Of a DNA stretch of 64,000 nt, positions 1 to 64,000 are shown piece after piece. The stretch is from Leptolyngbya ohadii IS1 (lineage in GTDB: Bacteria; Cyanobacteriota; Cyanobacteriia; Elainellales; Elainellaceae). Made by a program: the position numbers and the translations under genes. Each line of letters opens with the position of its first letter. Positions within the stretch are counted from its first letter, which is position 1. The DNA lies in the NCBI RefSeq assembly GCF_002215035.1, contig NZ_NKFP01000006.1, positions 1,438,530 to 1,502,529 on the forward strand. The letters are read 5' to 3'. A model generated the notes under the pieces. The model ran no database searches, had not been told where the DNA came from, and was given only the letters and a program-made list of their open reading frames with translations.

Positions 1-1548
1 GCGGCTCTGGAACGGGTTGATCGGGCAACGGCAGTGCTGGCTCCTTTGCGCGACAGGGCAGATTCGCGGATGATTTTGGGACGGACGCTGATTGCAATTG
101 GGAAGTCCGCCGATCGGGAGGCTTTTCTGAGCGAGGGAATTGCGCTATTTCAAACGGTGCTGGCGGATGCGAACGTTCCGGTGAACACCCAGCGAGAAAT
201 TGCCGATGTGCTGTCGGGCATTCCCCAGTATCAGCCGATCGCCCTCTCGGTGTATCAGCGGCTTGGACTGGCGCAGCCGAACGATCGCGCTTTGCAAACC
301 CGAATTAGCGTTCTGGAACACGAAACGGGCAAACTGCCCCAGGCGGATTTACTGGTTCGCCTCAACCAGCTTTTGCAGCCCTTGCCGATGGATCTGGAAG
401 AGCAGCGGACGATCGCCCAGGCACTCGGACAAATTACCCAGCCGAATCCGGTAATGCTGCCGCTCTACGAAAATCTGGTGCGATCGGGCATTTCGGAGCC
501 GATGCTCTATTTCCGCATTGCTCAGATGTATGTGAAGCAGGGCAGGTACGACACGGCGCGATCGGTGCTGACCACCTATCAGCAAAGCCTTGCCGCGATG
601 ACGCGGGATAACCTCACCGGAGATCCCAATGCTGCTGCCGAGTTGCTGCTAGCCGTGATCGATCAGCGACAGGGCAATCTGGAGGCAAGCAGTCGCCGCT
701 ATCAAGCCATTCTGGACAGCAAACCCAGCGATCGGGCGATTCTCAGTGGGGCACTCCAGGGGCTCGCCGGAATCCGGCAGCAGCAGGGAGATATCCGGGA
801 GGCACTGCGGCTCTATAGCCAGGTGATTGCTATGAATCCGCAAGATCCGGCGAAGCGGCTGGGGCAGGCAAGTCTGCAATATCAGGCAGATCTGCTGTCG
901 CGATCGGATGCAGAAAAACTGTTGCGTGACTGGTTAACCGCACAGCCCTTAACCAATACGCCGCTTGAACTCTATAGCCTGGTGGCTGCGCTCCCCGCAA
1001 ATCCTGCCTACGAGATGCTGTATCGTGCTTTGGTTCAGGCAGACCCGACACAAATTGGAGTTCAGGTGCGCCTGGTGGAGGCGATCGCCGGACAAAATGA
1101 ATCGGCGGCAATGGCGTATATTAATCAGCTCATTGAACGCGATCCAGACAATCTCACGAACTATTTCCTGAAGGGGCAAATCGCTCAACAGGCAGACGAT
1201 CTGGGTCTGGCAGCCTCCGCCTATGAGGAAATCCTCAAGCGCGAGCCGGAAAACCTGGATGCCATGTCTGCGCTGGGTGGGGTGAGATTTCAGCAGCGTC
1301 GTTACTATGCCGCTGTAGACCTGTACAGCGCAGTGCTAACCCGCCAGCCGGAACACACGATCGCCAGGGGTGCCCTTTCTAGCCTGGAGGGAATTTTGAA
1401 GCGCAACCTTCCTGCCCTGCGACAGGCACAGCAGAGGCGACAAAGCGAAGAAGCCATCCCTGTTCTGAATCCTTTACCTGCTCCGGTTCCGGCTGCGGAG
1501 TTTCAGCCCCAGGGTGATACGCCCCTGCCGTGGGAACGTCGTTCTTAA
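1..1548 (+). CDS. TPR-repeat protein of the cellulose operon (BcsC-like), 5' end outside window
   Basis: The frame is open from base 1, so the true start lies upstream; the first in-window start-like codon (GTG at 34) is probably internal. The protein is almost all helical repeats of TPR type (alternating Ala/Leu/Tyr with motifs such as LYSQVIAMNPQDPAKRLGQA around residue 260). It ends in a Pro-rich tail. In bacterial cellulose synthase systems a long TPR protein (BcsC) spans the periplasm and guides the glucan to the outer membrane. That role is inferred from position, since glycosyl hydrolase 8, BcsB and BcsA genes follow within a few bases. No C-terminal beta-barrel is seen, so only the TPR part of BcsC is represented. 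Confidence 0.75.
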   Translation, partial: AALERVDRATAVLAPLRDRADSRMILGRTLIAIGKSADREAFLSEGIALFQTVLADANVPVNTQREIADVLSGIPQYQPIALSVYQRLGLAQPNDRALQTRISVLEHETGKLPQADLLVRLNQLLQPLPMDLEEQRTIAQALGQITQPNPVMLPLYENLVRSGISEPMLYFRIAQMYVKQGRYDTARSVLTTYQQSLAAMTRDNLTGDPNAAAELLLAVIDQRQGNLEASSRRYQAILDSKPSDRAILSGALQGLAGIRQQQGDIREALRLYSQVIAMNPQDPAKRLGQASLQYQADLLSRSDAEKLLRDWLTAQPLTNTPLELYSLVAALPANPAYEMLYRALVQADPTQIGVQVRLVEAIAGQNESAAMAYINQLIERDPDNLTNYFLKGQIAQQADDLGLAASAYEEILKREPENLDAMSALGGVRFQQRRYYAAVDLYSAVLTRQPEHTIARGALSSLEGILKRNLPALRQAQQRRQSEEAIPVLNPLPAPVPAAEFQPQGDTPLPWERRS

Positions 1549-1566
1549 AATTACTTGCGATTTTGC

Positions 1567-2811
1567 ATGACAAAACTGCTTCTACTTACGGGAATCACTG
1601 CGTTAGTGCTGGGGAGCTGTGCGTCTGCTAATCCGCCTGCGATCGCCCCTTCCCCGATGCTCACAGTTCCGCCTGCTACCCCGACCGGATCGGCTGAACG
1701 GACAGAACTGCTGACCCAAAGCTGGCAGGCATACAAGCAGCGGTTTATCCAGTCCGACGGCAGAGTGATCGATCGCGAGGCAAACGATCGCACGGTGTCG
1801 GAAGGTCAGGCATACGCCATGCTGCGGGCGGTGATGATGGACGATCGCACAACGTTTGATCAAACCCTTGCCTGGGCGGAGTCAAACTTGCAGCGTCGCG
1901 ATGCTCAGGGTCGGGTGACGGACTCCCTCTGGGCATGGAAGTGGGGACAAACGGCGCAGGGGAACTGGGGCACGATCGACGGTAACTTTGCCAGCGATGC
2001 CGATATTGATGCAGTGACTGCGTTAATTCTGGCGGCGCGACGGTGGAACCATCCCGAATATCTCTCCCTTGCCCGGACAAAGCTGAGGGATCTCTGGGAA
2101 GTTTCTACCTACTATGTGCCCCCGACCTCTCCCGGTTCATCCGGTCGTCGCTATCTGCTGCCGGGACCGATCGCCGCCTTCCTGCGCTCCGATGATCCGA
2201 CGGGAGCCACTGCCCCCGATCGCCTGGTGCTAAACCCGTCCTATCTTGCACCTGCGGCATTTCGCTTGTTTGCAGAAATTGATCCGGAGCGGGACTGGAA
2301 GAGTTTAGTCAACAGCAGCTACGAAATTCTAGAAGGAGGCGCTGCAATCTCGAAACTAGGTTTGCCGAGCGACTGGATTGTGCTGAACCTGAGTACGCGA
2401 AATCTGGAGCCTGCCCCGCCGGATTTACGGCTGCAATCGGTTTACAGTTTCGATGCCTATCGGGTGTGGTGGCGCGTTGGTCTGGATGCCGTCTGGTATC
2501 GGGAACCGCGTGCCCTGGCGTTTCTGCAAACCCATCTGGAGCCTTTGAAAAAGCAGTGGCAGACCGCTCAAAAAGTTCCCGCACGAATTGATTTAGAGGG
2601 ACAGGCGATCGTCCCCTACGAATCTACTGCTCAGTACGCAATGCTCTATGCCGGATTTGTGGTAACGGATTCCGCGATCGCCTCTCAGATTGAACAGCAA
2701 AAGTTAATACCGACCTATCAAAACGGTTTTTGGGACAGCGATATTGCCTATTACACGCAAAATCTTGTCTGGTTTGGACTGGCGTTTCCCTATGGTTTGA
2801 CGGCTCAGTAA
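1567..2811 (+). CDS. Glycosyl hydrolase family 8 endoglucanase, lipoprotein (BcsZ-like)
   Basis: The predicted protein of about 414 aa begins MTKLLLLTGITALVLGSC, a signal peptide with a lipobox (LGSC), so it is probably anchored to a membrane facing the periplasm. The body matches GH8 cellulases: the segment RVIDREANDRTVSEGQAYAM carries the conserved SEGQAY motif with the catalytic acid Glu, and ASDADIDAVTALILAARRW carries the conserved D-A-D motif. GH8 enzymes cut beta-1,4-glucans, and in cellulose operons (BcsZ) they trim or edit the nascent chain. ATG 1567 is chosen over TTG 1555 because it starts the signal peptide cleanly. The gene begins 19 bases after the TPR gene, so co-transcription is likely. 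Confidence 0.88.
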   Translation: MTKLLLLTGITALVLGSCASANPPAIAPSPMLTVPPATPTGSAERTELLTQSWQAYKQRFIQSDGRVIDREANDRTVSEGQAYAMLRAVMMDDRTTFDQTLAWAESNLQRRDAQGRVTDSLWAWKWGQTAQGNWGTIDGNFASDADIDAVTALILAARRWNHPEYLSLARTKLRDLWEVSTYYVPPTSPGSSGRRYLLPGPIAAFLRSDDPTGATAPDRLVLNPSYLAPAAFRLFAEIDPERDWKSLVNSSYEILEGGAAISKLGLPSDWIVLNLSTRNLEPAPPDLRLQSVYSFDAYRVWWRVGLDAVWYREPRALAFLQTHLEPLKKQWQTAQKVPARIDLEGQAIVPYESTAQYAMLYAGFVVTDSAIASQIEQQKLIPTYQNGFWDSDIAYYTQNLVWFGLAFPYGLTAQ

Positions 2812-2864
2812 ACAAGCAGCCGATTTTCTGTCCGTGCATCATTCACTCTTTCTTCCTCAAAACT

Positions 2865-5390
2865 ATGAAGTCTGATTGGCTAAACCTATTCCGATTCTGG
2901 TTAACGCGGCGATTGTTTCGCATGATGGCGCTATTTCTACTGTTTTGCGTCAGTGCCGCTACAGTGGGTCTGGTTTCGTTTGGCGATCGCGCCCAGGCAA
3001 CCCAGCCTTTGAAGCAGGCAGAAGAACAGGTAATCCGTCGATTTGCGCTGCCGGAGAACCCTGCTCCAGCCCCCGTGTATCGTCCTGCGCCGCCTGCCCC
3101 TTCCTATACGCCTCGCTATATTGCCCCGCCCCCGACTCCCGTGACTCCTGCGGTTGCAACGCCTCCGGCTCCCCGCGCAGCGAACAGCAATGACAGAAAG
3201 CCTGCCGCGACTGCAAATTCGGCGACTGCAAATTCGGCAAATTCCGCGAAGCCTGCTGCCGCCAAGCCGGAACCTGTGGAATATGTGTGGGAGTTTAACC
3301 GCGATCCGGGAACGGAAAATCGACTGCGGTTAGAAGGCGTCTATCCTGAAACGCGGCTGGGCTTTACCCGTGCGCGCAACTGGCAGGTGCAGTCGGCAAA
3401 GGCAATTATCGAGTTTCGCCAGTCCTCCTCGCTGCTGCCCAAAAAGTCAAATCTGACGGTGCGGGTGAACGATACGACGATCGGCACAACGCCCCTGAAT
3501 CGTAGCAATGGTCAGACCGGACGGGTCGCTTTTGATATTCCCGTGCGGCTGATTCAAAACCAGAACGAAATCCAAATTCTGGCGGAGCAGCAGACCGACG
3601 AAAACTGCACCAATCCCAACACACCGACGCTGTGGACGGAAATTCTGCCCTCGTCAAAAATTGTCTTCAGCTTTTTGCCCCAGCCCGTCACCCTGGACTT
3701 TAGCCGCTATCCCTATCCGATCGCGGATGAGTTCAGCCCAGAGGCGAATGAAATTGCCTATCTGCGTCCTAAAATCATGGAGTCGGATTGGCTGACCGCC
3801 ACGAGCCGCTATCAGGCAGAGCTGGGACGGCTGCTGGACTTCCATCCACTGAAGACCCGTGTGGTGGATAACGTCAGTCAGCTGAAGCCGCAGGAACGGC
3901 TGGTGATTATCGGTACGCCTGCGACCCAGCCTCTGCTGGAAAACCTCAAGCTGCCCTTTGCGCTGAAGGACGATCGCCTGCTCGACGGGGAGAAAAAGCC
4001 GCTGCCGAACGATGTCGGTGTGCTGATGCTGACGACCCTGCCCGATAAGAAAATTCCGGTGCTGGTGGCGTCGGGGAACGGCACGGCAGGCATGAATAAA
4101 GCGGTGCAATTCCTGGTGCAAACGAAAGACCGCCAGCTGGGCACAGGACAGGCTTTGCTGGTCAACAATCTGGAGCAGCCCGAATCCCCCGATCCGCGCA
4201 ACTGGACAGGCTACCTGCCCACCACCGATCGCTTTAACTTCAGCGATGTCTCAACCGATCGCGACCAGTTCTTTGTGGATACAACGGTGCGGGGCACGAA
4301 TGCCCAGGCGGTTGAAATTCCGTTTATGACCCTACCGGGCGATCGGGTTTTGCGCGGCAGTACGGTGACGGTGCATTACAGCTATAGCCCGCAGCTGAAT
4401 CCTCGCAACTCGACGGTGGAAGTGGCGCTGGATGGGATTACCTTGGGGGCAGAACCGCTCCGCTCTCACAATGGCGGCGATCAGTCCTTTACGGTGAATT
4501 TGCCCGCCGATGTTGTCCGTCCCGACTCTAAGCTGCTGGTGCGGTTTGCGCTCCATCCTCAGGACAATCAGGTGTGCGGCATCGATGCCGATCGCCAGCT
4601 CTGGGGCACAGTTCACGCCGATTCCAGCGTACATCTGGTGCGGGATACGGTGATTCGTCTGCCCGATCTCAAGCTAGTGAAACACGGTTTTCCCCTGGCA
4701 GCCCCGCAGGATCTGTCTACCACGGCGATCGTTCTTCCAGATAAACCTTCCGATGCAGAAATGAATCTGCTGCTGGGACTGAGCCGCCGACTCGGACGCA
4801 TTACCCACTCGGACTCGATCGCGCTTCAGACCTACCTTGCCAAGGATGTGACGCAGGACATTAAAGCGGAATATAACCTGATTCCGATCGGGCAAAGCGA
4901 TCGCCTGCCGATTCCTGAAGCGTTAACCAGCCAGGGCTTAAATCTCAATACTGCTTTTCTACGCGAGATGGGCACCACTCAGGTTCAGCCGCTTCCCGAT
5001 GGCGAGGGCGTTGTGAAATCTGTCCTGTCTCCCTGGAACGATCAGCGCGTGCTGCTGGCATTGACCGCTCAGCGGGAGCAGGGTTTGCGCGATGTACAGG
5101 ATTTGTTTGAAATCGATCGCCTGTTTGGGCAGCTAGACGGCGATACGGCACTGATCCATCGCAATGAACCCAATCCCTCTCCCTTTGACCCGAACGGCTA
5201 CACGCTGGAATTCCTCAACCGCGCCCCCCGCGAGCGAGTCACAATCCAGGCAAGCCCGATGCAGCGAATCGTTATCTTCCTGCAAAATCACTGGCTGCTG
5301 CTGCCGCTGGGCATTGTGCTGCTGCCGCTGCTGATGTATGCCTTCTCCCAAATCTTCCTGAACCGCGTAGCCGATCGAGGTGCAGCATGA
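2865..5390 (+). CDS. bcsB: Cellulose synthase regulatory subunit BcsB
   Basis: About 841 aa. A membrane anchor near the N-terminus (residues about 18-40) is followed by a Pro/Ala-rich linker, then the large periplasmic BcsB body, which consists of repeated carbohydrate-binding-like and flavodoxin-like folds. A single C-terminal transmembrane helix (HWLLLPLGIVLLPLLMYAF) precedes the stop. BcsB pairs with BcsA and its C-terminal helix packs against the synthase pore. The frame is open back to 2730, but ATG 2865 gives a normal anchor-first protein and avoids overlap with the GH8 gene. Its stop overlaps the start of bcsA (ATGA at 5387-5390), which suggests translational coupling. Confidence 0.88.
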   Translation: MKSDWLNLFRFWLTRRLFRMMALFLLFCVSAATVGLVSFGDRAQATQPLKQAEEQVIRRFALPENPAPAPVYRPAPPAPSYTPRYIAPPPTPVTPAVATPPAPRAANSNDRKPAATANSATANSANSAKPAAAKPEPVEYVWEFNRDPGTENRLRLEGVYPETRLGFTRARNWQVQSAKAIIEFRQSSSLLPKKSNLTVRVNDTTIGTTPLNRSNGQTGRVAFDIPVRLIQNQNEIQILAEQQTDENCTNPNTPTLWTEILPSSKIVFSFLPQPVTLDFSRYPYPIADEFSPEANEIAYLRPKIMESDWLTATSRYQAELGRLLDFHPLKTRVVDNVSQLKPQERLVIIGTPATQPLLENLKLPFALKDDRLLDGEKKPLPNDVGVLMLTTLPDKKIPVLVASGNGTAGMNKAVQFLVQTKDRQLGTGQALLVNNLEQPESPDPRNWTGYLPTTDRFNFSDVSTDRDQFFVDTTVRGTNAQAVEIPFMTLPGDRVLRGSTVTVHYSYSPQLNPRNSTVEVALDGITLGAEPLRSHNGGDQSFTVNLPADVVRPDSKLLVRFALHPQDNQVCGIDADRQLWGTVHADSSVHLVRDTVIRLPDLKLVKHGFPLAAPQDLSTTAIVLPDKPSDAEMNLLLGLSRRLGRITHSDSIALQTYLAKDVTQDIKAEYNLIPIGQSDRLPIPEALTSQGLNLNTAFLREMGTTQVQPLPDGEGVVKSVLSPWNDQRVLLALTAQREQGLRDVQDLFEIDRLFGQLDGDTALIHRNEPNPSPFDPNGYTLEFLNRAPRERVTIQASPMQRIVIFLQNHWLLLPLGIVLLPLLMYAFSQIFLNRVADRGAA

Positions 5391-8011
5391 CCCATTCTTC
5401 TGGTTCCTCTAGTTTCGCCGCCGCTGAGTCCGCCAATTCTCGCTTTCCTTTGCTGAAGCGGGCGTTTCTCAACCTGCCCAACGCGATCGATCGACTGATG
5501 CCCCATGCGGGGAAGTGGCTGCTATTCGCGATCGTCATCGGTCTTCTGATCCTGTCCGTCCCGCTGATTATTACGCCACTGCCTGCAATCCAGCAGGGAA
5601 TTATTGCCCTGTTTCTGATTGCGGTCGGGTGGACGATCGTGCAGTCCGAGCAGCGACAAATCAATCGGCGGGTGGGGGAGCACCTGCACCTGTTCCTTGC
5701 CTGGATTAGCATCATTGCCACCCTGCGCTATCTCTACTACCGCGTCAGCTACACGCTGAATCTGGACGGCTGGGTGAATGCCACGTTTAGTCTTCTGCTG
5801 TTTGCCGCCGAACTCTATGCCGCCGGAACGCTGCTGATCTCCTACTTTCAAACCCTGAGACTGCGCGATCGTGCCCCGGTGGATCTGGCGAATTATCCGG
5901 AAGAGGACTGGTTTACCGTCGATGTCTACATTCCCACCTACAACGAGGAAGTGGAAATCGTGCGGAAGACCGTTCTGGCGGCGATGACGATCGACTATCC
6001 GGAAGATAAGAAGCGGGTCTATGTGCTGGATGACGGACGCAAGTTCCCCGATCGGCGGCTAAAGCTGCTGAAGATGTGCCAGGAGCTTGGCTGTACTCTG
6101 CTGACCCGCGATAACAACGACCATGCGAAAGCCGGAAACATCAACACCGCTCTGCGGCGCACCTCCGGCGAACTGATCCTGATTCTGGACTGCGATCACA
6201 TTCCCGCCCGGCAGTTCCTCAAGCAAACGATCGGCTTTTTCTACAAATCGGATGTAGCGCTGGTGCAAACTCCCCACTGGTTCTACAACGCCGATCCCTT
6301 CGAGCGGAACTTGCTGACCGGCGGACAGGTTCCCGTTCACAACGAGCTGTTCTACAAGGTGATTCAGAAAGGGAATGACTTCTGGAACGCGGCTTTCTTC
6401 TGCGGCTCGGCGGCGGTGATTCGCAAAGGCTATCTCCTGGAAGTGGGCGGCATTGCCACGGAAACCGTAACAGAAGACTGCCATACCTCCCTCAGACTGC
6501 ACGATCGCGGCTACCAGTCTGTCTACTACGACAAAATCATGGTGGCGGGGCTGGCTCCCGAAAACTTCTCGGCATATGTGGGGCAGCAGGTTCGCTGGGC
6601 GCGGGGCATGGCGCAAATTCTGCGAATTGAAAATCCGCTCCTGAACCCCCGGCTGAATCTTTCTGTACCGCAGCGGTTGTGCTACTTTTCCGCCTGTTCC
6701 CACTTCTTCTTTGGCTTTCCGCGTCTGATGTATGCCTTCGCGCCCGTTCTCTATCTGCTGTTTGGCATCAGTCTGGTGCGCGGATTAGGTCTGGAAACCC
6801 TCGCCTATGCTCTGCCCCACATTTCCCTGGGTCTGTATGCCAACTACATCACCAACAAAACGACCCGCTTTTCCTTCTGGAACGAGGTGTTTGAAAATGC
6901 GATGGCGTTCCATGCCGGGATTGTGACCATTCTGGCACTGCTGAACCCGCGCCTGGGGTCGTTCAAAGTTACCGATAAAAACCTTCAGATGAGCGATCGT
7001 CGTATCTTTGACTGGCGATCGAGCTGGGTAACGCTGGGGGTTTGTGTGCTGCTGGTGCTGTCGCTGGTGGTGGTTCCTTTCTGGCTGATCGACTATCCAG
7101 AGGCAAAGGAAGCCATCATTATTAACGCAGTCTGGGCATTCTTCACGCTGTCCCTGCTGGTGGCGGCTCTAATGGTGGGCTTTGAACAGCCCCAGGTGCG
7201 TCGTGCCCATCGACTCAAGCGGCAATTGCAGGCAGTCGTTTATTGCGGCGATCGCGTGACCACAAACGGCAGAACGATCGACATCAGCGAAGCAGGCGCG
7301 AATCTGCTGCTGGATAGCTGGGTGGATTTGCCGGATATTGTGGAACTGGAGCTGTGCGGCGACTTTGAAGCCAGAGTCAGTCTGAGTGCCCACGTTACCC
7401 GGATTCAGCCCACGCCGGAAAATCAGGTCAGGATTGCGGTTGAGTTTGTCGATGTCAGCCAGGCACAGGCAGACGCTCTGGTGCGCGTGATTTACTCCGA
7501 TGTGGCAGAGTGGTACACCCAGGAACGGCAGATTATTGACCATCCGCTGGCATCCTTTGGTTTCCTGCTCACGGGTCCGCTGCGTGCCCTGAACGATCGC
7601 CATCCCGCCGAAAGAACCAATCGCCTCCAGTCCATCCAGGCGCTCGCGCAGATCTATTGGAACGGTCAGTTTTACCCTGCTGTGGCAACGGCAATCAACT
7701 CCCGCAGCATTCGTGTGGAACTCTTTCCGGACACCACCCTCGATCCAAGCCTGCTCCAGGTGAATCAGCCTGCGGTGGGCTTACTGCTTGCCCGTCCCGA
7801 AACCGATGCGCCGCCCGTTCGTCTGGTGGCACAAGTAGAATCTGTCGTCTGCACCGATCGATCGCGCTTTCACGGCATGAGCGAATCCCCCAGCGGCAGA
7901 ACTGTTACCCACCGTCTACAAACCCCCGGACTCAGCCTGGAACTGAGCTTCCCCGAACAGCTCGACGTTCAGCAGCAAAATCGAATTCGCCAACTCATGC
8001 GATCGATGTAG
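5387..8011 (+). CDS. bcsA: Cellulose synthase catalytic subunit BcsA with C-terminal PilZ domain
   Basis: An 874-aa membrane family-2 glycosyltransferase that polymerises UDP-glucose. Visible in order: N-terminal transmembrane helices (about residues 40-160), the GT2 core (YIPTYNEE; LDDGRKFPD; LDCDHIPA as the DxD motif; TEDCHTS as the catalytic TED; QQVRWARGM as the QxxRW acceptor motif), more helices, then a PilZ domain with RRAHR and DISEAGAN. The last two match the RxxxR and D/NxSxxG signature of cyclic-di-GMP binding, so the enzyme is probably activated by c-di-GMP. It is translationally coupled to bcsB. The local order (TPR, GH8, BcsB, BcsA) is the reverse of the enterobacterial bcsABZC order. 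Confidence 0.93.
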   Translation: MTHSSGSSSFAAAESANSRFPLLKRAFLNLPNAIDRLMPHAGKWLLFAIVIGLLILSVPLIITPLPAIQQGIIALFLIAVGWTIVQSEQRQINRRVGEHLHLFLAWISIIATLRYLYYRVSYTLNLDGWVNATFSLLLFAAELYAAGTLLISYFQTLRLRDRAPVDLANYPEEDWFTVDVYIPTYNEEVEIVRKTVLAAMTIDYPEDKKRVYVLDDGRKFPDRRLKLLKMCQELGCTLLTRDNNDHAKAGNINTALRRTSGELILILDCDHIPARQFLKQTIGFFYKSDVALVQTPHWFYNADPFERNLLTGGQVPVHNELFYKVIQKGNDFWNAAFFCGSAAVIRKGYLLEVGGIATETVTEDCHTSLRLHDRGYQSVYYDKIMVAGLAPENFSAYVGQQVRWARGMAQILRIENPLLNPRLNLSVPQRLCYFSACSHFFFGFPRLMYAFAPVLYLLFGISLVRGLGLETLAYALPHISLGLYANYITNKTTRFSFWNEVFENAMAFHAGIVTILALLNPRLGSFKVTDKNLQMSDRRIFDWRSSWVTLGVCVLLVLSLVVVPFWLIDYPEAKEAIIINAVWAFFTLSLLVAALMVGFEQPQVRRAHRLKRQLQAVVYCGDRVTTNGRTIDISEAGANLLLDSWVDLPDIVELELCGDFEARVSLSAHVTRIQPTPENQVRIAVEFVDVSQAQADALVRVIYSDVAEWYTQERQIIDHPLASFGFLLTGPLRALNDRHPAERTNRLQSIQALAQIYWNGQFYPAVATAINSRSIRVELFPDTTLDPSLLQVNQPAVGLLLARPETDAPPVRLVAQVESVVCTDRSRFHGMSESPSGRTVTHRLQTPGLSLELSFPEQLDVQQQNRIRQLMRSM

Positions 8012-8082
8012 GGGCTACGTTCGTCTGGATGGTTTTGTAGATTCGCGAACAGATTGTTTGTGCTAAAGCAGAAATATCTGTC

Positions 8083-8112
8083 AGAAGGGGCGGTTTACAA
8101 GCTGCCCTTTTT
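8083..8112 (+). terminator. Probable rho-independent terminator after bcsA
   Basis: A short GC-rich imperfect hairpin (AAGGG.C pairing with G.CCCTT, one bulge) is followed directly by a run of T. It lies about 75 bases after the bcsA stop and would end the cellulose operon. Confidence 0.45.
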
Positions 8113-8188
8113 TATTTTCGGTGTTTTATGCCGATCGTTGATTGGACTTGTTGAATGGCGATCGCGAATTGGACTCGAAGCCCCTGCA

Positions 8189-8464
8189 TCGCCCCCTAAA
8201 TCCCCCAATTCTGGGGGACTTCCGAACTACTGATGTTGAATTGCTTTTTTCGGAAAGAATGGGCTAATGTTCCTACTTTCTGCGGATATGTCCGCACAAA
8301 TTTCCTGTGAGTTTTCACAGTTTCAGGGTCTTGCTGAATTTCCCGATCATCAGCAATTTGAGGAATCGCACGATCGCCAGTCAAGGATCAACGACAGGAG
8401 AAGCATCCTATCTTCAGTACTGCATAATTCAAAGTTCCCCAGAATTGGGGGATTTAGGGGGCGA
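8189..8464. repeat. MITE-like element with about 31-bp near-perfect inverted repeats
   Basis: The block at about 8191-8222 (starting GCCCCCTAAATCCCCCAATT) recurs in inverted orientation at about 8434-8464 with one mismatch. About 210 bp of non-coding sequence lies between. Similar CCCCCTAAATCCCCC repeats are frequent in filamentous cyanobacteria. No transposase or convincing ORF lies between the arms, so this is a non-autonomous repeat or the two ends of a decayed element. Confidence 0.55.
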
Positions 8465-8521
8465 TCGGGATCTAGAACATCAACAGGCTGCTTATCTTTG
8501 TCAGGCTGTCAAATGCTCTAC

Positions 8522-9352
8522 TCACACCTTCGATCGATCGGTCAAAATCTCAAATCCCTCTTCCGTCACCAGAACCGTATGCTCAAACTGGGCGGATAGA
8601 CTGCGATCGACCGTCACCACCGTCCAGCGGTCAGACAGGGTGCGGGTGTGCTTAGAGCCTGCGTTGAGGATGGGTTCGATCGCCAGGGTCATTCCCGGCT
8701 TGAGGCGGACGTTTGGCAGTTCGTGGGTGCGGAAGTTAAACACAGAGGGTTCTTCGTGCAGATTGCGCCCAACCCCGTGTCCCGTGTAGTCTTCCACAAT
8801 CTTGAAACCGTTTGCCTCCGCGTGATCCTGCACTGCGCCAGCGATGTCCAGCAGAAACTTACCTGCCTTCACCTGCTCGATGCCTTTGTACAGCGTTTCC
8901 TCCGCTACCCGGATCAGCGCTTCTGCCTGGGGCGTGACCTTTCCAACGGCGATCGTAATGCAGGAATCACCGTGAAACCCGTTAAAGAATGCGCCCGTAT
9001 CCACCTTCAGTACATCGCCGCGCCGAATCACTTTCTTGGGGTTGGGGATGCCGTGCACCACCTCATCGTTAATCGAAGCGCAGATCGAGGCAGGAAATCC
9101 GTAATAGCCTTTGAAGCTCGGCGTTGCGCCCATTTCACGAATCCGCTTTTCGGCGTGGGCATCCAGATCTGCCGTGGTCATACCCGGCTCCACCATCTGC
9201 GAAATTTCCTTTAGCACCGTTGCCACGATCGCGCCTGCCTGCCGCATGATTTCGATTTCTTGGGGCGTTTTGATCTCGACGGTACGCCGCTGTCGTTTCG
9301 GGCGAACGGTGAGGGCAGGGGCTTTGGCGATCAGATCGGACAGGATATTCAT
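8522..9352 (-). CDS. map: Methionine aminopeptidase type I
   Basis: A 276-aa cytosolic metallopeptidase that removes the initiator Met from nascent proteins. The five metal ligands and the catalytic His are all present: VDTGAF and HGDSC (two Asp), GHGVGR (His), AIEPIL (Glu) and [11 protein letters not shown] (Glu), plus VVHGIPN. A short N-terminal extension precedes the core [11 protein letters not shown], as in other cyanobacterial MAPs. It stands alone, divergent from the small secreted-protein gene downstream. Confidence 0.95.
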
Positions 9353-9702
9353 GAGGAAGAACTGTGGGGAACGGGATAGTTGGACGGGGAATTGAGTCCA
9401 GCAAAATGGAAAAGCTTTTAATCCAAGGGCATTAATCTAAGGGCAGATTTGTCGATCGCACCTCAGAAAAACGACTTTGCCTCAATTCCAGACTTTATCC
9501 TAACAATTTCCTCACACCAATTTCTTCCCGGCACTCTCAGCAGCCCTGTCAGCAGTCCCCCAGAGCCTTACCGATCACCGACAGTTTCAAGGGAAGCTCT
9601 TAAAATAGGGGAATAGCTGCGATCGTCTCTTCACCGCTTAACCAAGGGAAAATCGCTTCTCACACCACGCTTTTCTAAGCTTCTCTAAAAGGATTATTTC
9701 CC
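9353..9702. other. Intergenic, divergent promoter region
   Basis: About 350 bases between the divergent map gene and the small secreted-protein gene. It must hold both promoters. AAGGATTATTTCCC just before ATG 9703 is a possible ribosome-binding region. No repeat, RNA gene or ORF was recognised. Confidence 0.4.
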
Positions 9703-10074
9703 ATGAATCGCTCCACCCTTCGTACCCTTTGCGGCACGATCTCCCTCACTGCTGCCCTGCTGCCCGGATTCAGCGCAATGGCTCAGACCATTCCCGTCCC
9801 CGCTCCAGCGATCGAATCCCCGTCCGGTACTCAGCCTGATTTGCAGACTGTCCCGCAGAACACACCCACGACCCTGCCCAATCGATCGATCGACCAGCCT
9901 ACCTCTCCTCAGCCGCAAACCAGTCCCCAACCCCTGACCCAGGAACCCGCTCTTTCCTGTCCTGCCGGACAATTTGCCTCCGCCTTCCCCGACGTTACGC
10001 CGGATCACTGGGCTTTTGAAGCCGTTAATCGGTTAGCGAGTGTGCCGCAGCGGTGTTTTCCGACGCAGAGTTAG
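9703..10074 (+). CDS. Small secreted protein ending in an SLH-like stub
   Basis: 123 aa. A signal peptide (residues 1-29, ending FSAMAQT) is followed by a Pro/Thr/Gln-rich low-complexity stretch. The C-terminus, FPDVTPDHWAFEAVNRLA, matches the opening of an S-layer homology domain as found in cyanobacterial porins and surface proteins, but the protein ends about ten residues later. Presumably periplasmic or cell-surface; function unknown. Its last 50 bases overlap the end of the convergent CheA gene. Confidence 0.65.
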   Translation: MNRSTLRTLCGTISLTAALLPGFSAMAQTIPVPAPAIESPSGTQPDLQTVPQNTPTTLPNRSIDQPTSPQPQTSPQPLTQEPALSCPAGQFASAFPDVTPDHWAFEAVNRLASVPQRCFPTQS

Positions 10075-13000
10075 TCACTAAATTCCCGATCGCCTGCAAA
10101 AACTCCTGCTCCAAATAGGGCTTCGTAAAATACCCGGTTGCGCCAAGCTGCATTGCCAGCCAGCGGTGTTTGTCGTTGCTGCGGGAGGTGAGCATGACGG
10201 TCGGGATTTTGGCGATGTCGGGATTTTGGCGACGGTGGGTGAGGAACTCAAAGCCGTTCATGTTGGGCATTTCGATATCGCAGACAATGAGTTCGACAGT
10301 CTGAGATTGCTGAAGCTGCTCCAGTGCCTCCTGTCCGTCTCGCGCCTGTAGAACTCGATAGCCTGCCCGTTCCAGCGAGAGTGCCAGCATTCGGCGGGAG
10401 GTGAGGGCATCGTCTACCACAAGGATCGTGGTGGTGCGGGCAAGCGGCAGGTAGGGGGATGGGGGCGTCGGGAAATCGGGAGATGAGGCGGCAAGGAATT
10501 CCTGGAGAAGGGTTTGACCATCGATAACGGGGACGAGCATGCCATCGCCCAGAACCGTGCAGCCGTAGGTGTAATCCGGAGGGGCGATCGCGGAGCCGAA
10601 GGGTTTGATCACGAATTCCTGTTCGGTGACAAGGCGATCGATCTGGAGGGCGATCAATTGCTGGTCGCGTTTGAGAATGAGGGCGGGGGAGTGCCAGTTG
10701 GACGGAGCAGGGACGGCAGCCAGAACGCGGCTGGGCGGCAGTTCGGGAGCCAGACAGCGATAGGTCAGCAGATCCGCCATTCGGTAAAGCGGCACTTCCT
10801 GTTCCTGCCACTGGAGATAGCGCCCCTGTTCGGTTTCAAGGAGCTGATGCGCCTGGGGAATCACAATTTCGCGAATGCCAGCGCTGCGAAGGGCGATCGG
10901 ACGGGAATTCACCAGACAGATCAGCAGATTGGTGATGGTTAACGTAAGGGGCAGCGTCAGCACAAAGGTCGTTCCCTGGGCAGGGATCGATCGTACGGCA
11001 ACGGAACCCTTGAGCGCCTGTAATTGTTCGCGCACCACGTCCAGACCCATCCCTCGCCCCGACAGATCGCTGACCTGCTCCGCCGTTGAAAAGCCAGGGG
11101 CAAAGATCAGTTCGCAGAGCTGAGCCTCGGTTGCGGCTGCGACTTCCGTTTCGGAAAGCCAACCCGATTCCACCGCTCGTTGACGAATGCGATCGAGATT
11201 GAGTCCCTGTCCGTCGTCTCGCACTTCAATCAAAATTTGACGACCTCTGGCGCTTGCCCGCATTTCAATTCGTCCGGTTGTTGGTTTGCCGCGATCGTGC
11301 CGAACTGCCGCAGACTCGATGCCGTGGTCAAAGCTGTTTCGCAGCAGATGCAGCAGTGGGTCATAGAGCCGATCCAGCACTGCTTTATCGATCAGCAACT
11401 CGGTGCCGTCCAGGGAAAGATCGATCGGCTTATTGTAGGTATTGGACAGATCGCGCAGAATTCGCGGAAAGCGATTGAGGACATCGCCGAGGGGCAGCAT
11501 TCTCGCCCACATCAGGTCGTCCTGCATCTGAGACAGCATTTTGCGGTGCTGTTCCAGCGCTTGCTCCGACTGACGATTAAACAGAACGATATCCTCCACA
11601 GCCTCCTCGATCTGCGCCATTTCCTCCAGCAGGGTTTGGGTTGCGGCATACAGTGAGGTATAGCGATCCATTTCCAGGGAGTCGAACTCGCTCAGGGCAG
11701 ATTGATTTGTGGATGGGTTTACGGCTTGATTGATAGCTTGGTTTGTAAGTTGATTGATAGCTTGATTAACCGCCTGATTTGCAGATAGATGGGGAGTCTG
11801 AAGCGATGAGGATAGAGCAGGCTGTCCGGCTGTCACAAAATGACGAGGGGACGCCGTACCGCCGATCGCAGCATCGGGCATAATCAGCATCCGATCGGAT
11901 AGGGTACGAATTTGATCGATCGTGGACTGGATGTATTCAAATCGATTCCGCAGTTCTCGCAGCGTCAGCCGCGTCTGATCGGTTTGCAGTGCCAGTCCGT
12001 TGCGGTTAATCGTCACTTCGCCCAATAAATTGTTGAGTCGCTCCAGGCGATCGGTATCCACCCGTACCGTAAAGCCGCTAGCAACCGGATAAGCCGCTGG
12101 ACGAGCAGGCATTTTGACCATTACCGTATTGTCCTGCTCGATCGCGATCGAATTCCCTATTTCATCTGGCGAATGCTCCTGAAGCTGTTCCTCGAACAGA
12201 GATGTGGGTTCTTCTATGAGTGAATCAGCGAATAAATCAGTTAATGAATCTGTTGGTAAATCAGTTAATGAATCTGTTAATGAATCTGTTGAGAAATCAG
12301 CTAACGAATCAGCTAACGAATTCTCAGAATGATCGATCGGAGGAGTAAAATCCGCGAAAACCGCTTCCAGATTAAATTGATTTTCAGCCGTTGGCACTTG
12401 AGGCACGATTGCCTCGGAAACATCCAAAGTCGCTAACTCCAGTTCGCTGAAAGCCGATAAATTCTGAATTGCAGGCAAAGAATCAGCACTAGTTTCGCTG
12501 CTAAGCTCTTGCTGTAAAAGTTCCTGTTCTAAAAGCTCCTGTTCTAAAAGCTCCTGTTGAACGATCGCCTCTAATTCAGCTTCGCTCAGCCAGTCGATCG
12601 GATCATCTGTTGGTTCTGTATCTGTTGGCTCTCCATCAGGACTTGCTTCCAAAGGAGAATTTAACCTAACCTTCAATTCAAGATGCGTCAGGGATTCCAG
12701 GGCAAATCGATCGCAGTCCTCAGGAGGAAGATCGATCGTCTTGCCGGATTCCACTGGAGCTTCAAGAAAAGCCAGTAATGCTGCCGACGGACTGCCGCCC
12801 ACCGAATCACCCGCCAGAACTGCCTCCCGTCCAGCCCGAAAGTCACTGAGCGCCAGTTGGGTCAATTCCTCTGCCCGATTCGGAACCCGATCGATCGCCG
12901 CCATAACCGTCTGAGCAATTGCCGCAAACCCGTCCAGGCTAAGCAGTTCCGCAAACCCCAGAAACATCTCTGCCTGTGTCCGCAGTTCCTCCGCAATCTC

Positions 13001-13540
13001 ATAATGCTGCGGATGGTTCAACACCTGTTCCAGATGCGCCAAACCCTGCGCTACATCCGTTTCAAAGATCGCCGCCGCCATGTTAACACCCAGCTCGGCT
13101 GACCCCGGAATAAAATTCTCCGTCTCGACGATCGCCTCCTGAAACTGGGTCTCAAGCTGGCTCAGGATTGGTTCTGCCGCTGCAATTGCCTGTTCCGCAT
13201 CAAAATCCCCGTGACTGATTTGCTCCGTCAACGGAATCCGCAGACAGTCATACGCCTGCAAAAGCTGACTTTCCAGCCGTGCATCAATCTCCAATCGATC
13301 GCTATAAAGCGCCTTAAAAATTGTTTCCAACCGATGGGCAATGGTTTTAATTGCCTCTAATCCAACACTGGCAGCCCCTCCCTTAATCGAATGCGCCGAT
13401 CGCATAATGGCATGAATTGTTGCCGGACTGCGTTCCTGCCGCAGCGTTAGCAACCCCATCTCGATCGCCTGAAGCAAATCCGGGGCTTCCTCAACGAAGA
13501 AAAGATACGCCTGATCGCGGATTTCGGGATTGATTGCCAT
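10025..13540 (-). CDS. CheA-type hybrid histidine kinase/response regulator of the Pix/Pil taxis operon (PixL/PilL-like)
   Basis: About 1,171 aa. Domains in order: N-terminal Hpt with phospho-acceptor motif AHSIKGGA, a long acidic Ser/Asp/Leu-rich linker with DNA-level repeats, dimerisation helices, CheA HATPase (LLRNSFDHGIE N-box; DDGQGLN; GRGMGLDVV), CheW-like domain (IALRSAGIREIVIPQ), and a C-terminal receiver (LVVDDALTSRR; phospho-Asp in VCDIEMPN; LTSRSNDK). It receives signals from the upstream MCP through the CheW gene and phosphorylates the CheY-type regulators, probably to steer type IV pilus motility. The frame extends to 13756, but Met 13540 (MAINPEIRDQAYLFF) is preferred because the upstream part translates the GGATGGGT repeat. 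Confidence 0.9.
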   Translation of the reverse strand: MAINPEIRDQAYLFFVEEAPDLLQAIEMGLLTLRQERSPATIHAIMRSAHSIKGGAASVGLEAIKTIAHRLETIFKALYSDRLEIDARLESQLLQAYDCLRIPLTEQISHGDFDAEQAIAAAEPILSQLETQFQEAIVETENFIPGSAELGVNMAAAIFETDVAQGLAHLEQVLNHPQHYEIAEELRTQAEMFLGFAELLSLDGFAAIAQTVMAAIDRVPNRAEELTQLALSDFRAGREAVLAGDSVGGSPSAALLAFLEAPVESGKTIDLPPEDCDRFALESLTHLELKVRLNSPLEASPDGEPTDTEPTDDPIDWLSEAELEAIVQQELLEQELLEQELLQQELSSETSADSLPAIQNLSAFSELELATLDVSEAIVPQVPTAENQFNLEAVFADFTPPIDHSENSLADSLADFSTDSLTDSLTDLPTDSLTDLFADSLIEEPTSLFEEQLQEHSPDEIGNSIAIEQDNTVMVKMPARPAAYPVASGFTVRVDTDRLERLNNLLGEVTINRNGLALQTDQTRLTLRELRNRFEYIQSTIDQIRTLSDRMLIMPDAAIGGTASPRHFVTAGQPALSSSLQTPHLSANQAVNQAINQLTNQAINQAVNPSTNQSALSEFDSLEMDRYTSLYAATQTLLEEMAQIEEAVEDIVLFNRQSEQALEQHRKMLSQMQDDLMWARMLPLGDVLNRFPRILRDLSNTYNKPIDLSLDGTELLIDKAVLDRLYDPLLHLLRNSFDHGIESAAVRHDRGKPTTGRIEMRASARGRQILIEVRDDGQGLNLDRIRQRAVESGWLSETEVAAATEAQLCELIFAPGFSTAEQVSDLSGRGMGLDVVREQLQALKGSVAVRSIPAQGTTFVLTLPLTLTITNLLICLVNSRPIALRSAGIREIVIPQAHQLLETEQGRYLQWQEQEVPLYRMADLLTYRCLAPELPPSRVLAAVPAPSNWHSPALILKRDQQLIALQIDRLVTEQEFVIKPFGSAIAPPDYTYGCTVLGDGMLVPVIDGQTLLQEFLAASSPDFPTPPSPYLPLARTTTILVVDDALTSRRMLALSLERAGYRVLQARDGQEALEQLQQSQTVELIVCDIEMPNMNGFEFLTHRRQNPDIAKIPTVMLTSRSNDKHRWLAMQLGATGYFTKPYLEQEFLQAIGNLVTNSASENTAAAHSLTD

Positions 13541-13552
13541 AGGGGGGTAGGG

Positions 13553-13600
13553 GTGGATGGGTGGATGGGTGGATGGGTGGATGGGTGAATGGGTGGATGA
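13553..13600. repeat. Tandem 8-mer GGATGGGT repeats
   Basis: About six head-to-tail copies of GGATGGGT with minor variants sit immediately upstream of the CheA start. Shorter versions of the same unit lie after ycf23 (about 23840-23860) and, inverted, directly before cofG. The dispersed occurrence suggests a genome-wide simple repeat family. Confidence 0.8.
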
Positions 13601-13901
13601 GTAGGGGCAGGGAGAATGGGGGAGAGATAGAAATAGCGGGGAAAGGAGTGAGAGGATGAGGAGATTTAGGAAGATAGAAAAGTGGAGAGAAAAAAGAATG
13701 GTCTGTGAGCAGAAATAGCGATCGGTACAGAAAGGTAGGAAATTAAGCAGGCGCAATGTTCAACCAAAATGTATTTCCTAAGCTTTTACCTTCTTTCCAT
13801 CCCTTTTTCTCTCTCCTCCTATTTCCCTAGTCTTCTTCTCCCTGCTCCCCTGCTCCCCACCCCCCTGCTCCTCACTCCTCACTCTCCACTCCCCTAAAAA
13901 A
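13601..13901. other. Low-complexity purine/pyrimidine tract between CheA and MCP genes
   Basis: The gap contains a purine-rich then strongly pyrimidine-rich stretch (CTCCCCTGCTCCCC-type, about 13795-13900). A near-identical style of tract recurs at about 22930-22995. No gene seen. Confidence 0.5.
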
Positions 13902-16865
13902 CTAGCTAACCTTAAACCTCCCTACCTCCGTTTCCAGTGCCTGGGCAACCGATCGCAGTTGTTCAAAGGAAGCGGTCACTTCGCTGGCAGTTGTGGAGTT
14001 TTTGTCGGCAATTTGTGCCACGGTGGTCATGGTTTCCGTCACGGTTTCGGAGGTTTGCGACTGAGTGATAGTTGCCTGGGCGATCGCTTCTACCAGTTCG
14101 CTGATCTGACGGCTGGCAGCGGTGATTTTATTGAGGCTCTGGCGCGTATCATCCACCAGGCGGGTTCCGGCAACGACCTGCTCTGTTCCAGCTTCCATAG
14201 TGCGAACCAGTTCATTCGTTTCAGACTGAATGTTGGCAACCAGCTTTTCGATTTCCGTGGTCGCTTCCGCAGACTGGCGAGCCAGGTTTCGCACTTCTTC
14301 CGCAACAACCGCAAAGCCTTTGCCATCCTCTCCGGCTCTGGACGCTTCGATCGACGCATTCAGTGCCAGCATGTTTGTCTGTGCTGCAAAACTGCTAATC
14401 AGGTTCACCACGTTAGAAATTTTCTGGGAGGATTCACCCAATCGCTTCACTTTCTTCGCCGTTTCCGCCACCGTTTCCCGAATCGCCAGGATTCCATCTA
14501 CGGTACGGTTCATGGCTTCATCTCCTTCCTGTACCGTTTGAGCTGCTTCCTGTACCGCCACTTCTGCTTTTTCAGCACTGATTGCCACCAGACGCACGGA
14601 GCTTGCCATGTCCTCAACGCGTTCCAGCACCGACAGAATTTCTGCTGCCTGCTGTGCGGCGGAGTCGGATAGGGTTTTCACCGCTGATTCACTGGTATTT
14701 GTAGTCACTGCTACCTGCTGCGCTGCCTGCTGTACCTGACCTACAATTTTCCGCAGGCTGGCGATCGTGGCGTTGTAGGAGTCTGCCACAGTTCCAATTT
14801 CGTCCTCCGTCACCCTAGCCCGCGCCGTCAGGTCGCCCTCCATGACCGGATCAACATCCATCAAAAGCTGGAGCGCGTTACGCTGGAGTCCTTCCTTAAT
14901 CTGACGCTGTTCTTCTGCAAGTGCCTGCGTCTGTTCAAAGAGCTGCACCCGCTCGATTACCAGTCCAAGCTGAAGTCCAAGCTGCTTCACAAACTCAACT
15001 TCCGTAGGCTGCCATTGGTGCAGAGCGCGGCAGTGATGGGTAATCAGCAGTCCAAACAGGTTGCCCTGACTGAGGATTGGCACACCCAGAATAGACTTCA
15101 CGTTGAGACCTTGGAGCAGTGCCAGATGTTCGGGGTGCAGATCTGCTGCGGTAATGTCATTCTCCAGCAAAATGCCATTCGCTATATATTTGTTGCGCGT
15201 TGCTGCCGGAATGCAGGGATCGCCAAGCTGCTCCTGTAAAGCACTGGGCAAATCGTCCGCCACCGATTCTGCCACGATCGCTCCACTCCAGTCCGGCTTG
15301 AACTGGTACACCACCATGCGATCGGAGCCAAGGATGTCGCGAGCTTCTGTCACCGTATCAGACAGCAAAAATGGCAACTCCTGGGAAGACAGTAGCTTTG
15401 TACCCGTAACATCAGCTGCCAGCTTTGCCCGTCGGGTATTCAGCGTTTGCTCCTGCAAAAATTCCTTGACCCGAAACACCAGATTATTAAATGTGAGTGC
15501 CAGGGTACGGGCTTCTGCCGATCCCTTCAATTCGGCTGAAATATTCAAATCACCATCGGATACCTGTCGCGCCTTTTCCGAGAGGTCATTCAGTGGCGCA
15601 GCCAGACGTCGAGAAATGGCGATCGTCAAAACTGCACCCACTGCACCCAGCGCCAGCGCAATAATCGTGAACAGGCTGAGGAGTTCCCGTCCCGTAATCT
15701 CAATTTCCGATTGGCTCATGGAGGCAACCGCTATCCAGTTCAGATTGGGTACGGTCGATAGGGCATACTGCTTGCCCTGATAGTAGAATGTGGCAGTCAG
15801 CGACAGAGGTTCTCCCGATGCTGCCTTCGATTGCCCCTCGCTAACGATCAAATCTTCAATTGCCAGATTCCCCTGGATTTCCCGCTCAATCTCGCTGAGC
15901 GATCGATCCTTAATTTCGGCAAGAGCTGTCAGCAGGCGCATTCCCAGATCAGTCACAATTTGGGGTGGAAGTTCCTGTGCTGCCCTGACCACCTGATCCT
16001 TTTCCGAGCGAAAGTTAATGACATTAAGCTGGGTATCCAGGTCAATCACTTGAAGCTGCTGCGTGCCACGGAGTCCGGTTCCAGTCAGGAGGTTCGCCAG
16101 ATCACCAAATACAGCAGCAGAAGAAAACATTCTGATAATGCCAAGAAGTCTGCCGCTTTTAGGATCAACGATTCGTTGGGTGATATCAATTCCGTATTGC
16201 CCCGCAGAGGCATCAAAAACCGGATCTCCAATCCACTGCGCTTGCGCCTCGCCCTGCTTCCACCAGTCTTCATCAGACTGCACAAAATCCGTGGGCTGGT
16301 TACTAAAGCCGACATTTAGCCCATTTCGATCTGTAACAATAATTTCTGCAACCTCTTTTGTTTCTGCGACTTCTTCCAAAAAGTCGTTCAGTTCCTGGTT
16401 GGGGGAAAGGAGTTTGGTACTGCTAAATCGCTTTTCGAGTTCGTCAATGGACAGTTCCGATAGATTTTCCGATTCTGCAACCTCAAGATTATTACGAACC
16501 CGTCCTACCAGGAATGGACTTTTTGCAATAACGGATGCAATCTCTACCTGATCGTCTACGTTGTTGCTGATGGTTTCCCCCGCAAGAATTGACTGTCCCT
16601 TGAGCTGCTCTGTGAGTTCATATTCAGATCTGCTTTGCGTCACAAAATAGCCAATTGCACTGGCAACCGCGATCGGAGCCAACGCCAGCGGCAAAACCGT
16701 TAGCAAAAGCTGACTGCTCAATCCCGTTCTACCGAAAGCGGAAAATGCTTTCCGAATTGCCCCGGAAGCACCAGTAGGTTGAATCTTTGGCAAATCGTTC
16801 TGTACTACCATCGGTTCCGATGACTCTGCTTCGGAAGATTCGGGGTTAAAAGGAATGTGCGTCAT
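13902..16865 (-). CDS. Methyl-accepting chemotaxis protein with GAF domain (PixJ/PilJ-like)
   Basis: 987 aa. Order: cytoplasmic N-terminus, TM helix (about residues 53-73), large periplasmic Cache-like sensor, second TM (about 390-410), HAMP, GAF (about 495-640), a HAMP-like linker, and the MCP signalling hairpin with the conserved tip (about 860-890, [19 protein letters not shown]). PixJ/TaxD1-type receptors in cyanobacteria bind bilins in their GAF domains. Here the Cys-His pair used for bilin attachment reads Glu-His ([10 protein letters not shown]), so photoreception through this GAF is unlikely. It probably senses a periplasmic ligand and passes the signal through CheW to the CheA kinase encoded downstream. 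Confidence 0.9.
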
Positions 16866-16996
16866 GGAGGAAACCTCAGCATCTCAAGGGTAAATCGATC
16901 GAACCGAATCAATAAAAGGAACAGCTAAGAAATCAAAATTAGCAAGAATAAAAATACTCTTCTTCCTGGTAACTAGAAACTTTAGGGAATAGAAAA

Positions 16997-17659
16997 TCAG
17001 AATGAAGACAACTCCGACAAACACTGAAAAATCGCGCCGCTATTAAGCAGCCCATATCGTGCGCTATCCTCGTCTAACTGCCAGAAACCACACAAAAATC
17101 GTTGAAGGTCTGCAAATCGGGGATCTGCTGAACTTTTTACCAGAGTATTTTTAACCTCAGATGATGTATCAGGTGATGTGTCAGATAATGCCTCAGGCAA
17201 TGTTTCAGACGATGCCTCGAACAATATTTCAGACGGTGCATCAGGCAATGCTTCAGATGACACCTCAGGTGAAGAAATTAGCGAGTAGAAACAATCGCCC
17301 GTGCATTGCACCACTTCCTGAACCTGATTGATTGCCAAACCCACGATCGCTTTTTCCTTTGCCTCGCTGTTTTCCCGCAGCACAATCACCGTATGCTGGG
17401 AACCATAGTCTTCCTGCTCATACCAGGGCGTAAGCCCCAATAGATGATTTAGGTCAACCATCCACAGCACTTCGCCCCGCCAGTTGTACACTCCCATCAC
17501 CCAGGGCGGCAACTGAAAGATCGGTACAATTTGACCCACCGATACCGTGAGGATTTCCACAACGGACGGAGCCGGAAGCAGGACGGGTAGCGATCGATCG
17601 AGGATGAACTGAAGATGTAGCCCTTCCGTAGGAGCAGAGGTGAGAGCCTGAGCAGTCAT
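16997..17659 (-). CDS. CheW-like adaptor (PixI/PilI-like)
   Basis: About 220 aa CheW domain (LPVLLPAPSVVEILTV; MGVYNWRGEVLWMVDL) that couples receptor and kinase. Start taken at ATG 17659 (MTAQAL), since the eight extra residues upstream overlap the preceding gene's tail. It carries a Ser/Glu/Pro-rich degenerate repeat insert (roughly residues 140-180, units like SETLPEALSD) that typical CheW proteins lack. It lies between the CheY and MCP genes in the same operon. Confidence 0.88.
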   Translation of the reverse strand: MTAQALTSAPTEGLHLQFILDRSLPVLLPAPSVVEILTVSVGQIVPIFQLPPWVMGVYNWRGEVLWMVDLNHLLGLTPWYEQEDYGSQHTVIVLRENSEAKEKAIVGLAINQVQEVVQCTGDCFYSLISSPEVSSEALPDAPSEILFEASSETLPEALSDTSPDTSSEVKNTLVKSSADPRFADLQRFLCGFWQLDEDSARYGLLNSGAIFQCLSELSSF

Positions 17660-17672
17660 AGTTTTCTTTCCC

Positions 17673-18038
17673 CTAGCTGCCAACCAGTTGATTGACGGTT
17701 CGCATTAGCTCCGCCTGATCGATCGGCTTGGAAAGGTAGGCGTCCGCTCCCTGCTTCATTCCCCAAAATTTGTCCATATCGCTCCCTTTCGTGGAGCAAA
17801 GAATGACCGGAATTTCGCGAGTGGTGGTTTCTGCTTTTAGCTCCCGGCAAATTTCAAATCCGCTGCGATCGGGCAGCACGATATCCAGAATAATGACATC
17901 AAACTGCTGCTGCTTGACGCAGGCAAATGCCTCTTCTGCGGTTTGAGCCGTTTGAACCTGGATTCCTCCCTGCTGTAGACAGCTTGTTAACACTTCTTTG
18001 TCCGTCAAGCTATCTTCAACGATTAGTGCTTTACTCAT
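17673..18038 (-). CDS. CheY-like response regulator (PixH/PilH-like)
   Basis: 121-aa stand-alone receiver: acidic pocket VEDSLTDKE, phospho-Asp in IILDIVLPD, Thr/Ser at CSTKGSD and Lys in LSKPID. Second gene of the taxis operon, 13 bases ahead of the CheW start. Expected to be phosphorylated by the CheA hybrid. Confidence 0.92.
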   Translation of the reverse strand: MSKALIVEDSLTDKEVLTSCLQQGGIQVQTAQTAEEAFACVKQQQFDVIILDIVLPDRSGFEICRELKAETTTREIPVILCSTKGSDMDKFWGMKQGADAYLSKPIDQAELMRTVNQLVGS

Positions 18039-18289
18039 GCGGATGCCCTCCTTGATAGAACCAACGTTTAGATCTTGTATTCAAATCCTGTGTTCGGATC
18101 TTTGCTTAAAGTTTGTCGCTAGCCTTTATATTTAGCCTGCTCACCTGATGTCCCTGCTATCACTCCGGCAACTGCATCTTTTTGGATGGGTAGTTCATCT
18201 TTCAAGATTTGTAATGTGAATCTGGATATATTCCGGAGTAATCGCTCCCATTCTGGGTTTAATTAGATTTACCGACGGGGATAGACAAA

Positions 18290-19609
18290 TCAGGTTTTTC
18301 TCCCAGTAAATCGCTGAATGGTACTCAGGATAACCGCAGGCTCCATAGGCTTGCTCAGGAAATCCGTTGCTCCCATCAATCTTGCCCTGACCTGATCCAC
18401 AATGCCGTCATTGCCGGTGAGGATGATAATGGGGGTTTCCTTAAAGCGTGAGACCTTCCGGAGCTGGCTGCAAATTTCGTAGCCGTTGGTATCCGGCATG
18501 ATGAGATCCAGGAATATAATGTCTGGCTTTTTGGCGAGTAGCGTGGCGATCGCTCTGGAAGCTTCAGTAATGGCAACAAACCGATATCCTCCAGCCCGAA
18601 TGACCTGCTCCATCGATTGACAAATCATCAGGCTGTCATCAATACAGGCAATTAAGGGAGGCGTAATCTCCGTTGAAGAATTTGGCGAAGACCTTGGGCG
18701 ACGGGGGACAGCAGGCAGCGAGACATCATGGATATCAAGCAGATCGATCCAGCCGGACTGCACGTAGGGCAATAGCACCTGCATAAAGGGCTGCACCTCT
18801 CGCTGGGTCTTGATCGCCAGATCCCGAAGCGGATGCTGACCATCCAGCAGCGTCATTAAGGCTTGAAAGACCTGGGGCGAGGTTTCCTCTTGCAAATAGT
18901 CGGGTTGACGCACGATCGGCGCAAGATTGGGCGAATAGGGGCTGAGCTGAGCCTCAAACCACTGCTGCCACTGGGTTTCAACTGTAGCGAAAATTGTTTC
19001 TTCTGCCAGCTTGCCAATTCCGTTCACCGCTGTTTCATCGGGGCGCAGGGAGTAGCGTTGAAGCTGATAGGACACCTCAACTGCCTGGGAGACATCGAAC
19101 AGCAGCTCAATCAGAATTTGTTCAATAATCCGACGGTGCTGCTGCTCCGTAATTTGTCCCTGTTCTCGTAGCTGATTGAGTTGCCGATATTCCCAGCAGT
19201 CTGCCAGCACTTCTCGCCGATCTGCTCCGCCGGAACCCCTGTGTTGACTATCAATCTGACTATCAATCCGAGAATCAATCCGAGCATCAGTCTGACAGAG
19301 GGAATTGATCGATCGATCGGATAACTGGGGACAACAGGCTAAAAGATGACGCTGCCATCGACGCAACGGATGACTTCCCCCGGTTCCGTAGCACAAATTG
19401 CCGCGTTCTAAAAAGACAATCCATCTCCGTCCATCGCCGGTCTGTCCTGCTGCTTGGGGTTCACCATCGGTTCGCCAAACAACTCGTCCGCTAAACTCTA
19501 GCCGCCTCAGCGTTTTAAAGAGACGAACAATTTTGGTTGCAGCAAATCGCTGTTGATAATCGGGGAATGGTAGAACCTTTGAGCGCATCCTTTCTTCTGC
19601 TGGCAGCAT
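18290..19609 (-). CDS. PatA/PixG-like response regulator
   Basis: 439 aa. The N-terminal PatA-type region (about 1-300, including RRLEFSGRVVW, as in DUF4388-like proteins) is followed by a C-terminal receiver (ACIDDSLMICQSM; phospho-Asp in IIFLDLIMPD; Lys in LSKPMEP). It contains a short RIDSRIDSQIDSQ repeat near residue 110. Proteins of this architecture head the pix/pil operons of cyanobacteria and act on pilus motors. It is the first gene of the minus-strand operon. Confidence 0.88.
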   Translation of the reverse strand: MLPAEERMRSKVLPFPDYQQRFAATKIVRLFKTLRRLEFSGRVVWRTDGEPQAAGQTGDGRRWIVFLERGNLCYGTGGSHPLRRWQRHLLACCPQLSDRSINSLCQTDARIDSRIDSQIDSQHRGSGGADRREVLADCWEYRQLNQLREQGQITEQQHRRIIEQILIELLFDVSQAVEVSYQLQRYSLRPDETAVNGIGKLAEETIFATVETQWQQWFEAQLSPYSPNLAPIVRQPDYLQEETSPQVFQALMTLLDGQHPLRDLAIKTQREVQPFMQVLLPYVQSGWIDLLDIHDVSLPAVPRRPRSSPNSSTEITPPLIACIDDSLMICQSMEQVIRAGGYRFVAITEASRAIATLLAKKPDIIFLDLIMPDTNGYEICSQLRKVSRFKETPIIILTGNDGIVDQVRARLMGATDFLSKPMEPAVILSTIQRFTGRKT

Positions 19610-19879
19610 TGTGCATCAAGGAAATACAACAGCAAATCGTAATTCGGTAACTTTAGCCGTTTAATAGCGTGAAAAATAACAGCGAAAAACGGACATCGAC
19701 AAATTGATAGCGAAGAAGCAGATGAGAAGGTGAAAGGGTCGTACATCCTTTCTACGGGAAATATCACTGGAATCCGGATAATAAACCGGACAGTGCTTTC
19801 AATATCTTTTAAGGGGTTTCTTCCTGCGATCGAAAATCGATTAGGCTATTGCAGCGGTAAATGCAGTCATCAATATGAC

Positions 19880-19927
19880 GGTAAATGCAATGGTAAGTGC
19901 AATGGTAAATGCAATGGTAAATGCATC
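19880..19927. repeat. Four tandem 12-mers (GGTAAATGCAAT)
   Basis: Units start at 19880, 19892, 19904 and 19916, with one base change in the second and a degenerate last unit. Confidence 0.85.
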
Positions 19928-19967
19928 AATAAAAGCTGAATGCCATAGCTGTTTGCAGTGCATTAGC

Positions 19968-20009
19968 GAAAGTCACGACCTGAAAGTCACGACCTGAAAG
20001 TCACGACCT
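19968..20009. repeat. Three perfect tandem 14-mers (GAAAGTCACGACCT)
   Basis: Units at 19968, 19982 and 19996 are identical. They are followed by looser GACCT-containing copies to about 20095. Confidence 0.9.
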
Positions 20010-20261
20010 GACGATTATGACCTCACGCCTATCATCACCCCAAACCCGCCATGACCCATGCTTATCATGCCTTCACTAGGTAGCATGACCTGAAACAGAG
20101 CTGCCCCAGCACTCATTGTTGTGCTTGCTCCATTCTCATGCCTGCTCTAAAGATGGGCAAGCGCTACTGGCTCAATTCCTACAAGAACTTAATCTTGAAA
20201 GACAAATTTTAAGTAATTTCTGAAGAAGGGATGTAGCGACAATTTGTACCCTCTGGCAAAA

Positions 20262-20300
20262 GATTAGTTCTACTGATTAGTTCTACTGATTAGTTCTACT
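20262..20300. repeat. Three perfect tandem 13-mers (GATTAGTTCTACT)
   Basis: Units at 20262, 20275 and 20288 are identical. The flanks (20300-20360) hold degenerate GGAATGTATAG-like copies. The whole gene-free stretch 19610-20499 contains only these repeats and no supported gene. Confidence 0.9.
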
Positions 20301-20499
20301 AAGGGAATGTATAGAGGAATGCATGGGAGAATGTACAGGAAAATAGATAGAGGCACGCATAGACGTCGATGGATTACCGCTGAAAGCCTCGATCGTTAGA
20401 TTAGTTAATGCTTGCCCAATCCCCAGATCTAGAATTATTTTTATCAAAATAAGAATTGGTTTTCACAGACTTTTAGAAGCGATCGCTAACCTGTAGGAA

Positions 20500-21657
20500 T
20501 TACCCTTTTTTGCTCGTTTTATTGGCGATTGGCAGCGAAAATCGGAAGGTGCTGCCCTGACCCAACTGGCTCTCTGCCTCAATGGTGCCGCCCTGTAGCT
20601 CGACCAGCCGCCGACAAATTGCTAGCCCGATACCCGTTCCGCCAGAGTTACGGTTGCGCGATCGATCCGCCCGCCAAAATCGTTCAAAGACGTGGGACAA
20701 ATCTTCTGGGGCAATGCCTTCTCCCGTATCGACTACAGCAACCCAGACCCGATGCGAAGCCGTGCCGCTGCTGGAATGCTCAAAATCTGGGCGTAGCTGC
20801 ACCGTAATCGAGCCGTTAGGCGTGTAGCGAATCGCATTGCCAATCAAATTTACCAGGATTTGTTCGACGCGAAACGGATCGGCATTCACCAGGGGCAGGT
20901 CTGGCGGAACATCTACCAGCAGCTTCGGGCTGTCCTGCGCCACCAGCTGATCGGCAAATCGCTGTACAATTCCTTCCACCAGCGGACGCAAGTTCATTGG
21001 ACGGGCATCGATCGGCAAATAGCCCGCTTCCATTTTGGACAGCTCTTGCAGATCGTTGACTAATCGCTGCATTCGCGCCGTTTCTCTGGCAAGCCGATCG
21101 TAGATTTCGGATGAAGGCTCGATCGTCCCATCCGATAGTCCTTCCAGATAGCCCCGCAGAATCGTGAGGGGGGTTCTCAGCTCGTGGGTCATATCGCTGA
21201 CCAGTTCACGCCGTCGCTGTTCTACCCCTTCCAGAGTAGCTGCCATGCGGTTAAAGCTGGTCGCCAGCTGATCCACTTCGGGAATTTCGCTGCTGGGTAC
21301 CCGTTCATCAAGCTGTCCGGCGGCAAATTTCTTGGTAATCTCCTCCATCTGGATCAGCGGTTTCACGATTCGCTTTGTCACCAGATAGCTCAGCCCGCCC
21401 GCCGTTGTTGCCCCAATTACCACCGACCAGAAAGCCCCCTGGCTCCAGGCATCCTCAAACCGCCGAATCAGCTGGGCACGCACTTCCCCCACACGCCAGC
21501 CACCCACTTCAATTTCCCGCAGATAAAGCCCAAAAAAACGCGGTGAGGAGATTTTCCCGACCGCCAGCAGGGTCAACAGCCCAACAATCATCACAATAAT
21601 GTGGGAGAAAAATAGCCGCGAGCCTAAGCTCTGTTTTCCCGTTGGCGGTTTTTTCAT
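20500..21657 (-). CDS. Membrane sensor histidine kinase (BaeS/PhoR-like)
   Basis: 385 aa. Order: TM1 (about 15-35), short extracytoplasmic loop, TM2 (about 72-92), HAMP, HisKA with phospho-His in DMTHELRTPL, then HATPase_c (NLIGNAIRYTPNG N-box; VVDTGEGIA G1; GGTGIGLAI G2). It autophosphorylates and should pass phosphate to a receiver, but none is adjacent. Its start overlaps the end of the upstream YbhB/PEBP gene (ATGA at 21654-21657), so the two are probably translated from one message. Confidence 0.92.
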   Translation of the reverse strand: MKKPPTGKQSLGSRLFFSHIIVMIVGLLTLLAVGKISSPRFFGLYLREIEVGGWRVGEVRAQLIRRFEDAWSQGAFWSVVIGATTAGGLSYLVTKRIVKPLIQMEEITKKFAAGQLDERVPSSEIPEVDQLATSFNRMAATLEGVEQRRRELVSDMTHELRTPLTILRGYLEGLSDGTIEPSSEIYDRLARETARMQRLVNDLQELSKMEAGYLPIDARPMNLRPLVEGIVQRFADQLVAQDSPKLLVDVPPDLPLVNADPFRVEQILVNLIGNAIRYTPNGSITVQLRPDFEHSSSGTASHRVWVAVVDTGEGIAPEDLSHVFERFWRADRSRNRNSGGTGIGLAICRRLVELQGGTIEAESQLGQGSTFRFSLPIANKTSKKG

Positions 21658-22376
21658 GGGCGGCGATAGCGACCGATCAGTTCTGCTTCTGCGAGGGTGT
21701 GTCCTTCCATAGCGCTAATGACCTCTGCTTGGCTTGCTCCCGGCGGAAGATCCAAAAACTTATCTAAAGCATACAGCCTAAACACATAACGGTGTGTGCC
21801 GCTTGGCGGACAGGGACCCCCATAGCCAAACTTGCCAAAATCACTCTTGCCGTGGGTGCCTCCTGCACTCAGCAGCGGATTCGCCGGAACCCCCTCCGGC
21901 AACTGGCGCAGATCGGGCGGTAGATCATACAGCACCCAATGCACAAAAGGATTTTCAGGCGTTTTTCCAGGCGCATCCGGGTCGCTTGCCAGCACTGCCA
22001 AACTTTTAGTCCCCGCTGGAGGTGCATCCCAACTGAGAGCAGGCGATCGATTCTCCCCATCACAGGTATATTTCGCAGGAATCATTCCATCCGCAGCAAA
22101 AGCAGCACTGCTCAGGGTCATCGTTTTACCGGATGCTTGCCCGGACTGCCCTTTTACAGCACTGCCTGGATTATTTTCTGGTTGGCTCCCTGCCGAATTC
22201 TCCGCCTGTCCCGATCGCTGCCCCACTGACTGTCCCACTGACTGTCCCGATCGCGGCGTACAGCCCGTTATTCCCAGCCCCATCAGCCCGATCGCCCCTG
22301 TACTTACTACAAGAAACGATCTTGCAAGAAACGATCGCCGCCTGATGGTCTCACCAGGAAATTTACCTCCCACCAT
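21654..22376 (-). CDS. YbhB/YbcL-type phosphatidylethanolamine-binding (PEBP) lipoprotein
   Basis: About 240 aa. N-terminal RRRSFLARSF (twin-arginine-like) and a lipobox (LGITGC) indicate export and lipid anchoring. After a Gln/Ser linker comes the PEBP fold: PAKYTCDGENRSPALSW, DPDAPG, FVHWVLYDLP and GPCPPSGTHRYVFRLYAL match the family's ligand pocket motifs. ATG 22376 is preferred over TTG 22397. Bacterial members have uncertain function (small-molecule or lipid binding). Overlap with the kinase gene hints that it could feed ligand information to that sensor; this is inference. Confidence 0.87.
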   Translation of the reverse strand: MVGGKFPGETIRRRSFLARSFLVVSTGAIGLMGLGITGCTPRSGQSVGQSVGQRSGQAENSAGSQPENNPGSAVKGQSGQASGKTMTLSSAAFAADGMIPAKYTCDGENRSPALSWDAPPAGTKSLAVLASDPDAPGKTPENPFVHWVLYDLPPDLRQLPEGVPANPLLSAGGTHGKSDFGKFGYGGPCPPSGTHRYVFRLYALDKFLDLPPGASQAEVISAMEGHTLAEAELIGRYRRP

Positions 22377-22452
22377 GTCAATTGCCTGTTTGCTCAACGC
22401 TCTGGTTTTGATCTTAGGCGAATTCCTTTGGGGTGGGGGAGTGGGGAATAGA

Positions 22453-22743
22453 TTATACGTCGTAGATCAAGCACTCAATGCGGCTGGGGAATTCTTCGCA
22501 GTACCGCTCAAATGCCGTCATGCGCTTCGTCTGCTGCTTACGGTGGGCTTTCTCAGCCAGCAGCTCCTCCACAATATCCCAGGCAACGACCGCTTCAACG
22601 GAATTAATTCCCTGAGCCGTGGTCACTGTACGAGCATACTCCAGGGCATCCTGGATTCTTTGTTCAATTGAAATGGCTGCTTCGGAAGCTGATTGAGCAG
22701 CATCATCCGCAGATTGATCAAAGCGAGAAATTGATTGAACCAT
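22453..22743 (-). CDS. CP12-like protein lacking the N-terminal cysteine pair
   Basis: 96 aa. The C-terminal two-thirds matches CP12: AVVAWDIVEELLAEKAHRKQ corresponds to the family AWDxVEELxAExxHxx core, and RYCEEFPSRIECLIYDV to the C-terminal Cys-loop motif. CP12 bridges GAPDH and phosphoribulokinase and shuts down the Calvin cycle in the dark by redox control. The N-terminal Cys pair, which binds PRK in canonical CP12, is absent, as in several cyanobacterial or phage CP12 variants. Met 22743 is chosen; longer in-frame starts add an unconserved tail. Confidence 0.82.
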   Translation of the reverse strand: MVQSISRFDQSADDAAQSASEAAISIEQRIQDALEYARTVTTAQGINSVEAVVAWDIVEELLAEKAHRKQQTKRMTAFERYCEEFPSRIECLIYDV

Positions 22744-23080
22744 GATTACAGAAATCCTTAAGTTAGAGGGTGAACTGGGTAAAATCGGGACTAGCCCCAC
22801 GAAAAACTGCTTCTGGAGAGGATTTGAAGCTGTCTTCTCTCCGCTCACCTCTAGTTTACCTATAACTAATTAAAATTTCATGTTCGGAAAACCATAATTC
22901 TGGTTAATATTTTCTGAAGAAAACCGCCCTATCCCCTCATCTCCCCTCGCTCCCCTGCTCCCTGCTCCTCACTCCCCACTCCCCCTCTCCCTCAAACAGG
23001 ACTAGCACAATACCCAAATGACCGATAGGATTTTTGGATGTAGAACGATCGTCTCGTAATTAGTAAGGTTAGAGAGACCT

Positions 23081-23830
23081 ATGACCATTCATCCCACACT
23101 GCAAATCGCATTCCAGCAAGCAAACGCCCTGAAAGTGATCAGCGGCTTGACCAACTTTGACGCCGATCGCGTGGCTGCGGTGGTGAAGGCTGCCGATCGG
23201 GGTGGCGCGACCTTTGTAGACATTGCGGCTGATCCGGATCTGGTTCGCCTGGCAAAGCAGTTGACCCATCTGCCTGTTTGCGTTTCTGCCGTGGACCCAG
23301 AAAAATTTGTAGCGGCGATCGAAGCGGGCGCAGACCTGATCGAAATCGGAAACTTCGACCCCTTCTACGCGCAGGGCATCCGGTTTGAAGCTGCCGAAGT
23401 CCTGGAACTGACCCAGCGGACTCGCGCTCTGTTGCCCCACGTCACCCTGTCCGTCACCGTTCCCCACATCCTGGAACTCGACCAGCAGGTGCAGCTTGCC
23501 GAAGCCCTGGTTCAAGCAGGCGCAGACATCATCCAAACCGAAGGTGGCACCAGCAGTCAGCCCACCCACCCCGGCACCCTGGGACTGATTGAAAAAGCCG
23601 CCCCCACCCTGGCAGCCGCTTCGGAAATCTCCCGTGCCGTTACTGTTCCTGTGCTTTGTGCTTCCGGTCTGTCCAGCGTGACTGCTCCCCTGGCGATCGC
23701 CGCAGGTGCATCAGGAATCGGAGTCGGCTCTGCTATCAACCGCCTGAACGACGAAATCGCAATGGTTGCCGTTGTCCGCAGTCTGGTGGAAGCCCTGGGC
23801 ACCGTGAACCGGGGACGGATTGCTGTTTAG
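23081..23830 (+). CDS. ycf23: Ycf23/DUF561 TIM-barrel protein
   Basis: 249 aa with the Ycf23 signature opening NALKVISGLTNFD and barrel motifs VDIAADPDLV, GADLIEIGNFDPFY, ADIIQTEGG and GASGIGVGSAIN (a phosphate-binding-like loop). The family is conserved in cyanobacteria and some plastid genomes, resembles NanE/HisA-type barrels, and has no established reaction. Confidence 0.88.
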   Translation: MTIHPTLQIAFQQANALKVISGLTNFDADRVAAVVKAADRGGATFVDIAADPDLVRLAKQLTHLPVCVSAVDPEKFVAAIEAGADLIEIGNFDPFYAQGIRFEAAEVLELTQRTRALLPHVTLSVTVPHILELDQQVQLAEALVQAGADIIQTEGGTSSQPTHPGTLGLIEKAAPTLAAASEISRAVTVPVLCASGLSSVTAPLAIAAGASGIGVGSAINRLNDEIAMVAVVRSLVEALGTVNRGRIAV

Positions 23831-24016
23831 GGAGTAGATGAGTGGATGGGTGGATGAGTGGGAGTGGGGAGTAGGAAGTAAGGAAGGGAAAGGAGGACAG
23901 CGAAGTGGGGCGATCGAGTCGCTGAGTCGATTCACAATAGATGTAGATTAGTCAACTACCCGATCGGTCAATCAGGACTTCCCCGAAACCCAGCAGTCAA
24001 TCCCCTACCCCTACCC

Positions 24017-24056
24017 CTTCACCCATCCACCCATCCACCCATTCACCCATCCGCCC
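24017..24056. repeat. Tandem 8-mer (ACCCATCC) repeats abutting cofG
   Basis: Four to five copies, reverse complement of the GGATGGGT unit at 13553-13600, end two bases before the cofG ATG. The repeat replaces any recognisable Shine-Dalgarno sequence there. Confidence 0.75.
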
Positions 24057-24058
24057 CT

Positions 24059-25054
24059 ATGCCCAACCTCATCACCTATAGCCCCGCCTACACCCTCGTC
24101 CCCACTTATGAGTGCTTCAATCGCTGCACTTACTGCAACTTTAGGAAAGAGCCAGGACAGGACGAATGGCTGACCCTCGACCGGGCAGAGCAAATTTTAA
24201 GACCGCTTCAGTCTCAGGGAGTGATTGAAATCTTGATTCTGAGCGGAGAAGTGCATCCGCAGCATCCCAGGCGATCGGCTTGGCTCCAGAGAATTTATGA
24301 CCTGTGCGAGCTTGCCCTGAATCTGGGATTTTTGCCCCACACCAATGCGGGAATTCTCAGCTTTGAGGAGATGGCAAGGCTTAAGACGGTGAATGTTTCG
24401 ATGGGGCTGATGCTGGAGCAGATGACGCCGACCCTTCTAAAAACCGTCCATCGTCACGCGCCAAGCAAAATTCCAGCGGTGCGGCAACAGCAGCTCGAAT
24501 GGGCAGGGGAACTCAAAATTCCCTTTACGACGGGCTTGCTGCTCGGCATCGGCGAAACCGAGACTGACTGGATTGGAACTCTGGAAACGATCGCGCAAAT
24601 TCACGATCGGTATAGACATATCCAGGAAGTCATCCTGCAACCCCACAGTCCCGGACAGCATCAGTCCTGGCAGGGCAGTGCTTTTGCAATCGAAACCTTG
24701 CCCGAAGTCATCCAACTCGCCCGTACCCTGTTACCCTCAGACATTACGCTGCAAATTCCGCCTAACCTGATTCCAACTCCATCCCCACTCATTGCTTGCT
24801 TAGAAGCAGGCGCAGGCGACCTGGGGGGCATTGGACCCAAAGATGAAGTGAATCCCAACTATCCCCATCTCCACGATGCGAGTCTTGCCGCAACCCTTCA
24901 GCAGTACGGCTGGCAACTCATTCCTCGTCTTCCCATCTATCCCCAGTACGATGATTGGCTTGCTCCAGATCTCAAGGCTCAGGTGCGATCGTGGCGCGAT
25001 TCCCTTCTGCAATTACCGATTGGAAACGGCAAAGCAAAGGCTCTAATGGGTTAA
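24059..25054 (+). CDS. cofG: FO synthase subunit CofG (radical SAM)
   Basis: 331 aa. The radical SAM cluster motif is CFNRCTYC (CxxxCxxC, residues about 19-26). It is followed by CofG-typical LILSGEVHPQHP, GFLPHTNAGILS and HSPGQ. With CofH it makes 7,8-didemethyl-8-hydroxy-5-deazariboflavin, the chromophore of F420 and of some cyanobacterial photolyases. cofH is not in the window. The ATG sits directly after an 8-mer repeat with no visible ribosome-binding site. Confidence 0.93.
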   Translation: MPNLITYSPAYTLVPTYECFNRCTYCNFRKEPGQDEWLTLDRAEQILRPLQSQGVIEILILSGEVHPQHPRRSAWLQRIYDLCELALNLGFLPHTNAGILSFEEMARLKTVNVSMGLMLEQMTPTLLKTVHRHAPSKIPAVRQQQLEWAGELKIPFTTGLLLGIGETETDWIGTLETIAQIHDRYRHIQEVILQPHSPGQHQSWQGSAFAIETLPEVIQLARTLLPSDITLQIPPNLIPTPSPLIACLEAGAGDLGGIGPKDEVNPNYPHLHDASLAATLQQYGWQLIPRLPIYPQYDDWLAPDLKAQVRSWRDSLLQLPIGNGKAKALMG

Positions 25055-25056
25055 CG

Positions 25057-25839
25057 CTAGACGGGCACCCGCTCCACAGCCGTCTCGAAACGTCCATCTG
25101 CCCATAAGCGCACCATGCGAAATCCCGGCGCTTCATCATCGATCGCAAAGGTTTCGCTGTGGGGCTTGAACTGGACACAGGTTGAAGGACTCCCCAGGTA
25201 GGTTACACCCCGCCGCCGCTGCTCAAACACCTGATGGATATGCCCAAATAACACTAGCCTCACCTGAGGATGCCGATCGATCACCGCTAGAAAATCTTCC
25301 GCATTGTTCAGCCCGATCTCCCTCATCCAGGCAGACCCCACATCAAATACCGGATGATGCAGTGCCACAAATGCCGGAAGATCCGGATAACGACGCAGCG
25401 CCTCGTCTAATTCCTGTAGGCTCTCCGGGGACAACTCACCACCCACCTTTCCCTCCACCCTGGAGTTGAGCAGAATGCCCTGCCATCCCCCCCACCGTAA
25501 TAATTTCTCACTCCGAAAAGGTGCATCGCTGAGAATTGACGTTATCAACTCCGGACAATCATGGTTCCCCGGAATCCGGTATGCCGGAACACCAAGTGGA
25601 ACGATCGCCTTCCGCAGATGCTCGTAAGATTCTTGCGTCTCATCCTGAGACAGATCTCCCGTCAGCAATAGAATATCAGGCTGCCTCTGCCGAACCCGCT
25701 CCAGTACAGCTTGAAGCGATCGCAAAGCGCTGCCGCCTGCGGCGGATCGAGCAGTCGTTACATCTTTCAAAGCCTGGTCACAGTTCTCAAACAGATGGGT
25801 GTCTGTGATCTGGGCGATCGTTAAGCCTGTACTTATCAT
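25057..25839 (-). CDS. CpdA-like metallophosphoesterase (cyclic-nucleotide phosphodiesterase)
   Basis: 260-aa calcineurin-like phosphoesterase: QITDTHLF (DxH), LLTGDLSQD (GDxxxD), IPGNHDCP (GNHD), VALHHPVFDVG and LFGHIHQVF (GHxH) give the full set of binuclear-metal ligands in CpdA order. It probably hydrolyses cAMP or related cyclic nucleotides in the cytosol. Convergent with cofG, two bases apart. Confidence 0.88.
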   Translation of the reverse strand: MISTGLTIAQITDTHLFENCDQALKDVTTARSAAGGSALRSLQAVLERVRQRQPDILLLTGDLSQDETQESYEHLRKAIVPLGVPAYRIPGNHDCPELITSILSDAPFRSEKLLRWGGWQGILLNSRVEGKVGGELSPESLQELDEALRRYPDLPAFVALHHPVFDVGSAWMREIGLNNAEDFLAVIDRHPQVRLVLFGHIHQVFEQRRRGVTYLGSPSTCVQFKPHSETFAIDDEAPGFRMVRLWADGRFETAVERVPV

Positions 25840-25967
25840 AGATGTGAATCAAACTCAATTTTTCTTTCAGAGTTATTTCCAGCGCATTAATCCCAAAAGA
25901 TTTCCTAATCAGCCCATACTTTAAACGAATGCAGCAAGATTTGATATACTGATCATCAGATTAATAT

Positions 25968-26039
<72 letters not shown>

Positions 26040-26120
26040 TAAAATGTGTTGTACAATCACAAATTCTTTTGTACGATCGCACACTATATGTCGCTCGTCG
26101 CACGTTAGTGTCGTTGTGAC

Positions 26121-26658
26121 TGTTCACATTATATTGCGCAATTTCCAAACGACTTGCGCAACGTGCCTCTTTGGGCGTTTTTCGCTAAGTTCAAATGACT
26201 TACGCAAAATTACAACAGTTTTCAAATGGCTTGCGCAATTAACCCAATCAAAATCATCCGATTTTTGCCCAGTTACTACAACACATACAGATAGATGCTT
26301 TCAGAGGGTTATTCAGCTTGATTTTATGGCAAATGAGTTGCGCAAAATGAGAATTTGGCAAATGAGTTGCGCAAATTACATCAATTTCCAAATAACTTGC
26401 GCAATACCTTTACGTTGTCTTGCTGTCAGCCGTCACGCTATTTTGCGCCGGCATCACATTCGTTGCGCTGCACAAAAAATATGAGAGGCAAGCTACTCTT
26501 TTGTAAACGCTTCTTTACAGTAAGCAATGTAGCTGTACGTTTTCACGAAAAATGGCGCGGCTTTCAAACTCGTGGCGCGTAGCCCGATTTGACCTGCATT
26601 TTAAGCCTTTCAAATTCATGGCGCGAATTTTTCTTGTTTTCAAATTCGTGGCGCATTT
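26121..26658. repeat. Clustered about 20-bp motifs typical of CAST ends (TnsB-site candidates)
   Basis: At least nine variants of TTCAAATGACTTGCGCAA occur at 26143, 26190, 26221, 26329, 26358, 26387 and, in the subfamily TTCAAATTCGTGGCGC, at 26563, 26609 and 26639. Spacing is 29-31 or 46-47 bp within clusters. Two clusters are preceded by terminus-like hexamers (TGTTCA at 26121; TGTACG at 26535). The 26050 end itself has a different motif (GTCGYTSGTSRC-like, about 26075-26120). Regular spacing and terminus-like starts suggest transposase-binding arrays. Confidence 0.7.
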
Positions 26659-26889
26659 GATTGCCGTGACTGTTCGTATCTATCAAATGACAGTCATCTT
26701 GGCGGGGACGACAGCTACGACTCTTGCCTTAGAAAAAGCGATCGCATAGTGTCGTTTACAGTCACAAGAGGCTGAAAGCCTTATCAAAACCTGCTTTGGG
26801 GTCCGATCGCTGTTGTCGCGACAAGAAGCGATCCGTGGGGTGGCAAGAGCCGCACCTGTCGTCACCCGCCAATGTCGCTGTCGTCTGAT

Positions 26890-27472
26890 AGGTTTCTCTT
26901 TTTCGTCCAGCGAGCATCCGTATGCTTTTGCACCAAGCGATGTGAATTGTCCTACTAGCCTTGGGGAATCTCGCCCTGCTTGAGGAGTTCATTTTCTTTG
27001 TCGCTGTTGTGCTGCTTCGGCATAGGAATGAGTGTGGCATCTAAAATCTGTTTGGCTTTAGTAGCGTAGCCCTGTTGAAATAGGTAGCCATCGAATTGCT
27101 CAAACAAATGCTCGATTAACCCCTGTTCGCTCAACTGTTTGCGAAATAGGCAGACTGTTGTTGCATCCGGCAGTTCATCTGTCAGGCTAAAGTCCATAAA
27201 CTGCATAAACGACAAGCGGTCACTCACCTAATATTCTAGTTCCTCATCGAGGCATATTGTACAACTGCTGCAACACCAATAACTTCAACATCACAATCAC
27301 GTCGATTGCTTTGCGTCCCGCATTACTCTTGCCGAGTTTATGGTGGATTTGCTCTAGCGTCGAACGAAAGGTTTTCCAGGGAATGATTTCGTTGAGCCGT
27401 ACCAGTAAATCTTTTTTCTGCGTTAGTTTGGCTTGCCGTTCTTCCCAGTCCCAAAATTCAGCTTTGCCCTGT
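26890..27472 (-). pseudogene. IS5-family transposase relic
   Basis: Fragments in several frames read as an IS5-group transposase. The N-terminal part (KLTQKKDLLVRLNEIIPW; SNAGRKAIDVIVMLKLLVLQ) ends in a stop near 27230. The middle (DRLSFMQFMDFSLTDELPDA; QILDATLIPMPKQHNSDKEN) is 26955-27227. DARWTKK remains near 26900. The C-terminal catalytic part is gone. It occupies the position where tniQ is expected after tnsC. Confidence 0.82.
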
Positions 27473-27476
27473 CAAA

Positions 27477-28223
27477 TTAAAGTGCCTCACCATTTATCGG
27501 TTTGCAAATGACTCTCAACAAGCACTCAATCAACATATCGAAATTACCCTCCGATAATTCATATAAATTAGTCATTACTTCAAAACTAATCAATTCTGAT
27601 GTTTCCGGTGAGTTAAGAAAATCATTGAGGACATGTACAACCTGTACCATTTCCTCTAATTCTAAATTTTTGAATTCAAATTTATGTCTAAAGTAGTCAA
27701 GGAGATCAAGTTTCTTTAGCGTCTTAATTAATTTAATAGAACCAACGAGAATTAATGCCAGCTTAGTTGTTTTTGAAAACATCACAATATCTACTAAAGC
27801 TTGATTGGTCATAAGGTGGGCATTGTCAATTGTTAAACTTCTAACTTGAAGAACCTCAATCAAACTCCAACCCTTTAACTTGGCACTATGAAGTTTATCC
27901 TCATAGTTAAGGCTAGAACTTACACTATCTAGAATTAGTTGACGAAGAACTGTAGAGGTACAAGAAGATGTGCATTGAATATAGTGAGCGCTGGAAGGAA
28001 AATCTTGAGCTAAACCTGGCGCTTGGATAAATTGCGAAACGCAATACTCAATGGCTTTTGTTTTTCCGGTTCCTTGGCTACCAATAACTAAACCAAATCG
28101 CCTATAGTTATGGCACTGCTCAAACCATTGTAGAAGCTGAGTAAGCTGCTTCGTTTCTATCAAAAAAGAACCGTTTATAAAGCTCTCTATTCTATTGTTT
28201 ACCGCCAGATTGTTTTGAACCAT
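27477..28223 (-). CDS. tnsC: TnsC-like AAA ATPase of the CAST, divergent
   Basis: About 248 aa from ATG 28223 (AAGGTG upstream); the frame is open to 28271. Walker A GSQGTGKTKAIEYC, sensor-like LALILVGS and the following DYFRHKFEFKNLELEEM align with the order of motifs in V-K TnsC. TnsC polymerises on DNA and links Cas12k/TniQ to the transposase. Walker B reads LTIDNAH: the catalytic Glu of IDEA is Asn, so hydrolysis is probably impaired. The gene is more AT-rich than the chromosome. It follows the tnsB relic on the same strand. The reading frame is whole, but function is doubtful. Confidence 0.72.
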   Translation of the reverse strand: MVQNNLAVNNRIESFINGSFLIETKQLTQLLQWFEQCHNYRRFGLVIGSQGTGKTKAIEYCVSQFIQAPGLAQDFPSSAHYIQCTSSCTSTVLRQLILDSVSSSLNYEDKLHSAKLKGWSLIEVLQVRSLTIDNAHLMTNQALVDIVMFSKTTKLALILVGSIKLIKTLKKLDLLDYFRHKFEFKNLELEEMVQVVHVLNDFLNSPETSELISFEVMTNLYELSEGNFDMLIECLLRVICKPINGEAL

Positions 28224-28497
28224 TTTCACCTTCATTAACCAGCTTCTAATATTAAGGGAAATCCAAATCAATGCAAACTTTTCTTTTTTAATAGGCAGTT
28301 TTAGTTGCTTAGTGGTGCAGAAAACTCCTGAAGCTTTAGGAGGTGTTCAAGAACTAGATTTACACATTCATATTCCGATTCAGCAACGCCTATATCTGGT
28401 TCTTCCCTATGTTATTCTAGTAGGAAGATAATCGCGAGTGTTCACACAAATTTTTTATAGATATGGAGGATGTAATAATAAATTATTTCTCTGGGGG

Positions 28498-29283
28498 CTA
28501 CTCCTTCGGATACTTATTAAGTCTTACCGGTAGCAATTCACGACTAGATTCTTTAATGTTTGAGCCTCTTGGTAAGTCACTCATTCCCCTGCTTGATGAA
28601 TTCTGGGTTCTGGCTTTTGTCTTTACAAGATTTGGGTTTTTATCAGGCTCAGTTAACCAGATTTGGCATCGAGTTTCTAAACGATAACGAGAGTGAATAT
28701 TATGGTTGTATTGAAGGATGTAATCCTCAAACAAATCCTTCAACTCCTCGTACCTCAGAGTAGTAGTTTGCTATGGGAAATCAGTAAGCCTCGATACTGA
28801 TTGATGCTTCAACAAATTCACGCTTAGACCCTGAAGCATTCGTTCAATACTACCCGTGAATGAGAGATGCCTGCCTACCTTCAACCTAAGAAGCTGAATT
28901 CTTTGGGTTTCGGCAAAGCGAGCAAGACTGGTTGAATTGCTTGTCAGTTCAGTACCCCCGTCCGTCAGGAGAAACTGAGGAATGCCTCCAGTTGTCCAGA
29001 GGTCAGGTGAGTCATAGCGTGATGGATAGTTTTTAGGGCAAACTGCGTGAAGTAATGCGGCGATTACGGCATTATCTTCTCCTTCATCTTCATGAGTTAA
29101 GCGGTAACCTACAATTGTTTTTGAGTAGAGAGCAGAAACGATAGCAAGAATAAGGCGACTGTTTGGAGGAGACTCTTCAGTGAGATTTGAGCTAAAAATT
29201 GTCAAACTTATTAGCCAAATCTGGTTGATGAATTTTGCTTGCATGCAATTGCTTAATTCCAATTCTGTTTCTCCTGATTTCAT
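28498..29283 (-). pseudogene. tnsB: TnsB transposase pseudogene (DDE core remnant)
   Basis: One frame, interrupted by an in-frame TAG near 28771, carries the TnsB core. QIWLISLT stands where active proteins have WQxDxT, so the first catalytic Asp is Ser. FLLTDGGTELTS keeps the second Asp, and SIERML keeps the Glu. After the stop the frame continues as YEELKDLFEDYILQYNHNIH, matching the segment after the catalytic core. The N-terminal DNA-binding domains and the C-terminus are missing. The transposase is therefore inactive three times over. Confidence 0.85.
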
Positions 29284-29420
29284 ACTTTCTACCTCCTGTA
29301 TAAAGCTGAATCTTCATTAGCACTTGGCTCTACAGGTGTTAACTCACCTGATTAATTGGCTGAACAACGGTCGTGAATATCAACGCTAGGTATGTTACTT
29401 AACCTACGCTTAGTGAGTAA
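29284..29420. other. Junction between crRNA and tnsB relic
   Basis: AT-rich non-coding stretch. Canonical elements have their right end just beyond the delocalised crRNA; no TGTACA terminus is present here. Confidence 0.4.
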
Positions 29421-29474
29421 TTTGCAGACCTCTGCCTCTTTCAACCTACCCCCAATACTTCTTGTTCTACTGTG
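29421..29474 (-). ncRNA. Delocalised CAST crRNA (repeat plus 17-nt homing guide to tRNA-Cys)
   Basis: Read on the minus strand, a repeat ending GGGGGTAGGTTGAAAG (29453 to 29438) is followed at once by AGGCAGAGGTCTGCAAA (29437 to 29421). That guide is identical to tRNA-Cys bases 25988-26004. The repeat's GGGGGTAGG pairs perfectly with CCTACCCCC in the tracrRNA (29881-29873), better than either repeat of the main array. This is the homing arrangement known for V-K CASTs. Confidence 0.9.
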
Positions 29475-29555
29475 CTTCAAACAAGAAATAGCCTATGCAC
29501 TGTAAAAATTGATTGTGACAGTAAGAATTAGTCACAGTCCCGGATGGCATGGCGA

Positions 29556-29664
29556 CTTTCAACCTACCCGCTGTTGAGAAATCAATCGAACCGGCTGTTT
29601 GAACGTCGGTGGGAGAAAGTTGTATGACTTTCAACCTATCCGCCGCTGAAGAATCGATCGCACC
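29556..29664 (-). CRISPR. Short V-K CRISPR array, two degenerate repeats
   Basis: Two 37-nt repeats, 29628-29664 and 29556-29592, are about 80% alike. Each begins CTTTCAACCTA on the plus strand, i.e. ends TAGGTTGAAAG in transcript sense, as V-K repeats do. They enclose one 35-nt spacer (29593-29627), and a second spacer-like segment follows (29521-29555). Mismatches to the tracr anti-repeat and divergence from each other suggest decay. No target of the spacers was seen in the window. Confidence 0.8.
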
Positions 29665-29869
29665 TCCGGAGGCTAAAACTTTTGCTACACCAAGGTTTGT
29701 AGAAACCTTTTGCCAAAGCCCAAAATTGGGCTACTATTCCTTCTGGAGTGCAAATAGATTTTTGCTCGCTGTACCTTCAGACATCTTGGGGAGAGGTTCT
29801 TCTGGCAATTTGCCAAAGGTGCCCGATAAACCGACCTCGCTTCGCTTTGTCAATTTGTACAGAAAGTCA

Positions 29870-30145
29870 ATTGGGGGTAGGCTCAACCCTTGATCGGGGC
29901 GTATAGTAGCTGCCCGCTAAGCCATCTCTGGTCATAGCACACGTATTTCTGTATCCTTATCAGTAGCACTGTCATGCTGCCGCATCGAATTGCTTCCTGA
30001 TGTAGGCGCGACCCTACACCTGCCACTGGCTCCTCCAACTGTACTAAGCCATACAATCTAGAATCAGTGACGCAGAAGCGGACAACTACCTGGGACGGAA
30101 AGCAATTAAACTGACCCACACTTTTCGCGGCGCGCTATTTAGAGA
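29870..30145 (-). ncRNA. Cas12k tracrRNA
   Basis: Lies between cas12k and the array on the same strand. The 5' region contains AATAGCGCGCCGCG, and the 3' region CCCCGATCAAGGG followed by anti-repeat TTGAGCCTACCCCC. These match, in order, elements I recall from the ShCAST tracrRNA. The length of about 275 nt is somewhat longer than that reference. Ends are estimated from these landmarks; no promoter or terminator was mapped. Confidence 0.78.
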
Positions 30146-30184
30146 ATTGACTGCCTATTTCAGCTATTTCGGCATCCTTATCAT

Positions 30185-32530
30185 TTATGCAGCGGGGGAA
30201 TCGACTGATTCTGGTCGCGGCAATCGATCGGAGGACACAGCGATCACCTTTTCTTGCAGTGTACCGAGCCTCGGTTGACGTCCCGGTACAACAGATATAC
30301 CCACCTCCACCGCACAGGCACGAATACACTGGCTCAAATTTTTATAACTCCAGCGATGAAAACCCATTCGATGCTCCTTTTTATACTGTTGTTGTCGGTA
30401 CACATTGTCGTCACAAAACTTTTGCTTCGCTTTTGCTTTGATTTCGCTTTCAACGCTTTCGCGCAAATCACCCAATTCTGGCAGGACAATTATGCTGACT
30501 TTCCAGTGCTGACAGCGTTGAATAATCCTTCTGGCAAGTAGGCGATTGAGGTATTGAGACAGGTTCGCCTCAGCTTTGCTGGGACGGTATAAGCCCTGCT
30601 GTTGCTCAGTCTGTCGATCGCGTATATTTTGGTCTCTCAATCGACGCCAGCGGTTGATCAAGCGATACGGCTGAAGTTGAAGCTGTTTGGGATTGATCTT
30701 GGGTTTGTAGGGAGAGCAAGATTTCTTGCCTTCCGACTGTTGAACTGCTTCGGCTTTATCCTGTGCCTTCTGTTGGCGCTTCGGTTGGCTGTGTAGTTTT
30801 GCACTACGCTGCTTCAATACCTCCTGACGCTGTTCGGACAGCAGTTCTCTCGGTGTGCAGTACTCCAGCACCTGCTGCGATTGCAAATCCATGACAGCAG
30901 TACCCACAATCTCTTGGCGACTAAAGGCAATTTTCATAGCAATATCGGGATCTCCTCGATGGGCAACCTGACTCGGACGTGGAGGTGGTGAATTCCTGAT
31001 TAATCGGTCTCGTGTAGTTCGATTCTTTTTGTTAATCTGCGTGTTCTCCTCATTCTCAATCACAACTTGTTCTTCGTCTTCATCATCAATCGGTGGCGGT
31101 GAACAGGATAGTATTTCATCTGCCTGCTCTTCTATCCTTAATTGCCTTAAATACCTGTTCACCTTTGTGAGCTTTTCTTGACGGACTTGCTCAGTCCCTT
31201 CTGCGGTCAGCAGTCGGGTGTCGATTGTGCAATGGAGATACAAGCGATGACTTTGCCAGGGCTTTTCTTCACCTGCATGTTGCTTATCTGGTTCCCAAAG
31301 CAGGCAAGCAGACCTCAGGGGAAGCAGCGCAAGCGAGAACTTATCTTCCTTACTCCGTCTTTTGTTCTCCTCCAAATCAGTCACCCACTGCCGTAAAGTG
31401 GCTAGGTCACGACGATCGCAATAGGTTTTGCCCTGAATACCGCTGAAGCCCTTGAATCGAACGCAGATTCGAGCGGTGTTCAGTTTTTTCCGCTTTTTGT
31501 ACCTCCGTCGTTTTGGTTTTCTACGTGACGACGGAGTGCCATTAGGATTCACAATTTCACAGAGTGAGGTTTTTGGTTCTTCTGGCTGTGTATTAGTTTC
31601 AAACGACCAGTACAAGTCGGTGTTACTGCCAAATAGGACTGGGTAAGGCAAAGTCTCCAAATCGGAGGATAAATTTGCCAGCCGAACTGCGAACTCCTTT
31701 TGCCACGCCTCGAATTCACCCTCAGGGTAAAACAACGCAGCCGATTGGATAAGTTGATCTGTCCGATAGCCTAAGGGGTCACGTCCGATGGGCAGTTCAA
31801 CTGCCATTTGCTCCTCAAATCGCTGAATTTGAATTCGTTTCTTCGATAGCCTCAGCAAAATAGCGTCTCGGTCTTCCACTTCCGCCTCTTCCACTTCCCC
31901 CCCTTCCTTTTTCTTTTTCTTTTTAACTTTCACTTTGCAATCATTTCGCAATAGGTAGGCGATCGCCCGCTGCTCCAGGGGTGTTTCTGTTTCCTTGAAA
32001 AGTTGAAACAATAAACTCATCACCGAGGGCAAGTCCTGTTCAGCTTGGTTTTCTTCGCGAAGTTCCTGCCGTCGTTGCTCAACCTCTTCGAGAAACTGTT
32101 TTGCCCTATCTCGAATTTGTTCAGGTGTGAAATCTGTAGACTGAGCGAGGTCAAGATCGTATTCTTGAATAGCTAACCAAGTCTTCTTTCCCTCACACTG
32201 AAAGTGAAGCTTGCGTTGCCTCGCGAAAATGGAAGCAAACATATATTGGACTGATAATACAGCAGACGTGAGCATCCGTGCAGGAATATCCTCAAAGACT
32301 CCCTCCTCTTTCAGATGAACGAATTTTTTATTCTTTAAGTGAGTTAATTGAAGCTGAATCTCTTTTCTGGGTATCGAGCCTTTTTTCCGCCAGCTTTCAA
32401 ACTTAGACTGTTTGGGTAGTTCCACAAGTAACTGGTTAATCAGCAAAGTGTGGCGCACAGATAAATCCCAAAGCTGCTTGCGTGTATTTTCGTCAAAGCA
32501 TAGAAGCAAGCGCAATGTTTTAATTGCCAT
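30185..32530 (-). CDS. cas12k: Cas12k, RNA-guided DNA-binding effector of the V-K CAST
   Basis: 781 aa from ATG 32530 (MAIKTLRLLLCFDENTRKQLW). The frame is open to TTG 32572. The N-terminus matches the family start (ARLISFxxxRQQLW). The C-terminus VLPELGDLRESVESEIKAKA, FHRWSY and PGRQP matches the family VLPKLGDMRE...HRWSY...EGKQP blocks. Cas12k is a nuclease-dead Cas12 that directs TnsB/TnsC/TniQ insertion. At 781 aa it exceeds ShCas12k (about 639 aa) through charged inserts: a Lys/Glu tract around residue 200, an Arg/Lys block around 335, a PPPIDDEDEEQ stretch near 490 and a Gln/Lys segment near 600. No frameshift or stop: the effector has been kept while the transposase decayed. Confidence 0.93.
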   Translation of the reverse strand: MAIKTLRLLLCFDENTRKQLWDLSVRHTLLINQLLVELPKQSKFESWRKKGSIPRKEIQLQLTHLKNKKFVHLKEEGVFEDIPARMLTSAVLSVQYMFASIFARQRKLHFQCEGKKTWLAIQEYDLDLAQSTDFTPEQIRDRAKQFLEEVEQRRQELREENQAEQDLPSVMSLLFQLFKETETPLEQRAIAYLLRNDCKVKVKKKKKKEGGEVEEAEVEDRDAILLRLSKKRIQIQRFEEQMAVELPIGRDPLGYRTDQLIQSAALFYPEGEFEAWQKEFAVRLANLSSDLETLPYPVLFGSNTDLYWSFETNTQPEEPKTSLCEIVNPNGTPSSRRKPKRRRYKKRKKLNTARICVRFKGFSGIQGKTYCDRRDLATLRQWVTDLEENKRRSKEDKFSLALLPLRSACLLWEPDKQHAGEEKPWQSHRLYLHCTIDTRLLTAEGTEQVRQEKLTKVNRYLRQLRIEEQADEILSCSPPPIDDEDEEQVVIENEENTQINKKNRTTRDRLIRNSPPPRPSQVAHRGDPDIAMKIAFSRQEIVGTAVMDLQSQQVLEYCTPRELLSEQRQEVLKQRSAKLHSQPKRQQKAQDKAEAVQQSEGKKSCSPYKPKINPKQLQLQPYRLINRWRRLRDQNIRDRQTEQQQGLYRPSKAEANLSQYLNRLLARRIIQRCQHWKVSIIVLPELGDLRESVESEIKAKAKQKFCDDNVYRQQQYKKEHRMGFHRWSYKNLSQCIRACAVEVGISVVPGRQPRLGTLQEKVIAVSSDRLPRPESVDSPAA

Positions 32531-32682
32531 AGGTATCTCAAAGGATTGTATTAGGGAGATAGATTGAACCAAACCTTTCGGAAAATAATTGAGAAGTAGG
32601 TTACCTGGAGAAATATGTTTTCTCTTTACGTCGGCTAATCCTCGAAATACGAGCAGCCCGTAGGAGGAGGCAGGCTGTAGCT

Positions 32683-32916
32683 CTAAGTTCTTGGTAATTG
32701 GTTTAGACCATCTCGAATCTCCTGAAGTAAGAAGCTTAGTGTTTCTCCCTTTAGCTTCACAATCACAAACTTGATTAGATTGGTCACGAGGAGTTCGATC
32801 TCCTCCTCACTGAGGTTCAGCCAAGTTGAATCAAAATCATCATCTGAAAACTGGCTAACAACTGCAATGAGATCACAGATAGCTGAATCAATTAATGGCG
32901 AAGGCTGAGATTTCAA
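32683..32916 (-). CDS. Small hypothetical acidic protein
   Basis: 77 aa, not recognised. Rich in Leu, Ile, Glu and Asp (FSDDDFDSTWLNLSEEEIEL), probably helical. It lies upstream of cas12k on the same strand, where some CASTs encode a small regulator, but it shows no helix-turn-helix or MerR features. AT content resembles the CAST rather than the chromosome. Confidence 0.4.
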   Translation of the reverse strand: MKSQPSPLIDSAICDLIAVVSQFSDDDFDSTWLNLSEEEIELLVTNLIKFVIVKLKGETLSFLLQEIRDGLNQLPRT

Positions 32917-33168
32917 ACCAATTCGAGATTTTTTGGTAGGGCAATTGAGAAGTGCATATAGGTTGTTAGATAAGCATTAAGTCATGTTCACATTCTCTAT
33001 TTGTTTGTCCTTGATTTTATAAATATCGTAAAAATTTTTAGAAGTCAATCCTCAACCCATCTAATTTTTGCGACAGATTTATCGAATTATCTTGTCGCTC
33101 ACCTACTGTTTCTGAATGTATTCTTTGGTTTTAAGAAAATTAGAATGTCTGTTTGCCTTGTGTAGACT
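32917..33168. other. AT-rich non-coding stretch
   Basis: No gene seen. Around 33069-33102 is GCGACAGATTTATCGAATTA followed by TCTTGTCGC, an imperfect inverted motif similar in style to CAST end sites. It is the only candidate noticed for the element's other end, and no TGTACA adjoins it. Confidence 0.3.
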
Positions 33169-33239
33169 ATTTTTCAACTAAACCTGCTAATTTTTTACAC
33201 TCAAAATGATCGGAAAATAGAACGGTTTAGTTGAAAAAT
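33169..33239. repeat. 16-bp perfect inverted repeat
   Basis: ATTTTTCAACTAAACC at 33169-33184 and its exact complement at 33224-33239 flank about 40 bp. Aldo/keto-reductase homology on the minus strand stops at the right arm, so the arms may mark the edge of an inserted sequence. Confidence 0.6.
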
Positions 33240-33480
33240 GTCTTGTGAAGAGCGCGAATGCCACTTTGCACAAGCATTGCAGTATTCTCGGTTTGCACGA
33301 TAACCCACGAACGTTTGGGGCATTACTCAGGAAATTAAAGACCTTGGTAGGCATCCTCACTCGTTCCCGCTTGGAAAACTCTGCAATGCCCATTTCAAGA
33401 CTGCTTCACTTTCACCTAGCGTGTACACATCTGCTGCATCGAGGAAATCGATGGCTGCTGCCAGGGATCATTGAATAGAT
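33240..33480 (-). pseudogene. Aldo/keto reductase fragment
   Basis: Minus-strand translation gives AAIDFLDAADVYTLGESEAV in one frame, then, after a frameshift near 33370, PTKVFNFLSNAPNVRGLS. These are consecutive N-terminal segments of aldo/keto reductases (DTADVYGLGESE and TKVxxxxxxxPNxRGLSRKH). The rest of the barrel is missing and the homology ends at the inverted repeat at 33239. Confidence 0.7.
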
Positions 33481-33489
33481 GAGTGGCTC

Positions 33490-34300
33490 TCAGCTTCCGG
33501 TAAGACCTATTCCCGCTACTGAGGACTGCCTTTGGCACGGTACCTGGAGAGATGCGCGATATCTTATAGTCCACTCTCTCCCAGCCGCATGTATTGCATA
33601 GCTGTTTTTGTTTTGAGAATTGTTAGGTTGAACGCCGTGTTGCCATTGCGGGAGCACCAGCGCCATCGCAATTTCTTCCAGCGATTGATCCAGCAAAGGA
33701 CGACCCGCTTTGCGGCAGTGCCAAAGGCGACCCACCTGCGGCGGCAGCGCGGAACGATCGACTTGTCGCTGCGCTCCGCGTCGTAGCGCGATGCGATCGC
33801 AACCGATTGGGCAACCGAATAAACCAACCAGAATCATAAGAACAAAGAAGATAGCCATCTTTGGAGCCAGATGTTTTTGGGGCGTGAAAGCTGCCTTTTG
33901 CAAGGTGAGCGGCGTGGTGTCTACCTCAGTGGGATACATAGCTGGATAGTTTGAGCATCCCAGCTATCTCAATGTCCTCTCGCTACCGAACATGCAGAAG
34001 TTTGCCCAATCGCATATGACCCGTTGCCAGTCAGCTACAGTAGACGCTCAGTTTCTTCTGGCGCATCCCTGACCCTACCAATCTCGATCGCCAGGAACCA
34101 GATCGGGGAGAACGATTTCGCTCGGTCATTTTCTATCACACCTCGACTCGACAAGCGAAGCTTGCACGATAGTTCCGCTCGTCTCCCCTGAGTCATCAGT
34201 GGTTGGCATCCCCTTCGCGTCAAGAACAGTCGTTCAATAGAAGTTATCCGAATCGTTTTCATCTCTATTATGATTAATACCATTCTGCTCAATACAGAGG
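33490..34300. other. Gene-poor stretch
   Basis: Overlapping open frames exist on both strands around 33490-33950, but none shows recognisable motifs or a convincing ribosome-binding site. The GC-rich core (33640-33800) looks like degraded coding sequence of unknown origin. Confidence 0.4.
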
Positions 34301-34531
34301 ATGAAAGGACTTATGAACCCACAAGAAGCGGACGAGCACTCTGTCCAGCAGGACGATAGTAATTTTCCTTTAAGCCCCAAGAAGGAGGATTTAGACTCTG
34401 AGACACTTCCGGTTCTGAATGCAGAGGGAACATCAGAACCACATGAGCCTCAACCTTGCACTCAGGCTTTAAGCAATGAAATCTGGCAGATTAACCACAT
34501 CGCAGCAGACTTGTTACTAATTGCTCCCTAG
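34301..34531 (+). CDS. Small hypothetical acidic protein
   Basis: 76 aa, not recognised: an acidic Ser/Glu/Pro-rich disordered first half and a hydrophobic C-terminus (IWQINHIAADLLLIAP). GAGGATGAAAGG precedes the start. A diverged partial copy of its opening (GAAGCAGATGAGTATTCTG) appears at about 34605, suggesting a duplicated or decayed relative. Confidence 0.4.
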   Translation: MKGLMNPQEADEHSVQQDDSNFPLSPKKEDLDSETLPVLNAEGTSEPHEPQPCTQALSNEIWQINHIAADLLLIAP

Positions 34532-34702
34532 ATTTGACTGATTTCTAAGATAGGTAAAGCAAACTGACTATTGCATCAGGGACAGAGAAGTAATGGTTCT
34601 ACCTGAAGCAGATGAGTATTCTGACAGGATAGCGGTGGATCATTCTGCAATTCTCATGATTTTTCAACACATGAGGTCGAGGAACACCATGTTCAGTGCG
34701 GG

Positions 34703-35644
34703 TTAGTAACAGCCCAACAATCCCAGGGAAAGGGTTTGACACAGGGAAACTTGTCGTCGCTTTGCTTCGGCTCGATCAATGACTTGCTGCTTGCGTTCCC
34801 GCCAAGGCAAGGTGTCCGGCAACTGAGCCGCAGTTGCGATCGCGTTCTCAGGTTCTCCCTGTGCGAGCAGACGTTCAGCCTGGTTCCAGATGTCTTCGTA
34901 CTGCTGCTGAAGCCGTTGTTCCTCCACTATTTGGATGAGCGAAATCCGGTTATGCGTCCAGAAGGGATGATCTTGGATTTGTTGAGCCTGGGTCAATGCG
35001 ACAGCGAACTGTTCCAGGTTTAAAGCTTGCTGAGCCGCCACCCAGTGCTGATTGTTCTCAGTCCAGAGTTGCCGCCACGCTTGTATCTGTGCCTGTGCTT
35101 TCGGATAAGCTGGGCTGCTTGGCGGAATTGCGCTTGCGATCGCTATAGCCTGACCAAACTGGTTCACGGGCTGCCAGTAGTCGCTCCACGCAATTTCTAA
35201 AATCCGCTCTGACCATTGCTCGATGAGTTGCTTCGCCTCGTCGTATTGGGCTGAACCCACTGCAATCTGGTTCACTGTTTCGATCGCTTGGGCAAACTGC
35301 CCTTGTGCTGCCTGCTGTCTCGCTTGTGCAAGCTGAGGGGCTACCAGGTTCGTTTGACAGTTTCTCAAGTAAACTTGTGCGGTCTGATAGACCTTTGCCT
35401 GAGGTAATACCTGTGCTGCCTGGGCAACACATCCGTGATAATCGCCTGCTGTTGCTAGAGCAAAGGCAGTGTTTGCGATCGCCTGCTGTTCCTGCTCGAA
35501 TTCCTGTTTAGACTGCTGGCGCAGGTAAGTATCTGTGGTGATTAAGCATCCTACGGCTCCCGGAATGACTGCCGCCGTCGTCGCGATCGTGAGTGCAGTT
35601 GCAATGCTGATTCTCAAAACTCTGGGTGCTGCATCAGAACTCAT
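34703..35644 (-). CDS. Membrane-anchored helical repeat protein
   Basis: About 313 aa. One N-terminal TM helix (ISIATALTIATTAAVIPGAV) is followed by Gln/Ala-rich helical repeats (AQARQQAAQGQFAQAIETVN and relatives), TPR-like and periplasmic by topology. Start taken at ATG 35644, which has GAGGG upstream, rather than 35674. Similar proteins occur in cyanobacteria without known function. The following gene on the minus strand is unrelated. Confidence 0.65.
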   Translation of the reverse strand: MSSDAAPRVLRISIATALTIATTAAVIPGAVGCLITTDTYLRQQSKQEFEQEQQAIANTAFALATAGDYHGCVAQAAQVLPQAKVYQTAQVYLRNCQTNLVAPQLAQARQQAAQGQFAQAIETVNQIAVGSAQYDEAKQLIEQWSERILEIAWSDYWQPVNQFGQAIAIASAIPPSSPAYPKAQAQIQAWRQLWTENNQHWVAAQQALNLEQFAVALTQAQQIQDHPFWTHNRISLIQIVEEQRLQQQYEDIWNQAERLLAQGEPENAIATAAQLPDTLPWRERKQQVIDRAEAKRRQVSLCQTLSLGLLGCY

Positions 35645-35927
35645 GTCCCCATTTCCCTCGTCCGTTGAGATCATGAGTCTTATTAGATGACGAAATCGGG
35701 CTGCCTTCCAGTGAAAATCCGGGAGTTTGAGACGAAGTTAGAGGAATTGCAACTGATGACTGGCGAATGGTGCTGTCGCTTGAAGTTTAGGGCGATCGTG
35801 CTTGAGCTTGCCCTGTTAGAGAAAGATTAGGCTAAGAAACTATCTTCCCGGAAATCCGTCCAAAACTAGCCTTAACTTCTGGAAAGTGAAGTTAGCGTTT
35901 TAGAAGACCACGATCGCTAATCCAGCC

Positions 35928-38249
35928 TCAGCCATCTACATGTGTTATGTCTACATCTGTCATCATCGATCGCCTCACCCGCTCCACTTGTTTTGGCGCT
36001 TCTATTTCAGTAAAGAGCCGAATGGACTCTTGAATTCCTGTTTGGCTCTTTTCGTTTTCTCCCATTGCCTGATAAGTTAATGCAAGTTGATAATAAGCCT
36101 CAGCTAAATTTAGCTTCGCCCCAATTTCATCAAGCAACTCCAATGCCTCTAGGCAATATGCTATTGCAAGCTCAAAATCACCATTTCTTCGAGATAGTTC
36201 AGCTACACCAATCAAAGCATTAGCTTTTAGCTGAGTGTAATTGCTTTTCTCAGCATACAGGAGAGCTTCATTGTACATCTTTAGTGATTTAGAGATTTCT
36301 CCCAGATTCCGGTAGGCTCTACCTAAAAATAATCTAGAGTGTCCTATCCCCCAACTGGTTAGCTTAGTAGTTGTAATTTCTTTATTAGCTCTATCTATAA
36401 GTTCATAAGCTTCTTTTTCACATCCTCCAATGGATTCAATGAAGGCAAGACAATATAAAGCATCTACAGCATGGCGATGAAATGAGGAATTTGCTGCAAG
36501 TGCCATAACATTTGAGAATAATTCCTTAGCATCATCTAACTCATAAAGGTCAATTTTGCAAAAGCCAAGATTCAGCAATGAAAGAATCTTGAACTCTAGG
36601 AGATCTAATTTATTTGCGAGATAACCTGAATCCGTATGTACTCTAATAGCATTAGATAGGTCACCAGAAAAGTAATACATTGCTCCTAAGATGTTGTAGA
36701 GACTAGCTAAATTGTTAGGTTTAATATGGGATTTATTACCAGCTAGAGTATTTATCAATATAATCATTTTGCTTAGGAGTCCCAGCCTATAGAAGGAACG
36801 ACCAAGAGATTCATCAGCACTCAAATCATATTCCCTGTTATACCGAATTACTTCAGCGGCTCGGTTAAACTGATTAATGTTAAAATAATGGTAGTAAGGC
36901 TCTATAGCCTGTAAAGCATTGCTAACTGTTGCAACCACTTCAACTTTTACTGTCCAAAATTCTGCTGCTTTACAATTTGTCTCCTCCCAATCTACATGCC
37001 CTCTTAATCTATGAATCGCCTCGCTGCGAATCATCGGGTGCAACCAATACTCCCCATTCTCAACCTCCACTAAAGATCGATCCTGCAATGATTTTGCGAC
37101 CCGTCTCTGTCGAGTCTCTGGTACATCCCAAAGCAGACAAAACAACCCTTCAAGTGGCACTGTTGGCACATCTTGGTATCGATAGCAGCCCATACGACAC
37201 AACAAGTTATAGGCATCCAAGTCAATCTGCTGTAAGCGATCGAACTGCTGAGTGACCAAATCCTCTAGGTCGCGCTCAATAAAGAGGTCATCCTGATTGG
37301 CTTGCCAGTATGCTTCAATATCTCCAGAGTAATCTTCTAAAACTGCACCTCGAATAATGTCCATTGCTTTAGCATTCCCCCCATAGGTATTATGTAGGGC
37401 AGCGAAGGCAGGGGTATCGATCGACAAGCTACGGGACTGGAAGAACTGCTTCCAAGCTGTGACATCGAGATTTTTGAGAATATAGTGTTCAACAGTAATG
37501 CTTGATTCTCGTAGGCGTTCACGGGTCGTAATGAGAGTGGCGGACCGCACAGAAGGATCAGCAAGGACTCGCAGCAGTTCAACATAGCGACGATGCGGCT
37601 CAATCAATTTTCCCGCAGAGTCTAGGGCAGGCTCCAGGTTATCAATCAGAATGCCAACCTGCTCAGACTGGAGTTTGCGTTTAAGTCGATCGAGCGACAC
37701 AAAAAACTCCCGTCCCGGCTCTTCCCCCAATTGCCGCAGCTTTTCCTCCAGCAGGCTCTCGATCGAAGCAATGTCCTTAGTCTCCTTTGCGATCGGGAAT
37801 TCCAGGTAGGAACCGAACTCCTGTTGCAGGTACTTGCGTGCTAGTGTCGTCTTGCCGACACCCCCTCTAGCTTGGATCACAATCACTTTTGCGCCTCGCT
37901 CAACCAACAGGTTAAGGTCAGCAATCGCCTCTCCGCGTCCTACAAAATTAGGGTCAGCTTGAACTTGGAGGCGCAAGGAGGAAACTAGGTCTGCTTCGTT
38001 CAACTGCAAACCAAACGTGGCAAATAAACAGCGAATCGACTTTGGAGCAACTCCCTCTTTCGCCTTCAAAATTTTGCGAATTGTCCCTGGATCGAGTCCC
38101 CCTTCCTTCACTGAACTTGTCAGTTCTCGAATCCGCTCCTGTGTGCATCGAACTGCGTGTTCCAGTTCCCAAGCACGAATTGCTTGCTGAAGGCGGCTAG
38201 ACCCCTCAGCAGTCAGAATACGACCACGATCGCGCTGTTTAGAATTCAT
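35928..38249 (-). CDS. NB-ARC/TPR STAND NTPase
   Basis: 773 aa. A helical N-terminal domain (about 1-90) is followed by an NB-ARC module: P-loop VIQARGGVGKTTLARKY, Walker B VGILIDNLE, sensor LITTRERLRES. A winged-helix-like region (about 350-420) and C-terminal TPRs (about 520-760, e.g. AYYQLALTYQAMGENEKSQ) complete it. STAND proteins are signal-triggered ATPase switches; in cyanobacteria they serve regulation, and in other bacteria several defend against phage. There is no effector domain of known type, so the role stays open. The C-terminal half is more AT-rich than the N-terminal half. Confidence 0.85.
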   Translation of the reverse strand: MNSKQRDRGRILTAEGSSRLQQAIRAWELEHAVRCTQERIRELTSSVKEGGLDPGTIRKILKAKEGVAPKSIRCLFATFGLQLNEADLVSSLRLQVQADPNFVGRGEAIADLNLLVERGAKVIVIQARGGVGKTTLARKYLQQEFGSYLEFPIAKETKDIASIESLLEEKLRQLGEEPGREFFVSLDRLKRKLQSEQVGILIDNLEPALDSAGKLIEPHRRYVELLRVLADPSVRSATLITTRERLRESSITVEHYILKNLDVTAWKQFFQSRSLSIDTPAFAALHNTYGGNAKAMDIIRGAVLEDYSGDIEAYWQANQDDLFIERDLEDLVTQQFDRLQQIDLDAYNLLCRMGCYRYQDVPTVPLEGLFCLLWDVPETRQRRVAKSLQDRSLVEVENGEYWLHPMIRSEAIHRLRGHVDWEETNCKAAEFWTVKVEVVATVSNALQAIEPYYHYFNINQFNRAAEVIRYNREYDLSADESLGRSFYRLGLLSKMIILINTLAGNKSHIKPNNLASLYNILGAMYYFSGDLSNAIRVHTDSGYLANKLDLLEFKILSLLNLGFCKIDLYELDDAKELFSNVMALAANSSFHRHAVDALYCLAFIESIGGCEKEAYELIDRANKEITTTKLTSWGIGHSRLFLGRAYRNLGEISKSLKMYNEALLYAEKSNYTQLKANALIGVAELSRRNGDFELAIAYCLEALELLDEIGAKLNLAEAYYQLALTYQAMGENEKSQTGIQESIRLFTEIEAPKQVERVRRSMMTDVDITHVDG

Positions 38250-38433
38250 AGGCAGACAGCGACGTTTCTTTAGCAGAGACAGTAGAGAGCAACAAGCTTC
38301 ATCTCCGGCTCATAGTCCTCCCTTTTCCTGATTTTAAGCAAATTTCCTGCTTGTAGCTGAAAAGAGCTTCATCCAGCTTTACTTCGCTGAAGCTAGCAGT
38401 GAAACGATTGCAGCATCGGTTCGGATTGACTTA

Positions 38434-39357
38434 TTACGGTAGCTCTGGGCGGAATTCACCCTGCTGGAATTGCCTCCAGGCATCCTGCAATGCGGCAGGA
38501 GCAGCATTAGTCGTATCGTAAACCGCAATCACGTTTGTCAGATTTCGCCCGGCTGGATACAAAACGCTGCCTAGGCTTGCCAATGCCACAGAAGCACCCC
38601 CGTCTAAATTCATTGCCTGATACGCTCCGATATCGCGCATGACTTCTGCTGCCCCTTGCAGCGATACCGTGTCAATGAACGTCACCATTAACAGTTGCTT
38701 TCCATCCTGAGAAAACCCGATCGCCGAACGAGCCGCAGGCGTTTGAGGGTTAACCAAATGAGCAGTGGTAAAGCCTTCAGCCCGAACGCTTTCAGCCGTA
38801 ACCGAGACTCGTCCATTCGTCACCAACCGAGGACCACAGGTGATCGAGAACCAGTACTGGCTCCACTCCCGCGATCGCTCCTCCAGGTTAGGCGTGATCA
38901 TTTCGGGCTGGTTGTTCTGCCGTAGGCTAAGGGTTGTACCGCGTCTTTCCCAGGCACGGTAGCGCAGGAATCGACCTCCAGCAACCATATTGCCCATTAC
39001 TTCCCGGTGTGCCGCTGCCGTGTTGAAGAACGTCCCATTCGCAACCACAGCAGCTTGTAATCGCCTGACCATTTGTGGAAATGGCTCGTCCCCGTAGGTT
39101 CGCTCGGCGCTATTCGCTTGGGGAGCGTTATTGGCTAAGCCGATCGTGACCAGGGTTTGCGGATGACTCAGATCGACGCGGGTTTGATAGAACGCAATGC
39201 CTCGCAGCGAGCGCTGAGTGGTTTGAACCGGAGCATTTGCCTGGGCGATCGCCGTTTTTGTCATTGAAAATCCCGTCGCTAATGCCGCACCTCCCAAGCG
39301 GAGGAAGGACCTCCTCGATCGCTTGAAGCGTGGATAGATAGGAATCGGAGACAGCAT
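38434..39357 (-). CDS. Secreted phosphodiester glycosidase-like (NAGPA/DUF2233) protein
   Basis: About 307 aa from ATG 39357. A twin-arginine signal (RRSFLRLGGAALA) exports it folded. Body motifs VVANGTFFNTAAAHREVMG, SITCGPRLVTNGRV and MNLDGGASVALASLG match the phosphodiester glycosidase (NAGPA) family, which removes sugars linked through phosphodiesters. Periplasmic action is inferred. Confidence 0.83.
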   Translation of the reverse strand: MLSPIPIYPRFKRSRRSFLRLGGAALATGFSMTKTAIAQANAPVQTTQRSLRGIAFYQTRVDLSHPQTLVTIGLANNAPQANSAERTYGDEPFPQMVRRLQAAVVANGTFFNTAAAHREVMGNMVAGGRFLRYRAWERRGTTLSLRQNNQPEMITPNLEERSREWSQYWFSITCGPRLVTNGRVSVTAESVRAEGFTTAHLVNPQTPAARSAIGFSQDGKQLLMVTFIDTVSLQGAAEVMRDIGAYQAMNLDGGASVALASLGSVLYPAGRNLTNVIAVYDTTNAAPAALQDAWRQFQQGEFRPELP

Positions 39358-39566
39358 CAGCACTGACCACTCTCAGTTCAGCAATGCAAATCATGGTATC
39401 GATCTTGGCTGAAGGGGGCAAGCCCGCAAGCAGTATCGCTCAGTCCTCTGCACCAGGACGATCGGACGGAGTTCGAGGCTTTTGTAGAATCTGCCATATC
39501 TTGTCCTCGGCAATAAGAAACCGACATGAACGATCGCGCCAATGAATGGGAGCAAACTGTTCTCAA

Positions 39567-39968
39567 TTAACCAGCTATATCAATACTGAGCGGAACGATT
39601 TCCCCAGTCGTTGTCCAGCCTAACCACATTGGTTGTTGCGATCGAATGAGTTGACCTGTCATGGCACATCGTTCCTCTTGCTGGGCAGTTGCCGCGATCG
39701 TTGCTCGAATATCCGACTTGGATAACAGCGGGGGATGGGAGGGCACTTGCCTGTTCTCAGCAGCAAATGATTCTCCCTGAGAGAGGCAACGCCAATGCCC
39801 CTCATTGGGTATCGTCTGCTGCTCCACAAATTGCCAGAGAATCTTGCGGATGAGGGTTTGATACCCCTGCTCCCCCGACATCTGCCGCAATCGCTCCTTG
39901 AGTTCAAATTCCAGTCGGATACTGGTGACTTGCATTTCCGAAGTGCGACCTCGTTTGCTTGTATCCAT
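39567..39968 (-). CDS. Ribbon-helix-helix-type DNA-binding protein
   Basis: 133 aa. SEMQVTSIRLEFELKERLRQ followed by a short turn and IRKILWQFVEQQ is a typical RHH N-terminal domain (strand, helix, helix) of plasmid or phage regulators. The C-terminal half is unique. An 18-bp palindrome of TGTAGTAT half-sites sits about 40 bp upstream of its start, suggesting autoregulation. The same half-sites recur in front of the tRNA array. Confidence 0.68.
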   Translation of the reverse strand: MDTSKRGRTSEMQVTSIRLEFELKERLRQMSGEQGYQTLIRKILWQFVEQQTIPNEGHWRCLSQGESFAAENRQVPSHPPLLSKSDIRATIAATAQQEERCAMTGQLIRSQQPMWLGWTTTGEIVPLSIDIAG

Positions 39969-40009
39969 CACCGGACATCCTTAAATTTCAACTGAGGGTG
40001 GACAACCTA

Positions 40010-40060
40010 ATACTACAAGTGTAGTATGTAAACAGCCAAAATTGTAATACAAATACTACA
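40010..40060. promoter_or_regulatory. Palindromic operator (ATACTACA-AG-TGTAGTAT) plus a third half-site
   Basis: Perfect 8-2-8 palindrome at 40010-40027 and another ATACTACA at 40053-40060. It lies between the divergent RHH gene and the genes leading to the tRNA array. Confidence 0.65.
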
Positions 40061-40067
40061 GCCTTCC

Positions 40068-40283
40068 ATGATACGCCTCCTTCTTACCTCCTCCAGCATC
40101 ATGCAGTGCCGACCTCAACAAGGTTTAGGCAGAGCAGTGGTGCTGTGTGCGTTTGCGGAGGCGTATCGGTTTGACGGCGGTAAATCCGTCAGTGAAAGCA
40201 TTCATAGCTTTATTGCCGGATGGCTGAATCCGGATCAATCCATGAGCAGCGGGAGGTGCAGGGTAGTCCTGACACCGACATAG
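40068..40283 (+). CDS. Possible small protein, doubtful
   Basis: 71-aa open frame starting eight bases after the last operator half-site, with no recognised motif (MIRLLLTSSSIMQCRPQQGL). No clear ribosome-binding site. It may instead be leader sequence of the HNH gene. Confidence 0.25.
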   Translation: MIRLLLTSSSIMQCRPQQGLGRAVVLCAFAEAYRFDGGKSVSESIHSFIAGWLNPDQSMSSGRCRVVLTPT

Positions 40284-40360
40284 GGAGAAACTCTATCCAC
40301 TTTCCCCAACCCCCGCTCCTGGTGTTCAGAGGCGGGGATTCTTTTTTGAGGAGAAAAGTT

Positions 40361-40891
40361 ATGCAAACCCAGCAGCGACAGAAGATTCCAATACTCCAGA
40401 ACCAGGTTGTGGTGTTCTCAAAAAACTACCTGCCCCTGGCACGAATCAACATTAAGCGGGCGATCGTTTTACTGGTTACCGGACAGGCAGAGACTCTGGA
40501 ATTCAGCAGCACTCAACAGTGGGAAGTCCGGTCTGCTAGCGTGGTTCTCCAAATTCCGGAGCATATCCGCTTAACGAGCGGCAACCCGGAGCGATACTGG
40601 AAATCCCCTGCCGTCAACCGTCGAGAAGTCTTCCGGCGCGATGGTCACACCTGTCAATACTGTGGCAGCACCAAGCATCTGACGCTGGATCACGTCATTC
40701 CCCGCTCGAAGGGCGGCACCCATACCTGGGACAACGTTGTAACCGCTTGTGAACAGTGCAATTCTGCGAAGGGCGATCGTCTCTTACATGAAATCCCCAT
40801 GACGCTGAGAACGAAACCCAAAGCACCGATTCACCCAGCCATTGCCTTTGCCGAGCAGTTCTGGAAAGAACAGCAAACGATCGAGACCTGA
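40361..40891 (+). CDS. HNH endonuclease
   Basis: 176 aa from ATG 40361 (GAGGAGAAAAGTT upstream). The HNH module is complete: CQYCGSTKHLTLDHVIPRSK, then W-NVVTACEQCNSAKG, with two CxxC zinc pairs. The N-terminal IPILQNQVVVFSKNYLPLAR is shared with cyanobacterial and phage HNH proteins of this size. First clear gene of the RHH-flanked operon that leads into the tRNA array. Confidence 0.88.
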   Translation: MQTQQRQKIPILQNQVVVFSKNYLPLARINIKRAIVLLVTGQAETLEFSSTQQWEVRSASVVLQIPEHIRLTSGNPERYWKSPAVNRREVFRRDGHTCQYCGSTKHLTLDHVIPRSKGGTHTWDNVVTACEQCNSAKGDRLLHEIPMTLRTKPKAPIHPAIAFAEQFWKEQQTIET

Positions 40892-40918
40892 CCCCTACCT
40901 GGAAAGGAGACCAGACCG

Positions 40919-41311
40919 ATGTTAAAGCTCACCTACACCGAAGTGGGACTGTGGATGGAGCGGACGATGATCACGCCGGAACAGCTAATGCAGGAGCGAG
41001 TCGTGCTGGCAATGCGGTTAGGGCAACCGCTCTATCTTGAATCGGGTCGCGCCTCCTTTCTGCTGCCTGCCGATGTGCCGGAACTAGAGCAACTGGAGTG
41101 GACACTGCGGCAAGAGTGCAGTCCTACCGTAACCGTGATGCCGGTCGATGAGGCGTTTGTCGAGGTGGCAATGAGCGGATGCTGGGTAGCGCAAGACCGA
41201 GAAGCCCATGCCGGAATGTTTTTGACCGTGATGAGCGATCGTGCCGAGTTCTTCCTCTACAAACTGTGGCAGATGACTGAGGCGCAGATTTCATCATTGG
41301 CATCAGGGTGA
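40919..41311 (+). CDS. Conserved-looking hypothetical protein
   Basis: 130 aa, not recognised. Good start context (GGAAAGGAGACCAGACCG before ATG 40919). Opens with LKLTYTEVGLWMERT. Begins 27 bases after the HNH gene, so probably co-transcribed. Confidence 0.6.
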   Translation: MLKLTYTEVGLWMERTMITPEQLMQERVVLAMRLGQPLYLESGRASFLLPADVPELEQLEWTLRQECSPTVTVMPVDEAFVEVAMSGCWVAQDREAHAGMFLTVMSDRAEFFLYKLWQMTEAQISSLASG

Positions 41312-41387
41312 AGCCAGCTAAAAGAGGGCAATCCAGGACTTATTTCACCGTTGTCCTCTCCTCGATAAAACCAACCTCAAAAAAAGT

Positions 41388-41436
41388 TGTAGTATGCCCT
41401 TGACGGTTTGTAGTATGTATATTACATTTGTAGTAT
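41388..41436. promoter_or_regulatory. Three direct TGTAGTAT sites, 20-21 bp apart
   Basis: TGTAGTAT at 41388, 41409 and 41429: same half-site as the palindrome upstream of the RHH gene, phased by two helical turns. Located just upstream of the small gene that precedes the tRNA array. Confidence 0.65.
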
Positions 41437-41473
41437 GAGGTGAGACACAGAACAACCGAAAGGAGCTAATCCC

Positions 41474-41692
41474 ATGAATACTCGCTCCCTCCCGAATATC
41501 GGTCTTTTCTCGAAGCGGCTAGCGTTCCTGAAAACGTTCTTCCCCAGTGCAACTGCACCCCTTCGAGACCAACCCTTTGATTTGGAACATCAATCCGATC
41601 GCACCTTAAAACACGATCGCAACTCAAAACAAATTGAGGTTCTTCGCCATCTAGAGCAAACCTATCGTCTGGAACGGCGTAACTTCCTCTAG
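41474..41692 (+). CDS. Small protein at the head of the tRNA array
   Basis: 72 aa, not recognised; basic, with LEQTYRLERRNFL at the end. AAAGGAGCTAATCCC gives a strong ribosome-binding site. It starts 38 bases after the triple operator and ends 67 bases before the first array tRNA, so the array may be read from this promoter. Confidence 0.6.
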   Translation: MNTRSLPNIGLFSKRLAFLKTFFPSATAPLRDQPFDLEHQSDRTLKHDRNSKQIEVLRHLEQTYRLERRNFL

Positions 41693-41758
41693 TTTCTGCA
41701 ATCACTGCTGCTAAACTCAGCACTTCCGAACCTTGAAAACTGCATAAATGCCACTTTT

Positions 41759-41834
41759 GGGGGTGTAGCTTAGCCCGGTTCAAAGCATCTTCCTGTCGAG
41801 AAGACGATCGTGGGTTCAAATCCCATCACTCCCG
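41759..41834 (+). tRNA. tRNA-Asp(GTC)
   Basis: Acceptor GGGGGTG/CACTCCC, anticodon loop CTGTCGA, discriminator G as expected for Asp. First tRNA of the array. Confidence 0.9.
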
Positions 41835-41840
41835 CCTTGT

Positions 41841-41914
41841 AGCATCGTGGACGAATAGACAAGTCGCTCTGATTCTCAGTCAGAGAGAAGCGGGTGCAAC
41901 TCCCGTCGATGCTC
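41841..41914 (+). tRNA. tRNA-Glu(CTC)
   Basis: Acceptor AGCATCG/CGATGCT, anticodon loop TTCTCAG, encoded CCA. The T-loop is atypical (TGCAACT) and the discriminator is C, so identity is less secure. Confidence 0.7.
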
Positions 41915-41919
41915 CCAAT

Positions 41920-41992
41920 GAGGATGTTGCTCAGTGGACAGAGCACCTGTTTCCGAGGCAGGACATCACAGGTTCGATTCCTGTCATCCTCG
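41920..41992 (+). tRNA. tRNA-Arg(CCG)
   Basis: Acceptor GAGGATG/CATCCTC, anticodon loop TTCCGAG, T-arm GGTTCGATTCC, discriminator G. Confidence 0.88.
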
Positions 41993-41997
41993 CTCGT

Positions 41998-42078
41998 GGG
42001 GACGCGAATGGATTTCATCTGCTCTGAAACCCACAAGCGGACGGTTGCAGAACTGGGGTTCGATTCCCCACGTCTCCA
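41998..42078 (+). tRNA. Aberrant tRNA-like gene, tmRNA-like 5' half, G3-T70 pair
   Basis: Acceptor GGGGACG/CGTCTCC with a G3-T70 wobble (the alanine identity pair), perfect T-arm, discriminator A and encoded CCA. No D-stem can be drawn; CGAATGGATTTCA resembles a tmRNA D-loop. TCTGC and GCAGA pair around a 24-nt loop instead of a normal anticodon arm. No canonical anticodon is assignable. Confidence 0.6.
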
Positions 42079-42084
42079 CCACAT

Positions 42085-42157
42085 CTCCAGGATGCCGAAT
42101 GGGAAGGCGTTGGTCTGCAAAACCGACTATTCGTGGGTTCAATCCCCACCCTGGAGT
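42085..42157 (+). tRNA. tRNA-Cys(GCA), array copy
   Basis: Acceptor CTCCAGG/CCTGGAG, loop CTGCAAA, discriminator T, encoded CCA. Its anticodon-arm sequence differs from the chromosomal tRNA-Cys, so the CAST guide does not match it fully. Confidence 0.93.
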
Positions 42158-42163
42158 CCAATC

Positions 42164-42240
42164 GTTGCAGTGTCACCTAATGGTTAAGGTCCTCGGCTCA
42201 TAACCGAGTTTATGTGGGTTCAATTCCCACCACTGCAACC
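42164..42240 (+). tRNA. tRNA-Met(CAT)
   Basis: Acceptor GTTGCAG/CTGCAAC, loop CTCATAA. Discriminator C is unusual. It could instead be an Ile tRNA with a modified C34. Confidence 0.82.
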
Positions 42241-42242
42241 CT

Positions 42243-42313
42243 GCACAGATGGTGTAACGGCAGCACAAGGGTCTCCAAAGCCTTTTGTCCGGGTTCAAAT
42301 CCTGGTCTGTGCG
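42243..42313 (+). tRNA. tRNA-Trp(CCA)
   Basis: Acceptor GCACAGA/TCTGTGC, anticodon loop CTCCAAA, discriminator G as for Trp. The anticodon stem has two wobble pairs. Confidence 0.82.
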
Positions 42314-42319
42314 TTCTAC

Positions 42320-42397
42320 GGTGTGCCCTCATCCGAGAAGCCTACATACTGGTCACTCGCCTGAAAAGCGAAGTAGGTTCGACTCCTACAGCCTCCG
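42320..42397 (+). tRNA. Degenerate tRNA-Phe-like(GAA)
   Basis: T-arm GTAGG/CCTAC, loop CTGAAAA with a four-pair stem, and GCCA at the 3' end are good. The 5' acceptor strand does not pair with AGCCTCC. Probably a broken copy, since a second tRNA-Phe follows in the array. Confidence 0.5.
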
Positions 42398-42477
42398 CCA
42401 CTTATTCGCGAGAACAGCCAAATGGAGGCTGAAAAAACAGCTTCTCAAACTTGCACGCTGTAGAAATCTCAAAACTT

Positions 42478-42551
42478 GGTGCCGTAGGCAAATTGGTAAA
42501 GCCACAGGTCTTTCAATCCTGCGTTTGCGGGTTCAACTCCCGTCGGCACTG
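42478..42551 (+). tRNA. tRNA-Glu(TTC)
   Basis: Acceptor GGTGCCG/CGGCACT, D-arm GGCAAATTGGTAAAGCC, loop CTTTCAA, discriminator G, encoded CCA. Confidence 0.88.
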
Positions 42552-42588
42552 CCAAACTTGCTCAAACATGAGCAACCCAAACAAGCAT

Positions 42589-42670
42589 AGGTCGGCTCTC
42601 CTATCAGTGTGGGCAACTGTCTGTAAAACAGCCGCTTCTTGCGTTGCAGGTGCGACTCCTGCCCGACCTA
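42589..42670 (+). tRNA. tRNA-Tyr(GTA)
   Basis: Acceptor AGGTCGG/CCGACCT, loop CTGTAAA, long variable arm as expected for bacterial Tyr, discriminator A, encoded CCA. Confidence 0.92.
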
Positions 42671-42678
42671 CCAGTCAT

Positions 42679-42760
42679 GGAGAGTAAACCAATGAGGCAA
42701 TTGGCACTGTTTGCTAAACAGATGGATGAACAATTGTGGTTCGAGTCCACTGCTCTGTGC
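42679..42760 (+). tRNA. tRNA-Ser(GCT), weak acceptor stem
   Basis: Anticodon loop TTGCTAA, variable arm about 15 nt, T-arm GGTTCGAGTCC. The acceptor pairs only with mismatches (GGAGAG against CTCTGT), so ends are approximate. Confidence 0.65.
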
Positions 42761-42857
42761 GACACGAGGTTACTCGTGGGGAGTGGTTGCCCAAGCAACT
42801 CAGGTTAGCGTTCAAACCTGTTCTCATGTCCTCCATGCGTTGTTGGTAACAACAGGG
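42761..42857. other. tRNA-remnant region and 5' exon of the group II intron
   Basis: Contains a T-arm-like hairpin (CAGGTT...AACCTG), a hairpin GTTGCCCAAGCAAC and TCCTCCA, but no complete cloverleaf. A hairpin GTTGTTGGTAACAAC ends four bases before the intron start. Confidence 0.4.
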
Positions 42858-45158
42858 TGTGAAGCAGAGGATAAATGTCTAAGGAGAGTCTAACCTCAAG
42901 ACAAACCGGGCTAGGGAAAGGTCGGTATGGCTAGCGAAAGCGAACCTTCGTTTTTAAGCTTCGTTAAGGACAGCACCTCCATGAGGATGAAAAAGGAGGG
43001 AAAAGCTGCTCTGAATGGAGAGATAGAGCACTCGCCATTAAGAACGCCTTGCAGCCGGAGCAGAGAAGGAGCCTAACCCGACCGCAACTCCTACGAGTGA
43101 AACGTGCTAAGCCCAATGAGGTCTGTCATTGACAGTAAGCAAGCCGCAAGGCAAGCCCAACTCCTCAGTGGGTAAAGGATGGACAAAAAGCGAATGCTGT
43201 TAGCCGAAAGGCAAAGAGGAAACAGGATTTGTCCCTGATAACTCGACAGATAGGGCAATACCCAATCCAAAAGGATGCTGACTTGTCCAGGTGAAGTTCC
43301 ACGAAAACCTGATGAAAGGTCTAGTGAATTCATAGGAAGAGTTAGATGCAAGCACTAAGCTCCGCAAACGTAACTATGAAGACCCCAATAGACTGGCATT
43401 CCACAAACTGGAAGAAGGTCTATCGTTTGGTTAACAACCTCAAACGCAGAATTTTTCGTGCCGCTAAGAAGGGCAACTTGAAAAAGGTTCGCTCACTGCA
43501 AAGGTTGATGTTGAGAAGCTATTCAAACGCTCTTGCAGCCGTAAGAAGAGTGACTCAACTGAATCAGGGGAAGAAAACTCCTGGAGTAGACAAAATGGTA
43601 GCACTCAAGCCAGAAGCAAGGGCTAAATTAGTCCAACAACTACTGAGCCACGAACCCTGGAAGGTGTTACCTGTCCGACGAATTTACATTCCAAAATCCA
43701 ATGGCAAGGAAAGACCACTCGGAATTCCTGTAATCAAAGATAGGGCAATGCAAGCTATTGTTCTAAACGCCCTCGAACCCTATTGGGAATCAAAATTTGA
43801 GGGAAGCAGTTACGGATTTCGTCCGGGTCGAAGCTGTCATGATGCAATCGAAGCGTGCTACAACTCTGCTAAGGCTGCTCCCAGGCAGAAGAAGAAGTGG
43901 GTTCTCGATGCAGATATCAAGGGCGCATTTGACAATATCTGCCACACGTACTTGATGAACCAACTGAAAGGCTTCCCAGCCAGGGAACTCGTCAGAAGTT
44001 GGCTTAGGGCAGGTGTGGTAGAAAACCTTGGAAATTACCACAAGGTGGGAGAATACACTCCAACCGAGCAAGGTACACCTCAAGGCGGTGTGGTGAGTCC
44101 AATTCTTGCCAACATTGCGTTACACGGAATGGAAGAAGTCTTGGGAATCAGATATAAGTTCCGCACTGACCGCCAAACCTTTGAACTTACCAGTGACCGT
44201 GCAATGGTGAGATATGCAGACGACTTCGTCGTTTTCTGCAAAACTAGAGAGAATGCCGAAGAGGTCAAGAAAATTCTAACTGAATGGCTAGCGATAAGAG
44301 GACTGATCTTCTCAGAAGATAAAACATCTATTCGGCAGCTAAAGGAAGGATTTGATTTTCTAGGTTTCAATGTCCGACACTATCCAGTCAAGGATAGAAG
44401 GTCAGGATATAAACTCCTAATTAAACCAAGCAAGAAATCGGTCACAAACCATAGAAAAAGGCTAAAAGCTGAATGGCTGAAACTACCAGGTCAAAACATC
44501 AACACGGTACTGCGGGTACTTAACCCAATCATTCGTGGATGGTGTAATTATTTCAAGCCTGCCGTTTCTGCCAAAGAGTTCGACAGTTTGGAGAAATACT
44601 TATATATCCGTAGTAAACGATGGGTATATAGGAATCATCGAAACAAAAGTCGAGCTTGGATAAAACAGCGCTATTATGCCAAATTCAAAAAGGGAAGTAA
44701 GAAGATCAGGTTTGGTGACGTAAAGACAGGACAGTATTTGCTCTACCATTCGGACTTCAAAATAGAACGTCACACTCCAGTTAAAGGCAATTACTCTCCG
44801 CTAGATCCTGATTTAAGAGGATACTGGCAATCAAGACAACTTGTGAAACAAGGAAAGTTAAGTAAGGACAAAGCCAGACTTGCGGAAACACAAGAATGGA
44901 GATGTCCAGTATGTAGGGAACCACTACTCAATGGTGAGGAATTACATAAACATCACAAAATCCTGAAATCACAAGGTGGTAGAGACAGCATCGATAATCT
45001 CATTGTGCTTCACCTTGTTTGCCACCAAAATGTCCACTTAAGGAATCGAAAAAAGCAGCTTTTAGTTGGTCAGGAACTTGCTTAAGCCGGATATGGCGAA
45101 AGTCATAAGTCCGGTTTTGAGGGGAGAGGGTTGTGGTGACATAACCTTCTTACCCGAC
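42858..45158 (+). mobile_element. Group II intron inserted in the tRNA array
   Basis: Begins GTGTG (group II 5' consensus) at 42858. A structured 5' region of about 490 nt precedes the maturase ORF. After the ORF, AGCCGGATATGGCGAAAG and TCATAAGTCCGGTTTTGAG form domain V, followed by a domain VI hairpin with a candidate branch A (GTGACATAACC) and an AC terminus near 45158. The tRNA array resumes at 45181. Exact exon boundaries are inferred. Confidence 0.85.
43346..45085 (+). CDS. ltrA: Group II intron reverse transcriptase/maturase with HNH endonuclease domain
   Basis: 579 aa. RT domain with YGFRPGRSCHDAIEA, DADIKGAFDNI, GTPQGGVVSPILANI and the catalytic YADDFV. Maturase X domain around 380-460 (NPIIRGWCNYFK). 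C-terminal HNH: CPVCREPLLNGEELHKHHK, SIDNLIVLHLVCHQNVH. It splices and mobilises the intron. All key motifs are intact, so the intron may be active. Confidence 0.95.
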   Translation: MQALSSANVTMKTPIDWHSTNWKKVYRLVNNLKRRIFRAAKKGNLKKVRSLQRLMLRSYSNALAAVRRVTQLNQGKKTPGVDKMVALKPEARAKLVQQLLSHEPWKVLPVRRIYIPKSNGKERPLGIPVIKDRAMQAIVLNALEPYWESKFEGSSYGFRPGRSCHDAIEACYNSAKAAPRQKKKWVLDADIKGAFDNICHTYLMNQLKGFPARELVRSWLRAGVVENLGNYHKVGEYTPTEQGTPQGGVVSPILANIALHGMEEVLGIRYKFRTDRQTFELTSDRAMVRYADDFVVFCKTRENAEEVKKILTEWLAIRGLIFSEDKTSIRQLKEGFDFLGFNVRHYPVKDRRSGYKLLIKPSKKSVTNHRKRLKAEWLKLPGQNINTVLRVLNPIIRGWCNYFKPAVSAKEFDSLEKYLYIRSKRWVYRNHRNKSRAWIKQRYYAKFKKGSKKIRFGDVKTGQYLLYHSDFKIERHTPVKGNYSPLDPDLRGYWQSRQLVKQGKLSKDKARLAETQEWRCPVCREPLLNGEELHKHHKILKSQGGRDSIDNLIVLHLVCHQNVHLRNRKKQLLVGQELA

Positions 45159-45180
45159 CCGCCTTGATTTTTACGGTTTT

Positions 45181-45254
45181 GAGAACGTGGTGTAACTGAA
45201 TAACATTTCAGGCTACGAACCTGAAGATTGGGAGTTTGAATCTCTCCGTTCTCG
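45181..45254 (+). tRNA. tRNA-Arg(ACG)
   Basis: Acceptor GAGAACG/CGTTCTC, loop CTACGAA with a perfect five-pair stem, discriminator G. First tRNA after the intron. Confidence 0.88.
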
Positions 45255-45262
45255 GCAAACAT

Positions 45263-45345
45263 GGAGGACACTGCTGAATGGTCGGCAACTGGTCTTGAAA
45301 ACCAGGGTGAGGTGACACTCAGGGGTTCGATTCCTCTGTCCTCCG
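45263..45345 (+). tRNA. tRNA-Ser(TGA)
   Basis: Acceptor GGAGGAC/GTCCTCC, loop CTTGAAA, long variable arm, discriminator G as for Ser. Confidence 0.93.
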
Positions 45346-45350
45346 CTTGT

Positions 45351-45423
45351 GGGAAGTTGGTGAAGCTGGTGCTCACGTGCCCCTGAAGAGGGTGAGAAGA
45401 CGGTTCAATTCTGTCACTTCCCA
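45351..45423 (+). tRNA. tRNA-Phe(GAA)
   Basis: Acceptor GGGAAGT/ACTTCCC, loop CTGAAGA, discriminator A. Confidence 0.88.
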
Positions 45424-45428
45424 CTCAT

Positions 45429-45500
<72 letters not shown>

Positions 45501-45508
45501 CCATTCAT

Positions 45509-45582
45509 TGCCGAGTGGACGAATCGGTAGAGTCACCTGTCTCTGAAACAGGAGTTTGTAGGTTCAAATCCTACCTCGGCAG
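45509..45582 (+). tRNA. tRNA-Gln(CTG)
   Basis: Acceptor TGCCGAG/CTCGGCA, loop CTCTGAA, discriminator G, encoded CCA. Confidence 0.93.
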
Positions 45583-45633
45583 CCATCTCTTAATTCATCA
45601 ACTTATTGATTCGCTATCTCTGAATTGATTTAT

Positions 45634-45706
45634 TGCCCTGTGGTGAAATTGGCATCCACGTCGCTCTTTGACAGCGAAGTTCCAGGTTCAAACCCTGGCA
45701 GGGCAG
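45634..45706 (+). tRNA. tRNA-Gln(TTG)
   Basis: Acceptor TGCCCTG/CAGGGCA, loop CTTTGAC, discriminator G. Confidence 0.93.
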
Positions 45707-45758
45707 TTGGGAGGTAAACAGTCGCCTGGGACAATCCCCTGTAAACCTCCCTTTCCTC

Positions 45759-45833
45759 ACTCCTGTAGCCCAATTGGAAGAGGCGGCTGTCTCAAAACCA
45801 GTCAAGGCGCAGGTTCAAATCCTGCCAGGAGTA
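45759..45833 (+). tRNA. tRNA-Leu(CAA) with short variable arm
   Basis: Acceptor ACTCCTG/CAGGAGT, loop CTCAAAA, discriminator A, encoded CCA. The variable region is only about 5 nt, although Leu tRNAs normally carry a long arm, and the D-arm is class-I-like. A hairpin remnant (GGGAGGTAAACAG, about 45709-45750) precedes it. Confidence 0.8.
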
Positions 45834-45841
45834 CCAAGCAT

Positions 45842-45914
45842 CGGGATGTAATTCAGGGGTCAGAAGCCTTGGTTTGGGACCAAGGAGTCGTGGGTTCAAA
45901 TCCTACCATCCCGA
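45842..45914 (+). tRNA. tRNA-Pro(TGG)
   Basis: Acceptor CGGGATG/CATCCCG, loop TTTGGGA, discriminator A, encoded CCA. Confidence 0.93.
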
Positions 45915-45920
45915 CCATTT

Positions 45921-45995
45921 GCCCTTGTGACGGAACTGGCAGACGTGCTGGCTTCAGAGACCAGATTTTTGTGGATTCAAATCCCACCAAGGGTA
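45921..45995 (+). tRNA. tRNA-Leu(CAG), Leu body with shortened variable arm
   Basis: Acceptor GCCCTTG/CAAGGGT, D-arm TGACGGAACTGGCAGACG of leucine type, loop TTCAGAG, discriminator A. Variable region about 6 nt (ATTTTT). Confidence 0.82.
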
Positions 45996-45999
45996 CTAC

Positions 46000-46073
46000 G
46001 CTCCTGTGACGGAATCGGAAGACGTGCCAGGTCGAGAGCCTGGATTGTGCAGGTTCAAATCCTGTCGGGAGTA
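46000..46073 (+). tRNA. tRNA-Leu(GAG), Leu body with shortened variable arm and C33
   Basis: Acceptor GCTCCTG/CGGGAGT, leucine-type D-arm, loop TCGAGAG (C at 33 instead of U), variable region about 6 nt, discriminator A, encoded CCA. Confidence 0.8.
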
Positions 46074-46079
46074 CCATCT

Positions 46080-46154
46080 GTACCGGAGGCGGAAGTGGTG
46101 GACGCGCACGCCCGATAAGCGTGTTATTAGCAGGTTCAACTCCTACTCGGTGTA
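46080..46154 (+). tRNA. tRNA-Ile(GAT) on a Leu-like body, C33
   Basis: Acceptor GTACCGG/TCGGTGT with three wobble pairs, leucine-type D-arm (GGCGGAAGTGGTGGACG), loop CCGATAA (C33), variable region TTATTAG, discriminator A, encoded CCA. Could be a recoded leucine tRNA. Confidence 0.75.
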
Positions 46155-46162
46155 CCAAATAT

Positions 46163-46234
46163 CTGAGTGTGTTGCAGTGGGAGCACGTCGGTTCGGGGAA
46201 CCGGAGGTCGTAGGTTCAATCCCTACCACTCAGA
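46163..46234 (+). tRNA. tRNA-Pro(GGG)
   Basis: Acceptor CTGAGTG/CACTCAG, loop TCGGGGA (C33), discriminator A, encoded CCA. Confidence 0.85.
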
Positions 46235-46239
46235 CCATT

Positions 46240-46270
46240 CGGGTCGTTGGCAGAGCGGATATTCATAAAC
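46240..46270 (+). pseudogene. 5' half tRNA fragment with CAT loop
   Basis: GGGTCGTTGGCAGAGCGG then ATATTCATAAAC resembles a D-arm and Met-type anticodon loop, but the T-arm and 3' acceptor are missing; the next tRNA starts directly. Confidence 0.4.
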
Positions 46271-46342
46271 GGGCTATTAGCTAAGTGGTAAAGCAGCCGC
46301 CTCTTAAGCGGAAGAGCGTAGGTTCAAATCCTACATAGCCCA
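46271..46342 (+). tRNA. tRNA-Lys(CTT)
   Basis: Acceptor GGGCTAT/ATAGCCC, loop CTCTTAA, discriminator A, encoded CCA. Confidence 0.94.
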
Positions 46343-46350
46343 CCAAACCT

Positions 46351-46424
46351 ACCCCTGTGACGCAACTGGCAGACGTAGCCCGCTTAAACCGGGATGGGTG
46401 CAGGTTCAAATCCTGTCAGGGGTA
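46351..46424 (+). tRNA. tRNA-Leu(TAA), Leu body with shortened variable arm
   Basis: Acceptor ACCCCTG/CAGGGGT, leucine-type D-arm (TGACGCAACTGGCAGACG), loop CTTAAAC, variable region about 7 nt, discriminator A. Confidence 0.82.
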
Positions 46425-46425
46425 T

Positions 46426-46497
46426 GCGGAGATGGAGCAACAGTGGCTCGGAAGGTTCATACCCTTCAAATCAGTGAGTGCAATTCTCACCTCCGTC
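46426..46497 (+). tRNA. tRNA-Met(CAT), second copy
   Basis: Anticodon stem GAAGG/CCTTC with loop TTCATAC, T-arm GTGAG/CTCAC. The acceptor has one mismatch and a non-A discriminator, so ends are approximate. Confidence 0.7.
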
Positions 46498-46504
46498 ACC
46501 GGAT

Positions 46505-46576
46505 GCTGGTGTGGCTCAACGGTAGAGCAACTGTCTTGTAAACAGTCGGTTGCAGGTTCAAATCCTGTCACCAGCC
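46505..46576 (+). tRNA. tRNA-Thr(TGT)
   Basis: Acceptor GCTGGTG/CACCAGC, loop CTTGTAA, perfect anticodon stem, encoded CCA. Confidence 0.92.
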
Positions 46577-46598
46577 CCATTTCATTAAATGCAGATTT

Positions 46599-46670
46599 GC
46601 GAATGTGGTGCAGCGGCAAGCATCCCTGGCTTCCAACCAGGAGACACGAGTTCGAGTCTCGTCTTTCGCT
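46599..46670 (+). tRNA. tRNA-Gly(TCC)
   Basis: Acceptor GCGAATG/CTTTCGC (one mismatch), loop CTTCCAA, discriminator T as for Gly, encoded CCA. Confidence 0.9.
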
Positions 46671-46707
46671 CCAAAGGATGTCATTCAAATTCTTAACTTC
46701 TAATCTT

Positions 46708-46780
46708 GCGGGTGTGATGTAGCGGCTAGCATCTGAGTCTGCCAGTCGAGAGCGCATGGGTTCGAGTCCCATCATTCGCT
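46708..46780 (+). tRNA. tRNA-Gly-like(GCC), poor anticodon stem
   Basis: Acceptor GCGGGTG/CATTCGC, body closely related to the preceding Gly gene, loop candidate CTGCCAG, discriminator T. The anticodon stem hardly pairs, so it may be non-functional. Confidence 0.6.
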
Positions 46781-46784
46781 CTGG

Positions 46785-46856
46785 AGTCCTGTAGCTCAAC
46801 GGTGGAGCATCTGTCTTACAAACAGGGGGTTGCGGGTTCAAATCCTGCCAGGACTA
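46785..46856 (+). tRNA. tRNA-Val(TAC)
   Basis: Acceptor AGTCCTG/CAGGACT, loop CTTACAA, discriminator A, encoded CCA. Confidence 0.94.
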
Positions 46857-46874
46857 CCAAATGATAGCAATTAT

Positions 46875-46948
46875 GGGCGTGTCGCCTAATGGAAGAGGGC
46901 ATCGGTCTTCTAAACCGATCGGTGCAGGTTCGATTCCTGCCACGCCTG
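46875..46948 (+). tRNA. tRNA-Arg(TCT)
   Basis: Acceptor GGGCGTG/CACGCCT, loop CTTCTAA, discriminator G, encoded CCA. Confidence 0.93.
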
Positions 46949-46981
46949 CCATTTGTTCGATTATTGCTATCTCGTAATCAT

Positions 46982-47054
46982 GGGTCTGTAGCTTAACTGG
47001 GAAAGCCTCTGCCTTGCAAGCAGAAAGATGTCGGTTCGACTCCGACCAGAATCC
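46982..47054 (+). tRNA. tRNA-Ala(TGC)
   Basis: Loop CTTGCAA on a perfect stem TCTGC/GCAGA, T-arm GGTTCGACTCC. Acceptor GGGTCTG/CAGAATC has one mismatch; G-T wobble near position 2-71. Confidence 0.85.
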
Positions 47055-47057
47055 ACT

Positions 47058-47131
47058 GTGACTGAACCCGAAGGGGTGGAGGGGCTGGTTTGTGACACCA
47101 GTGTTAGCGAGTTCAACTCTCGTCAGTCACT
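47058..47131 (+). tRNA. tRNA-His(GTG) without the usual -1G:C73
   Basis: Acceptor GTGACTG/CAGTCAC, loop TTGTGAC. Position -1 and the discriminator are both T, whereas bacterial His tRNAs use G-1 with C73. Confidence 0.8.
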
Positions 47132-47148
47132 CCAATTGAAATCGTCAT

Positions 47149-47232
47149 GGAAGCTGCGGCTGAAGGTCAGCAACCTGTCTCGAAAACAGGCGTACAGTTT
47201 GCGCTGTAGGGGTTCGATTCCTCCAGTTTCCG
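47149..47232 (+). tRNA. tRNA-Ser(CGA)
   Basis: Acceptor GGAAGCT/AGTTTCC, loop CTCGAAA, long variable arm, discriminator G. Confidence 0.9.
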
Positions 47233-47263
47233 CTGTTTTATCGGTCAGTGAGAGGTGGTAGCA

Positions 47264-47490
<227 letters not shown>

Positions 47491-47574
47491 AAGCAAATTA
47501 ACGAAGGTATGAGCGAGCATCGCTTGAGCGAAATTGTGATTGAACGTCCTCGCGGAGGCATGAGAATTAGCTCC

Positions 47575-48636
47575 GGCGTTGTTGCATGAAGAGGGGTTGC
47601 GGAGGGTAGGCACATGGTAAGTTTCAATTACCACACCAAAACAAGCCATGGAACCTCAATACCGCATCCGCAACTGGTCTGAGTATAACGCTGGACTCAA
47701 GCAGAGGGGAAGCCTCACCTTCTGGCTTGAAGAATCTGTCCTAGAGCAGTGGGTCATCGAAGAGTTGAGTGGCAAACCAGGCGCGTCTGTCTTCTACAGT
47801 GACCTTGCCATTCAAACAATGGCGACCGTTAAAGCCGTCTATCGTCTTGCTGGACGGCAGTGCCAAGGCTTTCTCGAATCGATTTTCCAGTTGATGGGAA
47901 TCGACCTACCGGTGCCAGACCACAGCACCCTGTCTCGGCGACTGGGTCACTTATCCATTGAATTACCCGTTTTGCCGAAAGAAGGCGCTCGCCATGTCGT
48001 GGTGGATTCAACGGGGGTGAAAGTGTATGGGGAAGGGGAATGGAAAACCCGTCAACACGGAGTGAGCAAGCGACGCACTTGGCGCAAGCTGCATCTAGGC
48101 GTGGATGAAGCAACCGGTGAAATCTTGGCAGCAGTGGCGACCACCAATGATTTCCATGATGGAGAAGTGCTCAACGATGTACTGGAAGCCATTGATGAGC
48201 CGATAGAACAAGTCTCAACTGATGGGGCATATGACCATCGTCATTGCTATGACGAGATTGCCGCCCAAGGAGCCAAAGCGGTGATTCCGCCGCGCCAGGA
48301 TGCGGTGATTTGGCAGCATGGCAATTGCAAGGGCAATCCGCATCCGCGTGACGAGAACCTGCGCCATATCCGCAAGCATGGACGCAAGCGTTGGAAACAG
48401 GATTCGGGCTATCATCGTCGCTCAATTGCAGAAACCACAATGTTTCGGCTGAAGACCATTTTGGGTGGTAATCTGAGTGCGCGTAAATTTGACAACCAGG
48501 CGGTGGAACTGTTCATCAAATGTGCTGCACTGAACCGTATGATCCAGATCGCCAAGCCCAATAGCTACAAAGTTGAAGCTTAATACCAGGAAGACCGTAA
48601 GGCGGGTCTCACCTTCTCTCATCATGCAACAAAGCC
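47575..48636 (+). mobile_element. IS5-family (IS903-group) insertion sequence
   Basis: 1,062 bp. Ends GGCGTTGTTGCATGA and, inverted, GGCTTTGTTGCATGA. A 9-bp target duplication ATTAGCTCC flanks it exactly (47566-47574 and 48637-48645). The 9-bp duplication and GGCTTTGTTGC end are IS903-group features. The clean duplication indicates recent insertion. Confidence 0.95.
47648..48583 (+). CDS. IS903-group transposase
   Basis: 311 aa DDE transposase: VVDSTGVKVYGEGEWKTRQH (first Asp), VSTDGAYDHRHCY (second Asp) and RRSIAETTMFRLKTILG (YxxxxxE-like region with Glu). Intact and probably active. Confidence 0.95.
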   Translation: MEPQYRIRNWSEYNAGLKQRGSLTFWLEESVLEQWVIEELSGKPGASVFYSDLAIQTMATVKAVYRLAGRQCQGFLESIFQLMGIDLPVPDHSTLSRRLGHLSIELPVLPKEGARHVVVDSTGVKVYGEGEWKTRQHGVSKRRTWRKLHLGVDEATGEILAAVATTNDFHDGEVLNDVLEAIDEPIEQVSTDGAYDHRHCYDEIAAQGAKAVIPPRQDAVIWQHGNCKGNPHPRDENLRHIRKHGRKRWKQDSGYHRRSIAETTMFRLKTILGGNLSARKFDNQAVELFIKCAALNRMIQIAKPNSYKVEA

Positions 48637-49339
48637 ATTAGCTCCAGGAAGCTGAAAGGCTGCCGCAAGCAGTTAAGTAAACTTACTGAGGAAGCCAGCC
48701 AGAATGGATTATTGAGTTCCTACCTGATTAAACCCAGAAATAAATCGAAATACCTTTCAGATCATCTGGGTCCATTGCGGAGATTCCTACGATCGCACGT
48801 CGGACAATCCTGGAACGAGGTTTACAGTAAGCTGTGTCAGCAGTTAGACAGCAGCACGATGGCAGGACAGCACGTTTTGGGTCATCTGTGGGATTATGTT
48901 GAACGGCACGTTGAGATTATCGATGGGGTTCCGTACAGCAAGCCTCACTGTAGTCATTGGCAACGGTTAGGCAATCATTCCCGCGATCGCTTCTATGTGC
49001 ATCCAGAAACCGGACTTCTTTGTGCGTCTGAGAAGACCTCGCGCAGGCAGAAACCATCCCAGGATCGATCGGATATTGTGATTTTGGATGACGATCGCCA
49101 GTATTGCAAACTGAACGACATCTGGTACCTGGTTACCTTCGAGAATTTTCCCACTGATCCTGCTGCAATAGTCACGGATGTTTTGCTGGGTGTAGTATCT
49201 CGCAGCAATGCCGGATGGATTGGGAATCGCAGAGTGTACGCTGCTCGGAAACGACAGTGTAACAAAAAGGAAATTCGATTCATTATGAATCAACTTGCCA
49301 AACGGTAATCCTTCACTTCGTGCTCAGACCGAGAAAGCT

Positions 49340-49411
49340 TACATACTCGCTCAGTGGTAGAGCAATCGCCTTCTACGCGATCCGTCGCAGGTTCAAATCC
49401 TGTGTATGACC
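49340..49411 (+). tRNA. tRNA-Arg(TCT), outlying array member
   Basis: Perfect anticodon stem ATCGC/GCGAT with loop CTTCTAC, D-arm GCTCAGTGGTAGAGC, T-arm GGTTCAAATCC. Acceptor pairs 5 of 7, so the ends are approximate. Sits between the IS-split gene and the DIP1984 gene. Confidence 0.75.
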
Positions 49412-49459
49412 AACCGCTTTTTCAACTTGCACGAAGTGATTTTAATGGAGGTGAGGATT

Positions 49460-49918
49460 GTGAAGTTAGCAGAAGCCCTGATTTTACGAGCGGATTATCA
49501 GAAGCGCATTGCCCAACTGCAACAGCGGCTCGTTCGCAGTGCCAAAGTGCAGGAAGGCGAGCAGCCCTCTGAGAATCCGCAGGAACTTTTGAATGAGCTA
49601 GAAACGGTAGCGACGGAATTAGCTCGTTTGATTCAGCGGATTAATCGCACCAACTCCACCACGACCTTTCGGGACGGACGGCTATCCGATGCCCTGGCAG
49701 AACGAGATGTGCTGCGGCTTAAGCGCACTGCCTACGATAGCTTGATTAACGCTGCTGCTCTGCGTCAAGATCGGTATATGCGATCGGAGATTCGGCTGAT
49801 CAGCACAGTGGATGTGGCTGAACTTCAGCGGCAGGTAGACCGTCTATCGCGGGACGATCGGGAACTGGATGCTCAAATTCAGGCAACCAATTGGGCAACG
49901 GATTTGATCGAAGATTAG
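49460..49918 (+). CDS. DIP1984-family protein
   Basis: About 152 aa starting GTG (MKLAEALILRADYQKRI) with GGAGGTGAGG upstream, which fixes the start. Coiled-coil-like helices (IAQLQQRLVRSAKVQEGEQP; ARLIQRINRTNSTT). The family has no known function. Its place directly after an array tRNA suggests it belongs to the same accessory unit. Confidence 0.82.
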   Translation: MKLAEALILRADYQKRIAQLQQRLVRSAKVQEGEQPSENPQELLNELETVATELARLIQRINRTNSTTTFRDGRLSDALAERDVLRLKRTAYDSLINAAALRQDRYMRSEIRLISTVDVAELQRQVDRLSRDDRELDAQIQATNWATDLIED

Positions 49919-49970
49919 GCGATCGCTGTTAAAAGCATCAATCAACAATATCAATTCAGTCGGTAGTCTA

Positions 49971-50083
49971 TTTGCAAAGGCGAGTACAACTCCGCCAACT
50001 GGACAAGTTGGATACTTCGGTTGAAAACCGATCCCCTGGTAGCACTGGGGCAGTGCAGACGGGTTCGATTCCCGTTTACAAAT
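49971..50083 (+). ncRNA. tRNA-like structured RNA with extra hairpins
   Basis: 3' part is a perfect T-arm (ACGGG TTCGATT CCCGT) and acceptor strand TTACAAA, pairing with TTTGCAA at 49971. Between them lie GGCG/CGCC, AACT/AGTT, CGGTT/AACCG (loop containing GAA) and CCCC/GGGG hairpins, giving about 113 nt. It is too long for a standard tRNA and no usual class-II layout fits. It may be a degenerate Phe- or Ser-type tRNA or a novel tRNA-like RNA. Confidence 0.5.
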
Positions 50084-50317
50084 TACGCCCAGCATTGTTA
50101 CAGGTGCATCGGGTACTGTCACCGCTTACAACCCTGTACTGATTTGCGAATGGATGAGGGTGGGTTCGGGGAACTGAATTGATTGATGCCATTTATAAAT
50201 TGCGACTTGCCGCGCCCCAGCATCAGATTAGTAAGGCTAGAATAGGGCATAGTTCATTGACTGGATGGAAGATGCCCTTTCCCTGCTGCGACCTCGTTAA
50301 GTGAGGAGGAACCCCAA
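50084..50317. other. Intergenic
   Basis: No gene seen; AGTGAGGAGGAACCCCAA before 50318 is the ribosome-binding region of the Uma2 gene. Confidence 0.4.
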
Positions 50318-50877
50318 ATGGTTCAGATTCCAGAGAAAACTATTACGCTGGAGGAGTTTCTGAAGCTACCAGAAACAAAACCTGCTAGCGAGTACATGAA
50401 TGGACAGGTGATTCAGAAACCGATGCCGCAGGGAAAACACAGTACCATTCAGGGTGAACTCGTCACTGCGATTAATGCGGCTGTGAAGAAACAGCGGATT
50501 GCTCTAGCGTTTCCAGAGTTGCGGTGTACTTTTGGCGATCGATCGTGCCTGATGTTGCGGTGTTTACCTGGAATAGAATCCCGGTTGACGAGAACGGCGA
50601 TATTGCCAATGTTTTTCCCGTTCATCCCGATTGGACAATTGAGATTCTTTCCCCTGAGCAGAGTCAAACCAAAGTCACCAGAAATATCCTGCACTGTCTC
50701 AAATACGGGAGCCAGATGGGTTGGTTGATCGATCCTGACGAGCAAACCGTCTTGGTCTTTCCACCCGGCAAACAGCCCGAATTGTTAGAAGCACAGCAGG
50801 ACAAATTACCCATTCCCGATTGGTCAATAGGTTTTCAGCTTACTGTTGGTGATGTGTTTGGCTGGTTGAGGTTGTAA
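50318..50877 (+). pseudogene. Uma2-family (PD-(D/E)XK-like) gene, frameshifted
   Basis: First frame: TITLEEFLKLPETKPASEYM to AFPELRCTFG. A frameshift near 50536-50550 then leads to RSIVPDVAVFTWNRIP, WTIEILSPEQSQTKV and GWLIDPDEQTVLVF. All Uma2 core motifs (ELRC, PDVAVF, EILSP, YWLIDP-like) are present once the frames are joined. Uma2 proteins are abundant restriction-like nucleases in cyanobacteria. Disrupted here unless the shift is a sequencing error. Confidence 0.82.
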
Positions 50878-50946
50878 TCTCATATAACTTCATGATTTTA
50901 TCTAGTAGACAATAGACACTTGAAAGATGGAAACGAGTTAAAAAGC

Positions 50947-51831
50947 ATGGATACTCGTGAGTTATACCAAAGGCTTATTCAAATTGATGACGAGCTAGCT
51001 GCCAAGCATATACCTGTTTCTGATCGTCCTTTTGAAGCATTAAACATCATTCAGTCACTTGATGACTTTAGACCTGAATTTACGCTTAACGCTGAATCAT
51101 TCTTTAACACAGAACTCCTCAGCAGTATTGTCGAATGGTATCGTAAGCGTTACGGAGCTAATAAAGTTGACCGAAGTAATTTTGAAATCGGTCAGAATCC
51201 GGTTTTAATCAAGGGCGAAGTCTATTACATGAAGCATCATTTATCATTTGGCAGATTATTCATCAATATAAATCAGATTCTCAGTCTTGTTGAAGATTTA
51301 ACTGAATCAGTAGCTTACTCACTCACTGAACTTGAGTTGCAGAAAATTGCAGATAGTTTTCAATTAGGGCACAATGCTTTCACGGCACTTCTACCTTTGG
51401 AAGACTACGAAAACATATCTCTACCAGTTCTGTCAAAGAATTACATCAATAGAGGTATTGCAAATGTTCATAGTGCCGTAGCTGTTCTAAAGTACACGAA
51501 GGATTTACAGTCTGTCGCTTTTCCAGTTCAGCAAGCCGTTGAAATGCTTCTTAAAGCCTTTCTTGCACGTTTGGAGCCAAATCTTAGTGAGAAAGACTTC
51601 AAATCAAAATTCAATCATGGAATCGAGAAAGTGCTAGATGAACTTATTAAGAGAAATGAGGTATTTCAAGAGATAGAACCATTAGTAACTCAAGTCAGCA
51701 TTGATGTAAATATTAGATACAAGCCTGTAAATTACACAATTACGAGTGCATTGGATGCCATCAATTGTATGTTAGAAGTCAGCAAGTTCATTGGTGATCA
51801 GTGGTTTTCTGAAAATGAGCCAGTAATTTAA
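50947..51831 (+). CDS. Hypothetical protein with HEPN-like C-terminal region
   Basis: About 294 aa from ATG 50947 (frame open from TTG 50920). VAFPVQQAVEMLLKAFLARL followed by NHGIEKVLDELIKR resembles HEPN-type helical domains, and the rest is unrecognised. AT-richer than its neighbours, suggesting acquisition. No partner nucleotidyltransferase lies next to it. Confidence 0.6.
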   Translation: MDTRELYQRLIQIDDELAAKHIPVSDRPFEALNIIQSLDDFRPEFTLNAESFFNTELLSSIVEWYRKRYGANKVDRSNFEIGQNPVLIKGEVYYMKHHLSFGRLFININQILSLVEDLTESVAYSLTELELQKIADSFQLGHNAFTALLPLEDYENISLPVLSKNYINRGIANVHSAVAVLKYTKDLQSVAFPVQQAVEMLLKAFLARLEPNLSEKDFKSKFNHGIEKVLDELIKRNEVFQEIEPLVTQVSIDVNIRYKPVNYTITSALDAINCMLEVSKFIGDQWFSENEPVI

Positions 51832-52085
51832 TAAAATTAAATTATATACCTATTATTGAAGTTAGGGGACAACAAACACACAAGGATTGAATCCTTTGTT
51901 AAACTCGATTATGTCTTTTTAGTGCAATCGCAGAGTTTTTCCAATTTGATTAGTTGAGAAATTTCCTCGCCTAATTCAGGTATTTCCTGGTAGAAAACTT
52001 TGTAGATTACTGTGATAAATTTTGGTCAAAGAGTAGCTTCATGCTTGAATCGTCAGCGTTTGTCGTTCTCGATCGGCTGTGTAGC
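51832..52085. other. AT-rich intergenic
   Basis: No gene or repeat recognised. Confidence 0.4.
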
Positions 52086-52259
52086 TCAAGCCAGAATATC
52101 TTCCTGCGTTAGATACGAAAAGTCTTCCAGGATCTCCTCATAGGTCATGCCCGGAGCCAGATAGAACAACACATCATAGACCGTGATTCGCATTCCACGA
52201 ATACAGGGTTTACCGCCTCGCTTCCCAGGTTCGATCGTGATGAGCGTAATCTTCACCAT
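52086..52259 (-). CDS. DUF433 family antitoxin-like protein, C-terminally short
   Basis: 57 aa: ITIEPGKRGGKPCIRGMRIT then VYDVLFYLAPGMTYEEILED and FSYLTQEDILA. This is the DUF433 DNA-binding core (GGxPxIxGxRITVxDVL...YPxLTxEDIxA), normally about 75 aa. It ends right after the helix-turn-helix, and the usual DUF5615 toxin partner is not beside it, so the module is incomplete. Confidence 0.82.
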   Translation of the reverse strand: MVKITLITIEPGKRGGKPCIRGMRITVYDVLFYLAPGMTYEEILEDFSYLTQEDILA

Positions 52260-52297
52260 ACTTGCACGCAGGAGATTAATTAGAGTAGAACAGCATC

Positions 52298-52852
52298 ATG
52301 GACAAAACACGGCAGATCAAAATTAGCAAATACCTCACCAAACATCTGCGCCACACGCCAGAGCGAATTGGATTGACATTAGCGATCGGCGGATGGGTGG
52401 AGGTCGATGAATTGCTGTCTGCCTGTGCTGCCCATCACTTTCCTGTCGCCCGTGCAGAGTTAGAGGAAGCGGTTGCTGCCAATGATAAACAGCGGTTCTC
52501 CTTTGACGATACAAAAACTCGTATTCGGGCGAATCAGGGGCACAGCGTTGAAGTCGATTTGCAGCTTCAGCCTCAAACTCCGCCGGATGTTCTGTATCAC
52601 GGGACGGGGGAACAGTCCGTCTCAGCGATTCTCGAATCAGGACTCCAGAAGATGGCACGGCATCAGGTGCATCTGTCGGGAGACACTGAAACGGCGCGGA
52701 AAGTGGGAATGCGGCACGGTCGTCCTATGATTTTTGCGATCGATAGTGCAGCCATGAATCAGGATAAATTTGCCTTCTACTGCTCCGACAATGGCGTTTG
52801 GCTCGTGGATGAGGTTCCTCCCCAATACTTGACCATCATTTTTCAGGGGTGA
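52298..52852 (+). CDS. kptA: RNA 2'-phosphotransferase KptA/Tpt1
   Basis: 184 aa. Catalytic Arg-His-Arg-Arg positions are visible: KYLTKHLRHTP, RANQGHS, LYHGTGEQSV and HQVHLSGDTETARKVGMRHG. The enzyme transfers an internal RNA 2'-phosphate to NAD, giving ADP-ribose-cyclic phosphate; in eukaryotes it finishes tRNA splicing. In bacteria the substrate is unclear. Its position near a tRNA array and upstream of a NADAR gene, which acts on ADP-ribosyl groups, is suggestive. Confidence 0.92.
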   Translation: MDKTRQIKISKYLTKHLRHTPERIGLTLAIGGWVEVDELLSACAAHHFPVARAELEEAVAANDKQRFSFDDTKTRIRANQGHSVEVDLQLQPQTPPDVLYHGTGEQSVSAILESGLQKMARHQVHLSGDTETARKVGMRHGRPMIFAIDSAAMNQDKFAFYCSDNGVWLVDEVPPQYLTIIFQG

Positions 52853-52874
52853 TACAGCCAAGATGAGGTGAACG

Positions 52875-53720
52875 ATGCAACTACAGCGATTTGATAACAT
52901 CCAGGAATTTTGGCAATCTACCCAAAATTATTTGCTTCAGGATGAGGCAGAACACAATGCGCTGCTGGGAATTTTGCAGACGATCCTGCATTATCCAGAA
53001 TGCTATCCAGAATCCCCCTATCTGGCACTTGTCCAGAACAAGAGTCTTATCCTGGCGATCGCAATCCAAACGCCGCCAAACAACTTGCTGCTGTCTAAGG
53101 TGGAGGACTTCAATGCGTTGCCCCTCATTGCTCAAGATTTGCAGCAGGTTTCCCTTCCCGGAGTGAGTGGTCTGGTGGCGGAAACATCAGCCTTTGTGCA
53201 GACTTGGCACACCTTAACCGGACAGTCCTATCACCGGGAACTGGAATCTAGAATTTACCAACTGACGCAGGTTAACCCGATCGCCATTGCCCCTGGTACG
53301 CTCAGACCTGCCACTGAGGATGATCGCCCCTTGCTAATGCAGTGGTTTACTGAATTCAATGCTGGTATGGATGTCGTCGGCAACGATGAAATTGAACGGT
53401 TGGTGAACGTGCAGTTAAAGCGTCAGAGTATTTACCTGTGGGAAGATGGCATCCCCGTTTCAATGGTGGGCGGCAGACCTTTTTCTCCCACATCGGCTCG
53501 GATTGCTCCGGTCTATACCCCGCCTGAACATCGGCGCAAAGGCTATGCAACAGCAGGGGTGGCTGCACTGAGCCAACGGTTTCTAGATCAGGGATGCGAT
53601 CGCTGCTTTCTGTTTACCGATTTAGCTAACCCCACATCCAATTCGATCTATCAAAAGATTGGGTATTATCCAGTTTGTGACTGGCACGAGTACGCCTTTA
53701 TCTCAGCGAGATCATCATGA
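52875..53720 (+). CDS. GNAT family N-acetyltransferase
   Basis: 281 aa. The C-terminal GNAT fold has RIAPVYTPPEHRRKGYATAG (acetyl-CoA P-loop RRKGYA) and LFTDLANPTSNSIYQKIGY. The N-terminal half is a degenerate GNAT-like domain. Overlaps the start of the NADAR gene by 4 bases (ATGA), so the two are translationally coupled. Substrate unknown. Confidence 0.87.
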   Translation: MQLQRFDNIQEFWQSTQNYLLQDEAEHNALLGILQTILHYPECYPESPYLALVQNKSLILAIAIQTPPNNLLLSKVEDFNALPLIAQDLQQVSLPGVSGLVAETSAFVQTWHTLTGQSYHRELESRIYQLTQVNPIAIAPGTLRPATEDDRPLLMQWFTEFNAGMDVVGNDEIERLVNVQLKRQSIYLWEDGIPVSMVGGRPFSPTSARIAPVYTPPEHRRKGYATAGVAALSQRFLDQGCDRCFLFTDLANPTSNSIYQKIGYYPVCDWHEYAFISARSS

Positions 53721-54163
53721 CTATCTGTTTCTATATCGAACGCGAGAAGCCCTACGGCTGCTTTTCTAATTTCTCGGCTCACGGCTTCCTGCTGGATGAA
53801 CTGTACTGGACAACAAGTGAACATTATTTTCAGGCGCAGAAGTTCATTGGAACACTGCATCTGGAGCAAGTTCGCCTCACCAGAACTCCCAAAGAGGCAG
53901 CGACTATGGGACGCAATCGATCCCTACCACTTCGTGCTAACTGGGAACAGGTCAAAGATGATGTCATGCGGAAAGCCGTTTTGCAGAAATTCAAAACTCA
54001 CCTGGAGATTCGAGAGATTTTGCTGGCAACCGGAGATAAAGTTCTAGTCGAGAATTCGCCAGTTGATTATTATTGGGGCTGCGGCAAGGATGGTAGTGGG
54101 AAGAATAAGCTGGGGCAAATTTTGATGGAAGTGCGTGGGATTCTCCGCAATGAAATCCTGTAG
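53717..54163 (+). CDS. NADAR/YbiA-family N-glycosidase
   Basis: 148 aa with family motifs CFSNFSAHGF, WTTSEHYFQAQKF and YYWGCGKDGSGKNKLGQILM. NADAR proteins remove N-linked groups, including ADP-ribose from guanine, and YbiA/RibX-type members cleave riboflavin intermediates. Preceded by a coupled GNAT gene and a KptA gene, so NAD-dependent RNA or nucleotide chemistry is a plausible theme. Confidence 0.88.
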   Translation: MTICFYIEREKPYGCFSNFSAHGFLLDELYWTTSEHYFQAQKFIGTLHLEQVRLTRTPKEAATMGRNRSLPLRANWEQVKDDVMRKAVLQKFKTHLEIREILLATGDKVLVENSPVDYYWGCGKDGSGKNKLGQILMEVRGILRNEIL

Positions 54164-54198
54164 ATATCAGTGGACATAAGCGCAGGAAGGGGGAAGCA

Positions 54199-54305
54199 AT
54201 GAGCGACTTGAAACAATATGACACTATCTGGTACTGGATTTAGAAGCGACGTGCTGCGATCGAGGAACGATTAAGCGACACGAGACAGAAATTCAGGGTG
54301 CTATG
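54199..54305 (+). pseudogene. 3'-5' exonuclease (DnaQ-fold, KapD-like) N-terminal fragment
   Basis: MSDLKQYD after GGAAGGGGGAAG, then a frameshift gives HYLVLDLEATCCDRGTIKRH, the ExoI DxE motif of DnaQ-fold exonucleases. The frame ends soon after and the rest is deleted; pol IV follows on the other strand. Confidence 0.7.
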
Positions 54306-54322
54306 GCTCGTGGGTAGCCTTG

Positions 54323-55399
54323 CTAAACATTCAGGCAAAGTTGAACGTATCGTTCTTGGGTATCACCGATCAAGTTAGAAACGGTCAGTCCTAGCAGTCT
54401 GACTGCCTTATCTTCGATCGCTGTCATGGCTAACAGTTCATGTGCGACACCAAGAATGAGAGATCGATCCCGAATCGGAACCAGGAGTGTTCGACTGCGC
54501 GTCACTTGCTGATAATCCGCGTATTTTACCTTCAGCGTCAACGTTCGCCCGGTTGCCTGCTGGCTATCGAGTCGCCGCAGAAGAGTTTCTGCCACCTCTT
54601 CCAACGCAGTCTCAATCTGGCTACGATCGCTTAGGTCCGGGTCATAGCTATTCTCTGCGCCAATCGACTTGCGAATGCGGTTCGGTTGAACGGGACGATC
54701 GTCTTCTGCCCTGGCAATTTTGTAATAGTACTGCCCCACTTTTCCGAAGTGATGTACCAGATCGCTCTGGCTCCACTGCTTCAGGTCTGCTCCAGTTTGA
54801 ATGCCGAGCCGATGCATCTTCGCTGCCGTCACCTGTCCTACCCCGTAGAACTGCTCGATGGGTAATTGCTCTACGAAAGCGATTGCATCCTCAGGCGGAA
54901 CAATGAATAGACCATTGGGTTTATCCATTCCAGAGGCAACCTTTGCCAGAAACTTATTGATAGAAACCCCCGCAGAAGCCGTTAGTCCCGTCTCCTCGTA
55001 TATTTCCTGCTTAATCGTCTGAGCAATCCAAGTGGCAGACGGAATGCCAAACTTGTTCTCGGTGACATCCAGATAAGCTTCATCAAGGGCAAGCGGTTCT
55101 ACCCAGTCCGTGTAGCGGTAGAAGATTTCGCGAATCTGAAGAGAGATCCGACGATACACGTCGAAACGGGGTTTAACAAATATTAGGTGCGGACATTTTT
55201 GGTGAGCGGTGCGAGAAGGCATCGCAGAATGAATGCCGTATCGTCTTGCCTCGTAGCTCGCGGCTGCTACGGCTCCTCGCTTGTTCGGTGAGCCGCCTAC
55301 GACAATGGGTTTGCCCCGGTATCTCGGTTCATCCCGTTGCTCGACCGAGGCATAAAACGCATCCATGTCTACATGAATAATCTTCCTGACTGCTTGCAT
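54323..55399 (-). CDS. dinB: DNA polymerase IV (Y family)
   Basis: 358 aa. KIIHVDMDAFYASVEQRDEP (metal-binding DMDAFYAS), PLALDEAYLDVT (second catalytic DE), helix-hairpin-helix IEQFYGVGQVTAAKMHRLGI, and a C-terminal little finger (LTLKVKYADYQQVTRSRT). It carries out error-prone translesion synthesis. Confidence 0.96.
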   Translation of the reverse strand: MQAVRKIIHVDMDAFYASVEQRDEPRYRGKPIVVGGSPNKRGAVAAASYEARRYGIHSAMPSRTAHQKCPHLIFVKPRFDVYRRISLQIREIFYRYTDWVEPLALDEAYLDVTENKFGIPSATWIAQTIKQEIYEETGLTASAGVSINKFLAKVASGMDKPNGLFIVPPEDAIAFVEQLPIEQFYGVGQVTAAKMHRLGIQTGADLKQWSQSDLVHHFGKVGQYYYKIARAEDDRPVQPNRIRKSIGAENSYDPDLSDRSQIETALEEVAETLLRRLDSQQATGRTLTLKVKYADYQQVTRSRTLLVPIRDRSLILGVAHELLAMTAIEDKAVRLLGLTVSNLIGDTQERYVQLCLNV

Positions 55400-55423
55400 G
55401 GCAGCCTTTGCTTCAGAAACTTA

Positions 55424-56023
55424 TTATTTTCGTCCACGCCCTTTACTTGCATGAGTCGTGGTTCGGGGTGCAGGTTTTGCTTTTGCTGCGGTTTTGCTCG
55501 TTCTGCCACGTCGTTTGGGAGTTGGTTCTGCTTCCGGTTGAGGATCAGCAGGAACAGTGACAGGTTCTCCTACTTCCGGTTGCTCTGAAGCCGCTACTTT
55601 GGGTCTGCCCCGTCTTTTAGGAGCAGGGTCCGGGTCCGGTTGAGCGGTTGCCGGTTCTGACGGTTCCACAGTTGTCTCTAACGACTCTGCGGTTGCTGCC
55701 ACGGCTGCCTTGGGTTGACGTCCCCGACGTTTCCCTTGACCCGATTGGGATGTTTGGGTTTGCTCACCTTTACTGAGGGACAGGTAACGTTTGAGCGAAA
55801 AAGCGGAGATAGCAATCCCCTGCTCTGCCAGAATCACCGCAATCTCATCGTAGTTATATCCCCGACTTAGGGCAGTGCGAATCGGTTGGGATAACAGAGA
55901 GACTGCTTCACGCAGCGTATAGGTTTCTCTGGGTTTTTCAGGGAGGGCATCAAAGACTGAGGTTAACTGAGCAATCGAATTGGAAGCAATTTTAGACGCA
56001 GCTTGTGAACGAGTACGCGGCAT
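55424..56023 (-). CDS. DNA-binding-type hypothetical protein with AT-hook-like tail
   Basis: 199 aa. N-terminal helical domain (about 20-85) with an HTH-like segment (YNYDEIAVILAEQGIAISAF). Then a Pro/Ala/Glu-rich tail with four basic GR(P/Q/T) motifs (KRRGRQPK, KRRGRPK, KRRGRTSK, KGRGRK) like AT-hooks. Similar proteins occur on cyanobacterial plasmids. Function not established. Confidence 0.65.
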   Translation of the reverse strand: MPRTRSQAASKIASNSIAQLTSVFDALPEKPRETYTLREAVSLLSQPIRTALSRGYNYDEIAVILAEQGIAISAFSLKRYLSLSKGEQTQTSQSGQGKRRGRQPKAAVAATAESLETTVEPSEPATAQPDPDPAPKRRGRPKVAASEQPEVGEPVTVPADPQPEAEPTPKRRGRTSKTAAKAKPAPRTTTHASKGRGRK

Positions 56024-56252
56024 AGGTGAAGGGATAATGGTTTGAGCTTGGCAATTATTGTTTCGAGATTACCTTAAGCTTACCCTTAAATCTCCAAAGC
56101 GATTCACCCTTTAGTTCAATTTCTGCACTGTAATGGTCATCAAAATTGCTCTTTGATCGAGTTTCTTGACCTATCCTTGAAAGTAAGATGCTGCTTGCTT
56201 GTCGTTGCATCAAAACTGAAAACTGAGCGTAAATAGACCTTGCCCGTGCTCG

Positions 56253-56840
56253 TCATTTATATATCACTCGAAAGGTCAGGTTAATTCGCGGCAGCACTGG
56301 ACGCTTCGTTTTAGGTACTTGATGCTGCCAGTATTGTTGTGTCGTGCCCTGCATGATCAAAAGGCTGCCTGAGGTCAATTTCAGTTGGTGTTTTAATTCC
56401 TTCTGAAATCGGTGTCGGAGCAGGAATCGCCGAGTTCCGCCCAAACTGAGTGAACCTATTGTTGGGTTGAGTCCTAATTCGGGTTCATCGTCGCTATGCC
56501 AGCCCATACTGTCGTTACCGTCGCGATACAGATTTAGCAGCACGCTGTTAAAACTCACGCCTGCGATCGCATCCACCTTCGCTTTCAAACCCAAGAGCGT
56601 GGGTGTCCAGGGAACCGGGTGCATCGTGATGTTGGAGTAGGTGTAGGATTTGCCAGGATCGCCATACCAGGCGGTGAGTCGGGGCTGTGGTAGTGAGCGC
56701 CCATAAATCGTAATCCAGTCCTACCGCCAATCGATTGTATGAGTCAGTTCTTCGAGGAGGCGAGCACATTCCGTCTCATCCAGCAGGGATGGGTAGAAAA
56801 CGAGGTCTGCATCCGGTAAGGAAAGTGGAACAGTGGACAT
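56253..56840 (-). pseudogene. alkB: AlkB-type 2OG/Fe(II) dioxygenase with premature amber codon
   Basis: The gene reads in one frame from ATG 56840 (STVPLSLPDADLVFYPSLL) to 56253, but codon 40 is TAG (56721-56723) in ELTHTIDWR-stop-DWITIYGRSL, where related proteins have Gln. The downstream part keeps the iron site WHSDDEPELG, RINLTFR and RRFLLRHR. AlkB repairs alkylated bases. A single CAG-to-TAG change explains it; a shorter product from 56624 lacks the substrate lid. Confidence 0.85.
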
Positions 56841-56941
56841 GGAATTAGCTGAGGGACAATTTCCATTTTGTTGATTGCGTCATGGCATCTGACCTGATCA
56901 ATTTATGACAGATATAGCGCGTATTTTCCCTAATGCAGTAG

Positions 56942-57983
56942 ACTTAATCGGAAATAAAGTAGGCTAGAAGACAAGTGCATAGGACAGAGACAGGGCAGGA
57001 ACGATGCTAAGCTATGCCAAAGTGCAAAATAGATCCCGCGTTCTGCAAAGCTTGACTGGACTCAGTGTGAGTGAGTTTGAGCAACTGTTCGTGAGCTTTA
57101 AGCAGGCATGGCAGAACTATCTAGAGCAACATCACATTCAAGCACCGAGGGCAAGACGCTATGGTGCGGGACGCAAGCCGCAGTTGCAGGATCACCGAGA
57201 TAAGCTGCTGTTTATCCTGGTGTACTTCCGACTGTACCCGACGCAGGAAGTGCAAGGCTTTTTGTTTGGCATTGGGCAACCGCAAGCGCATGAGTGGGTG
57301 CACAAGCTGACCCCAATCCTGCACAAAGCGTTGGGATACGAAAAACAATTGCCCGAACGCAGTCCTTGGCGATTGGAGCGGGTGCTGAAGGAATACCCCA
57401 TGCTGGAATTGATCATCGACGGTACCGAGCGGCGCATCACTCGCCCCCAAGATAAAGAGGAGCGCAAGCAGTATTACAGCGGCAAGAAGAAGACCTTCAC
57501 GGTGAAGAATTTGGTCATCACTCAGCGTAAAGGCAAGGTGCTGTACCTGAGTGACACGTATGAGGGAAAGAAACATGACAAAGCGATTTGTGACGAGGAA
57601 GATTACCACTTTCCCGAAGGCACCCAGTTGTGGAAGGACATCGGCTTTCAGGGCTACGAACCCGCAGGGGTCAAGACGCATCAACCGAAGAAGAAGTCCC
57701 GCAACGGCCCATTAAGTGAGGCAGACAAGCAGCGTAATCAGGAGATATCACGGGAGCGAGTGGAGATAGAGCATCAGATTGGCGGCATCAAGCGGTGCAA
57801 TATTGTGGTGTATCCCCTGAGGACTCGAACGGATCACTTTACCGATACGGTGATGGAAATTGCTTGTGGGCTGCACAACTTCCGGTTGGCTCAGCGTCAG
57901 CGGGCAGTTACCTAACGCTGGTTGGGGGCAGAGAGACAAACTGTTTTTCCTGCTTACCTTCTCCTTCCTATTTCCGATTAAGT
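56942..57983 (+). mobile_element. IS5-family insertion sequence (DDE_Tnp_4 type)
   Basis: About 1,042 bp with inverted ends ACTTAATCGGAAATA and its complement, flanked by the trinucleotide TAG/CTA as likely target duplication. It lies in the 3' end of the kinase-like gene: removing it restores ...ACACTACTGCATTAG, a natural stop. Confidence 0.85.
57004..57915 (+). CDS. IS5-family transposase
   Basis: 303 aa with an N-terminal HTH (LSVSEFEQLF; YPTQEVQGFLFGIGQPQAHE) and DDE domain: MLELIIDGTERRI (Asp), YLSDTYEGKKHDKAI and KDIGFQGYE (second Asp region), ERVEIEHQIGGIKR (Glu). Intact. Confidence 0.92.
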   Translation: MLSYAKVQNRSRVLQSLTGLSVSEFEQLFVSFKQAWQNYLEQHHIQAPRARRYGAGRKPQLQDHRDKLLFILVYFRLYPTQEVQGFLFGIGQPQAHEWVHKLTPILHKALGYEKQLPERSPWRLERVLKEYPMLELIIDGTERRITRPQDKEERKQYYSGKKKTFTVKNLVITQRKGKVLYLSDTYEGKKHDKAICDEEDYHFPEGTQLWKDIGFQGYEPAGVKTHQPKKKSRNGPLSEADKQRNQEISRERVEIEHQIGGIKRCNIVVYPLRTRTDHFTDTVMEIACGLHNFRLAQRQRAVT

Positions 57984-58950
57984 TTAGTGTAGATGCCAGA
58001 GCAAAACTTTTCTGCTTGAAGTTCAGTGCCCTTTGCTCATCGTTTCGTCGCCAGAGGGCAATCGGCATATATTTCTGGAGTTCATAGAGCAAATAAAACC
58101 GTTGCCGCATCTCAGCCGCAGGGGAGCGGTCGCGATCGATGCCGTAGCCTTGCCAGAAGGCAGGTTCACTAATGCCGCAGTAGTCCAGTACCGCAAACTC
58201 AATCTCTGGATCTCCCCATAGGGCGCGATCGAAGTCGATGAGTCCAGTTAAATTACCCTGTGAATCCACCAGAACATTTTGTGACCAGACATCCATGTGC
58301 AATAAACAGGCAGGTTGAGTGTAATCAAAACACGGCAGGTGGCGGTCGAGGAGATCAGACATGAACTGGCGATCGTATGTGGTGTAACAACCACTAGCAA
58401 CAATGTCATCGAGCAAGAGATGCCACATCGTGCGGAACGCTTCTATCCAGGTGGGCTGAGGTTCCATCGGATGGTGATCCCCGATGTAGCCATAGCTGTC
58501 TCTATCCAGGCAATCTGGGGCAATCAAGGCGTGCAACTGACGCAGAGCCTGTCCAACCTGAAGGAGGGTTTGCTGCCGCTGTTCATGCGTCAGACCCGTC
58601 GCCTCGCTGAGGGGCACACCGGGTAACGCTTCCATCAGCACATAATCACAATCGAAATACGCCCGACTGAAATCCGCCGCAATGATCGGGGCAACTGGAA
58701 GGGTCGTTCGGGCACAAATCAGACGATGCAGGGCTGGCTCCTGTCGCATCATCCGCCATTCGTAGAACAGCAGCCCGGTCGAATCGGGTGGGGCAACCCG
58801 CAATACCCAACGCTTCGATTCAGAGATGACCCAGAAGGAAGCATTATGCTTGCCTGTGGTAATCGGCTCCAGCCGCAGAACTGCCGGATCAGCGTCTAGA
58901 TGAAATGCGATTTGTTGAATCAGTGCTGAATGCTCAACCGCTTCTGCCAT
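57748..58950 (-). CDS. Aminoglycoside-phosphotransferase-like kinase, C-terminus altered by an IS
   Basis: 400 aa. Kinase-like motifs: CLLHMDVWSQNVLVD (catalytic loop HxDxxxxN) and GLIDFDRALWGDPEIE (DFD metal site). N-lobe RWVLRVAP and DYVLMEALPGVPLSE. Real homology ends near ALASTLN. From about 57983 down to 57748 the frame reads backwards through the inserted IS, adding about 80 foreign residues. The original stop was two codons further on, now at about 56930. The kinase core is whole; substrate unknown. Confidence 0.88.
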   Translation of the reverse strand: MAEAVEHSALIQQIAFHLDADPAVLRLEPITTGKHNASFWVISESKRWVLRVAPPDSTGLLFYEWRMMRQEPALHRLICARTTLPVAPIIAADFSRAYFDCDYVLMEALPGVPLSEATGLTHEQRQQTLLQVGQALRQLHALIAPDCLDRDSYGYIGDHHPMEPQPTWIEAFRTMWHLLLDDIVASGCYTTYDRQFMSDLLDRHLPCFDYTQPACLLHMDVWSQNVLVDSQGNLTGLIDFDRALWGDPEIEFAVLDYCGISEPAFWQGYGIDRDRSPAAEMRQRFYLLYELQKYMPIALWRRNDEQRALNFKQKSFALASTLNLIGNRKEKVSRKNSLSLCPQPALGNCPLTLSQPEVVQPTSNFHHRIGKVIRSSPQGIHHNIAPLDAANLMLYLHSLP

Positions 58951-59016
58951 AAATCCATCTGCCGATTCATCTCATGCCTCATGTTCCAATGCTAGCGTTG
59001 CAGCAAGCAGAAAAGG

Positions 59017-59742
59017 ATGACCATATTGCCATCGACGCGACGACGATTTTTGCAAGCGGTAAGCGGCGCAAGCCTGCTGACCCTGTTGGGCTGCAATCGG
59101 CAGGAGCAAAGTATGGTGACACTCTACACCTTCGGCGATTCGATTCTCGACTGCGGACGGTACAACGAGTATGGCGTTCATCCAGGACAACTGCTGGTCC
59201 AGAATGACGATCGGCTGTTTCCCGAATTCAAGGGACAGGATTTGGCTTCCCACGGTGCTGCGCGACTGGAACATCGTGCCCGTGATGGTGCAACAGTGGC
59301 AGGTCTTCCGGCTCAAGCAGCAGGATTGCAGGTTGGGGGCAAGGCAATCGCGCTGATCACCGTTGGCGGAAATGATTTGCTGCGAGGATTAATTGCTGAT
59401 GACGGGACGGGTATTGATGAGTTTGCTAACGCTCTCGATGTCTTCGTGCAGCAGTTGCCTATTCGTCCTGTGCTGCTTGGCAGCGTTTATGACCCGACTC
59501 TGGGAGACAATCGCCGCAATTTCTCAGGGGTTGAACCGAAGCTTGCCCGCGCCAATCTGGAACGAATGAATAGTGCCATTGCAGACATTGCCGATGGCTA
59601 CGGGCAACTTGTCGATCTGCACGCCCATTTCCTACAAGGCGACTCCTCCTGGTTCACCGCGACGATCGAACCCAGTCTGCAAGGAGCATCCGAAGTGCGG
59701 CGAGCTTTTCTACCCCAGGTGATGCAATTAACGCAGCGTTAA
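59017..59742 (+). CDS. Secreted SGNH/GDSL hydrolase
   Basis: 241 aa. Twin-arginine signal (STRRRFLQAV) with a lipobox-like LLGC, then TLYTFGDSILDCG (block I Ser), VGGNDLLRG (block III Asn) and a C-terminal catalytic region where FTATIEPSLQGASEVRRAFL replaces the more usual DxxH. Probably an exported esterase or lipase. Confidence 0.85.
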   Translation: MTILPSTRRRFLQAVSGASLLTLLGCNRQEQSMVTLYTFGDSILDCGRYNEYGVHPGQLLVQNDDRLFPEFKGQDLASHGAARLEHRARDGATVAGLPAQAAGLQVGGKAIALITVGGNDLLRGLIADDGTGIDEFANALDVFVQQLPIRPVLLGSVYDPTLGDNRRNFSGVEPKLARANLERMNSAIADIADGYGQLVDLHAHFLQGDSSWFTATIEPSLQGASEVRRAFLPQVMQLTQR

Positions 59743-60503
59743 TTTCTGGGAAATAGCCGCTCCAAACTGTCCTGCAAATGACGGTGTGGATAGATATCTG
59801 CTTTCCGGCTCCAAACGTATTGCAGCGTTTCGTCGTAGCTCCAATCGGGATGTTTGGCGAAACAGTAAGCAACGCCCACTGACCCGCTGCGACCAATGCC
59901 CGCCCGACAGTGAATCAGAATCTTTTGCTTGCCCTGCGGAAGCTGCTCATCAATCCACTGCACCGATCGCTGCAAAATTTCGTCTGCGATGCGATACAGT
60001 GCGCCGTCTCTGGTGCCCAGCTTTTTGTAGATAATGCCAGTCTCAGGCGAGTGAGCGAGGGTCAATTCTTCCGCGAGATTAAGAACGGCATCCATGCCCA
60101 ATTCCTCCGCTTGCGACGCTGCAATAAAATTACCAACATAGACACGCGGCAGGATTTCGACATAGTTCGCGCCCTGAGTCCACCGATCGTTTGGAGAGGG
60201 TGATCGGACACTCAATTGTCCATTTTGCCCAAAGCCTCCTGCCCAGTGCCACGCTGAGCCGTTCTGGTTAGGCATCGCTCGGTAAGTAAAAGCATAGTCC
60301 CCTTCACTTGTGGGTCTAAATCCACCCTCAAAAACGGCGTTACCCTCTATATCCTGTTGTAAATAGACCAGATCGATCGCGTGCCAATCCCCTTCGCTGT
60401 TGAATTTGTTCAGTGCATTGGTCCAAAGCTGCACTTTGGCAGACTCCAGTGTGATAGACCCTGATATCGTCACCGATACCCCAAAGAACTCCAGCATATA
60501 CAT
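59739..60503 (-). CDS. Dual-specificity phosphatase with N-terminal sugar-binding-like domain
   Basis: 254 aa from ATG 60503 (GAGGAAAG upstream); the frame is open to 60617. N-terminal beta-rich part (VQLWTNALNKF; FEGGFRPTSEGDYAFTYRA) resembles carbohydrate-binding modules. The C-terminal DSP carries the P-loop ILIHCRAGIGRSGSVGVAYC (HCxxGxxRS) and an upstream Asp in GTRDGALY. A glucan- or protein-phosphatase role is possible. It overlaps the SGNH gene by 4 bases, convergently. Confidence 0.85.
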   Translation of the reverse strand: MYMLEFFGVSVTISGSITLESAKVQLWTNALNKFNSEGDWHAIDLVYLQQDIEGNAVFEGGFRPTSEGDYAFTYRAMPNQNGSAWHWAGGFGQNGQLSVRSPSPNDRWTQGANYVEILPRVYVGNFIAASQAEELGMDAVLNLAEELTLAHSPETGIIYKKLGTRDGALYRIADEILQRSVQWIDEQLPQGKQKILIHCRAGIGRSGSVGVAYCFAKHPDWSYDETLQYVWSRKADIYPHRHLQDSLERLFPRN

Positions 60504-60749
60504 CGATCGTCTTTCCTCGATCGAGGGATTGAATCGCACAAACTTGAGCAATAGTTCAGACATAATCTCGCAAGTGAGACGGGAAAACTCATCAACGATG
60601 AATAAAAATTCAGGCATATCGTGTTTTGCCTGCTAGCAGCGAAGATTTTTCTTCTAGCGATCGCCACGATTAGCTGCAAGTGCAGGCTGTCGAGTGGGAG
60701 CAGGGTTTACAATCATCCAGAACAAGCGAACCAGCGAATCAGAACTCGA

Positions 60750-61640
60750 ATGCCCCAAGCTCATTCCATTATCGTGCGTCCAGCCCGAAGCGACGACAGG
60801 ACCACCGTTCTCAACTTTTGCCAGCATACCTGGGAAAGTCAGGAAGACTACATCGCCCAGGTGTGGGATCGATGGATGGCAGATTCCACCGGACAAATTC
60901 TGGTGGCGGAGGTCAATGGGCAACCGGCTGCCATGACGCGAGTGGTGCAACTATCCAAGCACGAGGGCTGGTGGGAAGCATTGCGGGTCGATCCACAGTA
61001 TCGGGGACAAGGATTGGTGAGGCAGCTAGATCCGGCGATCGATCATTACTTTCAAACCAGAGAAATCTCCACTGTTCGCTGCTGTGTCGCCCGTTGGAAT
61101 CCTGGTATCCCAGCGATGATTGGGCGACGAGGCTATGCCCCTATTGCCAATTACCAGCAACACTCAGCCCTAGCCGTGGATGCACCGCTCAAGCAGCTAA
61201 CCCAATTGAGCGAGTCTGAGGTTGACACCGTTTGGCAATTCATTGGAGAACGGCAACCAGCACCACCGCTTTTTGTCAGTCGCGGGGCAAAGTGGCAAAG
61301 ACTGACGATCGAGCAGGTTCAGGAGCGGTTACGGGACGGGAAGATTTGGGGGTACTGGCAGCAACAGGAGTTACAGGGCTTGCTGGTTCAGAGCCATTTA
61401 GAGAGCGCAGATTCGTCGCTGTGGGTGGGATATTTGGAAGGAAATGCTCCTTACCTTCCCGAACTATTACAGGAGATCAAACACCTCGCCTCGCATCTAG
61501 GCTATCCTACAGTCAGCGGTTTCCTGCCCAGGACAAAGGAGTGGCTGCGCTTGCTAAACCAAGCGGACTACTCAACCTCATCGGGGGATGAATTTGGAGT
61601 GTACGAAAAGCAGTTCAGCGGCTTATCCCTCATACCTTGA
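60750..61640 (+). CDS. GNAT family N-acetyltransferase
   Basis: About 296 aa from ATG 60750 (the frame extends to 60621 without similarity). GNAT core: AMTRVVQLSKHEGWWEALRV and DPQYRGQGLVRQLD (acetyl-CoA loop). The C-terminal half is a second, degenerate GNAT-like domain. Substrate unknown. Confidence 0.83.
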   Translation: MPQAHSIIVRPARSDDRTTVLNFCQHTWESQEDYIAQVWDRWMADSTGQILVAEVNGQPAAMTRVVQLSKHEGWWEALRVDPQYRGQGLVRQLDPAIDHYFQTREISTVRCCVARWNPGIPAMIGRRGYAPIANYQQHSALAVDAPLKQLTQLSESEVDTVWQFIGERQPAPPLFVSRGAKWQRLTIEQVQERLRDGKIWGYWQQQELQGLLVQSHLESADSSLWVGYLEGNAPYLPELLQEIKHLASHLGYPTVSGFLPRTKEWLRLLNQADYSTSSGDEFGVYEKQFSGLSLIP

Positions 61641-61819
61641 AGCAGATACCCCCCTGATTGGGAATTGCCCTACACAATGGCATGAAGAAGCACTCCTGAT
61701 CGTGGAGTCTCGCTCCTGCATTCCCTTATCCCCTGCTGCGATCGATGCCCGTCCTCAACGAATCAACGACAGACCTTGTGCAATCCTATTTCCTATTATG
61801 TGCTGGATGGTCGTCGCAC
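61641..61819. other. Intergenic
   Basis: Nothing recognised. Confidence 0.3.
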
Positions 61820-61957
61820 CACTAAGTGACCGTTATCACGAATGAATCTATAATGCGTTCTGCGCCAGAAGTCGGTTTGGGCATCCGTGGTGAGATGAAG
61901 ACCATCTGGCAGGATGTGTCAATGAGAAGGTTCGTTGTACCACTGCATTTTGACCAT
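61820..61957 (-). pseudogene. DUF1349-family remnant
   Basis: Minus-strand ATG 61957 gives MVKMQWYNEPSH, then an in-frame TGA where relatives have Trp. It continues HILPDGLHLTTDAQTDFWRR and THYRFIRDNGHL, the N-terminal signature of DUF1349 (TDFWRKTHYGFIRDNGH). The rest is lost. Confidence 0.72.
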
Positions 61958-61979
61958 TTCAATTTGAGAAAGGATTTAA

Positions 61980-64000
61980 TTGAACACTGTAATCTTTGTT
62001 GATTATTTGAGGTATCTTACGGGCAGCATTTTTATCCTGGTTGGAATAGTCTCAATATTGCTGGGGAAGCGCAAACGCTCCCTTAAGATAAGAGAAGTTT
62101 CACGGAGTGTTCTATCGGCGATCGCATCTCAGGAGGGCAAGATGAGCGGAGCAGAGCAAACCGACGCAGTGCAATGCCAGCAGCGAGTCGCAGCCCTGGA
62201 AGCAGAACTGGCTCAGATACAGATGCACTATGAAGTGCAGCGATTGCATCTGGAAACGCTTCAGCAGGAAAACGAACGCCTCACTGCACAATGCAATTGC
62301 TTCCACCAATCGGAGTCGCGCTACAGGCAAATCTTTGAGAACGCGCCGATTAGTATGTTGTTGATTAATACAGACGGCTATATTTCACAGATGAATGCCG
62401 CCGCAGAGGAGCTATTTGGGCTGACGATCGACCAGTTGAATCAGCAAGCCTGTCCCGTTTTTGACAATCCTCAATTGGTGGAAAATGGAACATTGCCCTA
62501 TATGCTGCGGGCATTTGCCGGAGAAGCGGTTGTCGAACTGCCAACCTACTATGATGCGTCCAGAAACTTTCCTGGTGGAAAGCTAAATCAGGGACGGGGA
62601 CATTATGCGCCGATTCGAGACGCGATGGGCAATATTAAGGAAATTGTCGAAGTGAGTGCTGATTTTACTGAGTTCTTTGCGCTGCAAGAGCAATTGCTAC
62701 AAGAAAAAGAACGTGCCGCCCAAAATCGCGCTCAACTCCTCAGCACAATCGCCCAGGTTGCCAATCTCTTGCTTCGATCGTCCGACTATACTACCGTTCT
62801 TCCTGATGTGGTGCGGCTGTTAGGTGAGGCAGTGGGGAGCGATCGCTGCACAGTGGGGCAGGATGAAATTGTTGGTGGTGCTACCTTATCTGTGAAGGCG
62901 ATCGCAGAATGGTGTCGAGCAGGGATTTCAAGGGTCCTTGATATTCATCCTGATTTTGAAGGAGGAGTCGAGCCATTTGCAGAAATCTATCGACCCCTCG
63001 CGCAAGGGCAATCTGTTAACGTCTTAGTAGATGATTTAGCAGAGCCTGTCCGTAGCTTTATGGATCAGCAAGGCATCACATCTCTTCTACTTGTGCCGAT
63101 TCTGGTGCAGGGGCAATCTTGGGGACATTTTGCTTTTGATAACTGCGGTGAAGCGCGATTATTTGATGAGGGGGAGATCGCGGTTTTGAGAATCGCAGCC
63201 GATAGTATTGCAGCGGCGATCGAGCGTCAAACAAAAGATGATGAACTGAGACAATCGCAGCAAGCTTTACTGCAAGCAGAACAGAACCGAGCCACAGAAT
63301 TAGCATCTGCAAATGCTGCCCTGCAAGCAGAAATTATTGAGCGACAGCGTGCCGAGCAGGTTTCACGCGGACAAACGGAAGCACTGGTCAGAACCCTTAA
63401 CACTCTCTCGCAAGAACCTGTATTTGATAACTGCCTGGGGTTCATGCTGCAAGCGATCGCCGACCAGCTTAGCGATCGATCGGGCGGGATTTATCTGTAC
63501 AGCGAAGACTACGATACGACTCTCCTGCATCTTAACTACGAGAACGGACAGATTCAGCGCGGCAAAGACATTCAGCATCCCTGCGCTCATGCGCCTGAAC
63601 CACTCCGACAGTGGGACGATGAATATATGCCGCTCTTAAAGCAGCGACAGATCCTCATTCAGGATGTCGGGCATTATCCCCACAATATTGAACGTGGAAT
63701 CAAGCAAATCCTGGTTGTCCCCCTTCTGTTTGGTGACACCTTTTTAGGAAACATTACGCTTCGCAGTACCTGTCATCGTCAATATCACCCAGAAGAATTG
63801 GAACTGGCGCAGGCACTTGCTTATCAGGTTACGCTAGCAGTACAGCTAACACGAATGGCAGAAGAGGTGAGGCAGGCAGCGATTTTAGAGGAACGAAACC
63901 GGATGGCGCGAGACATTCACGACACCTTAGCCCAATCGCTCACCGGGGTTGTGATGCAGCTTAATGCCGCCACTGAGTTTCTTAACAGCCAACCGAATCA
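61980..64000 (+). CDS. PAS/GAF/GAF NarL-type sensor histidine kinase, 3' end outside window
   Basis: Open to the right edge. TTG 61980 (AGAAAGGA upstream) starts a protein with one TM helix (SIFILVGIVSILLG); ATG 62142 would give a soluble form. Order: coiled coil, PAS (about 120-240, FENAPISMLLINTDGYISQM), GAF1 (about 265-420), coiled coil, GAF2 (about 470-615), then HisKA_3 with EERNRMARDIHDTLAQSLTG, the NarL/LiaS-type phospho-His box. The ATPase domain must follow outside. Such kinases pair with LuxR-type regulators. Confidence 0.88.
   Translation, partial: MNTVIFVDYLRYLTGSIFILVGIVSILLGKRKRSLKIREVSRSVLSAIASQEGKMSGAEQTDAVQCQQRVAALEAELAQIQMHYEVQRLHLETLQQENERLTAQCNCFHQSESRYRQIFENAPISMLLINTDGYISQMNAAAEELFGLTIDQLNQQACPVFDNPQLVENGTLPYMLRAFAGEAVVELPTYYDASRNFPGGKLNQGRGHYAPIRDAMGNIKEIVEVSADFTEFFALQEQLLQEKERAAQNRAQLLSTIAQVANLLLRSSDYTTVLPDVVRLLGEAVGSDRCTVGQDEIVGGATLSVKAIAEWCRAGISRVLDIHPDFEGGVEPFAEIYRPLAQGQSVNVLVDDLAEPVRSFMDQQGITSLLLVPILVQGQSWGHFAFDNCGEARLFDEGEIAVLRIAADSIAAAIERQTKDDELRQSQQALLQAEQNRATELASANAALQAEIIERQRAEQVSRGQTEALVRTLNTLSQEPVFDNCLGFMLQAIADQLSDRSGGIYLYSEDYDTTLLHLNYENGQIQRGKDIQHPCAHAPEPLRQWDDEYMPLLKQRQILIQDVGHYPHNIERGIKQILVVPLLFGDTFLGNITLRSTCHRQYHPEELELAQALAYQVTLAVQLTRMAEEVRQAAILEERNRMARDIHDTLAQSLTGVVMQLNAATEFLNSQPN

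Follow-up and report, generated by a model that had tools for sequence, protein, structure and literature searches.

The locus described here raises the question of why a homing guide should fit its tracrRNA better than the CRISPR array beside it, and whether the difference records the decay of that array or a property of the family to which the locus belongs. Within the window (the whole 64,000-nt stretch of DNA analysed) lie a CRISPR array of two 37-nt repeats ending GTTGAAAG and, separate from it, a truncated repeat with a 17-nt spacer that matches a tRNA gene with a GTN PAM (Table 1). According to the available part of PMC9938897, the truncated repeat (R*) and the 17-nt anchor spacer of type V-K CASTs sit between the array and the left end, and the order of components in the window is that of the V-K layout described there. 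The homing spacer has three mismatches to the window's other tRNA-Cys gene (42085-42160), and the array spacers, searched as the 166-nt stretch holding both, had no BLAST match at E values up to 0.1 in collections of plasmids and of phages. The second tRNA-Cys gene belongs to a cluster of 27 ARAGORN tRNA genes (41759-47233) that is interrupted by a group II intron reverse transcriptase (43346-45085), just before which lies a frame that looks HNH-like by eye (40220-40891).

Table 1. Features of the guide module and its target (window positions).
Feature	Positions	Strand	Remarks
cas12k	30185-32572	(-)	795 aa from listed start; NF038191, E 2.5e-159, 531.6 bits against a cut-off of 150
tracrRNA, approximate extent	29860-30150	(-)	putative ends; start from the 35-nt distance after cas12k (PMC9938897, available part)
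tracrRNA hairpin GCCCC(GATCAA)GGGTT	29885-29900	(-)	sets the register
tracrRNA anti-repeat AGCCTACCCCCAAT	29870-29883	(-)	directly 3' of the hairpin
Array repeat A, 37 nt, nearer the tracrRNA	29628-29664	(-)	pairs 6, one mismatch, pairs 2 more; 81% identical to B
Array repeat B, 37 nt	29556-29592	(-)	first mismatch after 9 pairs
Homing (delocalised, 'anchor') repeat handle R*, ATTGGGGGTAGGTTGAAAG	29438-29456	(-)	pairs 14 positions with the anti-repeat
Homing spacer AGGCAGAGGTCTGCAAA, 17 nt	29421-29437	(-)	17/17 identical to tRNA-Cys 25988-26004
Protospacer in tRNA-Cys (gene 25968-26039)	25988-26004	(+)	PAM GGTA, 25984-25987
Left-end repeats of the element's clade	26534-26655	(+)	three copies of TTTCAAATTCGTGGCGC-like repeats
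Second, outer left-end-like stretch, beginning TGTACAATCAC, with TTGCGCAA repeats	26050-26405	(+)	putative assignment

Pairing was counted upstream from the TT of TTGAAAG in each repeat, and the anti-repeat was positioned by the hairpin that precedes it rather than by complementarity; a scan for the most complementary anti-repeat was dropped because such a choice of site favours pairing. The choice of hairpin gave a small bonus to the letters that follow it, which array and homing repeats have in common. Counted in this way, the homing repeat is the best paired of the three, as the first-pass annotation had proposed, with 14 positions (13 Watson-Crick pairs and one G-U) against 9 for repeat B and 6 for repeat A. 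The mismatch counts given earlier for a 9-mer, one in B and two in A, were also right, as was the estimate that the array repeats differ at about 20% of positions: they differ at 7 of 37, six of these in the 5' 21 nt and one in the 3' 16 nt. Duplex energies computed for naked RNA were -24.3 kcal/mol for the homing repeat, -15.2 for B and -11.7 for A, and the homing duplex of the window was the strongest among the 80 loci surveyed below, the next reaching -19.4 kcal/mol. At the sixth position both the array and the homing repeats of the window are paired.

Seen blindly, a 17-nt inverted repeat of 88% identity is unremarkable, and the same 9.2 kb holds 39 inverted-repeat pairs. The match gains weight because it is located at the register set by the tracrRNA hairpin, where relatives pair too: over idx3-9, the mean Watson-Crick fraction of homing repeats was 0.81 in register, and shifts of one to three bases brought it to 0.44 or less. 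The place and sequence type of the anti-repeat are common to the window and to loci L039, L167, L171, L172 and L174, and the hairpin of the relatives reads CCNCC(GANCAA or TTCGTC)GGNGG, followed by AA or AG and then by C or T. Folding alone gives no support, since the region 29660-30120 has a z-score of -1.31 and 10 of 100 shuffles fold as well; its predicted fold does not keep the proposed arrangement of hairpin and anti-repeat.

The survey of type V-K loci started from the DNA downstream of cas12k in 140 loci, namely the window, 80 loci from a genome collection (the best 80 of 168 encoding a relative) and 59 from further genomes. The criterion for array repeats was their similarity to one another and their spacing or, for a few single repeats, likeness to other arrays; a homing repeat had to have a 17-nt spacer with at most two mismatches to a downstream target that lies on the opposite strand beside a GT PAM. 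Five loci with less than 420 nt downstream were dropped; 18 were without the hairpin, and all of these were dropped except L194 and L201, which were placed by eye. From the resulting 119 loci we removed 37 without an array or a homing repeat, one duplicate and L180, which had no clear register, leaving 80. Loci L001-L030, with short flanks, served in protein alignments only (several were refetched with longer flanks), and L050 and the viral loci L131-L133 were left out. The resulting table replaces an earlier one of 48 loci, in which homing repeat, array and tie had counted 37, 8 and 3.

By longest uninterrupted pairing, the homing repeat was ahead in 61 of the 80 loci (window included), the array in 11 and neither in 8 (sign p 1.5e-9, with related loci taken as independent, as in all sign p-values of the 80-locus counts). 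Watson-Crick pairs in the first nine positions favoured the homing repeat in 55 loci and the array in 7, with 18 ties, and the naked-RNA duplex energies did so in 61 and 18, with one tie. One vote per Cas12k cluster among the 77 loci placed on the tree gave 47, 10 and 7 of 64 for homing repeat, array and tie (p 7.5e-7), and clustering at larger distances gave 29, 7 and 6 of 42 (p 3.1e-4) and 21, 5 and 6 of 32 (p 2.5e-3). Homing repeats fitted their own anti-repeat at 8.35 of 9 positions, against 7.03 for foreign anti-repeats, and array repeats at 7.89 against 7.53; the sequence of the homing repeat was distinct from the array repeats across the surveyed loci. Most V-K elements have a homing repeat whose complementarity to the anti-repeat exceeds that of their array repeats. 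The array paired better in L037, L066, L075, L077, L085, L086, L097, L118, L126, L187 and L198. Three of these (L075, L097 and L126) have swapped roles, with the sixth position paired in the array repeat and unpaired in the homing repeat.

These counts bear directly on the idea that an unused array lost its complementarity while the homing guide stayed under selection, which we consider improbable as an account of the pairing difference. The same asymmetry is found in 24 of the 31 loci whose arrays are intact, with at least five repeats that are 97% alike, and because such arrays show it too, the asymmetry is no sign of decay, and decay as its general cause is rejected. Array repeats that pair at eight of the first nine positions are the mode of the family (53 of 80 loci) and only 11 of 80 reach nine, so that repeat A, with eight, and repeat B, with nine, stand at or above that mode. 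The first-pass annotation had named, as what would speak against decay, relatives with the same array mismatches and active array-guided insertion; as regards the mismatches, the arrays of relatives do carry them.

The commonest difference between the two kinds of repeat lies at the sixth position, where the array usually has a non-standard U-U or A-C and the homing repeat a standard pair. Positions one to five are paired in nearly all homing and array repeats. At the sixth, 72 of the 80 homing repeats form the pair, against 25 of the 80 array repeats, and at the fifth and seventh the two kinds are much alike. Among the 55 array repeats unpaired at the sixth position, 27 have U-U and 21 have A-C, partly through shared descent; the commonest letters of tracrRNA, array and homing repeat are T, T, A (26 loci), A, C, T (21) and A, T, T (16, including the window). 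The guide scaffold of ShCAST likewise has U-U at the sixth pair. Over positions three to nine (idx2-8) there were 162 differences between homing and array repeat, and a Watson-Crick pair was made by the homing base at 114 of them and by the array base at 37; random replacement gave 41.7 (sd 5.3, maximum 61 in 5000). Leaving out the sixth position, the homing base was the Watson-Crick one in 60 of 103 differences; the random replacement refers to the full 162.

The homing base also tracks the tracrRNA base where the latter switches, a covariation of modest statistical weight. On the 77-locus Cas12k tree, the sixth tracrRNA base switches between A and T at least five times, and in four independent switch pairs the homing base followed suit in an average of 3.8 and in none changed in the opposite direction, against 0.3 for the array base; the sign p is 0.125, and four pairs cannot reach 0.05. 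Among the 53 anti-repeat differences of 22 path-disjoint pairs, a compensating base change was found in 17 cases for the homing repeat and in 7 for the array, a G-U was tolerated in 11 and 20, and the pair was broken in at least one partner in 25 and 26, respectively.

The position of the commonest difference also weighs on the possibility that a homing repeat of about 12 nt, lacking the 5' half, can hold the tracrRNA only through a duplex that is longer or closer to perfect. Such a need for compensation agrees with the description of R* as truncated, at about 12 nt (PMC9938897, in the part available), with a Watson-Crick pair at idx9 in 45% of homing repeats as opposed to 11% of array repeats, and with the 14 positions reached in the window. 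However, the sixth pair lies well inside the part that both repeats share, many homing repeats pair only to 8-9, and at idx11 homing and array repeats are about equal. We regard compensation for truncation as an unlikely explanation.

A further property that separates the two kinds of repeat is their own folding. In these predictions, array 37-mers folded at a mean of -13.6 kcal/mol and homing 37-mers at -3.5, and when these folds were counted, net binding of the 37-mer to the tracrRNA segment was stronger for the homing repeat in 75 of 80 loci (means -12.6 and -2.8 kcal/mol). All fold and duplex energies refer to naked RNA, free of Cas12k, other tracrRNA contacts and mature crRNA ends, and processed crRNAs may lack the array-repeat hairpin. 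As far as RNA folding alone shows, an internal hairpin of the array repeats would thus compete with pairing to the tracrRNA, and homing repeats are mostly predicted to be without one. The hairpin was considered as the full cause of the sixth-position difference and found insufficient: it is no explanation everywhere, because just 41 of the 80 array repeats have their sixth base paired in the predicted fold.

Strong folding of the array repeats would nevertheless be expected if they are bound by a second function (a hairpin for processing, or recognition by the spacer-acquisition proteins of the host), with the homing repeat free to track the tracrRNA and both guides loading equally well, so that no sorting of guides would be involved. 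The suggestion that a type I-D adaptation system serves V-K arrays (PMC11406308, a review available in part) points the same way. Against this stand the 41 of 80 just mentioned and the finding that in 10 host genomes all 64 repeat copies (at most three mismatches to the V-K pattern) adjoin cas12k, with no stand-alone host array among them. Such a by-product of a second function is, to our mind, rather less than an even bet, although it deserves more credit than either decay or truncation.

The reading that we favour, with a probability of roughly 0.55, is that the match of the homing repeat to the tracrRNA is maintained and that the array repeats answer to other constraints. Selection may keep the single homing guide matched, while the array repeats would be held by other needs such as the hairpin, processing and the acquisition of spacers by a host system. 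If the homing handle is matched and the array is otherwise constrained, the homing guide should load better: it would pass more easily onto the tracrRNA-Cas12k complex, and the safe tRNA site would be favoured for insertion. More tentatively, and with the odds somewhat against it, V-K CASTs could sort their guides by the crRNA handle, the array having a built-in defect (the conserved non-standard sixth pair together with the competing hairpin) and the homing guide a repaired and co-evolving handle, so that the pool of tracrRNA-Cas12k would lean towards the safe tRNA site and array-guided jumps would be rare; such handles would be the counterpart, based on the tracrRNA, of the private guides of type I-F3.

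The window's Cas12k forms a clade of long proteins with those of L039, L167, L172 and L175 (SH-aLRT 100), whose long branches leave the details unsure; L167 and L172 have the window's tRNA-Cys site as their homing target, with one mismatch each. The rule that the homing repeat pairs better is weak nearest the window, because three of its four nearest relatives (L039, L167 and L172) tie on run length and L175 favours the homing repeat but has its array repeats off register. At the fifth position the arrays of L039, L167 and L172 form G-U and their homing repeats A-U, whereas both A and B of the window form A-U; B thus pairs better there than the arrays of the relatives do, and A has one added mismatch, at idx6. 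The window's genome (G000:C6) holds two further Cas12k loci, L039 and L040, each with its own tRNA-matching homing repeat, and their handles read CTGAAAG, matching AG in place of AA in the tracrRNA. In L172 the last array repeat is degenerate and the homing repeat comes immediately after it, possibly a clue to the origin of homing repeats. Within the window's order there is also a group with unusually long Cas12k (the window, L039, L141, L142, L147, L148, L156, L167 and L172), its open frames being about 750-873 aa as against about 620-680.

In the window, the array has eroded in other respects. The identity of A and B is the lowest among the 73 loci with at least two repeats (median 1.0), apart from L175, whose value of 0.70 is an artefact of a one-base offset. 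The array repeats fold at only -5.0 and -4.9 kcal/mol, the fifth weakest of 80 (median -14.8), with three or four other loci having a hairpin as weak or weaker; the relatives L039, L167 and L172 reach -10.7, -12.2 and -11.9. The added mismatch of A and the long branch of the window's Cas12k are in line with this. On the other hand, the cas12k frame is open and without stops, and the 3' 16-nt handle carries only one of the seven A-B differences. What is eroded here is the uniformity of the repeats and the repeat's own hairpin; the handle that pairs with the tracrRNA is kept.

The surroundings tell a similar story of loss. TniQ and the C-terminal domain of TnsB (Mu-transpos_C) had no match inside the window, compared with 10 and 7 matches in the whole genome, and a set of tnsB, tnsC and tniQ at the right end was not found within the window; the only TniB-like match of that search (G000:C6:1466243-1466677) lies on the wrong side. 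All that remains of such genes in the window is a TnsC/TniB-like AAA protein (27477-28271; PF13401, E 7.6e-15) and a piece resembling rve (28771-29283), whose E of 3.7e-4 does not reach the Pfam cut-off; the TniB family also gave matches in 13 of the 14 control genomes. Both lie in the stretch of about 2.7 kb inserted between the left end and the homing repeat, an interval in which L167 and L172 have only about 0.8 kb to the target. A plasmid search with the inserted stretch (26500-29300) returned one 4% match, to Agrobacterium, which we take as uninformative. The clade's left-end repeats are 89% identical over 122 nt to those of L167 and 92% over 125 nt to those of L172, and no inverted copies of either left-end repeat set were found in the window within three mismatches. 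Counted from the PAM, base 26050, where an end-like TGTACA lies, is the 63rd, but the left-end repeats shared with the clade lie farther in, at 26534-26655; in the available parts of the two reports, the V-K left end lies 46-82 nt from the PAM (PMC9938897) and the 63rd-base distance was seen in 4 of 6 insertions in Anabaena (PMC10949235). Two left-end-like stretches stand in tandem beside the tRNA-Cys gene (26050-26655).

Since no TniQ or Mu-transpos_C match lies inside the window, we regard the locus as the guide module of a V-K CAST and not as a complete element. It appears to be the guide module of a degraded V-K element (cas12k, tracrRNA, two-repeat array and homing repeat) beside tRNA-Cys, with traces of a second insertion, and probably immobile alone; the loss of hairpin and uniformity is as expected of an element that no longer moves by itself. 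The earlier claim that the array is decaying while the homing guide stays matched therefore survives for the matched homing guide and for the erosion of the array, seen in the 81% identity, the weak fold and the missing TniQ and TnsB C-terminal matches. Its use of the tracrRNA mismatch as a mark of decay is not supported. This changes how the window is read, as imperfect pairing with the tracrRNA is the usual state of V-K arrays.

A difference of one base pair in the handle that recurs family-wide would be an easily tested switch, and engineered guides could be given the matched handle of the homing repeat in place of that of the array. In the literature searched, as far as the sources were available, we found no account of what decides, in V-K elements, between insertion at the safe homing site and jumps guided by the array. 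The available portion of PMC9938897 yielded no comparison of R* and array repeats for tracrRNA pairing, nor did the portions of reviews on truncated homing guides covered by our partial search, and we claim no novelty in print on this point.

Among known systems, the closest is the anchor guide of the type V-K CAST described in PMC9938897, to judge from the part available: the window likewise has cas12k, a same-strand tracrRNA, 37-nt repeats, R* with a 17-nt tRNA spacer and a GTN PAM, but it differs in that a full TnsB, TniQ and the right end were not found within it and in the 2.7 kb or so that separates its left end from R*. Its effector is homologous to ShCas12k and the other solved Cas12k proteins (five distinct PDB sequences, E below 1e-66); at 795 aa, however, it is longer than the PDB chains (639-698), and the best stretch covers residues 629-776 only. 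In the type I-F3 systems, whose atypical (private) homing crRNAs were shown to be hyperactive, a diverged repeat likewise sets the homing guide apart, as stated in the available part of PMC11406308. Type I-F3 uses Cascade and TniQ and no tracrRNA, whereas the effector here is Cas12k, and for this reason the window is not a member of that type; its homing guide may at most be similar to the I-F3 private guides in its working.
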